Shown piece by piece: positions 1 through 34,677 of a stretch of 34,677 nucleotides of DNA. A program made the translations under genes and the position numbers. This DNA is from Sphingobacteriales bacterium (lineage in GTDB: Bacteria > Bacteroidota > Bacteroidia > Chitinophagales > Chitinophagaceae), in NCBI GenBank assembly GCA_024640465.1, contig JAHEEX010000013.1, forward strand, positions 1 through 34,677, read 5' to 3'. The stretch's first letter is position 1. The number at the start of each line of letters is the position of its first letter. The notes below the pieces were generated by a model. The model was not told where the DNA came from, ran no database searches, and saw only the letters and a program-made list of their open reading frames with translations.

Positions 1-461
1 GGAAATTCTATGTGCTCACCCAAAAAGAAGTCATCAGGTCTTTTTCTAAGGCCATTCTGAAAATGTTACCTAAAGAGATCATCAAAGCCGGTCCCAAAGA
101 AATATTAAAACAGATCGTACATTTTTTACATTTCCCACAAGGTTTGTCGTTTGTTAAAAGCGATGACCCGGTTTTTCACAGTGCTCCGGTGGTGGTTTTT
201 ATAACTGCTTCCCGAGATAATGAATGGGCCTCTTTAGACATTGGGATGTGCGCACAAAATATGATGCTCGCAGCAAAATATTACGGACTCGATACATGTC
301 CTATTGGATTTGCAAAGTATGTTGAAGATACCAGCATCTATGGAAATCTTAATATTCCCGAATCTGAAATTGTTCACCTCGCCATCATCTTAGGCTACGG
401 AGATGAAAAACCTGAAGTACATAAAAGAATAAAGAATAATATACATTTTATTGATGGATAA
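1..461 (+). CDS. Nitroreductase family protein, 5' end cut by window edge
   Basis: This is the C-terminal part of an FMN-dependent nitroreductase-like oxidoreductase. The reading frame is open from base 3 with no upstream stop, so the GTG at 12 is not the real start; the gene begins before the window. The visible 150 or so residues contain the family's typical C-terminal segment: an SRDNEWASLDIGMCAQNMML stretch, which forms the helix lining the flavin pocket, followed by GLDTCPIGF and a late hydrophobic strand ending in LGYGDEKP. Such enzymes are cytosolic homodimers that reduce nitro compounds, quinones or similar acceptors with NAD(P)H; the physiological substrate cannot be told from sequence. 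It converges with the CDP-alcohol phosphatidyltransferase gene 26 bp downstream, and no clear terminator hairpin is visible between them. Confidence 0.85.
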   Translation, partial: KFYVLTQKEVIRSFSKAILKMLPKEIIKAGPKEILKQIVHFLHFPQGLSFVKSDDPVFHSAPVVVFITASRDNEWASLDIGMCAQNMMLAAKYYGLDTCPIGFAKYVEDTSIYGNLNIPESEIVHLAIILGYGDEKPEVHKRIKNNIHFIDG

Positions 462-487
462 ATGCAGGCAGCTTTGCTGAGGTCATT

Positions 488-1072
488 TTAAGAATCTGCT
501 CTTTTATTTTTTTTAATTACCCAGTATAAGCCTTTGACATTTGTTTCCCATACGGGAAGATAATAGGTAATGATTATTTCCTCTATAAGTTCTATGCCCG
601 TTACAAATGCAGCAATATAAAATAACAGGGACAAGGGTTCTGTCATAAAAAAAGCGAGGATCATAAAACTGCCCTGAAGTATGGCAGCCATTTTTGCCAT
701 ATAGGTGTGAAAGCTGCTTGTTTTCCGATATTTGAACAGGGCATAGCTCGTTTGTAAGACCAATAATGCTAAAAGTACCAGTATAATAGCGAGTTGTTCC
801 TGTATAAATTCTGTTTTAAATACATACAATCCCGCAAGCGCCACCAGGATCGTAAGATCATCTGCAATGGAATCAAGTTTTGCACCTGTGGGGCTCTCCA
901 CTTTATATTTCCTGGCAAGCCAACCGTCTATGGAGTCTGTAAAAAAGCTGAATGCAATCAGCCACTTAAAAATATCCTGTCGGGGAAATATCAGCAATAA
1001 AACCAGTAAGGGAGCAGATATCAGCCTGTACAGTGTAATGGCATTAATTAAATAATATGAGGTTCTTTGCAT
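488..1072 (-). CDS. CDP-alcohol phosphatidyltransferase family protein
   Basis: An integral-membrane enzyme that transfers a phosphatidyl group from a CDP-alcohol to an acceptor alcohol in phospholipid synthesis. The full family signature is present and intact: D46, D49-G50, A53-R54, then eight residues to G63, D67 and D71. The four Asp residues bind the divalent metals used in catalysis. About five to six hydrophobic segments are visible across 194 residues, a normal length for the PgsA/PgpS-like group. The acceptor (glycerol 3-phosphate, inositol or other) cannot be told. It is transcribed alone or leads away from the DUF2784 gene on the same strand, with a 90 bp gap upstream. Start chosen at the ATG beginning MQRTSYYLINAITLYR, where the membrane-proximal helix begins. 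Confidence 0.88.
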   Translation of the reverse strand: MQRTSYYLINAITLYRLISAPLLVLLLIFPRQDIFKWLIAFSFFTDSIDGWLARKYKVESPTGAKLDSIADDLTILVALAGLYVFKTEFIQEQLAIILVLLALLVLQTSYALFKYRKTSSFHTYMAKMAAILQGSFMILAFFMTEPLSLLFYIAAFVTGIELIEEIIITYYLPVWETNVKGLYWVIKKNKRADS

Positions 1073-1162
1073 TACTAAAGTATAATCTAAAGTAATTGCT
1101 TACAAAGTATAAGGCAATGACTATTGTCACCTATCTAAATGAAAGAGGTTTGGGGTTTACTA

Positions 1163-1543
1163 TCAGGACATCTGCCTTTTATAGCGGTCTTTCCAATTTA
1201 AAAAGGCACTCAGGAATAAGCTCAGCAGGAAAATGATCAGCGTGCCATACCCTACCAACTTTTCCGATAAGTTAATCCCTGTCAGTTTCAGGATTAAAAA
1301 ATGGATATAGGAATTCGACTCATCGGCAAAACCCAGTTTTCTCCTTACTGCCCAATGCCAGTCGGTGCAAAAACAATATCCCCAGCCATACCATATACCC
1401 AACACAAACCAGGAAAATGCGGTAAGGAATATGGTTATAAGATGCCATTTCCTTGTTGACCGGAATGCCCATCCCACCATATTAAACAGGGTGAAGGCTG
1501 TGTGAAAGACAAAGAAAAATACATTAAGGAACTGGTACCACAT
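1163..1543 (-). CDS. DUF2784 domain membrane protein
   Basis: A 126-residue protein with three to four transmembrane helices. It resembles the DUF2784 family by its N-terminal helix with FHTAFTLFNMVGW, a second helix FSWFVLGIWYGWGYC and the conserved GYC-x-CTDWHWAVRRKLG loop, where the second family position that is often Pro-Leu is Phe-Cys here. The last helix, around residues 98 to 115, precedes a basic tail. The family has no established biochemical function. It lies between the phosphatidyltransferase gene and a hypothetical coiled-coil gene, both also on the minus strand, but the gaps of about 90 bp give little sign of translational coupling. Confidence 0.8.
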   Translation of the reverse strand: MWYQFLNVFFFVFHTAFTLFNMVGWAFRSTRKWHLITIFLTAFSWFVLGIWYGWGYCFCTDWHWAVRRKLGFADESNSYIHFLILKLTGINLSEKLVGYGTLIIFLLSLFLSAFLNWKDRYKRQMS

Positions 1544-1641
1544 TGATCATTTTTATACCACCATCGGTTTAAACTGCATCAGAGAGAAAATAATCCCGTG
1601 ATCATACAGGATAATTCGCACTGCCATTATGATTCGGCTGT

Positions 1642-2031
1642 TTATTTTTTAAGCGTACCCAACAAAAAATCAGCACAATTAAATTTCACATCGATATACT
1701 CTTTTTCCATTTCCTTCATCTTCCTACGGAGATCAGATTGTATTTCCCCGGTTTTAGGATCCATTAAACCGTCTGCTATAAAGGTTCCATTCTTCTTTAG
1801 CAAAGCTTCCTGGTCCTTAAACTCAAAGAGAAGTCGGGAAAACTTTTCAGACATTTCATCCAAAATTTTTTGCTGAGCCTCAACTTTTTCAGCTATGTCA
1901 ATAATCGAATTTCTCCTGATTATCTCAGCCAGTTTTTCCTCCATCTGGTCCATTTCCTCCGTGTAAAAATGGATGGTATTGGTATAGCCTATCAGTTCTT
2001 CTGTATAATATTCCGCAATATTTGTGGGCAT
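1642..2031 (-). CDS. Hypothetical coiled-coil protein
   Basis: An unrecognised soluble protein of about 129 residues when started at the ATG at 2031 (MPTNIAEYYTEELIGYT). The frame extends upstream to a TTG at 2097, but the extra 22 residues (rich in Ile and Asn just before the ATG) look like leader translation. The sequence is mostly helical and charged: an N-terminal helix with repeated Glu, a long heptad-like stretch IAEKVEAQQKILDEMSEKFSRLLFEF, and a second helix RRKMKEMEKEYIDVKF. There is no signal peptide and no membrane segment. It has no recognisable catalytic motif. It follows the NRAMP-like gene on the same strand after about 200 bp containing a short palindrome at 2142-2155, so it may be a separate unit. 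Confidence 0.65.
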   Translation of the reverse strand: MPTNIAEYYTEELIGYTNTIHFYTEEMDQMEEKLAEIIRRNSIIDIAEKVEAQQKILDEMSEKFSRLLFEFKDQEALLKKNGTFIADGLMDPKTGEIQSDLRRKMKEMEKEYIDVKFNCADFLLGTLKK

Positions 2032-2227
2032 GATATTAATATTAATGTTGACAATTCGACTTTCCCTGCATAAGACATCTTCATCGATTTTAATCAATGC
2101 TAAAACAGGCTTTAAGCTACATCAAAAGCAGATAATAAGCTATGACCTTGGTCATCTGAAATCACCAGGAGTAATGCGAAAATGCTTTATGGTGAAAAGG
2201 GTTGACTGAAAAAGCGAAGTAGTTTTA

Positions 2228-3418
2228 TCAATTGCCCATAACATATTTTGCGGCAGTAGCAATGCTCATCCATAAGGTTGCTATCACAACCAGGCTGCCA
2301 AAAACGGTCATCCACCCAGGATGATGATATGCCTGTACAATCTGCCTGCGATATGCTGCCATCAATATAATGCCCAGGGAAAAAGGAAGAATAAATCCGT
2401 TCAGGGTTCCCACAAAAACCAGCGTTTGCACGGGTTGTCCATTCAGGATAAAAACTATGGCAGATACTAAAATGAATATTATGATCAAAGGTTTTTGACG
2501 GTTTGCCAGCGAAGGATGAAACGTTTTTAAAAAGGAAACAGACGTGTACGCCGATCCTATTACAGAGGTTATCGCCGCACTCCACATGACTATCCCAAAT
2601 ATTTTATAGCCCGCCTGCCCCGCGGCAAACTGGAAAACAGAAGCTGCAGGATTATTCGGCATTAATGGGAGCCCTTTTGTAACAACACCTAAAGCAGCAA
2701 GGAAAAGTAATATCCGCATCACGGAAGCAAGAAGAATTCCGGAAATCGCTGATTGATTTACTTGTGGTAATGCTGCTTCCCCTTTAAGTCCTGCATCGAG
2801 TAACCTGTGTGCGCCTGCAAAACTGATATAACCGCCAACTGTTCCACCAACAAGTGTAATAATGGCTTTTATATCAATTTTGTCCGGCCAAAATGTTTTT
2901 TGAACTGCTTCTGTAATGGGTGGATGTGAAGAAAAAACAACATAAAGGGTCAGGCACAGCATGATAATACCGAGGAATTTTGCAAATCCATCCATCCACT
3001 TTAAAGCGTCTTTCACTATAAAAATTCCAATGGCAATTAATGCGCTGATAGCGGCCCCTTTCTCAGGACTTATTCCTGTAAGTACATTTAAACCCAGGCC
3101 TGTTCCTGCAAGGTTGCCAATATTAAATGCCAATCCGCCGATGACTATTAAAAAAGTTAACACATATCCGGCGCCCGGGATCACTTTGTTTGCCACCTCC
3201 TGGGCCCGCATGCCACTGACGGAGAGTATGCGCCAGATATTCAGCTGGGCTCCAATATCCAATAAAATAGAAATGAGGATGATAAAACCAAAACTGGCAA
3301 ACAGCTGGTTGGTGAATACGGCAGTTTGGGTCAGGAATCCCGGGCCTATAGCGGAAGTTGCCATCAGGAATGCAGCAGCGATGATTGGTGATTTGTATAA
3401 AGACTTTAATTTATTCAT
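2228..3418 (-). CDS. NRAMP-like transporter in 5-oxoprolinase operon (metal motif lost)
   Basis: A 396-residue membrane protein with about 11 hydrophobic segments and the NRAMP/LeuT-like fold, recognisable from the N-terminal GPGFLTQTAVFTNQLFASFG and the overall helix layout. True divalent-metal NRAMP proteins carry DPGN in helix 1 and a Met-Pro-His in helix 6. Here helix 1 reads GPGFLTQTAVFTN with no DPGN, and the helix 6 equivalent reads GGYISFAGAHRLLD with no Met-Pro-His. It therefore probably does not move manganese or iron. Its start codon overlaps the pxpA stop in an ATGA, so it is translationally coupled to the 5-oxoprolinase genes; Bacillus subtilis has a comparable NRAMP-like gene, ycsG, beside its pxpA homologue ycsF. 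Uptake of 5-oxoproline or a related compound is the inferred role. Confidence 0.85.
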   Translation of the reverse strand: MNKLKSLYKSPIIAAAFLMATSAIGPGFLTQTAVFTNQLFASFGFIILISILLDIGAQLNIWRILSVSGMRAQEVANKVIPGAGYVLTFLIVIGGLAFNIGNLAGTGLGLNVLTGISPEKGAAISALIAIGIFIVKDALKWMDGFAKFLGIIMLCLTLYVVFSSHPPITEAVQKTFWPDKIDIKAIITLVGGTVGGYISFAGAHRLLDAGLKGEAALPQVNQSAISGILLASVMRILLFLAALGVVTKGLPLMPNNPAASVFQFAAGQAGYKIFGIVMWSAAITSVIGSAYTSVSFLKTFHPSLANRQKPLIIIFILVSAIVFILNGQPVQTLVFVGTLNGFILPFSLGIILMAAYRRQIVQAYHHPGWMTVFGSLVVIATLWMSIATAAKYVMGN

Positions 3419-4179
3419 GCAAAAACTGGCGGTGCCTGTATGGCTATTCCTTTTTCGGTTAGGGTATTCCGTATTGCATTGGTAAACTCAAGTGCATAAA
3501 GGCCATCACCATGAATACAAATTGTATCGGCTTGCATTGGGATTACGGTACCATCCTGTGTGGTAACGGTTCCGGTTTCTACTATTTGCACTACTTGTTG
3601 TACAGCCAGCACCACATCTTTAATGAGTGCTCCCGGTTGTGATCTTGGCGTCAGGCTTCCATCGGGTTGGTAGCTGCGGTCGGCAAAGGCTTCCCGGCAA
3701 AAACCAAGGCCAATTTTAAGGGCCGCGATATGCAGTTCACTCCCGGCAGGGCCGTAAACCTGCAGTGTTTTATCAAAATAATAAACGGCATGTAAGATGG
3801 CTTCGGCTTGTTCGGGGTCTTTAGCTGCACGATTATATAAAGCACCATGTGGCTTTACATGATGCAGTTTTCCGCCACCTGCACGGGTAAATGCTTCGAG
3901 TGCACCTAACTGGTAGAGAACATTATCATAAATCTCCTGGGGGTTCAACTGCATCTCTCTTCTGCCAAAACCAGCAAGATCCGGGTAAGAAGGATGCGCA
4001 CCAATGGCCACATTATACTGCTGCGCGAGCCGAATGGTTTGGTGTAAAGTTCCGGGGTCCCCGCCATGAAATCCACAGGCAATATTGGCTGAACTCACCA
4101 ACGGCATCAGCTTCGCGTCATTACCGATCATGCCGGCACCATAACTTTCACCCATATCGCAGTTTATATCAATAACCAT
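3415..4179 (-). CDS. pxpA: 5-oxoprolinase subunit PxpA (LamB/YcsF family)
   Basis: Subunit A of the prokaryotic ATP-dependent 5-oxoprolinase, which with PxpB and PxpC opens 5-oxo-L-proline (pyroglutamate) to L-glutamate in the cytosol. The 254 residues match the usual family length. Hallmarks are the N-terminal DINCDMGESYG, ANIACGFHGGDP around residues 32 to 43, GAHPSYPDLAGFGRR near residue 60, VKPHGALYN near residue 105, and the C-terminal ICIHGDG. These conserved His, Asp and Glu residues lie in a TIM-barrel-like active site. It sits 49 bp after pxpC and overlaps the NRAMP-like gene by 4 bp. 5-Oxoproline arises from spontaneous cyclisation of glutamine and glutamate, so the operon is a salvage and damage-clearing pathway. 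Confidence 0.95.
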   Translation of the reverse strand: MVIDINCDMGESYGAGMIGNDAKLMPLVSSANIACGFHGGDPGTLHQTIRLAQQYNVAIGAHPSYPDLAGFGRREMQLNPQEIYDNVLYQLGALEAFTRAGGGKLHHVKPHGALYNRAAKDPEQAEAILHAVYYFDKTLQVYGPAGSELHIAALKIGLGFCREAFADRSYQPDGSLTPRSQPGALIKDVVLAVQQVVQIVETGTVTTQDGTVIPMQADTICIHGDGLYALEFTNAIRNTLTEKGIAIQAPPVFA

Positions 4180-4228
4180 GACTATCGTTTATTACAATGT
4201 ACAAACCATACATTAACAGCTCATTCCT

Positions 4229-5224
4229 TTAGGGAATAAATTTCAATTTTAAAGCCAACTGGATTTGTCGCAACAGCTGTTCCCTCTCTAAATATAAATC
4301 TTCTGCTTTGTCTATCGAAATTTCACTGAAATGAACCCTGTCTCCAGGCCTTAACTGGGCACATGCCGGAAGATCTACTGCAGCCACCATCGCCATCCGC
4401 GGATAACCCCCGGTTGTTTGTGCATCAGCCATCAGGATTACCAGGTTGCCTTCATGCGTAACCTGAATGGTGCCCGAACAAACAGCCGTTGAAATCATTT
4501 CCCTTTTTGTAGAAAGCATTAAGGGCCCTCCGGAGAGCCTATAACCCATACGGTCAGACTGATTAGAAACTGCAAAGGAATTTGTAAATAGTTTTTCGCT
4601 GGTGTGATCATCAAACCAGTCCCATTCCGGGCCTTTAAAAATCCGAATCGTTTTCCCTTTTCCCGGAATATTAAAATCAATGTGCCATCCCGCCAGGGTA
4701 AAATCACGTCCATTAAGGACCAATGACTCCTTTATTTTATCAGACATCACTGTTCTTTCGTTGTTCCATTCCAGCAGGTCGCCTGTTTTCAACGCCCTCC
4801 CTTCATAGCCTCCAAATGAGGCGGTTTTATACGTACTACTGCTTTTCAAATCTGTTTTGGCTTTAAATCCACCGGCCACAGCGAGGTAGGTTCTACATCC
4901 ATCAGGTGATGGCTTAAGGCTCAATAATGAGCTGGCTTTTACACGGATTGCATGGTTTAAAGGCGCGGGCTGGTTATTAATATGCAATGTAGTGCCACCA
5001 CCTGAAAACGCTATAAGTTGTTCTTCTTCCACCAACCATTCCGCTCCATGTAAAGTAGTTTCGAGAACTACGGAACCCTGATCATTCCCGCATAATATGT
5101 TGGCAAGCCTCAAGGAATTTGTGTCCATAGCCCCGCTAATGGGAACCCCTGCTGCCTGATATCCTTTCCTGCCAGCATCCTGCAGTGTTGTTGAAATACC
5201 GGGTTTGATGATTCGCAGGCTCAT
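4229..5224 (-). CDS. pxpC: 5-oxoprolinase subunit PxpC (KipA-like)
   Basis: Subunit C of 5-oxoprolinase, also described as a biotin-dependent carboxyltransferase-like (KipA, AHS2) protein. Family marks are the N-terminal IIKPGISTTLQDAGRKGYQ, then GVPISGAMDTNSLRLAN, LAVAGGF near residue 115, RIFKGPEWDW near residue 195, SNQSDRMGYRLSGGPL near residue 220 and LVILMADAQTTGGYPRMA near residue 260. At 331 residues it is of normal size and has no signal peptide. Its start overlaps the pxpB stop in an ATGA at 5221-5224, the usual coupled pxpB-pxpC pair; in some bacteria the two are fused. The C-terminal 20 residues are basic and hydrophobic and may be a species-specific extension. Confidence 0.95.
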   Translation of the reverse strand: MSLRIIKPGISTTLQDAGRKGYQAAGVPISGAMDTNSLRLANILCGNDQGSVVLETTLHGAEWLVEEEQLIAFSGGGTTLHINNQPAPLNHAIRVKASSLLSLKPSPDGCRTYLAVAGGFKAKTDLKSSSTYKTASFGGYEGRALKTGDLLEWNNERTVMSDKIKESLVLNGRDFTLAGWHIDFNIPGKGKTIRIFKGPEWDWFDDHTSEKLFTNSFAVSNQSDRMGYRLSGGPLMLSTKREMISTAVCSGTIQVTHEGNLVILMADAQTTGGYPRMAMVAAVDLPACAQLRPGDRVHFSEISIDKAEDLYLEREQLLRQIQLALKLKFIP

Positions 5225-5934
5225 AATGTAGTTTGGTATTTAAATTCTTCCAATGTAATGGGAACGAACTTAATTCTCTGTCCCACTTCCAACGAACAAC
5301 AGGGTTCCCTGTTTACATCAAACAAACTGAAAGGCGTTCTGCCTATAACCTGCCAGCCCCCGGGAATGTTGAATGGATAGATCCCGGTTTGCCTTCCGGC
5401 AAGTGCTACAGATCCGGCTGCAACAGACAGGGCAGGCCGCATTTTACGGGGCACTTCAAGTTCAGGAGGTAACATGCCCAGGTAGGGGAAACCGGGAATG
5501 AACCCGATCATATAAACACGATAAACCTCATTGGAATGAATCTCCATTATTTCGGGTATAGTTAACCGGCAGTACTCTGCCACCCAGGGAAGGTCTGGCG
5601 CCATGGAAAGATCATAGCAAACAGGTACCTCTAAAACAGGTAAAGTTGGAAACCCTGATAATGTAAGCAGTGAAAGCTTTTCAGCAATTTGATTGGAAAC
5701 AAATTGGCGAACTGATGTCGAATTGAAATCTTTTTCCTTTGCTATTTGAAAAAGATCATAATATACAGTTAGCGTGGTATAAGCAGGCACAGATTCTACA
5801 AACCCCCGGAAAGGTTCTTTCTGTAATGCATGATGCAGCGCCATCACCTGGTCGTTTACAGCAGGATTGATCTCTTCTCCGAATTCAATCGTCAGGGATT
5901 GCTCGTTCAGCGCATATACTCGATGGGCTATCAT
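5221..5934 (-). CDS. pxpB: 5-oxoprolinase subunit PxpB (KipI-like)
   Basis: Subunit B of 5-oxoprolinase, homologous to B. subtilis KipI and to the AHS1 domain. It is the first gene of the operon. Recognisable blocks are the N-terminal YALNEQSLTIEFGEEINPAV, VPVCYD near residue 130, GFIPGFPYLGMLP near residue 165, PRKMRPALSVAAGSVALAGRQTG, and the C-terminal YPFNIPGGWQVIGRTP, a strand-loop segment typical of the family. Length 237 is normal. The ATG is chosen because the family N-terminus begins right there; the preceding minus-strand bases read AAGAGGA directly against it. The promoter must lie in the short space after the terminator at 5966-5996, or transcription reads through it; a TATCTTG box lies 7 bp before the start. 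Confidence 0.95.
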   Translation of the reverse strand: MIAHRVYALNEQSLTIEFGEEINPAVNDQVMALHHALQKEPFRGFVESVPAYTTLTVYYDLFQIAKEKDFNSTSVRQFVSNQIAEKLSLLTLSGFPTLPVLEVPVCYDLSMAPDLPWVAEYCRLTIPEIMEIHSNEVYRVYMIGFIPGFPYLGMLPPELEVPRKMRPALSVAAGSVALAGRQTGIYPFNIPGGWQVIGRTPFSLFDVNREPCCSLEVGQRIKFVPITLEEFKYQTTL

Positions 5935-5965
5935 TCCTCTTCAAGATAAGCCGAAAGTTCATTTA

Positions 5966-5996
5966 ATAAAAAACCGCATCCATTGGATACGGTTTT
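5966..5996 (-). terminator. Intrinsic terminator after the 48-codon ORF
   Basis: A 12-bp stem with one G-T wobble and a 3-nt loop: on the minus strand AAAACCGTATCC, AAT, GGATGCGGTTTT, followed by further T residues and then ATTA. It lies between the stop of the small ORF at 6041 and the start of pxpB at 5934, both on the minus strand, so it would separate the two transcripts. The symmetric A-rich and T-rich flanks mean it could also act in the plus direction, but no plus-strand gene needs it. Confidence 0.7.
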
Positions 5997-6040
5997 AGCA
6001 CAAGTTGTGTTTCAGAGGTTGTGCGTTGTTTATCTGAATG

Positions 6041-6187
6041 TTAATGGGTAAGCCAGCTGTATTTATCCCGGCGCGTTTTCTGATAATGCCGTATGGCGTA
6101 ATAATCCGGACGCTGCAGGAGTTTCTGGAAAAAATGCACGAATAATGTAGACAGGCCAAAGCTTCGTTTGATTACATATTTATCCAT
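6041..6187 (-). CDS. Small ORF, 48-residue basic protein
   Basis: An ATG-initiated ORF of 48 codons beginning MDKYVIKRSFGL and ending YSWLTH. It is rich in Lys, Arg, Tyr and aromatic residues, with no signal peptide or membrane segment and no family that I recognise. Support for it being a gene comes from context: a strong intrinsic terminator at 5966-5996 lies about 45 bp after its stop, and upstream on the same strand is a leader with an inverted repeat (6217-6264) whose right arm contains AAGGAGG. That Shine-Dalgarno-like stretch is about 30 nt before the ATG, too far for standard use. It could alternatively be a noncoding transcript that happens to contain an ORF. Confidence 0.45.
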   Translation of the reverse strand: MDKYVIKRSFGLSTLFVHFFQKLLQRPDYYAIRHYQKTRRDKYSWLTH

Positions 6188-6344
6188 AGCAATATTGTGA
6201 TTTTGGATGATAACGACCCTTTCCTCCTTTTTAGTATGCGAAAAATGTTAAAAAAGGAGAGGGTTTTTTAATAATTACCAAATATTGAGCCATTAATATA
6301 ATAATTAATGTCATATACAGTTAATCCCAAAGAATCTAAACCCC

Positions 6345-6890
6345 ATGAAATCCCTGAAAACCATATTCCCCATTTGCCTGCTAAGCTTGCAACTCATGTG
6401 CTTTGCACAAAAAACCACTGTCTCTCCTGCATTCAATGCCGCACTGGAGAAAATACTACTTGATTTCCCTCTTTCCTTTTCAAATCTTAAGGGTGATGAG
6501 ATCCTGAAAGAAGAAACAGAGGTGAGATATGAATCAAGAATCGTATTGCCCGGCTCCGAAGATTGCATGGTAAATGCGATATTGAACGGAACTAAAAAAA
6601 CAGTCGGCTGGGAAGCGGTTATGGTTACAACACAAACGTATGAAGAGGCAGCTAAAGAGTATAAGAAACTCTATCTGCAATTAATTGACTGCCGGTTTAA
6701 ACTTAAAAGTAAAACCACCGTCAGTCTAGTTGGTAAATGGGTTTCCCCGCAGCCAACGGAAAACTTCTCTTCTACAACTTTTATATTATCCTCTTCAACC
6801 GGCGCATATAAAAAAATGAATATTGAGCTGGAAATGGTAAATGTCATGGACGAATGGAAAGTCAATCTGCGCGTAAAAGAAAATGGATAA
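6345..6890 (+). CDS. Hypothetical exported protein
   Basis: A 181-residue protein with a clear Sec signal peptide: MKSLK, a hydrophobic core TIFPICLLSLQLMC and a likely cleavage after FA before QKTTVSP. The mature part of about 160 residues has no membrane helix. A segment at residues 75 to 110 (EAVMVTTQTYEEAAKEYKKL) is helical, followed by alternating beta-type strands. I recognise no family; the size and layout fit small periplasmic proteins of Bacteroidota annotated as hypothetical. It stands alone on the plus strand, 400 bp before the large outer-membrane protein gene, and has no gene immediately upstream on its strand. Confidence 0.75.
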   Translation: MKSLKTIFPICLLSLQLMCFAQKTTVSPAFNAALEKILLDFPLSFSNLKGDEILKEETEVRYESRIVLPGSEDCMVNAILNGTKKTVGWEAVMVTTQTYEEAAKEYKKLYLQLIDCRFKLKSKTTVSLVGKWVSPQPTENFSSTTFILSSSTGAYKKMNIELEMVNVMDEWKVNLRVKENG

Positions 6891-7097
6891 GTTATTATTT
6901 TCCTTTTAATGTTTTACAAATAACAGCCTTAAACTTTTTATCGAATTTTAATTCATTTATTGTAAGAAAATGCGCTTCTGACGGATGCACGGGATCATAA
7001 TTTCATATAGACCAGATCCACTAATGGCCACTGTTTGCTTTTACTTTTGAGGTACCTGTTCTGAACTAGTCATGGATTGTAATCACAATCAAAAACG

Positions 7098-7190
7098 GCT
7101 ACAGAGAGCCACGGAGAGAATAGAGTTACACAGAGAAATATATTGCATCCTCTGCGGTCCTCTGTTTTTCCTCTGAGGCTCTCTGTGGAA
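7098..7190. repeat. Imperfect inverted repeat, CACAGAGAG/CTCTCTGTG family
   Basis: Left arm reads CTACAGAGAGCCACGGAGAG and continues to CACAGAG; right arm contains CTCTGCGGTCCTCTG and CTCTGAGGCTCTCTGTGG. The reverse complement of the right arm matches the left for most of about 38 positions, with a short AT-rich centre near 7136-7147. A related but more decayed copy lies at 20795-20880. It fills part of the 398 bp gene-free stretch before the outer-membrane protein gene. Sequences of this style (ACAGAGAACACAGAG, CTCTGCGGT) recur between genes in many bacterial genomes; function unknown. Confidence 0.65.
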
Positions 7191-7258
7191 CTATATTTTA
7201 TATTTGAACACTGATTTATTAACCTTCATTAACATTAAACCTGTTTTGGTTAACCGGG

Positions 7259-7284
7259 ATACCCTTTTTCGAAGGGTATTTTTG
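7259..7284 (+). promoter_or_regulatory. Hairpin plus -7-like box directly before the outer-membrane protein start
   Basis: A perfect 8-bp stem, ATACCCTT and AAGGGTAT around the loop TTTCG (7259-7279), is followed by TTTTGTTTT and the ATG at 7289. The same bases include TATTTTTG at 7277-7284, an exact match to the Bacteroidota -7 consensus TAnnTTTG. The hairpin with its T-run could be a terminator for upstream transcription or an attenuator; the -7 reading would put the transcript start at or next to the ATG. No convincing -33 TTTG lies at the right distance, so the promoter reading is weaker. Confidence 0.4.
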
Positions 7285-7288
7285 TTTT

Positions 7289-10123
7289 ATGAACCTGAGC
7301 TTAGTAAAAAGAATCATTACACTGGCATTATGTTTACAGGCAGGCTTTGCTGCTATTGCACAACAGAACGGAAAAATTTCCGGGGTGATTGTAGATTCAC
7401 CGGCTGTCAATAAGATTTCCGGGGCTACGATCACCCTCCTTAAAAAACAAGACTCTGCCCTTATTAGCTTTACCCTTACCAGTTCTGATGGCCGCTTTCA
7501 ATTGAATGGTGTACCAAACGGTGATTATCGCCTGCTGATCACCCATGTAAATTTCCATAACGAAAACCGCTTCATTAAAATAGATGCCACACACCAGCAG
7601 GTGGATATGGGAGATATCCGCCTCTTTGATAAATATAAAACGATGAATGAAATTGTGGTGCAGGCCGAAGCGCCCCCCATAACGTTAAAAGAAGATACCG
7701 TTGAATATAATGCCGGCTCCTTTAAAACCCAGCCCAATGCCAATGTGGAGGAACTCCTCAAAAAGCTTCCCGGGGTAAAAGTAGAAAAAGACGGTACGGT
7801 AAAAGCACAGGGACAGAAAGTGAACCGGGTTTTTGTAGATGGCAAGGAGTTTTTTGGAAATGATCCTAAACTGGCCACCCGTAACCTTCCGGCTGATGCC
7901 ATTGATAAAGTGCAGGTATATGATCGCCAGAGTGATCAATCTCAACTTACCGGATTTGATGATGGAAACAGTGAAAAAGCGATAAACCTGAAACTGAAAA
8001 AAGATAAGAAAAAGGGCCTTTTTGGTAAAGCGATGGCAGGGGCGGGTACTGATCAACGTTATGAAGGGAGGTTTAATGTCAATTCCTTTAAAGGCGCCCG
8101 TCAGCTATCTGTTATTGGAATGGGAAACAATACCAATGCAGAAGGGTTTTCGTTTATGGATCTCCTCAATTTTAATCCAGACATGGGGAGTATGAACCAG
8201 GGAGGAGGAAACATGAACATAACTATAAACTCTGGTAGTCAGGGTTCAGGGCAGATGGGCGGTAACAACAATACGGGCATCAATACAAGCTGGGCAGGTG
8301 GCGTAAATTATAATGACCTGATTGGTACGAAGCTGGACCTGCGCTCAAATTATTTCTACAACAGATTCAGTCCTTATACTGAAAGCAGGCTGGAGCGGCA
8401 ATATATTTTACCTGATTCTACTTATTTCTATAACCAGGAGTCGGTAAGTAATACCATCAATAATAACCAGCGTTTAAATCTTATTCTGGACTACGCGATC
8501 GATTCTCTTCATTCCATTCGTTTCTCACCTTCCTTTGGGATACAGGATACAAGGAAAACTTCTAAAACCCAATACCAGACTTTATCAGAAAAAGGAGAGC
8601 TGACAAATGAAGGTTTTAGCGACAACAGTTCAGATACGAAAGGGTATAACCTCCGTAACGATCTGCTGTTCAGAAAAAAATTCAATAAAAGAGGACGCAC
8701 CTTTTCACTGGCTTTACAATATTTGCAAAACAACAGCAATGGAAATGGCAATCAGTATTCTGTAAATGATTTTTATTTCCCATCAGGATTGCCTGCAGTA
8801 ACGGATACCATCAACCAGCGAAATGAAACAAGTGCCGGCTTGTCCGGGTATACCGCCAGGGCTGTTTATACAGAACCGGTGTTAAAAAAAGCTATCCTGG
8901 AATTCAGTGCCGCGAAGAGTACCACCTTTTCAAATTCGGACCGGACAACCTATGATTATGACTATAGTTCCGGAAAATTCGATAATATCAATCCATTGCT
9001 TTCCAACGATTTTGAGAACAGGTATGGTTATACAAATGCGGGCATTCGTTTCCGAAAACAATATAAAAAATTCAATTGGGCAGCCGGAGCAGCATGGCAG
9101 CTGGCTGAGCTCGAAGGACAAAACAGCGGTTCCGGCAAGGACACCCTGATCAGTAAACAGTTTCGGAATATCCTGCCGAATGCAAGGGTTCAATACAATT
9201 TTAATCGTTTCAGTAATATTATGCTGAACTATAACGCTCAAACAATACAACCCACAGTTTCCCAATTACAACCCGTACCTGATATCAGTAATCCGTTGCA
9301 AATTGTTTATGGTAACCCGGACTTAAAACAGGAGTACGTACATCTTTTACAAATGAGCCTGTTTTTTGTTGATCCCATAAAGAACCGGAACCTCTTTGCT
9401 TTCCTGCTGTTTCGCCAGGTAAACAATAAGATCGTTAATGATGATATAATAAATGCACTCGGTATTAAAACAACAAAGCCGGTAAATGTAAACGGGGTAT
9501 ACTCTGTGAATGGTGATATCAACTGGGGTATCCCGTTGTCTTTTATAAAAAAGAGCTCATTAAATATTGGGCTGGGTATTATGCATGCTAAAAACAAACA
9601 GTTCATCAATAAAGAAGAAAACCGTATTAATGACTGGCAATTACGCCCTGACGTCAGGATCGAAATGAATCCCCATGAAAAATTCAATATCAGTGTAATG
9701 ACTTCTTCTTCACTTAACCATACCCGTTATTCATTACAGCCATCTTTAGATACCCGTTATCTTAGTTATGAACTGGGCACCGAATTTGGCTGGCAGCTTC
9801 CGGCAAATTTTTACCTCACCTCAGATTTCAACTACACTATCAATGCAAAACGGGCAGATGGATTTAATGTGAATATACCATTATGGAATGCAGCATTCAG
9901 CAAACAATTCTTAAAATATAACCGCGCCCAGCTGGGTATCAGGGTAAATGATATTTTGAATAAGAATACCGGTATCACCCGCACCAGCAATAACAACTAT
10001 ATCGAGGACCGCCAGGTTGTTATTTTACAGCGCTATTTCCTCCTTCAGTTCACTTATAGCCTCAGCAAATCAGGGTTAACCAGCCCGGGTGGAGGTGGAA
10101 ATATGCGGGTCATCACCCGGTAA
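7289..10123 (+). CDS. Outer-membrane beta-barrel protein, TonB-receptor-like
   Basis: A 944-residue outer-membrane protein. Domains in order: signal peptide (residues 1 to about 24, cleaved near AIAQ), a carboxypeptidase-D-regulatory-like beta-sandwich (about 28 to 112, with GKISGVIVD, SDGRFQLNGVPNGDYRL), a plug-like domain (about 120 to 235, with EELLKKLPGVKVEKDGTV and NRVFVDGKEFFGNDP), then a long beta-barrel of the OMP_b-brl_3 type to the C-terminus. A Gly/Asn/Met-rich low-complexity segment lies at about residues 295 to 335. The C-terminus ends MRVITR after a glycine run, without a classical final aromatic strand. No SusD partner follows, so it is not a SusCD polysaccharide system; the ligand is unknown. 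Start supported by the signal peptide. Confidence 0.9.
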   Translation: MNLSLVKRIITLALCLQAGFAAIAQQNGKISGVIVDSPAVNKISGATITLLKKQDSALISFTLTSSDGRFQLNGVPNGDYRLLITHVNFHNENRFIKIDATHQQVDMGDIRLFDKYKTMNEIVVQAEAPPITLKEDTVEYNAGSFKTQPNANVEELLKKLPGVKVEKDGTVKAQGQKVNRVFVDGKEFFGNDPKLATRNLPADAIDKVQVYDRQSDQSQLTGFDDGNSEKAINLKLKKDKKKGLFGKAMAGAGTDQRYEGRFNVNSFKGARQLSVIGMGNNTNAEGFSFMDLLNFNPDMGSMNQGGGNMNITINSGSQGSGQMGGNNNTGINTSWAGGVNYNDLIGTKLDLRSNYFYNRFSPYTESRLERQYILPDSTYFYNQESVSNTINNNQRLNLILDYAIDSLHSIRFSPSFGIQDTRKTSKTQYQTLSEKGELTNEGFSDNSSDTKGYNLRNDLLFRKKFNKRGRTFSLALQYLQNNSNGNGNQYSVNDFYFPSGLPAVTDTINQRNETSAGLSGYTARAVYTEPVLKKAILEFSAAKSTTFSNSDRTTYDYDYSSGKFDNINPLLSNDFENRYGYTNAGIRFRKQYKKFNWAAGAAWQLAELEGQNSGSGKDTLISKQFRNILPNARVQYNFNRFSNIMLNYNAQTIQPTVSQLQPVPDISNPLQIVYGNPDLKQEYVHLLQMSLFFVDPIKNRNLFAFLLFRQVNNKIVNDDIINALGIKTTKPVNVNGVYSVNGDINWGIPLSFIKKSSLNIGLGIMHAKNKQFINKEENRINDWQLRPDVRIEMNPHEKFNISVMTSSSLNHTRYSLQPSLDTRYLSYELGTEFGWQLPANFYLTSDFNYTINAKRADGFNVNIPLWNAAFSKQFLKYNRAQLGIRVNDILNKNTGITRTSNNNYIEDRQVVILQRYFLLQFTYSLSKSGLTSPGGGGNMRVITR

Positions 10124-10142
10124 TTATTTATGTCCTTCCTCG

Positions 10143-10196
10143 TCCGCCGTAGCATGTTGTCCAGCGATGCTTTTCGCTTAAAAAGGCGAAGGCGGA
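10143..10196. repeat. Inverted-repeat element TCCGCCGTAGC...GCGAAGGCGGA
   Basis: TCCGCC at 10143-10148 pairs with GGCGGA at 10191-10196, and the adjoining GTAGC and GCGAA segments pair partly. An internal TTTTCGCTTAAAAAGGCGAA hairpin (TCGC with GCGA) lies inside. It occupies the space between the outer-membrane protein gene and the orphan ParA gene and directly abuts the candidate -7 box TAACTTTG. It looks like a dispersed intergenic repeat, judged by motif style only. Confidence 0.45.
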
Positions 10197-10204
10197 TAAC
10201 TTTG
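10171..10204 (+). promoter_or_regulatory. Candidate promoter for the ParA gene
   Basis: TTTTCG (10171-10176), one mismatch from the Bacteroidota -33 TTTG type, is followed after exactly 20 nt by TAACTTTG (10197-10204), an exact TAnnTTTG -7 box. The predicted transcript start is near 10211, about 56 nt before the ATG at 10267. The box is embedded in a CTTTGCGGT motif also found at other intergenic sites in the window. Confidence 0.5.
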
Positions 10205-10266
10205 CGGTTATTGCCTTTCCGGAATTCAAGCCAAGTTTGTATATTCAGTACCCCAAACCTGGCAAC

Positions 10267-11004
10267 ATGACAACCATTGCATTATATAACCTGAAAGGTG
10301 GCGTTGGAAAAACAGCTTCCTGTGTAAATCTCGCTTACCTGGCCGCAAAAAACGGTTACCGGACACTGCTTTGGGATATCGACCCACAAGGTTCAGCCTC
10401 CTTTTACTTCCAGGGTAAACTTAAGCTGAAAGGGGGAATCAAAAAATTGCTGAGCCCTGAAGGAGACCTTAGGGATGCCATTCTCCCAACAGATTATAAT
10501 AACCTTGATCTTATTTCTGCAGATATTTCTGCCAAAAGTATGGACATACTGATAGAGGAATTTGGCCGTTCAAAAAAGAAATTGAAAAATATGCTTTCCA
10601 ACCTGAGTAAGGATTATGATTTTGTTTTTATTGATTGCCCGCCGGGTTTATCTGCCCTGTCCGAGAATGTATTTCATGCTGCTGCTATTGTACTCATGCC
10701 AATCATCCCAACAACACTTTCCATCCGGACCTACCAGATGGTCAAGGATTATTTCAAGGAAAAAGAACTTGACTTATCTAAACTGATGTGCTTTTTCACC
10801 ATGGTCGACTTGCGTAAAAATATGCACCACGAGATCATGGATGAACTCTTTAAAGACAAGAGATTCTTTGAAAATTATATACCTTATTTATCTGATGTGG
10901 AAAAAATGGGCACCCACCAGGCGCCTATTGAAGAATTCGCACGGAGCAGCTATGCCGCAAGGTGTTACAGTGATCTCTGGGATGAGATAAAAGAAGGCGT
11001 TTAG
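10267..11004 (+). CDS. Orphan ParA-family ATPase
   Basis: A deviant-Walker ATPase of the ParA/MinD/Soj family, 245 residues from the ATG at 10267 (MTTIALYNLKGGVGKTAS). An in-frame TTG 30 bp upstream is less likely because family proteins begin immediately before the first strand. Motifs: deviant Walker A KGGVGKTAS at residues 10 to 18 with the signature Lys, switch I WDIDPQGSAS near residue 40, and Walker B DFVFIDCPPGLSALSENV near residue 120. Such proteins position DNA or protein cargo by ATP-dependent binding to nucleoid DNA. There is no parB-like gene or CheW/carboxysome-type partner beside it, so this is not the main chromosome-segregation locus; the cargo is unknown. It is followed by a heptamer-repeat array at 11012. 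Confidence 0.88.
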   Translation: MTTIALYNLKGGVGKTASCVNLAYLAAKNGYRTLLWDIDPQGSASFYFQGKLKLKGGIKKLLSPEGDLRDAILPTDYNNLDLISADISAKSMDILIEEFGRSKKKLKNMLSNLSKDYDFVFIDCPPGLSALSENVFHAAAIVLMPIIPTTLSIRTYQMVKDYFKEKELDLSKLMCFFTMVDLRKNMHHEIMDELFKDKRFFENYIPYLSDVEKMGTHQAPIEEFARSSYAARCYSDLWDEIKEGV

Positions 11005-11011
11005 CGAAGTA

Positions 11012-11157
11012 GCCAGTCGCCAGTCGCCAGTCGCCAAAAACAGCCATGACTAAAAGTAAACAGTCCTATTTAATTGATATCTAAAAAATACCTGATTTTA
11101 TTTGTACAAAGGGCTGTTGGTATTTGGCTGTTGACTGTCAACTGGCGACTGGTGACT
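11012..11157. repeat. Pair of inverted 7-bp tandem-repeat arrays
   Basis: Left array: GCCAGTC three times in tandem plus GCCA (11012-11036). Right array, on the opposite strand: units AGTCACC, AGTCGCC, AGTTGAC, AGTCAA (11157 down to 11131), the same heptamer with decay. Inside the arms, AACAGCC (11039-11045) matches GGCTGTT at 11112-11118 and 11126-11132. The whole is a large imperfect inverted repeat with an AT-rich centre between the ParA and esterase genes. It resembles short tandemly repeated heptamers known from cyanobacteria; any role is unknown. Confidence 0.65.
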
Positions 11158-11163
11158 TTTCCG

Positions 11164-11171
11164 TATATTTG
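11164..11171 (+). promoter_or_regulatory. Candidate -7 box for the esterase gene
   Basis: TATATTTG is an exact match to the Bacteroidota -7 consensus TAnnTTTG and lies 20 bp before the esterase ATG at 11192. The expected -33 position falls in the heptamer array and shows no TTTG, so only the -7 part is supported. Confidence 0.4.
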
Positions 11172-11191
11172 CAGCCTAAAACGCACAAAAC

Positions 11192-11920
11192 ATGCATCGC
11201 GAAATCACCAGCTGGTACAGCCCCGCCCTCAATAAAGATATGCCGATTGTAACCTACGGCACTTATGGCTTTGCCCTGCTGCTGATCCCTACAGCTGCTG
11301 CAGATTATCTTGAGTATGAGCGTTTTCAGATGATGGAACATATGTCTCCATTGATCAACGAAGGAAAAGTAAAGGTTTTTTCCATAAACAGTATTAACAC
11401 AGAAAGCTGGTTGAATAATGAAATGGAACCTTCACATAAAGCGATCCGTCATAACCAGTTCAACGAATACGTTTTCAATGAAGTGATCCCTTTCATAAAA
11501 AACAGCACATCCTATGATACCCCCATCATCACCAGCGGGGCATCCTTTGGGGCGCTGCATGCCATGAACCTTTTCCTGAAAAGACCCGACCTGATCAATG
11601 GCGTAATCTCCATGAGCGGTGTATACGATCTCACCGAATACACAAAAGGATTTTATGATGAACAGGTTTACTACAACTCCCCCATTCACTATATCCCTAA
11701 TCTTACCGACCATTACCTGCTGGAACAAAAACGCAGGGGTAAAATAATCATTGCTACCGGAAGTGGCGACTATGAAGATCCGGAAGCAAACCGTCGCTTC
11801 TCGGGGGTACTTCATAGTAAATCCATTCCCCACGAATTGGAAATATGGGGAGAAGACATAAAACACGACTGGCCAACCTGGCGCAAGATGCTGCCACATT
11901 TTGTTGGCTCCAGGTTTTAA
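11192..11920 (+). CDS. Alpha/beta-hydrolase, esterase family
   Basis: A 242-residue cytosolic serine hydrolase of the putative-esterase (esterase D/antigen 85-like) group. The nucleophile elbow is GASFGA with Ser at residue 118, preceded by PIITS as the family strand. The probable catalytic His is residue 225 in DIKHDWPTWRKM near the C-terminus; an acidic member is likely within ATGSGDYEDP near residue 190. The N-terminus, MHREITSWYSPALNKDMPIVTYG, has no signal peptide. The substrate cannot be predicted. It lies between the ParA gene and polA and is probably transcribed from its own promoter, given the -7 box 20 bp upstream. Confidence 0.85.
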   Translation: MHREITSWYSPALNKDMPIVTYGTYGFALLLIPTAAADYLEYERFQMMEHMSPLINEGKVKVFSINSINTESWLNNEMEPSHKAIRHNQFNEYVFNEVIPFIKNSTSYDTPIITSGASFGALHAMNLFLKRPDLINGVISMSGVYDLTEYTKGFYDEQVYYNSPIHYIPNLTDHYLLEQKRRGKIIIATGSGDYEDPEANRRFSGVLHSKSIPHELEIWGEDIKHDWPTWRKMLPHFVGSRF

Positions 11921-11979
11921 TTGCTTAGTGACCCCTTGCCACCTGGCGTCTTCGCGGTAAAATAAGTTACCTTCGGCCA

Positions 11980-14814
11980 ATGGAAAAAAAGCTATTTCTG
12001 CTGGATGCTTTCGCACTCATTTTTAGGGCATACTATGCGCTTATCAGGAACCCACGCATCACCAGCAAGGGAAAGAATACCAATGCTCAATTTGGTTTTA
12101 CCAATACGCTAATAGACCTGCTCAACAAACAGAAGCCCACACATATGGCTATCTGCTTTGACACAGCCGCTCCAACAGAACGTCATACAGACTTCGCTGA
12201 TTATAAAGCTAACCGGCAGGAAGCCCCGGAAGATCTCCTCCTGGCGATCCCAGATATCAAAAAAATCATTCAGGGCTTTAATATCCCAATAATTGAAACC
12301 GATGGCTTTGAAGCCGATGATGTAGTAGGCACGCTTGCCAAACAGGCAGAAAAAGTGGGTTACCAGGTATTCATGGTTACACCTGATAAGGATTACGGGC
12401 AACTGGTTTCAGACAATATCAAAATCTATAAGCCACCCTACCAGGGCGGCGATTTTGAAATCCTTGGCCCAAAAGAAGTTTGCGAAAAATGGAATATTAA
12501 AAATGTGGACCAGGTAATAGATATACTTGGTCTGATGGGCGATGCCGTTGATAATATTCCCGGCATTCCAGGTGTGGGTGAAAAAACCGCAGCAAAATTG
12601 CTGGCAGAATTTGAAACCTTAGAAAATGTTTTGGCTAACGCCGATAATATAAAAGGCGCACTGGGTGAAAAGGTGCGTAATGGTAAAGACCTGGCACTGA
12701 TGAGTAAAAAACTGGCCACCATCATCACCTCTGTGCCGGTTGAATTCCACGAAGAAGACTTTAGGGTTAAAGATTTAAATAAGGATGGCCTGCGGGAAGT
12801 ATTCGGCGATCTCGAATTCAGGACGCTCGGAAAGAGGATTCTTGGAGAGGAGATTAGTATTGGCGAATCCGTTGTTGAGAAAAAAGTACCAGCCGGTGTA
12901 CAGCAGGACCTTTTTGGAAATGTCGTTGAGTCTTCGGTTACCCCAGACAGTAATACAGCTGCCGATGCAGAAAACCTGCCTGTACATAAAGCAGAAAAAA
13001 ATATTATTAACACTCCGCATGCTTATAAGGCAATAGAGGGTGAAAAAGAGATCAAAGATTTTGTTCAAATACTGATGAAGCAGTCGGAAATATGTTTTGA
13101 TACAGAAACAACCGGGCTTGATGCCAATGATGCAGAGTTGGTTGGTATGAGTTTTTCCTGGAAACCGGGAGAAGCTTACTACATTCCATGTCCGGCCGAC
13201 CAGGCCAAAACCGGGGAGATTCTTTCCCTGTTTAGTACCCTGTTTGAAAATAAAAATATTACCTGGGTTGGTCAGAATATCAAATATGACATGCTGTTGC
13301 TAAAATGGTATGGCTATGAATTAAAGGGGAATATTTTTGATACCATGCTGGCGCATTATGTAATTGATCCGGAAGGTAAAAGATCAATGGACCTGTTGAG
13401 TTCGCAGTTCCTTGGCTATGAACCCGTGTCAATAACAGAACTGATTGGTAAAAAGGGAAAGGGACAGGGCAATATGCGTGATGTGGAATTGGAAAAAATA
13501 AAAGAATATGCGGCAGAAGATGCAGACATTACCCTGCAACTCAAAAAGGTATTCCTTCCCAAACTAAAAGAAAAAGAAGTAGAAAAAGTATTTTATGAAG
13601 TGGATAACCCGCTTGTAAAAGTGCTTACAGATATGGAATTTGAAGGTGTGGCCATAGATGTACCATTCTTGAACGAATATTCCAAAGAGCTTGAAAAAGA
13701 AGCCAAAATTGCGGAAGAGAGTGTTTACAAACAGGCAGGCGTAAGATTCAACCTGGCATCACCAAAACAACTGGGGGAAGTGTTGTTTGATAAACTCCAG
13801 CTGGATCCGAAAGCCAAAAAGACCAAGACCGGGCAGTATGCAACCGGAGAAGATGTATTGCAGAAACTCGCACACCAGAGTCCGATTGTTGAAGACATCC
13901 TGGCTTTCAGGGAATTGACAAAATTAAAATCCACCTATGTGGATTCTCTACCGTTACTGATTAACCGAAAAACGGGCCGGGTACATACAAGTTACGGACA
14001 AGCGATTGCTGTTACAGGCAGATTGTCGAGCAATAACCCGAACCTGCAGAATATTCCGGTGCGTTCAGAAAGGGGAAAGGAGATCCGGAAGGCATTTGTT
14101 GCGCGTGATAATAAGCACGTCTTGATCTCAGCAGACTATTCCCAGATTGAATTACGCATAGTGGCCGCCATCAGTGGTGATCCCAATATGTGCGAAGCAT
14201 TCCTGCTGGGAAAGGATATCCATACTGCCACTGCAGCCAAAGTATATGGCATCGAAGAATCTGAAGTCACCAAAGAGCAGCGATATAAAGCCAAGAGTGT
14301 AAATTTCGGGATCATATATGGTCAAGGGGCTTTTGGCCTGGCCGATAACCTGGGTATAAGTCGCACAGAGGCCAAGGCTATCATCGATAATTATAAAAAA
14401 GAATTTTCCGGAATCACTACCTACATGGAAGATACTGTCAGCTTCGCTCAAAAAAATGGGTATGTACAAACATTGATGGGAAGGAAACGCTGGCTTCGTG
14501 ATATAAATTCTTCAAATTTCACTGTACGTGGTTTTGCTGAAAGGAATGCCATTAATTCTCCCATACAGGGAACTGCAGCAGATATGATCAAAATGGCTAT
14601 GATTCGGGTTCAGGCGGCATTGAAAAAGTCAAACTTCAAAAGCCGAATGATCATGCAGGTGCATGACGAATTGGTTTTTGATGCGGTCAGAGAAGAGGCT
14701 GAAGAGTTGAAAACACTTATCCTGGAAGGCATGCAGGCAGCACTTCCTTTACCTAATAATGTTCCGGTTATAGCAGAAGCAGGCATTGGAGACAACTGGC
14801 TGGAAGCACACTAA
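11980..14814 (+). CDS. polA: DNA polymerase I
   Basis: Full-length 944-residue DNA polymerase I, used for Okazaki-fragment maturation and repair synthesis. Three domains are visible: an N-terminal 5'-3' nuclease (about 1 to 290, with ETDGFEADDVVGT and the helix-hairpin-helix GIPGVGEKTAAKLL), a 3'-5' proofreading exonuclease (about 345 to 530) and the polymerase (about 540 to 944). The proofreading site looks intact, with D374 and E376 in FDTETTG, NIKYDMLLL and YAAEDAD. Polymerase motifs A (DYSQIELR, D719), B (RYKAKSVNFGIIYGQG from R768) and C (MQVHDELVF, D896) are complete. An acidic linker at about 300 to 340 follows the nuclease domain. The start is the ATG right after TACCTTCGGCCA, a near match to a -7 box, suggesting a very short leader. 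Confidence 0.98.
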   Translation: MEKKLFLLDAFALIFRAYYALIRNPRITSKGKNTNAQFGFTNTLIDLLNKQKPTHMAICFDTAAPTERHTDFADYKANRQEAPEDLLLAIPDIKKIIQGFNIPIIETDGFEADDVVGTLAKQAEKVGYQVFMVTPDKDYGQLVSDNIKIYKPPYQGGDFEILGPKEVCEKWNIKNVDQVIDILGLMGDAVDNIPGIPGVGEKTAAKLLAEFETLENVLANADNIKGALGEKVRNGKDLALMSKKLATIITSVPVEFHEEDFRVKDLNKDGLREVFGDLEFRTLGKRILGEEISIGESVVEKKVPAGVQQDLFGNVVESSVTPDSNTAADAENLPVHKAEKNIINTPHAYKAIEGEKEIKDFVQILMKQSEICFDTETTGLDANDAELVGMSFSWKPGEAYYIPCPADQAKTGEILSLFSTLFENKNITWVGQNIKYDMLLLKWYGYELKGNIFDTMLAHYVIDPEGKRSMDLLSSQFLGYEPVSITELIGKKGKGQGNMRDVELEKIKEYAAEDADITLQLKKVFLPKLKEKEVEKVFYEVDNPLVKVLTDMEFEGVAIDVPFLNEYSKELEKEAKIAEESVYKQAGVRFNLASPKQLGEVLFDKLQLDPKAKKTKTGQYATGEDVLQKLAHQSPIVEDILAFRELTKLKSTYVDSLPLLINRKTGRVHTSYGQAIAVTGRLSSNNPNLQNIPVRSERGKEIRKAFVARDNKHVLISADYSQIELRIVAAISGDPNMCEAFLLGKDIHTATAAKVYGIEESEVTKEQRYKAKSVNFGIIYGQGAFGLADNLGISRTEAKAIIDNYKKEFSGITTYMEDTVSFAQKNGYVQTLMGRKRWLRDINSSNFTVRGFAERNAINSPIQGTAADMIKMAMIRVQAALKKSNFKSRMIMQVHDELVFDAVREEAEELKTLILEGMQAALPLPNNVPVIAEAGIGDNWLEAH

Positions 14815-14852
14815 TCCTTGCGACTTTAATTCTTTGCGGTTAATTAAATAAT

Positions 14853-15416
14853 ATGATTACACGTTTTTTTGCCTGGTGGTTTAATGTCTCCGGTTGGAAA
14901 GTTAAAGGAACAATTCCTCCTGATATAAAAAAAGCCGTTGTTATTGCGGCACCGCATACCTCTAACTGGGATTTTGTATACGCACTGGCAGCGTTCAGGA
15001 TACTCAATCACAAAGTAAATTACCTTGCCAAAAAAGAACTATTCAAATTCCCGTTGAAATATATTTTGCAAGCTACCGGCGGTATTCCTGTAGAAAGAAG
15101 CAAGAGCCATAACCTGGTGGATACCATCATTCAAAAATTTAATAATACCGAAAATCTTTACCTGATGATCCCTGCTGAAGGCACCAGGAAGAGAGTATCT
15201 AAATGGAAGAGTGGATTCTATCATGCAGGGTTAGGCGCTAATGTCCCTATTCTGCTTGGCTACCTGGATTATAAAAATAAACTGGCTGGCTTTGGAAAGG
15301 TTGTTTACCTCACCGGAGATAAAGCCAAAGACATGAATGTTATCAGGGATTTTTATAAAGATATCAAAGGCAAGAACCCGGAAAGTTTTGACCCGGATGC
15401 TATTAGAATCGATTGA
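14853..15416 (+). CDS. PlsC-like acyltransferase
   Basis: A 187-residue glycerolipid acyltransferase-like enzyme that would transfer an acyl chain to a lysophospholipid or related acceptor at the inner membrane. The H-x4-D catalytic motif appears as HTSNWD (in AAPHTSNWDF near residue 35), the second block as GGIPVERSKS near residue 75, and the third as PAEGTRKRVSKWKSGFYHAG near residue 108, with the typical Glu-Gly-Thr and Arg. The N-terminus is amphipathic and there is no long membrane helix, so it is probably peripheral. Members of this short group are annotated as 1-acyl-sn-glycerol-3-phosphate acyltransferase-like; the exact acceptor is not certain. It follows polA by 38 bp, carrying the CTTTGCGGT motif, and may be cotranscribed with it. 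Confidence 0.85.
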   Translation: MITRFFAWWFNVSGWKVKGTIPPDIKKAVVIAAPHTSNWDFVYALAAFRILNHKVNYLAKKELFKFPLKYILQATGGIPVERSKSHNLVDTIIQKFNNTENLYLMIPAEGTRKRVSKWKSGFYHAGLGANVPILLGYLDYKNKLAGFGKVVYLTGDKAKDMNVIRDFYKDIKGKNPESFDPDAIRID

Positions 15417-15439
15417 CAAATGGATTTAATAACGTTGCC

Positions 15440-15506
15440 ATGGTTCGTGTCTTCACGAACCATCACTTTGTAAATTTCGTTTTTCGGTTCGTGGGGACAC
15501 GAACCG
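15440..15506. repeat. Twin hairpins with the same stem GGTTCGTG/CACGAACC
   Basis: Hairpin 1 (15440-15463): ATGGTTCGTG, loop TCTT, CACGAACCAT, a perfect 10-bp stem. Hairpin 2 (15485-15506): CGGTTCGTG, loop GGGA, CACGAACCG, a perfect 9-bp stem. The core 8-bp stem is identical while loops and flanks differ, a REP/BIME-like arrangement. The spacer is 21 nt. It lies between two plus-strand genes and neither hairpin has a proper T-run, so these do not look like plain terminators. Confidence 0.75.
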
Positions 15507-15562
15507 AGGCATCCGGAGAAACAGGTAGATAAATTCGAATCCTTGTGTTTAAATTAATTAGT

Positions 15563-16315
15563 ATGCATTTTTCAGACTATACCCGTTACTGGCAAAACAT
15601 CGGCAGTCGTTACTTTATGGTTGCCGGACTGGCTTTCCTGGTTTGTTATGTTTTTCTCCGCCAGGTAATAAAAAACAAAAAGATCCAGCAAAAATTTCCG
15701 GCAACAAACGACTATCTCAGGGAAGCGGGTTATTCTATTCTCACCATTACCATATTTGCCTTTGTTCCTTTATTCTTTATTAAGAATCCGGCGATTGGCC
15801 CACACACAACACTGTATAAGGATATAGATGCCTATGGCAAGGGGTGGTTTTTTCTGGCATTCCCAATCATGTTCCTAATGCATGATACTTATTTCTACTG
15901 GACACACAGGCTTATGCATCACCCAAAATTATTCAGGTATTTTCACCTCGTACATCACCAGTCAACCAATCCTTCCCCCTGGGCGGCCTATGCATTTCAT
16001 CCACTTGAGGCCATTGTTGAAGTAGGGATATTTGTCGTATTCCTGTTTACCATTCCTATACACCCATTACATTTCTTTATATTTTTCTTTTTATCGATTA
16101 TCTATAATGTCTACGGCCACCTGGGATGGGAAATTTATCCAAAAGGGTTCAGCAGGCATTGGCTCGGAAAATGGATCAATACCTCAGTGAACCATAACCA
16201 ACACCACCAGTTCTTTAAAGGGAACTATGGTTTGTATTTTCTTTTCTGGGACAGAATGATGGGAACTATCAGAAGTGATTATGATAAGAAGTTTGATGAA
16301 GTAAAAGCGTTGTAG
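15563..16315 (+). CDS. Sterol desaturase / fatty-acid hydroxylase family protein
   Basis: A membrane di-iron oxygenase-like protein of 250 residues from the ATG at 15563 (MHFSDYTRYW); an in-frame GTG at 15545 would add six residues. The eight-histidine signature is present: HDTYFYWTHRLMHH near residue 105, HLVHHQS near residue 127, and NHNQHHQFF near residue 212, which together bind two irons. Four or five hydrophobic segments bracket these clusters. The C-terminal YGLYFLFWDRMMGT is the standard family ending. The enzyme would hydroxylate or desaturate a lipid; sterols are unlikely in this group, so a fatty acid, carotenoid or alkylglycerol-type lipid is more plausible. It stands alone after the twin hairpins and converges with the PIG-L gene. 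Confidence 0.88.
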   Translation: MHFSDYTRYWQNIGSRYFMVAGLAFLVCYVFLRQVIKNKKIQQKFPATNDYLREAGYSILTITIFAFVPLFFIKNPAIGPHTTLYKDIDAYGKGWFFLAFPIMFLMHDTYFYWTHRLMHHPKLFRYFHLVHHQSTNPSPWAAYAFHPLEAIVEVGIFVVFLFTIPIHPLHFFIFFFLSIIYNVYGHLGWEIYPKGFSRHWLGKWINTSVNHNQHHQFFKGNYGLYFLFWDRMMGTIRSDYDKKFDEVKAL

Positions 16316-16339
16316 TAAATACAAATTTCTTTGCGTTCC

Positions 16340-17101
16340 TCATATCTTAGAGGTTAATTTCAAACTCCCACATTTCACAAATCCCTCCGCAGAAGGCACA
16401 CTAATCTCCATGCCCCTGAATTTCTCCATCATGCCATGGTTGCAATCGTCTGCTTCATAAATCCCTGCCGGGTTTTGACTGATATGACAAAAGATTGCCT
16501 TCTTTTTTATGTCCTGGACTTCCGTAATATCTACATAATCCGTTGGATGAAAAATATGCGTTTGGTCGCCAAGGCAAACTTCAAAAAAATACAGGTCAAA
16601 TTTCTTTCCGCCCCGAATCCATGATTGAATGGTAAGCAAACTGGCTGCCTGGTGGTCTTTATGTGAATCAACGGGCCAATGAGTGAAAACAATATCCGGG
16701 CTTTCTGCTTCAATAAGCTGTTTTATTTTTTCCGTCCACTCATTATTCACTATCGTATCTCCATCTATCTGTCCAGCAAACACTGGTTTAGCCTTTAAAA
16801 TCTTACAGGCAGCAAGGGCCTCGGATTTACGGATCGCTGCTGCTTCAGTATGTCCTTTCCCCGCTATTCCTGCTTCTCCGGTGGTTAAATAAATTATGGT
16901 AACCAAATGTCCTGCAGCAGCCAGTTTGGCCAGGGTTCCCCCGCAGCCACTTTCCGGATCATCAGGGTGCCCGCCAACACAAACTATTTTTAACTTTTTT
17001 TCATCAGGGCCATTGGTCATACCCTGAAGACCTTCAGACAGTCCCAATAAACCAAATGAAGCTACTGTACTGCTTATAAATTTTCTTCTGTTCTGTGCCA
17101 T
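16340..17101 (-). CDS. PIG-L family deacetylase, Tat-exported
   Basis: A 253-residue zinc-dependent deacetylase of the PIG-L/LmbE type, acting on N-acetyl groups of sugars or glycolipid-like molecules. The N-terminus MAQNRRKFISSTVASFGLLG is a twin-arginine signal, so the protein folds in the cytosol and is exported. The active site reads GGHPDDPESG with H45, D47 and D48, followed by GCGGTLAKLA, and the second metal region is HWPVDSHKDH near residue 145. Length is normal for the family. It is divergently arranged with a secreted sulfatase gene, 55 bp apart, which suggests that both act on an extracytoplasmic sulfated or acetylated glycan; that link is inference only. Confidence 0.9.
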   Translation of the reverse strand: MAQNRRKFISSTVASFGLLGLSEGLQGMTNGPDEKKLKIVCVGGHPDDPESGCGGTLAKLAAAGHLVTIIYLTTGEAGIAGKGHTEAAAIRKSEALAACKILKAKPVFAGQIDGDTIVNNEWTEKIKQLIEAESPDIVFTHWPVDSHKDHQAASLLTIQSWIRGGKKFDLYFFEVCLGDQTHIFHPTDYVDITEVQDIKKKAIFCHISQNPAGIYEADDCNHGMMEKFRGMEISVPSAEGFVKCGSLKLTSKI

Positions 17102-17156
17102 AGAAAAGTATTATCTTCTTGAATGGAAATTTACGCTTAAATATAATCACCCTGCC

Positions 17157-18713
17157 ATGATTCGTTTCCTGCTTTACTGCTGTTTTTTTATGGGACCATT
17201 TGTTATGCAAGGGCAGCAAAGGCCCAACATACTTTTCATTTTTAGTGACGATCATGATGCTGATGCAATCAGCGCGTATAATAAAACCCTGATATCAACT
17301 CCGGGAATAGACCGGCTGGCGAGGGAGGGAATGAAGTTCAATAACCATTTTGTTAGTAATGCCATCTGCGCCCCGGCGAGGGCTACCATCCTAACCGGAA
17401 AGTTTTCACACATGAACGGGCATAAAGACAACCGCACTGCATTTGATACCAGTCAATACCTTTTTCCCAGGCAACTACAGCAGGCCGGTTACCAGACCGC
17501 ACTTATTGGCAAATGGCACCTTCAAACACTTCCGGCAGGATTTGATCACTGGGAAATATTACCTGGCCAGGGACAATATTACAAGCCCCGTTTTATTGGT
17601 ATGAAAAATGATACGATCACTTACCCCAATGCATACGCGACAACACTTACCACCGAAAAAGCAAAGACATGGCTAGACAATCGTGAACGATCCAAACCAT
17701 TTATGCTGATGGTCAACCACAAGGCGCCACACCGAAACTGGTGGCCTGAATATAAACACGCAGTACATTTTTCCAAATTCAGGATTCCAGAACCTCCTAC
17801 ACTTTATGCAGATACAGCCGGAAAGGGAAAAGCTTACCGGGATCAGGAAATGCGGATATTGGATGATATGTCGCTTTGTATCGATCTGAAAATTGATCCT
17901 TCATTTCTGGAAAATATCCCACAACTTAAAGCCTCAGCAAAAGAAGCAAAAGATTATCAATCCATGATGGCGGCAATACCCGAAGAATTGAGAAAAAAAT
18001 TCATAGCTCTTTATGCCGAAAGAGGAGAAACTTTACGCAGGTTAAAACCAACGGGTAAGGAATTGCTCAAATGGAAATATCAATGGTATATGCAGGATTA
18101 TTTAGCCTGTATAGCCAGTGTGGATGAAAGTGTTGGTGCTCTGCTGAATTACCTCGACAGCACGGGCCTTGCAGAAAATACCCTGGTCATTTATTCCAGC
18201 GACCAGGGATTCTACCTTGGTGAAAACGGTTGGTTCGATAAACGATTTATGTATGATGTTTCCATGCAAAGCCCGTTGCTTATGAAATGGAAAGGAAGGA
18301 TCAAACCGGGTACCGTAAATAATGACCTCACGCAAAATATAGACATTGCGCCAACCATTTTGGATGTGGCTGGCGAACACATCCCCTCAGAGATACAGGG
18401 AATCAGCCTGAAACAATACATGATGGGCAAAACACCCCCAACAAAACGAACATCGCTCTATTATCATTATTATGAATTTCCTGTTGACCACCATGTATAT
18501 CCGCATCTCGGGATCCGCACCAAAAAATATAAGCTTGTATATTTTTATACGATAGGTGAGTGGGAAATGTATGATTTACAAAAAGATCCTACTGAAAAAA
18601 ATAATATTTATTCCGATCCGGCATATAAATCACTGGTACCTGAATTAAAAAAACAACTCATAGAGCGCAGGTCTTTTTATAAGGATACAGAACCTGCCGG
18701 TGAGTTAAATTAA
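17157..18713 (+). CDS. Secreted sulfatase
   Basis: A type-I sulfatase of 518 residues that would cleave sulfate esters in the periplasm or outside the cell. A short signal peptide (residues 1 to about 20, ending MQGQQ) precedes RPNILFIFSDDHD, where D31 and D32 bind the metal ion. The formylglycine site is C71 in CAPARATILTGK; the core Cys-x-Pro-x-Arg is kept, with Ala instead of the common Ser at the fourth position. The family's later blocks IGKWHLQ and LVIYSSDQGFYLGENGWFDKR are intact. The C-terminal region (about 430 to 518) holds the typical small domain with YDLQKDPTEKNN. It needs a formylglycine-generating or anaerobic maturase elsewhere in the genome. Confidence 0.93.
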   Translation: MIRFLLYCCFFMGPFVMQGQQRPNILFIFSDDHDADAISAYNKTLISTPGIDRLAREGMKFNNHFVSNAICAPARATILTGKFSHMNGHKDNRTAFDTSQYLFPRQLQQAGYQTALIGKWHLQTLPAGFDHWEILPGQGQYYKPRFIGMKNDTITYPNAYATTLTTEKAKTWLDNRERSKPFMLMVNHKAPHRNWWPEYKHAVHFSKFRIPEPPTLYADTAGKGKAYRDQEMRILDDMSLCIDLKIDPSFLENIPQLKASAKEAKDYQSMMAAIPEELRKKFIALYAERGETLRRLKPTGKELLKWKYQWYMQDYLACIASVDESVGALLNYLDSTGLAENTLVIYSSDQGFYLGENGWFDKRFMYDVSMQSPLLMKWKGRIKPGTVNNDLTQNIDIAPTILDVAGEHIPSEIQGISLKQYMMGKTPPTKRTSLYYHYYEFPVDHHVYPHLGIRTKKYKLVYFYTIGEWEMYDLQKDPTEKNNIYSDPAYKSLVPELKKQLIERRSFYKDTEPAGELN

Positions 18714-18803
18714 TTCAACACAAATGCCCTCTCTTTTTTAATTTTTTGTCCCTGGCATTTTACTGGTTTTTGAAAACAATTTTAAACTTATCTTGCCCAT
18801 CAA

Positions 18804-19475
18804 ATGATTCCAACAATTTACTATTGTTATGATGCCTACTGTGGATGGTGCTATGGATTCAGTACGGTTATGCAAAAAATTTCAGAAGAATATAAGGACC
18901 GTATCTTTTTTGAAACACTTTCCGGCGGAATGATCCCTAAAGAATCTGTACAGCATATTGGCAAAATGGCTGGCTATATCAGGGGGGCATATAAAAACGT
19001 GGAAGACCTGACCGGTATAAAGTTTGGAGAAGATTATCTCTGGCATATAAACAATCCTGATAAAAGCGATTGGTTTCCCCATTCTGAAAAAGCAGCCATT
19101 GCTATGGTGATTTTTAAAGATTACCACCCTGAACAAACAGTAGCGTTTGCCGCCGACCTGCAGAAAGCACTTCATTTTGAAGGTCGTGATTTAACAGATG
19201 ATGAAGCTTACAGGCACCTGCTGGAAAAATATGAAATACCCGCAGATGAATTTTACACAAAACTTCACTCAACTGAATATGAGGAAAAAGCAAACTATGA
19301 ATTTAGCCTGGTGAAACAATTGCAGGTAACCGGTTTTCCCGCGGTTCTGTTACAGGTTGATGAATTAAAGTTTTATCTTCTGGCTCGTGGATTCACTGAC
19401 TATGATACATTGAAAACGCGCATTGACAATGTATTAGCAGAAATAAACCAATTGGAATTACCAAAAAATACCTGA
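18804..19475 (+). CDS. DsbA-family thioredoxin-fold protein, cytosolic
   Basis: A 223-residue protein with a thioredoxin fold carrying a helical insertion, like the FrnE or 2-hydroxychromene isomerase/DsbA group. The redox motif C13-G-W-C16 follows the first strand (TIYYCYDAY), and the matching cis-proline is P179 in TGFPAV. There is no signal peptide, so it works in the cytosol rather than as a periplasmic disulfide donor. An extra Cys at residue 8 precedes the active site. Possible roles are thiol-disulfide exchange or glutathione-independent reduction; the client is unknown. It lies 90 bp after the sulfatase gene on the same strand, and TATCTTG just before the start is a weak promoter box. 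Confidence 0.85.
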   Translation: MIPTIYYCYDAYCGWCYGFSTVMQKISEEYKDRIFFETLSGGMIPKESVQHIGKMAGYIRGAYKNVEDLTGIKFGEDYLWHINNPDKSDWFPHSEKAAIAMVIFKDYHPEQTVAFAADLQKALHFEGRDLTDDEAYRHLLEKYEIPADEFYTKLHSTEYEEKANYEFSLVKQLQVTGFPAVLLQVDELKFYLLARGFTDYDTLKTRIDNVLAEINQLELPKNT

Positions 19476-19550
19476 AAGAAATGTTAAGATATGCAGATGG
19501 TGAGTGTATCAGACCATACTGACATAGATTAGCTTACCCAAACACTGATT

Positions 19551-20645
19551 ATGAAATATTTTCCCCTTCTGCTATCTATTGTTTTTCTATTGCGACTTAA
19601 TCCTTGTGCACAGCCAAAAACATCGATGGATTTTGAAAAATATAACCCGGTATCAACCCTGGTTGTACCGGAACATAAATTAACAAAAGCAAAATTTCCA
19701 TTTATCGATGTGCACAACCACCAGTTTAGCATGCCTACGATGGACCTGGGTACATTAACCGTTGAAATGGATAAATTGAATATGGCGGTAATGGTCAACC
19801 TCAGCGGGCAATCCGGTGATCTCATAAAAAAATCGGTTTCGAATATTAAAACAAACTATCCGAAAAGGTTTATTGTATTTGCCAATATTGATTTCAAGGG
19901 AATAGGTGAGGATGGCTGGAGTGAGAAAGCGGCGAAACAATTAGAAGACGATGTGAAGAATGGTGCTAATGGATTGAAGATATATAAAAGCCTTGGGTTT
20001 TCTGTTAAAGACAATAAGGGTGATCGGGTGGCCGTTGACGATAGCAGGCTGGACCTTATCTGGAAAAAAGCCGGAGATTTAAAAATTCCTGTGCTCATCC
20101 ATACCGCAGATCCAAAATCGTTCTGGGATCCCATGGATGAACATAATGAACGCTGGCTTGAACTGGCCACGCATGAGGGTCGGAAAAGAGGAGCCGACAA
20201 CCCGGAACCTTTTGAAGATCTAATTGAGGAACAACACCGGATGTTTAAAAAACATCCAAATACAACTTTTATCGCCGCACATTTTGGCTGGTACCCCAAT
20301 GATCTGGCCAAACTGGGCAAGCTCATGGATGATATGCCGAATATAGTAGTTGAATTTGGCGCAGTAATCGCGGAAATTGGAAGGCAACCCAAAATGGCAA
20401 AAGCCTTTTTCACTAAATACCAGGACAGGATATTATTTGGCAAGGATTCCTGGGTGCCGGATGAGTATGCAACTTATTTTCGGGTGTTGGAAACAGAGGA
20501 TGAATATTTTCCCTACCATAAAAAATATCATGCTTTCTGGCCCATGTATGGCATGGGGCTTTCTGATGAGATCCTGAAAAAAGTATACTATAAAAATGCT
20601 TTACGGATCGTTCCAAATATCGATAAATCCCTGTTCCCTAAATAG
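19551..20645 (+). CDS. Secreted amidohydrolase-family protein
   Basis: A 364-residue metal-dependent hydrolase of the amidohydrolase-2 (TIM-barrel) type with an N-terminal export signal (MKYFPLLLSIVFLLRL, then NPCAQPK). The Cys in LNPCAQ could suggest a lipoprotein, but Pro at the position before it makes that unlikely. Metal site: HNH at residues 55 to 57, a further His in HTADPKSFWD near residue 184, His in AAHFGWYPND near residue 244, and the terminal Asp in GKDSWVPDEY. The family includes decarboxylases and lactonases as well as amidohydrolases, so the reaction is not fixed by sequence. It has no evident operon partner. Confidence 0.85.
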   Translation: MKYFPLLLSIVFLLRLNPCAQPKTSMDFEKYNPVSTLVVPEHKLTKAKFPFIDVHNHQFSMPTMDLGTLTVEMDKLNMAVMVNLSGQSGDLIKKSVSNIKTNYPKRFIVFANIDFKGIGEDGWSEKAAKQLEDDVKNGANGLKIYKSLGFSVKDNKGDRVAVDDSRLDLIWKKAGDLKIPVLIHTADPKSFWDPMDEHNERWLELATHEGRKRGADNPEPFEDLIEEQHRMFKKHPNTTFIAAHFGWYPNDLAKLGKLMDDMPNIVVEFGAVIAEIGRQPKMAKAFFTKYQDRILFGKDSWVPDEYATYFRVLETEDEYFPYHKKYHAFWPMYGMGLSDEILKKVYYKNALRIVPNIDKSLFPK

Positions 20646-20794
20646 CAAGAAGTAGTTATTTAATGCTGCAGAAAAAATTAGGTAGAAAGTATTTAACGTG
20701 TTGTTCTACTAAATTTTTATGCTAAACCAATTAAATGAAATAAGGAATAATTTCCTTGCACGCTCCCAGTCAGGGCAATTTTGAGGCACACAGC

Positions 20795-20880
20795 AAACCA
20801 CAGAGAAAAAATGGAGGGCCTCATTGGATATACTGTATAGTACTGTGTTTCTCTATCTCCTCAGGGGCTCTCTGTGGCCT
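20795..20880. repeat. Second, decayed copy of the CACAGAG/CTCTCTGTGG inverted repeat
   Basis: Left arm begins ACCACAGAGAAAAAATGGAG; right arm contains TACTGTGTTTCTCTATCTCC and GGGGCTCTCTGTGGCC. The last 10 bases of the right arm (CTCTCTGTGG) are the same as in the copy at 7098-7190, and the inner CTGTGTTTCTC is related to the other arm there. The centre differs. It lies in the 282 bp space between the convergent amidohydrolase and ornithine-cyclodeaminase-like genes. Confidence 0.6.
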
Positions 20881-20927
20881 TGAATTTGAATTTATTTATC
20901 AATTTAACAGTACAAATACATTACTAT

Positions 20928-21893
20928 TTAATGTGCAGCAATTATTTTTTTATAGATATGCCATGCAGAAAAAATATCTTCAGTAGCAATTCCAAGTGAT
21001 TTGAATAAAGTAATTTCATCCCTCCCGGTTCTTCCTGGTTTTTTTCCGGATACCAATTCGCAGAGTTCTCCTTTGATATGGTTTACATCAATAACTCCTT
21101 CATTTAGCGGAATGAGAAAATCACCACCTTCATTAGATAAGGATTCATAACTGTCCGTAAATAATCTGGACATCTTTACTGACTTTGAGTCGAGTTCCCG
21201 GACTTTTGGTGTACATGCTCCAATGGCATTAATATGAGTGCCCGGCCGGATCCAGTCTCCATTCAACACCGGTTGTGATGAGGATGTTGTGGCGCAAATA
21301 ATGTCTGCATATTCAACTGCTTCAGCTACCGTTTTTTTTACAGAAATTTTCAGCTTATGATGTTCAGATATTTTTTGAGCCAGTTGCAATGCCTTTTCTT
21401 CACTTCGCCCCCAAAGGAAAACTTCTTGAATGTTTCTCACAAGGCTTATGGCATGTATATGTCTTTCTGCCTGCTCACCTGTACCTAATATTGCCAGCCG
21501 ACTGGAATCATCCCTGGAAAGAATGCTGGTTGCGAGGGCACTCGCCGCAGCTGTTCTTATTGCTGTGATCTCCATGGCATCAGCGATCATTAAAGGTGTA
21601 CCATACATTGCGTCAAATAATGTAACAGTTCCCTGGTGAGAGGGCTTACCACTTTCCTTATTTCCATGAAAAACGGTAATAACTTTGATTCCCAATACTC
21701 CCGGGGCTTCTGCAAAGCCAGGCATCATTCCTAAAAGTCCCTTTTTATCCGGCAACCACATGAGCGAGCGCAATGGCTGTAAACATTTTCCATCCGCGAG
21801 GTTGTTGAATGCTTCTTTCATCACAGCAATACATTCTCCCATGGGTAAAAATAGAGCAACTTCTTCTCTGGATACATACCTTGGAGTAGTCAT
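20928..21893 (-). CDS. Ornithine cyclodeaminase / mu-crystallin family protein
   Basis: A 321-residue NAD(P)-dependent protein of the ornithine cyclodeaminase, alanine dehydrogenase and ketimine reductase family. The N-terminal region PRYVSREEVALFLPMGECI and GGK-equivalent segment (GMMPGFAEAPGVLGIKVI) form the substrate domain, with Lys in GIKVITVFHGN; the Rossmann domain starts near residue 130 with LAILGTGEQAERHIHA. ICATTSSSQPVLNGDWIRPGTHINAIGAC near residue 220 is the usual signature. Whether it deaminates ornithine or reduces a cyclic ketimine is not decidable from sequence. No arginine or proline genes adjoin it. It converges with the amidohydrolase gene. Confidence 0.9.
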   Translation of the reverse strand: MTTPRYVSREEVALFLPMGECIAVMKEAFNNLADGKCLQPLRSLMWLPDKKGLLGMMPGFAEAPGVLGIKVITVFHGNKESGKPSHQGTVTLFDAMYGTPLMIADAMEITAIRTAAASALATSILSRDDSSRLAILGTGEQAERHIHAISLVRNIQEVFLWGRSEEKALQLAQKISEHHKLKISVKKTVAEAVEYADIICATTSSSQPVLNGDWIRPGTHINAIGACTPKVRELDSKSVKMSRLFTDSYESLSNEGGDFLIPLNEGVIDVNHIKGELCELVSGKKPGRTGRDEITLFKSLGIATEDIFSAWHIYKKIIAAH

Positions 21894-21944
21894 ATTCCTA
21901 AACTAAGAAAAACTGATTAATAAGAACAAAAAATGAAATGTAGA

Positions 21945-22304
21945 TTACAAAATATCGGGTGGCTGTATTGGTTTTTTCACCGCCTTTATAATGAGTGTTA
22001 TGATGTTTATAAGCCATCCAATTGGATAGGGAAGTATTACAACTGTCCACCACCATTCGCGCTTAGGATCAAAGCCGCCTAATGATGATACATACCATAT
22101 GGCTGAGACTCCTGTGATGATAAAAATGGCTGTAATTAAGAATATTTTGAAGTATCTGTCATTTCTAAAGTAGGCGGAAATCGCCAATAAAATACTTCCG
22201 GCTGCAATTAAAACCGAGCCTTCCATTGGATCTATGGCACCTGCGATGGTGGCAACCACACCAGCAATAAAAATATAACGGATCCATTTGGGATTTACAC
22301 TCAT
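21945..22304 (-). CDS. Hypothetical small membrane protein
   Basis: A 119-residue protein with four hydrophobic segments: residues about 10 to 24, 30 to 45, 53 to 72 and 84 to 108. Short polar loops (RNDRYFK, GGFDPKREWWW) separate them. The WWWTVVILPYPIGWLINII helix is aromatic-rich. I do not recognise a family. It lies 51 bp before the ornithine-cyclodeaminase-like gene on the same strand and may be cotranscribed with it. Confidence 0.7.
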   Translation of the reverse strand: MSVNPKWIRYIFIAGVVATIAGAIDPMEGSVLIAAGSILLAISAYFRNDRYFKIFLITAIFIITGVSAIWYVSSLGGFDPKREWWWTVVILPYPIGWLINIITLIIKAVKKPIQPPDIL

Positions 22305-22516
22305 TTCATTTAAAAAAGATGGATCAATTTAAATCAGGGCATAAAATAAACCAATGATTTCTGTCAGTTTTAATTTAGGCCTTTTATTTAAAATGCCACA
22401 TGCTTGAGCTTTTTAAAGAGGTCATTTTTTTCTACATATATAGCCGGTAATTCTGCAGATTTCAACAGTGGATTACATATCAAAGTTGTCCATATAGATA
22501 CTGATTGCATATATAT

Positions 22517-25500
22517 TTAACCTCGTTTCCATTCTGGCATTCTTCCCGGCGTATATGGTGCCCCGTTTTTTTCCATCTTGTCTTCCAGCTTTTTTACGGC
22601 CTCGCCTATAGATTTAATTTCATCATAAACCGGAGCAAAGTTTTTTTCTGCATTGCCCAACGATTCCCTGTTTGCCGGAGTAGGCGCGGCAGTTGAATTC
22701 CATAGAGAACCAGCAATGTTCTCAATACGTTGGTTAATGGAAGGAGTGGTTTCAAATTCCCTTTTTCCAAGGGTTGCATCTCCGTTCATAGCGGTGGAAA
22801 CATTGAGCAATCTTTTTTCAAGAGCGGCAATTTCTCCCGAAAGCTCCGGGCCTGCTTTTGGTGTTTCAGATACCGCCGCTTTCAGGTAGCGAAGTTTCTG
22901 TGAAAGTTCGCGGCTATATGCTTCTGATCCACTGGTAACCCGCCTTAATTCCGCCACTTTCCTGGAAAAAGCATCGAGCTCATTTTTATCCTTAGCAGGA
23001 AGGCTGGCAGTTTGCAGCGCAACAGCTTTAAAGGGAACTTTTTCTGTAAGTGATGTATATACCCCATCTTCATATTTACTCATTTCAATTGTATAATCTC
23101 CCGGCAATGCCATATACCCTTCCTCCTTTGAGCTGAATGCAAAATCAGGATTAAATGGTGTGAAGTCAATTGGGCCAAAAGATGCATATCTGAAATCCCA
23201 ATTCATCCGGTGCAATCCTTTCTTTGCTGGTTCATTGAGTCGTCTTACAACATTTCCGGCAACATCCCGAATGGTAAATATCAGGTGAGGGTCTTCCTGC
23301 CTGTCTTCCAGTCTTAAAGAATCAATTGAAGGATAGTAAGGAGCCTCTCCTTTTTTTATTGCTTCCGCTTCTCTATCCTTTCGCTTTTCTTTGATAGTCT
23401 TTATGTCTTCTTTTAAATAATAATTAAATACAGCTGCAACAGGAGGGTTGTCTGAGGTGAAAAAACTTTCGCCCTGGAACCCTTTGCCTCTGACACCCAA
23501 TGGCATGGATTGGATAAACATCAAGCCGTCTTTAACAGGATAAATTTTGGCAGTATTTTGCAGGTCTTCTTTTTTGAAATTTCTTAATACCGAATAATCA
23601 TCAAGCACATAAAACCCGCGACCGAATGTAGCGAGTACCAAATCATTTTCCCGTCTTTGAATCTCCAGATCGCGAACGGCAATTGTTGGAAGGCCTGCCT
23701 TTAGTTGCGTCCATTGGCCCCCGCCATCGATGGTTACAAAAACACCGAACTCCGTTCCCACAAATAAGAGGTCTTTATTGATATGATCTTCTGCTATGGT
23801 ATAAACCGATCCCCGTGCAGGGAGGTTTTGCTGAATGGGTGCCCAGGATTTTCCTGCATCACGGCTACGATAAACGAATGGCCTGAAATCACCAAACCGG
23901 TGATGATTGAATACGGCGTACACCGTATTCTTATCATGCCTCGAAGCTAGTACCTGATGAACATAGGCAAGTTCCGGAAGTCCGCTTTTAACATCAATGG
24001 ACTCCCAGCTGCTGCCGCCATTTTGAGTTACATGTAGCAGGCCATCATCCGTTCCAGCATAGAGAAGGTTTTCATCCAATATCGATTCCGAAAGTGTAGT
24101 TATATTTCCATAAATATCGGTCGACTGATTTTTCGCAATGGCATCGACACTCCAGACCTTATCCATTACTTTCAATTTATTCCGGTCAAGCTGGCGACTG
24201 AGATCACCACTGATTACTTTCCAGCTTTCACCCCTGTCATCTGAACGAAACACTTTATTGGCCGCGAAATACAATCGTTTATTATCATAATGAGAAATGA
24301 CAAGCGGCGCATCCCAGTTCCACCGATAAGCCGCTTCGCTTTCCTTTTCAATGGGCCTGATGGAAAGATACTCGCCGCTTTTGCGGTCATAGCGAACAAG
24401 ATTGCCGTACTGCGCCTGTGCATAAACGATATTAGGATCCGACTGATCAACCTGCGATTCAAAACCATCGCCCAGGCTGGTGAAATACCAGTCGGAATTC
24501 ATAATTCCATTTCCGCTGAGCGTTCGGGATGGTCCGCCAAGACTGAAATTATCCTGTGTGCCACCATGAATATGATAAAACGGGAATGCATTATCGGTAG
24601 CAACTTTATAAAACTGAGTAACGGGTAAATTGGCTTTGAATTGCCAATTTGCAGCTGCGTCATAGCTTTCGTAAACCCCACCATCGCATCCCACCAGGAG
24701 ATGACTGGTATTCCCGGGATCAATCCAGATCACATGATTGTCGATGTGCTTACTTTTTTCTCCCAGTATGGTAAAGTTCTTTCCGGCATTTGTACTTACG
24801 CCCATATAGGTGTCAATGGCATATAGTTTATCCGGGTTTTGGGGATCACAAAAAAGGCGCTGGTAATAATTACCAGAAGTGGAATAACTACCCTGTTGTT
24901 GCCAGCTGGCCCCTCTGTCTTTACTTATAAAGGTCCCGCCTTTAGACCCGGCCTCCACCATGGCATAAAGCCTGTCTGGCATGGCCGGTGAAATGGCTAA
25001 GGCAATCCTTCCAACATCACCTGAAGGGAGGCCATTCATGATCTTATTCCATGTGGCCCCGGAATCGACGCTTTTATATATTGCAGATTCCGGACCGCCA
25101 CCAATATAAGTGAATACTTTCCGCTGACGCTGATGAGCGGTTGCGTATAATAATTTGGGGTCGCGGGGATCCATATGGATTTCGCTAAACCCTGTATATT
25201 GGGAAACAGATAAAATATTGCGCCATGTTTTGCCACCATCATTGGTTTTATAAATTCCCCGCTCGCCTCCCGAACTCCACAGCGGACCATAGGCTGCTAC
25301 ATAAACAACATTTGAATTGGATGGATCAATAACGATGCGGCCAATATGTTCTGAAGATTTTAATCCCATATTTTTCCAGCTCTTTCCGCCATCTTCAGAT
25401 TTATACACACCGTCTCCATAAGATACACTACGCTGGTTATTGTTTTCCCCTGACCCTACCCATATCACATTGGCATTGTTTGGATCCAACACTATACACC

Positions 25501-25807
25501 CAATTGAAAAGGATCCTTCCCCATCGAACACCGGTTCGAAAGTAATGCCTGCATTGCTTGTTTTCCAAACACCTCCGGCTGCAGCGGCAACGTAATAGGT
25601 TGAGTGATTTGCAGGATCAACTGCTAAGTCGGCAATGCGGCCTGATGTTATAGCAGGACCTACAGACCGAAAACGAAGCGCTGAAAAAAGTTCGCTGTTT
25701 ATTGGCGATGCGGGTTCCGGTTTTGGAGGAACAGCTTTTTTTTGTGCAGTTATACTTGCAAACGCAGACAATAATATCAAAAAGGAAAATAATCCTGCTT
25801 TTCTCAT
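22517..25807 (-). CDS. Large secreted BNR/Asp-box repeat protein (VPS10-like, annotated glycosyl hydrolase)
   Basis: About 1096 residues from the ATG at 25807 (MRKAGLFSFLILLSAFASITAQ), which begins with a clean signal peptide; the open frame continues 12 codons upstream to 25843 but that would bury the signal. The body contains about ten Asp-box (S/T-x-D-x-G-x-S/T-W) units, for example SEDGGKSW, TNDGGKTW, SVDSGATW, SKDRGASW, SDDRGESW and SRDAGKSW, forming one or two ten-bladed propellers of the sortilin/VPS10 or sialidase-like type. The C-terminal about 350 residues start with an immunoglobulin-like block (LIFTIRDVAGNVVRRL) and end in a charged helical tail. No sialidase catalytic triad was confirmed, so hydrolase activity is uncertain. 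A T9SS sorting domain is not seen at its end. Confidence 0.85.
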   Translation of the reverse strand: MRKAGLFSFLILLSAFASITAQKKAVPPKPEPASPINSELFSALRFRSVGPAITSGRIADLAVDPANHSTYYVAAAAGGVWKTSNAGITFEPVFDGEGSFSIGCIVLDPNNANVIWVGSGENNNQRSVSYGDGVYKSEDGGKSWKNMGLKSSEHIGRIVIDPSNSNVVYVAAYGPLWSSGGERGIYKTNDGGKTWRNILSVSQYTGFSEIHMDPRDPKLLYATAHQRQRKVFTYIGGGPESAIYKSVDSGATWNKIMNGLPSGDVGRIALAISPAMPDRLYAMVEAGSKGGTFISKDRGASWQQQGSYSTSGNYYQRLFCDPQNPDKLYAIDTYMGVSTNAGKNFTILGEKSKHIDNHVIWIDPGNTSHLLVGCDGGVYESYDAAANWQFKANLPVTQFYKVATDNAFPFYHIHGGTQDNFSLGGPSRTLSGNGIMNSDWYFTSLGDGFESQVDQSDPNIVYAQAQYGNLVRYDRKSGEYLSIRPIEKESEAAYRWNWDAPLVISHYDNKRLYFAANKVFRSDDRGESWKVISGDLSRQLDRNKLKVMDKVWSVDAIAKNQSTDIYGNITTLSESILDENLLYAGTDDGLLHVTQNGGSSWESIDVKSGLPELAYVHQVLASRHDKNTVYAVFNHHRFGDFRPFVYRSRDAGKSWAPIQQNLPARGSVYTIAEDHINKDLLFVGTEFGVFVTIDGGGQWTQLKAGLPTIAVRDLEIQRRENDLVLATFGRGFYVLDDYSVLRNFKKEDLQNTAKIYPVKDGLMFIQSMPLGVRGKGFQGESFFTSDNPPVAAVFNYYLKEDIKTIKEKRKDREAEAIKKGEAPYYPSIDSLRLEDRQEDPHLIFTIRDVAGNVVRRLNEPAKKGLHRMNWDFRYASFGPIDFTPFNPDFAFSSKEEGYMALPGDYTIEMSKYEDGVYTSLTEKVPFKAVALQTASLPAKDKNELDAFSRKVAELRRVTSGSEAYSRELSQKLRYLKAAVSETPKAGPELSGEIAALEKRLLNVSTAMNGDATLGKREFETTPSINQRIENIAGSLWNSTAAPTPANRESLGNAEKNFAPVYDEIKSIGEAVKKLEDKMEKNGAPYTPGRMPEWKRG

Positions 25808-25930
25808 AGTGATGTTTTTAAAATTATCAAAAGAAAGGTACATAATTCCTCAATCTTAGATTTCCCTTCGGCATTCTTTCTTTGCAGTAAATGTATTTGT
25901 ATTGTACCTTATACTATTATTTAATACATC

Positions 25931-27568
25931 ATGAGGACCTATACCATATTTTGGCTATTGTTATTTGTTTACATTCATTTTAATATAGCAAATGCACAGC
26001 CGCTGGCATCGGATACAGCAGGCAATATTGATAAAATATTTTCCGGATGGAACGAATCTACCCCTGGCGGCGTAATCCAGCTTACACGCGATGGTCAAAC
26101 CATTTATCGGAAAGCCTTTGGCATGGCCGACCTGGAGCACAATGCAAAAAATACTACCGAAACCATTTTTGAAGCCGGTTCAGTATCTAAGCAATTTACA
26201 GCAGCAGCTGTTTTATTGCTGGTTGAACAGGGAAAAATAAAATTCACGGATAATTTATTGACCTATTTCCCTGATTTTCCCGCTTTTGGAAAAGACATTA
26301 CCATTGAACATTTATTCCATCATACCAGCGGGTTGCGCGACTGGGGATCGGTGGCTGAGATCGGGGGCTGGCCCAGGGGAACAAGGGTCTATACTCCGGC
26401 ACATGTAAAAGAAATAATCTGGCGGCAAACAACAACCAACTTCAAACCTGGATCAGCATACAGTTATAGTAACTCAAATTACAGTATGCTTGTTTTCCTG
26501 GTGGAAAAAGTATCTGGTCAATCTTTTCAGTCGTTCACAACAGAATATCTTTTTAAGCCTATGGGCATGACACAAACAAGATGGCGCGATAATTATCGCC
26601 AGGTCGTACCCGGACGTGCATTAGCGTATAGCCGAAATATGAATATATATACACTCAATATGCCTTTTGAAAACACGTTTGGTCATGGAGGATTATTAAC
26701 AAGTACCGAAGACCTTAGTAAATGGAATAACCGCTGGAAAACAGCGTCATTAGGTGCAAAATTAAACCAACTGCAAAAAGAAAAAGGCGTGTTGAATAAT
26801 GGTGTCTCCATTGCATATGCAAGAGGCGTTTCAGTTAATACGATCAACGGGTTTGAAGAAATAAGCCATAGTGGATCTACTGCCGGATACCGCTCATGGC
26901 TGGCATTTTATTCTGAAAATAATCTTTCGGTCACTTATTTAAGTAATGATGGCAGCAGAAACCCGGTGGAAGCAGGAAAAAAAATAGCTGAGATCTTTCT
27001 TGGCAAGGAAACTGAAAAGAAATGGGAAACGCCTTTATTCATTCCGGTTCAAAAAAGCTGGGCCGAACCTAAGGCAGGTATTTATAAAAAATTGAACGGT
27101 TTTGATACACAGGAATTAATTTGGAAAGATTCTGCACTTCGGATTTCGAACAATAAACAGGCATTAAAAGCCATATCACCCAATAGCTTTTACCTTGAAA
27201 ATATTCGTTTTGATTTTCCTTCAAACGCCGGCAATCCCGCATCTGTAAGATTAACAAATCCAGCCGGAGATACATCAACTTACCTGCGGGTTAACTCATT
27301 TACACCAGACAAAAAAACACTCACACTTTATACCGGAACATATTTAAGTGAAGAGGCAGATGTGACAGTAAAAATTATTTTAAAAGATGGGAAACTACAA
27401 ATAAGCAGAGACGCGGGTATACTTATTCCCTTGATGCCGGTTTATCTTAATTATTTTGAAACTGACGACCAAGACCATTTGTTATTCAAAAAAAATGAAA
27501 CAACCATTACCGGTATTGAGTGGAGTATTTCAAGGGCATATAACGTTTGGTTTAAAAAAATAAATTAA
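25931..27568 (+). CDS. Serine hydrolase, class-C beta-lactamase-like
   Basis: An exported 545-residue serine hydrolase of the beta-lactamase/D-alanyl-D-alanine carboxypeptidase/esterase group. Signal peptide at residues 1 to about 22 (cleavage after IANA before QPLAS). Active-site motifs: S84-V-S-K87 (Ser-x-x-Lys), Y179-S-N181 (Tyr-x-Asn) and H313-S-G315, the His-x-Gly variant of the Lys-Thr-Gly triad member. These place it among esterase or peptidase-like members rather than true AmpC. The C-terminal 170 residues form an extra beta-rich domain after the hydrolase fold. It is divergent from the BNR-repeat gene and ends 6 bp before the SRPBCC gene on the opposite strand. Substrate unknown. Confidence 0.9.
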   Translation: MRTYTIFWLLLFVYIHFNIANAQPLASDTAGNIDKIFSGWNESTPGGVIQLTRDGQTIYRKAFGMADLEHNAKNTTETIFEAGSVSKQFTAAAVLLLVEQGKIKFTDNLLTYFPDFPAFGKDITIEHLFHHTSGLRDWGSVAEIGGWPRGTRVYTPAHVKEIIWRQTTTNFKPGSAYSYSNSNYSMLVFLVEKVSGQSFQSFTTEYLFKPMGMTQTRWRDNYRQVVPGRALAYSRNMNIYTLNMPFENTFGHGGLLTSTEDLSKWNNRWKTASLGAKLNQLQKEKGVLNNGVSIAYARGVSVNTINGFEEISHSGSTAGYRSWLAFYSENNLSVTYLSNDGSRNPVEAGKKIAEIFLGKETEKKWETPLFIPVQKSWAEPKAGIYKKLNGFDTQELIWKDSALRISNNKQALKAISPNSFYLENIRFDFPSNAGNPASVRLTNPAGDTSTYLRVNSFTPDKKTLTLYTGTYLSEEADVTVKIILKDGKLQISRDAGILIPLMPVYLNYFETDDQDHLLFKKNETTITGIEWSISRAYNVWFKKIN

Positions 27569-27574
27569 CGCCAT

Positions 27575-28075
27575 TTATTTATTCAGTAATTCGGGCATTG
27601 ACATATCCTTATTTCTCAGGTCAATTCCGCCTTCTAAAACAGATTTCATATTTGCCAGGTAGAAAGTCCAACCTGTTTTACAGCCAACATGCCAGTTCTG
27701 CCTTCCCTCTTCTGTATCAGGGATATCCTCCTGTTTTAATTGTACTATATATTCATCTTTATATGGCTTAATGGTAACTGTACAAACACCTGCGTTACCG
27801 AAACTAAACTTAATTAAATCGACACCATTGGCTTCTATGATTTTTCCCTTCTCTACTGTTTCATCAGGCCATCCATGCCACAGCCACTTATAAGTATCGC
27901 TTGATTTAATTTCTTCGTTGGGTTCTAATATGCTCCCGTCTGCCCTGTTAAATTCAGATAACCGCAGGAACCAGTCTTCCATTCCAGTTCTGGTTGACCA
28001 GGCCTTATAAAGCTTATCTGGTGTTGACTTAATGTTAATCGCAACAGAAAATGTACTCCAATCAAAATCAGGCAT
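27575..28075 (-). CDS. SRPBCC (AHSA1/START-like) domain protein
   Basis: A 166-residue cytosolic protein from the ATG at 28075 (MPDFDWSTFSVAI); the frame runs upstream to 28150 but those codons overlap the preceding gene and do not fit the family. It has the helix-grip START-like fold: an N-terminal strand with INIKSTPDKLYKAWSTRTGMEDWF, the central WLWHGWPDETVEKGKI, and a long C-terminal helix beginning WHVGCKTGWTFYLANMKSVLEGG. This group (activator of Hsp90 ATPase homologue-like) binds small hydrophobic ligands; the ligand is unknown. It is the last gene of a minus-strand cluster and starts 4 bp after the preceding stop codon, showing close coupling. Confidence 0.82.
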   Translation of the reverse strand: MPDFDWSTFSVAINIKSTPDKLYKAWSTRTGMEDWFLRLSEFNRADGSILEPNEEIKSSDTYKWLWHGWPDETVEKGKIIEANGVDLIKFSFGNAGVCTVTIKPYKDEYIVQLKQEDIPDTEEGRQNWHVGCKTGWTFYLANMKSVLEGGIDLRNKDMSMPELLNK

Positions 28076-28079
28076 TGCA

Positions 28080-28556
28080 TTATTTTTTTCTGGAAAAATA
28101 GAAGTCAACCCGCTGTTCCACATTTGTGGGGCCGCCATCGATCCATGCATGAAGAGAATCCGGTTTCATGAATTGATAAGAAATCCTCCTTGGAAAATCA
28201 TGTTCGGGGTTTTCTGCTAAAAACTGCCCGTATGAAATCGGATTAACCATAAAGGAAACAGGCAGTTCTTTATTCTGGCCCGGTACAGCTGAAATAAAAT
28301 AGTATTTCTTTTGCCGGTAAATCAGCTGCATCTCTTCCAACGTTTTATTTTCACCAGCCTTACTTGTCATATAGCTTTTCCCTTCAAAGCTACTGTCATC
28401 TACCTGTTTCCATGACTCAGTCAATACCCCCGACTTTCTTTCCATCTGCCAATCACCCAATAACCATTTAAATGGTTCCATGGAATTTTCCCCATTCATG
28501 GCCATCAATATATAAACTCCCCAAAATATCAATATGCCATAAATAAATTTCATCAC
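28080..28556 (-). CDS. DUF6265 family exported protein
   Basis: A 158-residue protein with an N-terminal hydrophobic segment (residues 2 to about 20, a probable signal peptide or anchor), followed by the DUF6265 pattern: FKWLLGDWQMERKSGVLTESWKQVDDSSFEGKSY near residue 28, LEEMQLIYRQKKYYFISAV near residue 72, and ENPEHDFPRRISYQF near residue 113, where the Asn-Pro-Glu-His-Asp-Phe-Pro block is the strongest family mark. The end reads LHAWIDGGPTNVEQRVDFYFSRKK. It is probably a lipocalin-like beta-barrel in the periplasm, with no known function. It precedes the SRPBCC gene by 4 bp, and AGAGGTG just before the ATG is a possible Shine-Dalgarno. Confidence 0.82.
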   Translation of the reverse strand: MMKFIYGILIFWGVYILMAMNGENSMEPFKWLLGDWQMERKSGVLTESWKQVDDSSFEGKSYMTSKAGENKTLEEMQLIYRQKKYYFISAVPGQNKELPVSFMVNPISYGQFLAENPEHDFPRRISYQFMKPDSLHAWIDGGPTNVEQRVDFYFSRKK

Positions 28557-28625
28557 CTCTCATTAAAATATCCTGCTAACATCTTTTACATCCATCCTGT
28601 TAATTCATCCAATCCATGTTAAGTA

Positions 28626-29015
28626 TTACCGGGGGGCGCTATGTAAAGCAATCCTGTTCCCTTCGGTATCCATCATTACCGCCATGAAACCATATTCAGG
28701 TGAGATTTCAGTTTTCGGAACCATTATTTTTCCACCTGCGGCTTCTACTTTATTTAGTACCTGCTGAACATCCGGGTTTCCATTCAGGTATATAAGGGGT
28801 CCTTCTGTAGCTGATGGTTTGTGAAACCCGCCACTATCAACAAGCGCACCGCCTACCCCGGTTTGCATATCCTGCATTGGAAACATGCGCATTTTGATAT
28901 TAGGTAGATCCAGGGGGAACATTTGCATATCAAAAATTGCTTCATAAAATTTTTGAGCACGAGTCAGGTCTGTTGCCGGTATTTCAAACCAGCTGATGGC
29001 ATGTGTAAAATTCAT
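28626..29015 (-). CDS. VOC family protein, glyoxalase-like
   Basis: A 129-residue vicinal-oxygen-chelate fold protein made of two beta-alpha-beta-beta-beta modules. The first module starts THAISWFEIPATDLTRAQKFYEAIF and the second near residue 70 with PLIYLNGNPDVQQVLNKVEAAGG, ending MAVMMDTEGNRIALHSAPR, where the Glu of the final strand and the C-terminal His/Glu-like positions are metal-ligand candidates. It resembles the single-domain CFP32-type glyoxalase-like proteins. Reaction unknown. It lies 50 bp after the other VOC gene and 69 bp before the DUF6265 gene on the same strand. Confidence 0.85.
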   Translation of the reverse strand: MNFTHAISWFEIPATDLTRAQKFYEAIFDMQMFPLDLPNIKMRMFPMQDMQTGVGGALVDSGGFHKPSATEGPLIYLNGNPDVQQVLNKVEAAGGKIMVPKTEISPEYGFMAVMMDTEGNRIALHSAPR

Positions 29016-29066
29016 GGCATTTCGATTTAGTGTTTGAATAGTAATGATATTTTCTTACCATATGTA

Positions 29067-29486
29067 TCACGAACTTGAATTGGTACTATCATTCATTTTA
29101 TTAAATTCAGCATCTACCGGCTCCCATAGTTCGATCTTATTCCCCTCCGGATCCATGATCCAGCCAAATTTCCCATATTCATATACTTCCATTTCGCCTA
29201 CAACCTGTACCCCCTCTTCTTTAAGGACCTTCATTAAGGCTTCCAGGTTTTCCACACGATAGTTGAACATAAAATCTTTTTCACTTGGCTGGAAATAAGT
29301 AGTCGTTTTTTTGAAAGGGCTCCAAACAGTAGATCCTTTTTCATCTTTTCCTTCTTTTCCCCAGGTAAATACAGCACCATGTTGATCCTGCATACTTATA
29401 CCAAGATGTTTGCCATACCATTCACGGATCATATCCGGGTTCCCGGTTTTAAAAAAAAGTCCGCCAATGCCTGTTACCCTTTTCAT
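29067..29486 (-). CDS. VOC family protein
   Basis: A second single-domain VOC protein of 139 residues. The start MKRVTGIGGLFFKTGNPDMIREWYGKHLG is the first module, with the family's Tyr and Gly pair. The second module reads FMFNYRVENLEALMKVLKEEGVQVV and closes with YEYGKFGWIMDPEGNKIELWEP, a very typical VOC ending with the metal-ligand Glu. The C-terminal tail (FNKMNDSTNSSS) is polar and disordered. It differs clearly from the neighbouring VOC gene, so the pair is not a recent tandem duplication. It starts 21 bp after the DUF1761 gene. Confidence 0.87.
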   Translation of the reverse strand: MKRVTGIGGLFFKTGNPDMIREWYGKHLGISMQDQHGAVFTWGKEGKDEKGSTVWSPFKKTTTYFQPSEKDFMFNYRVENLEALMKVLKEEGVQVVGEMEVYEYGKFGWIMDPEGNKIELWEPVDAEFNKMNDSTNSSS

Positions 29487-29507
29487 TCTTTTTGTTTTAA
29501 AGTAAGA

Positions 29508-29942
29508 TTATCTCCAAAGACCGATGATAGCTCCCATAAGCGTCAATGCAGCAATAGCATATCCTCCATTGATGAGTATCAGGCGCCAGCTACGATGTTC
29601 AAAAAGTCCGTGAATGGCAACGAAACAAAACACCCAGATGCCTGCCAGGAATCCGGCTATTGAACCCCAGGCAAGGTCTGTTTTTTGCGCACAGTTACCG
29701 GTACATTCCGCGGGAGAATCTGCCAGGAACATACCCAGGTTGGCTGCGGCAATCAGGGTAAAGAGAAATGCCCAACCAAAAATTTTTGCTTTATTGCCTT
29801 TTCTTACAGTATCCAGCGTCAGGTTATTCTCCTTCATCCAGGCATTGCTAAACAGTATGGGAGAATACCAAATGCCACCTACCACAAAAGCGGAAATCGC
29901 GGCCACCAAAATAGCCAGCCAGTTGATTGAACTCATATCCAT
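29508..29942 (-). CDS. DUF1761 membrane protein
   Basis: A 144-residue membrane protein with four predicted helices: residues 6 to 28, 52 to 72, 88 to 110 and 118 to 140. The family marks are the first helix INWLAILVAAISAFVVGGIWYSPILF followed by AWMKENNLT, and the final ALTLMGAIIGLWR. A second ATG six bases downstream (MSSINWL) is an alternative start. Two Cys residues (CTGNC) in a loop near residue 79 could form a disulfide. Function is unknown. It is the first gene of a five-gene minus-strand cluster ending with the SRPBCC gene. Confidence 0.85.
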   Translation of the reverse strand: MDMSSINWLAILVAAISAFVVGGIWYSPILFSNAWMKENNLTLDTVRKGNKAKIFGWAFLFTLIAAANLGMFLADSPAECTGNCAQKTDLAWGSIAGFLAGIWVFCFVAIHGLFEHRSWRLILINGGYAIAALTLMGAIIGLWR

Positions 29943-30255
29943 AAAAAAAATTTTAAGGGTTAAATAATTGCCTTCCCGAATCTATTATCAATTTTTGGAG
30001 TGATGAAATAAACCATATCAAAATGGGAAAATGGGCGATTAAGGGGGATAAAAGGTAAAATGAGGGGTTCAAAATCATCCTGGTGTTTATAAGCCTTTTA
30101 TGGGATAGCGTCAACGATTTGGGAATGCTGATTCATTTTTATATCTGTTCTGATAAAGCTATAAGAAAGATCGGTGTTTTATTAAGTAACCTGCCCTATT
30201 ATCCTATTCACGGATAAAAATTTCATTGTACATTGCAGCCTGTTTAAAAAGAATT
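29943..30255. other. Intergenic region between divergent genes, nothing recognised
   Basis: A 313 bp AT-rich stretch between the DUF1761 gene and the DUF5606 gene, which diverge. It should carry both promoters, but no complete TTTG/TAnnTTTG pair is visible; TACATTGC at 30230-30237 is a weak -7 candidate for the DUF5606 gene. No hairpin, repeat or ORF of note was found. Confidence 0.5.
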
Positions 30256-30822
30256 ATGGAATACAATAAAATCATCTCAGTAACAGGACTTCCGGGTCTG
30301 TTTGAATTAGTCAGCAGTAAAAACGATGGTGCATTGGTTAGATCTCTGGAAGACCAGACCACAAAATTTGTCGCCAGCAGGGTGCATAATTTTTCGCACC
30401 TGGAAAGTATTGAAGTGTATACCCATTCAGACAATGTAAACCTGGTTGAGGTTTTTCATGCCATGGGTAAGTCGGCAGAAAAAATGCCAGACGAAAAAGA
30501 TGCCAATGCCGTCAAAAAATATTTCGAAAAAGTGTTTCCTGAAATAGACCTGGCAAGGGTATATAACAGCGATATGAAAAAAATGATCCGCTGGTTTGGT
30601 ATACTGAAATCTAACAACATTGAAGTTAAACTGGCAGAACCCGAGCCCGAACCAGAAGAAACAATTGTAGCTGAAGTGGCTGCTGAAGAAAAGAAGGCTC
30701 CGGCTAAAGCAAAAAAAGAAGCTGAACCAAAAACCAAAAAAGCGGCTGCTGAAACACCTAAAAAAGATGCTGAGCCCAAGGCCAAAAAAGCAAGTACGCC
30801 AAAAAAGAAAAAAGAAGATTAA
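30256..30822 (+). CDS. DUF5606 domain protein with basic low-complexity tail
   Basis: A 188-residue protein from the ATG at 30256 (MEYNKIISVTGLPGLFELV); the frame is open for ten codons upstream but the family begins here. The N-terminal about 125 residues match the DUF5606 family of Bacteroidota, with VTGLPGLFELVSSKNDGALVRSLED, FVASRVHNFSHLESIEVYT and the DMKKMIRWFGILKSNNIEVK end of the second half. From about residue 132 the chain becomes an acidic PEPEPEE patch followed by Lys/Ala/Pro-rich repeats (AKKEAEPKTKKAA, KKDAEPKAKKAST) to the C-terminus, much like a histone H1 tail. No function is established. DNA or RNA binding by the tail is a guess. Confidence 0.88.
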   Translation: MEYNKIISVTGLPGLFELVSSKNDGALVRSLEDQTTKFVASRVHNFSHLESIEVYTHSDNVNLVEVFHAMGKSAEKMPDEKDANAVKKYFEKVFPEIDLARVYNSDMKKMIRWFGILKSNNIEVKLAEPEPEPEETIVAEVAAEEKKAPAKAKKEAEPKTKKAAAETPKKDAEPKAKKASTPKKKKED

Positions 30823-30842
30823 TCATCTCTAATTCCATACAT

Positions 30843-30892
30843 AATCCGGCAACAGAAACAGAACCACTCCGTTCATTTTCCGTTATCGGATT
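30843..30892 (+). terminator. Possible weak terminator between DUF5606 and M3 peptidase genes
   Basis: AATCCGGCAAC (30843-30853) pairs with GTTATCGGATT (30882-30892), 11 positions with one mismatch and one wobble, around a 28-nt loop, then TTTTTAATTT. The long loop makes it weak, but the T-run fits. If real, it would separate DUF5606 from the peptidase gene that starts 16 bp later. Confidence 0.3.
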
Positions 30893-30907
30893 TTTAATTT
30901 CCTGACT

Positions 30908-32629
30908 ATGAAGTATTCTGCAGACATCAAAAAAATTGAGCGTCATTTTCTCCCTGAGGACTTTCACATTACAGACTGGGCCACACTGGAACCTTTTTTC
31001 AAAGAGTTGTCAGAACGTCCGCTGGATTCGCCAAAAGCACTCGAAAAATGGATGAAGGACATCAGTGAACTGGAAGCAATAGTAAGCGAAGATGCATGCT
31101 GGCGGCAGGTTCGAATGACATGTGACACAGAAAATAAAACCCTGGAAGAGGCCTTCAACTATTTTTATATGGAGATTCAGCCTAAGATCCAGCCATATGG
31201 GGATCTACTGAATCGTAAATTGGTGAATTGTCCATATACAAATGAACTGGATCAGAAAAAATATTTTACTTACCTGCGGACTGTTAAAAAAAGTATTGAA
31301 TTATTCCGTGAAGAAAATATTCCCATCCAGGCAGAACTAAGTGTATTACAACAACACTATGGCAGCATTGCCGGAAAAATGACTATTGAACAGGATGGTA
31401 AAGAATATACCCTGCAGCAGGCTGCAAAATTTTTGGAAAATCCAGACAGGAATATTCGTGAACAGGTTTATCGGAAAATTAATGAACGGCGGCTTCAGGA
31501 TAAACAGCCCCTGCACGATCTATTTGGGCAACTGGTTCAAAAAAGACACCAGCTTGCATTAAATGCAGGATTTGCCAATTACCGCGATTACAAGTTCGCC
31601 GAAATGGGTCGCTTTGATTATACACCAGCCGATTGTTTCCAGTTTCACAAATCTGTTGCGGAACATGTGGTGCCCCTGGTAAATGAAATTTATACAACAC
31701 ATGGAAAAAAACTGGGGATCTCTCCTTTGCGTCCCTGGGATACGGAAGCAGAACCCGCAGGTATAGAACCTCTTCGCCCCTTTAAAGATGGAGATGACTT
31801 GCTGCAAAAAACGATCGCCTGTTTCAACAAACTGGACCCCTTTTTCGGCGATTGCCTCGTTAAAATGAATGAATTAAAACACCTCGACCTGGACAGTCGT
31901 AAAGGAAAAGCACCGGGGGGATATAATATGCCTTTATCCGAAAGCGGGGCCCCTTTTATTTTCATGAATGCGGCCGGGCAAATGTCTGATGTTACCACCA
32001 TGGTTCATGAAGGCGGTCATGCCGTTCATTCCTTCCTGTCACATGCCCTGGAATTGAGTGCATTCAAAGAATATCCCACAGAAATGGCCGAAGTGGCCAG
32101 TATGGCCATGGAACTTTTCAGTATGGACCACTGGGAAATGTTTTTCGACAATGCAGAAGACCTTAAAAGAGCCAAAAGGCACCAGCTTGAACGGGTGATC
32201 ACCATCTTTCCATGGATCGCTACAATAGACAGTTTTCAGCATTGGGTTTATGAAAATCCGGATCATACAAAGGAAGAAAGAACAGCGGAATGGTCCAGGA
32301 TCCTTAAAGCCTACTCTTCTTCATCTATTGACTTTAGCGGCCTTGATGAATTCAGGGAAATCAGCTGGCAAAGACAGCTTCACCTGTTTGAAGTTCCATT
32401 CTATTATATCGAATATGGTATTGCCCAGCTGGGCGCTATTGGTATGTGGAAACAGTATAAGGAAAATCCAACCGCAGCCATTGAAAATTACACTAATGCG
32501 CTAAGTAAGGGTGGAACACTAACCCTGCCTGAACTATATAAAACTGCGGGATTATCTTTTGATTTTAGTTCCGGGAAGATTAAAGAACTGATGGACCTGG
32601 TAAGATCTGAATTGCAAAAACTTTCTTAA
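30908..32629 (+). CDS. M3 family oligoendopeptidase
   Basis: A cytosolic zinc metallopeptidase of the M3 family (oligoendopeptidase F type), 573 residues, within the usual 550-600 range. It cleaves short peptides released by other proteases. The zinc site is HEGGH at residues 367 to 371 in TTMVHEGGHAVHSF, with the third ligand Glu in the following TEMAEVASMAMEL near residue 396. A conserved GKAPGGYNMPLSESGAPFIFMNA precedes the site, and the C-terminal IEYGIAQLGAIGMW is the usual end of the catalytic domain. There is no signal peptide. The start MKYSADIKKIERHFLPEDF begins right after the intergenic hairpin. Confidence 0.93.
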   Translation: MKYSADIKKIERHFLPEDFHITDWATLEPFFKELSERPLDSPKALEKWMKDISELEAIVSEDACWRQVRMTCDTENKTLEEAFNYFYMEIQPKIQPYGDLLNRKLVNCPYTNELDQKKYFTYLRTVKKSIELFREENIPIQAELSVLQQHYGSIAGKMTIEQDGKEYTLQQAAKFLENPDRNIREQVYRKINERRLQDKQPLHDLFGQLVQKRHQLALNAGFANYRDYKFAEMGRFDYTPADCFQFHKSVAEHVVPLVNEIYTTHGKKLGISPLRPWDTEAEPAGIEPLRPFKDGDDLLQKTIACFNKLDPFFGDCLVKMNELKHLDLDSRKGKAPGGYNMPLSESGAPFIFMNAAGQMSDVTTMVHEGGHAVHSFLSHALELSAFKEYPTEMAEVASMAMELFSMDHWEMFFDNAEDLKRAKRHQLERVITIFPWIATIDSFQHWVYENPDHTKEERTAEWSRILKAYSSSSIDFSGLDEFREISWQRQLHLFEVPFYYIEYGIAQLGAIGMWKQYKENPTAAIENYTNALSKGGTLTLPELYKTAGLSFDFSSGKIKELMDLVRSELQKLS

Positions 32630-32655
32630 ATACCACTATTAGGGTATATAGATTT

Positions 32656-32687
32656 TTTGTAATGGGTTAATAGTAACATTATATTTG
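32656..32687 (+). promoter_or_regulatory. Strong Bacteroidota-type promoter
   Basis: TTTG at 32656-32659 (within a TTTTTTG run), 20 nt, then TATATTTG at 32680-32687: both boxes exact and optimally spaced for the Bacteroidota housekeeping sigma factor. Predicted transcript start near 32693. No protein gene follows on the plus strand, only a terminator 55 bp on. Confidence 0.65.
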
Positions 32688-32692
32688 TTCAA

Positions 32693-32778
32693 CTAAAATA
32701 TTATCGCTTGATATAAAAATGCTACTAATCAGAGCCTTAACTAAAGTCCCGGTGTTTCAACTCCGGGGCTTTCCTTTT
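32693..32778 (+). ncRNA. Candidate small noncoding RNA
   Basis: A predicted transcript of about 85 nt between the promoter at 32656-32687 and the intrinsic terminator at 32743-32772. The 5' half is AU-rich and unstructured-looking (AACTAAAATATTATCGCTTG, then AUAAAAAUGCUACUAAUCAGAGCC), the 3' half is the terminator hairpin. The adjacent genes are convergent on it (peptidase ends upstream on plus, Fur-family gene ends downstream on minus), so it is not a leader of either. It does not match 6S RNA, tmRNA, SRP RNA or RNase P by eye. A 36-codon ORF crosses the terminator and is unlikely to be coding. Confidence 0.45.
32743..32772 (+). terminator. Intrinsic terminator
   Basis: AAAGTCCCGG (32743-32752), loop TGTTTCAACT, CCGGGGCTTT (32763-32772), a 10-bp stem with one G-T wobble, followed by TCCTTTT. 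The right T-run is short and interrupted. It could end the candidate ncRNA or the peptidase transcript, whose stop is 114 bp upstream. Confidence 0.65.
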
Positions 32779-32850
32779 GGGGGAAATCGAAAGTCGAAAA
32801 GGAAAAATCGAAAATCTTTGCGGTCTTAAAAACTTTGCGGTGAAGTGCAT

Positions 32851-33273
32851 TTAAGCTTTGCAGTTCTTACAGATTCCATTCACTACCATATTGATCTGGT
32901 TAGCATGGTATCCTTCGGGCAGGTTTATGGTTGGTACATGTATTTCGTCCATACAGGTAATAGCTCCACAAATTTCACAAACAAAATGTATATGGTTATC
33001 ATGATGATGGCCTTCTGCACAATCTTCTTTGCACAAAGCGTATTTAATAGAATTATCAGTAGTAGGAATTGTATGTATGATCCCCTTTTCCATAAAGGTC
33101 TGCAGTGTACGGTACACCGTTACCCTGTCGTACCGCTCAGACGTTTTTTCCTCCACATCATGATGTGCCAGGGCCGATCCGGCCTGGATAAAAATTTCCA
33201 GGATCTTGCGCCTGCTATCCGTTACGCTAAGCTGGCTTTTACGCAATAATTGTATAATCTGTTCTTCCACCAT
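32851..33273 (-). CDS. Fur-family metalloregulator
   Basis: A 140-residue Fur/Zur/PerR-type repressor from the ATG at 33273 (MVEEQIIQLLRKSQLSV); the open frame upstream overlaps little and lacks family content. The winged-helix DNA-binding half contains VTDSRRKILEIF and RYDRVTVYRTLQTFMEKGIIH; the dimerisation half has the histidine-rich HHHDNHIHFVCEICGAITCMDE, which supplies metal ligands, and two Cys pairs (CEIC near the middle and CKNC at the C-terminus) that form the structural zinc site. The rest of the binding set points to zinc or iron sensing, but sequence alone does not settle which. It follows the SCO gene by 22 bp on the same strand, implying one transcript. Confidence 0.92.
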   Translation of the reverse strand: MVEEQIIQLLRKSQLSVTDSRRKILEIFIQAGSALAHHDVEEKTSERYDRVTVYRTLQTFMEKGIIHTIPTTDNSIKYALCKEDCAEGHHHDNHIHFVCEICGAITCMDEIHVPTINLPEGYHANQINMVVNGICKNCKA

Positions 33274-33295
33274 ATGAGATTTAAAGGCGTAGCGA

Positions 33296-33904
33296 TTATT
33301 TATCCTTAAGCAAAAGACGCGTATCAACTATCAACTGTTGTATTTCTTCCTGTTTCAATCCATCATAAATTCCCCTCACCTGCCCGTTTCGATCAACTAA
33401 AGCAAAAAACTGGGTATGGATAAACTGATCAGAAATATTCTTACTGCTGTTCTCCTGGTTATCCAGCAAATAACTTTCCCGTGCTGTTTTATATAAACTT
33501 TCCTTGGTGCCTGTAAGGAACCACCAGTTTTGAATGGATGCGCCCATAGAATCTGCATAGTGTTGCAACCTGGCTACAGAATCAGTTTCAGGATCAACCG
33601 TATGAGACAGGATCATAAAATCAGGTTCTTTCTTTAATTCCTCATAAACCGCCTTCATATTCTTGTTCATCTTAGGGCAAATTCCTTTACAGGTTGTAAA
33701 GAAATATTCTGCGATATATACCTTCCCGGACACATTCTTCCCTGATATCATCTGTCTATCCTGCCGCTGGAAGGTAAATGGCCGGACAGTACTTAAAACT
33801 GGCAGCTTTTCTTTGGCAAAATCGGTCGTTGCCATGAGGGCGATATAAAACCCCGCCAATAAAAAACCAAAGGTTCCAAGGTACAACCAAGCCTTTTTTG
33901 TCAT
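33296..33904 (-). CDS. SCO1/SenC-like copper-binding thioredoxin-fold protein
   Basis: A 202-residue protein with an N-terminal membrane anchor or uncleaved signal (residues 6 to about 25) and a periplasmic thioredoxin fold. SCO family features: Y-F-F-T-T-C-K-G-I-C-P, with C72 and C76 as the Cys-x3-Cys pair, LSHTVDPETDSVARLQHYADSMGA in the middle, and H163 in SDQFIHTQFFALVDRNG as the third copper ligand. All three ligands are present, so copper binding is likely. SCO proteins serve cytochrome oxidase copper-site assembly or thiol redox balance. It heads a minus-strand unit with the Fur-family gene and diverges from the MerC gene. A TAAATTTG box (33930 down to 33923) lies 19 bp before its ATG. 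Confidence 0.92.
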   Translation of the reverse strand: MTKKAWLYLGTFGFLLAGFYIALMATTDFAKEKLPVLSTVRPFTFQRQDRQMISGKNVSGKVYIAEYFFTTCKGICPKMNKNMKAVYEELKKEPDFMILSHTVDPETDSVARLQHYADSMGASIQNWWFLTGTKESLYKTARESYLLDNQENSSKNISDQFIHTQFFALVDRNGQVRGIYDGLKQEEIQQLIVDTRLLLKDK

Positions 33905-33922
33905 AATGAATCAATCTGTTTA

Positions 33923-33930
33923 CAAATTTA
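33923..33930 (-). promoter_or_regulatory. -7 box of the SCO-Fur transcript
   Basis: TAAATTTG on the minus strand matches TAnnTTTG exactly and ends 19 bp before the SCO start. About 20 nt further upstream is TTTAG, an imperfect -33. The inverted repeat at 33968-33986 lies upstream of it, within reach of a regulator. Confidence 0.5.
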
Positions 33931-33966
33931 CATAGCCTGAAGCAGTATAACTAAATTCTTAGCCAA

Positions 33967-33999
33967 TTTTGCAACTTTGTTGCAAATGATATATCTTTG
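33967..33999 (+). promoter_or_regulatory. Promoter of the MerC-domain gene
   Basis: TTTTG at 33967-33971, a 20-nt spacer and TATCTTTG at 33992-33999 form a consensus Bacteroidota promoter. The predicted transcript start is near 34005, about 11 nt before the ATG at 34016. The spacer holds a perfect inverted repeat. Confidence 0.7.
33968..33986. promoter_or_regulatory. Perfect inverted repeat, candidate Fur/Zur-type operator
   Basis: TTTGCAAC, spacer TTT, GTTGCAAA: 8-3-8, every arm base paired. It overlaps the -33 box and fills the spacer of the MerC promoter, so a bound dimer would block RNA polymerase. A 19-bp dyad of this shape is typical for Fur-family sites, and a Fur-family gene lies 700 bp away in the divergent transcript. 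Binding by that protein is inferred, not shown. Confidence 0.6.
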
Positions 34000-34015
34000 C
34001 CCCTCAATTTCAGGA

Positions 34016-34405
34016 ATGTTCAGGATAAATTATGATGCTTTAGGAATTGCGGCTTCGGTTGCCTGTGCGATCCATTGTGCGGTTTTACCTTTGATTCTAA
34101 CCAGCCTGCCTATTTTTGGAACGAATATTATCGACCATCGTGGGTTTGAATACATGATGATTTTACTGGCAATGGGAATTGGCTTTTATTCTCTTTGGCA
34201 TGGATATAAAAAACACCACCATAGCCCGATGCCGGCAATGATTTTCAGCTTCGGAATCATCCTCCTTTTTTTAAAGCAGGTTTATCATGAGCAACAACTA
34301 ATCTTTCTGGTACCTGCCGTGATGTCAATTGTTGCAGCTCACTTGTTGAACTACAGGCTTTGCCGAAAAGCAAATCATTGTCATGCCAACGACTGCAGCC
34401 ATTAG
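34016..34405 (+). CDS. MerC-domain membrane protein
   Basis: A 129-residue membrane protein from the ATG at 34016 (MFRINYDALGIAASV); the frame is open 13 codons further upstream, but those contain the promoter boxes. Four hydrophobic helices are visible. The first helix has CAIHCAVLPLIL with Cys and His in a Cys-x2-His-Cys arrangement, the metal site of the MerC family; two helices later the loop HGYKKHHHSPMP is His-rich, and the tail HCHANDCSH holds further Cys and His. MerC proteins were described for mercury uptake, but with the promoter's Fur-type operator and no mer genes nearby, a zinc or other essential-metal role is more plausible. It diverges from the SCO-Fur transcript. Confidence 0.85.
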   Translation: MFRINYDALGIAASVACAIHCAVLPLILTSLPIFGTNIIDHRGFEYMMILLAMGIGFYSLWHGYKKHHHSPMPAMIFSFGIILLFLKQVYHEQQLIFLVPAVMSIVAAHLLNYRLCRKANHCHANDCSH

Positions 34406-34494
34406 TAATTTTCTTCCCTTCTTTTTACCCGAGGTATAAAATATTCCTTCCATTGTTTGTACAACTCAGAAAAAATTACTGTTTTCCGTATATC

Positions 34495-34677
34495 CTACCG
34501 TATTAATGAAACACTGCCTTTTTTGAAAAGTCGCTTTCCCTGGCCGTTGATCATATCCACCTGGTATACATAAACACCCGGAGGTTGCAATACCCCTCTT
34601 ATAGTTCCATCCCAGCCTTTTTGAATATCCGAAGTACGGAAAATCAATTCCCCGAAACGATTATAAATATTGAAATT
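34495..34677 (-). CDS. C-terminus of a T9SS-secreted protein, type-B sorting domain (partial)
   Basis: The last 60 codons and TAG stop of a gene that continues past the right edge; no start is in the window. The sequence reads FNIYNRFGELIF near the window edge, then QKGWDGTIRG, PPGVYVYQVD and finally KRLFKKGSVSLIR at the stop. This is the gliding-motility-associated C-terminal (type B) sorting domain that sends large surface or secreted proteins through the type IX secretion system of Bacteroidota. The N-terminal function of the protein cannot be known from here. Its stop lies about 90 bp from the MerC stop, convergently, without an obvious terminator. Confidence 0.85.
   Translation of the reverse strand, partial: NFNIYNRFGELIFRTSDIQKGWDGTIRGVLQPPGVYVYQVDMINGQGKRLFKKGSVSLIR

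Follow-up and report, generated by a model that had tools for sequence, protein, structure and literature searches.

The closest described systems belong to the Fur family. Zur of Escherichia coli (4mtd) and of Xanthomonas (XcZur, 7dh8) combine a Fur fold with two CxxC pairs and with sensing residues at the positions H77, C88 and H96 (E. coli numbering), their operators lie over promoters, and COG0523 and DUF1826 genes are found behind their sites. H77, C88 and H96 are three of the four site-B ligands of E. coli Zur, and C88 is the most conserved in the Zur subfamily (PMC4219657, available text). The candidate system described here resembles Zur in all these traits, but its regulator has about 20% identity to the two proteins, its box reads TTGCAAC-N3-GTTGCAA, and MerC appears to be its main target. 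Nur of Streptomyces coelicolor, also of the Fur family, has the same box letters, TTGCAA-N5-TTGCAA; it differs in giving a weaker sequence match (3eyy), and other genes lie behind the sites here. The Zur regulon of Francisella novicida is likewise small, with zur divergent from its target operon and with COG0523 and DUF1826 targets, but it belongs to another phylum and has ZupT (ZIP) where MerC is found here (PMC5786701, available text). PgFur of Porphyromonas gingivalis is also a divergent Bacteroidota Fur-family protein with two CXXC motifs; the His-rich motifs are reported to be missing from it, and an operator of the dyad kind was not found for PgFur in the available text (PMC6613475). Among the matches listed in the open literature (mostly without subscription papers, and with RegPrecise outside), neither this box nor a Zur regulon of this order was described, and none placed MerC under Zur. 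We propose a divergent Zur-type system that has a box of its own and in which MerC is the core target.

The window, that is, the whole stretch of 34,677 nucleotides that was analysed, contains the features collected in Table 1. The first-pass annotation had described a perfect 8-3-8 inverted repeat between the -33 and -7 boxes of a MerC-domain gene, and the sequence of this segment, TTTGCAACTTTGTTGCAAA, confirms it, with a 7-1-7 core, TGCAACT-T-TGTTGCA. The overlap with the -33 box of a Bacteroidota-type promoter was also borne out, as TTTG lies inside the left arm and the -7 box follows 20 bp on, a spacing compatible with TTTG-N19/20-TAnnTTTG. This is the Bacteroidota promoter consensus, in which a spacing of 19-20 bp is normal. 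The start of merC is 29 bp downstream of the dyad. The divergent transcript, said to encode a Fur-family regulator, indeed carries SCO1 and then the Fur-family gene.

Table 1. Features of the merC locus and their positions in the window.
Feature	Coordinates	Strand	Remarks
8-3-8 dyad TTTGCAAC-TTT-GTTGCAAA	33968..33986	.	proposed Zur-type operator; core 33969-33985
-33 box TTTG	33968..33971	+	within the left arm of the dyad; sequence reading
-7 box TATCTTTG (TAnnTTTG)	33992..33999	+	sequence reading
MerC-domain membrane protein, 129 aa	34016..34405	+	proposed target; PF03203 E 2.4e-24
SCO1/SenC protein	33296..33904	-	divergent from merC, first gene before fur; PF02630 E 9.2e-27
Fur-family regulator (proposed Zur), 140 aa	32851..33273	-	PF01475 E 1.5e-12

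As a bare inverted repeat, the dyad is without significance. The window contains 17 perfect inverted repeats with 8-bp arms (loop 0-8, overlapping ones counted apart), and ten first-order random sequences contained 3-14 each. With up to three mismatches allowed, the 19-bp pattern turned up in 39 of 100 shuffled versions of the window, and in the real window its sole match is the dyad itself, with zero mismatches. The exact 17-bp core occurs once in the 3.8-Mb genome, and the reversed pattern of the core, used as a control, does not occur in it. Because bare perfect repeats of this arm length are not unusual, the case for the dyad rests on conservation and comparison. In the window, an operator-like pair was also observed at 15440-15510, where two copies of the inverted repeat GGTTCGTG-N4-CACGAACC lie 44 bp apart.

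We scanned named genomes for the Fur protein and kept the best 80 of 486 relatives, which are the nearest ones; Niastella, Flavihumibacter, Lacibacter, Sediminibacterium and Agriterribacter are among them, as are many metagenome-assembled genomes of Chitinophagaceae or Bacteroidetes. MerC is present in 71 of these 80 loci, and the 9 without it, 5 of them cut by contig ends, were excluded. The dyad is found 21-47 bp (SD 5.7) upstream of MerC in all 71 loci; 52 copies are exact, 15 have one mismatch and 4 have two. In the rest of the 902 kb covered by the 80 loci, we counted 1 exact copy, 1 copy with one mismatch and 17 with two, and 20 shuffles gave no exact copy. In an alignment of the 71 promoters anchored at the dyad, the information content is 1.4-2.0 bits in the twelve inner columns of the arms and less than 0.5 in most flanking columns. 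The promoter elements recur in these 71 promoters; in 61 of them TAnnTTTG lies 5-9 bp past the dyad core, and in 51 TTTG opens the dyad. A chance inverted repeat without function would fit the abundance of perfect 8-bp repeats in the window, but with sequence and position kept before every one of these MerC genes, this reading is already refuted by the comparative evidence, and we give it practically no weight.

The distance from the dyad to SCO1 in the same 71 loci ranges from 26 to 267 bp (SD 44.4). Since the distance to MerC is tight and that to SCO1 is spread, the site belongs with merC and not with the divergent SCO1-fur transcript. We therefore rejected SCO1 as the main target, on the grounds of this variable distance and of three loci (L215, L220, L253) in which SCO1 is present without detectable MerC and without the dyad. 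The lone other exact copy in the 902 kb (L211) lies upstream of SCO1 with no detectable MerC, and it counts in favour of SCO1 as target.

Similar results were obtained in a relatives set of 60 genomes, for which 39 MerC matches were listed and 38 examined, G006:C45, a match with its start missing, being left out. The core, within two mismatches, lies just upstream of MerC in 36 of the 38, namely in all 30 matches returned as loci and in six further ones (G056, G054 with two weak copies, G029, G047, G030:C798 and G006:C91). The two MerC matches without the dyad are G007, in which MerC and Fur are both present and no site is found at MerC within two mismatches, and G037, a sub-threshold MerC match. 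The first-pass annotation had named the absence of the dyad from orthologous MerC promoters and from other metal genes as the outcome that would speak against it; the dyad is present at 71/71 and 36/38 of these promoters.

We then considered whether the site follows the regulator. Order-wide, among 298 genomes, the exact site is found in 126 of 204 genomes with this Fur subfamily versus 9 of 94 without it, while 78 of the 204 lack any exact site; in the relatives set, the exact site, WTGCAACNNNGTTGCAW, is found in 38 of 40 genomes with the divergent Fur type versus 2 of 20 without it, and, as related genomes share ancestry, neither set of counts comes from independent samples. The reversed-pattern control was found in 0 of 60 genomes of the relatives set and in 8 of 298 of the order. 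Phylum-wide, exact sites occur in 22 of 392 genomes, and several of those outside the order fall within ORFs and were discarded as apparent chance matches. In the site-rich family, other Fur subtypes are partly in use. Sites also lie immediately before fur genes in other genomes, with no SCO1 between (L011, L054, L140, L345, L346 and more), and in L140 two copies stand between fur and a TonB receptor; because of this position, the sites suggest autoregulation of fur in those genomes. These observations bear on the possibility that the dyad serves another regulator, for example a MerR-family activator binding the promoter spacer, with the Fur gene as a bystander. The naming of MerC after mercury operons and the position of the dyad between the -33 and -7 boxes speak for such an activator. 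On the other side, a spacer of 19-20 bp is normal for Bacteroidota promoters, the sites track the Fur subfamily in the 298 genomes, and they stand directly upstream of fur genes without SCO1, so that we consider a MerR-type site very improbable.

Exact sites are often paired, and 13 distinct pairs within 80 bp were observed in the loci analysed, with a start-to-start distance of 37-40 bp in 11 and of 28 bp in 2 (loci L050, L140, L281, L282, L291, L295, L301, L306, L310, L311, L314, L136 and L137). This arrangement suggests cooperative binding of two dimers.

The regulator itself matches PF01475 with 47.7 bits over positions 2-95 of 121 (Pfam cut-off 23.1). In other families of the order, a Fur with a high score (about 90-110 bits) either replaces the divergent type, which scores about 30-54 bits, or accompanies it, and the window protein falls outside the high-scoring class that would correspond to a canonical iron Fur. 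The only PF01475 match found in the window genome, which is 93.6% complete, is the regulator next to the dyad; among 37 genomes of the genus, 31 have one match, none has a second, and the 6 without any, some of them incomplete, also lack MerC and the dyad. As no second Fur-family protein besides the Zur-like one was found in the window genome and the genus, iron control may rest on something else there. The same absence could also be read the other way, with the dyad as an iron-responsive Fur operator and the sole Fur-family protein acting as an iron or general metal repressor. Against this, the separate high-scoring Fur of the other families, the Cys/His-rich sensor residues and the zinc-type genes behind the sites make an iron operator quite unlikely in our view.

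The sensor residues were examined in HMMER profile alignments, in which H67, C81 and H90 fall on the E. coli Zur residues H77, C88 and H96. These three and C107 show no variation across the 99 aligned rows, among which the window protein appears twice. C107 aligns with a Glu of Mycobacterium tuberculosis FurB (2o03) and of Streptomyces Zur (3mwm); against E. coli Zur, in which the acid ligand is E111, HMMER inserts two residues and pairs C107 with C113. Among NCBIfam models, Zur NF008646 is the top match at 33.4 bits, far under its cut-off of 167 in a model that covers the PRK11639 group only, followed by PerR (31.9 bits) and Fur (31.3 bits). A profile of 18 Fur proteins searched against the PDB gave 53.8 bits for E. 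coli Zur, 53.4 for Bacillus cereus Fur, 52.1 for M. tuberculosis FurB and 39.5 for Nur (3eyy). With a narrower profile of 71 close relatives, FurB, a Zur, came first (42.0 bits), ahead of PerR (41.2 bits) and Fur (39.7 bits); E. coli Zur ranked seventh (37.0), and Nur scored 24.1. Because the ranks differ between the broad and the narrow profile, the overall score does not decide the subtype, and the aligned residues are more informative. The AlphaFold model (pLDDT 83.5, with a minimum of 57 in the sensing loop, residues 81-90) has a Fur fold with a winged helix, and its top Foldseek and VIA matches are Fur-family proteins. Holo-XcZur (Z 13.9) and E. coli Zur (Z 13.8) are tied with several Fur and PerR entries, and the structure search gave no separation of Zur from Fur and PerR.

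The main competing metal is nickel, sensed by the same Fur-family protein at the same operator, with MerC and NicO-type transporters as nickel genes. It stays a rival because the letters of the core are those of the Streptomyces Nur-box consensus (PMC3919588, available text). In addition, a NicO-family gene lies behind a site in L143 (E 2.5e-17), and more weakly in L150, where a DsbD_2/NicO-like gene scores 27.1 bits for NicO, just under the cut-off, and higher for DsbD_2. The sensing site of Nur is made of four His. The regulator here has an invariant sensing Cys, at the most conserved site-B residue of Zur proteins, and Nur scores below E. coli Zur with both profiles. The presence of COG0523, DUF1826, a FolE paralogue, TonB receptors and MerC among the genes behind the sites also argues against nickel. 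The Zur reading is slightly weakened, and that of nickel slightly raised, by the exact copy in L211 and by the drop in rank of E. coli Zur with the narrower profile; we nevertheless hold nickel to be unlikely.

To characterize the genes behind the sites, seven site-rich genomes of one family (f18), chosen for their many sites, were examined completely. Of their 40 sites, 36 are followed within 250 bp by the start of an ORF of at least 75 aa, 2 are inside ORFs and 2 elsewhere. Pfam assigned the 45 site-side ORFs to MerC (6), TonB receptor (5), DUF4625 (4), FUR (3), DUF1826 (2), ABC ATPase (2), Pyr_redox_2 (2), GTP cyclohydrolase I or FolE (1) and COG0523 (1). As a control, 45 ORFs were drawn at random from the 80 lying more than 900 bp from a site in the same loci; they gave MerC 2, cobW 1, ABC 1 and CarboxypepD_reg_2, of the TonB-receptor type, 1, and, among the 25 of 48 families listed, FUR, DUF4625 and DUF1826 were absent from them. 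The contrast is modest because some control ORFs are operon mates of site-side genes, for example the COG0523 gene of L317, and the gene tally taken alone is modest proof.

The individual cases are more specific. In L310 and L317, COG0523 genes are preceded by DUF1826, and elsewhere in the order the genes behind sites include a MerC-COG0523 pair (L145), COG0523 alone (L337), DUF4625 (L155, L156, L159) and ABC/DUF3526 genes (L137, L139). In G660, the FolE behind a site is one of three copies there and belongs to PF01227 (FolE1). The available text of PMC2770081 describes COG0523 genes that Zur regulates, DUF1826 within clusters of this kind, and zinc-enzyme paralogues controlled by Zur, and it names FolE2 where FolE1 is found here; in the zur mutant of F. 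novicida and upon TPEN, a COG0523 gene and a DUF1826 gene go up more than 30-fold (PMC5786701, available text). Sites thus lie close upstream of COG0523, DUF1826, a FolE paralogue, a TonB receptor and MerC in related genomes, promoter overlap having been measured for MerC only. The search for the dyad at other metal genes, proposed in the first-pass annotation, was fruitful, with sites before TonB receptors, COG0523, DUF1826, FolE, an ABC transporter and fur. Taken together, the genes behind the sites read as a zinc-starvation set, and zinc, which had only been suggested as the metal, is now the best-supported one.

Several observations were made alongside. A thioredoxin-reductase-like gene recurs beside sites (L054, L329, L331, L338, L342, L345 and L346), identified as Pyr_redox_2 by Pfam in two of them and by look in the others. 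In L146, L334, L341, L343, L052 and L066, the first gene downstream of the site encodes a small secreted protein rich in His and Cys, often with a TonB receptor next by look; the three that were scanned (L146, L052, L066) had no Pfam match. In G007 (L142, L166), an exact site stands 29 bp before a threonyl-tRNA synthetase (ThrRS) ORF, while the MerC promoter of this genome has no site. This ThrRS keeps the PMNCP motif and is the sole full-length copy found in G007, and we dropped it as zinc evidence because the available text of PMC2770081 reports paralogues under Zur. The f1 genomes were picked by hand, and one site was missed in each of G692, G625 and G557.

In the window genome, merC is the sole strong target found, and no other zinc gene with a good site was found there. 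The pattern also matches with one or two mismatches at 16 other places in the genome, none of which was counted as a target; 15 of these fall within ORFs. The remaining one, with two mismatches (L101, G000:C10:3328-3344), is about 44 bp ahead of an ORF that has an MTCANC motif and is a heavy-metal ATPase by look; its sole ORF overlap is with the first codons of one starting at TTG.

We examined MerC in an alignment of 72 rows. C17, H20, C21 and E45 are invariant, C17 and C21 forming a conserved Cys pair, and at least 5 His/Cys are found among the last 15 residues in 61 of the 72 rows. It is plausible that MerC is a zinc-handling membrane protein. As a broader proposal, to which we give slightly less than an even chance, the MerC proteins of Bacteroidota would serve in the membrane during zinc starvation, probably as zinc importers, under a divergent Zur subfamily that senses zinc through a Cys/His site and recognizes a Nur-like box; MerC would be the core and sometimes the only target of this regulon.

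In summary, the dyad is probably the operator of a Zur-type repressor, encoded by the neighbouring Fur-family gene, that represses merC when zinc is ample. A zinc-bound Zur dimer would sit on the 7-1-7 core and block the sigma factor at the merC promoter; at low zinc, Zur would release the dyad, merC would be transcribed, and MerC could then help with zinc uptake or handling at the inner membrane. The first-pass annotation had predicted a metal-responsive switch for a MerC-type transporter. Its comparative part stands, with the dyad conserved before MerC and tracking the Fur subfamily in the 298 genomes, while protein binding, metal identity and the sign of regulation are what we still infer.

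For Chitinophagaceae and related Bacteroidota, the locus offers a candidate zinc operator and a regulon that can be tested. The same box letters used with two metals, nickel in Nur and zinc in the probable Zur here, would show that a Fur-family box does not tell the metal. Finally, the MerC domain, named after mercury resistance, likely has an everyday role in zinc supply.
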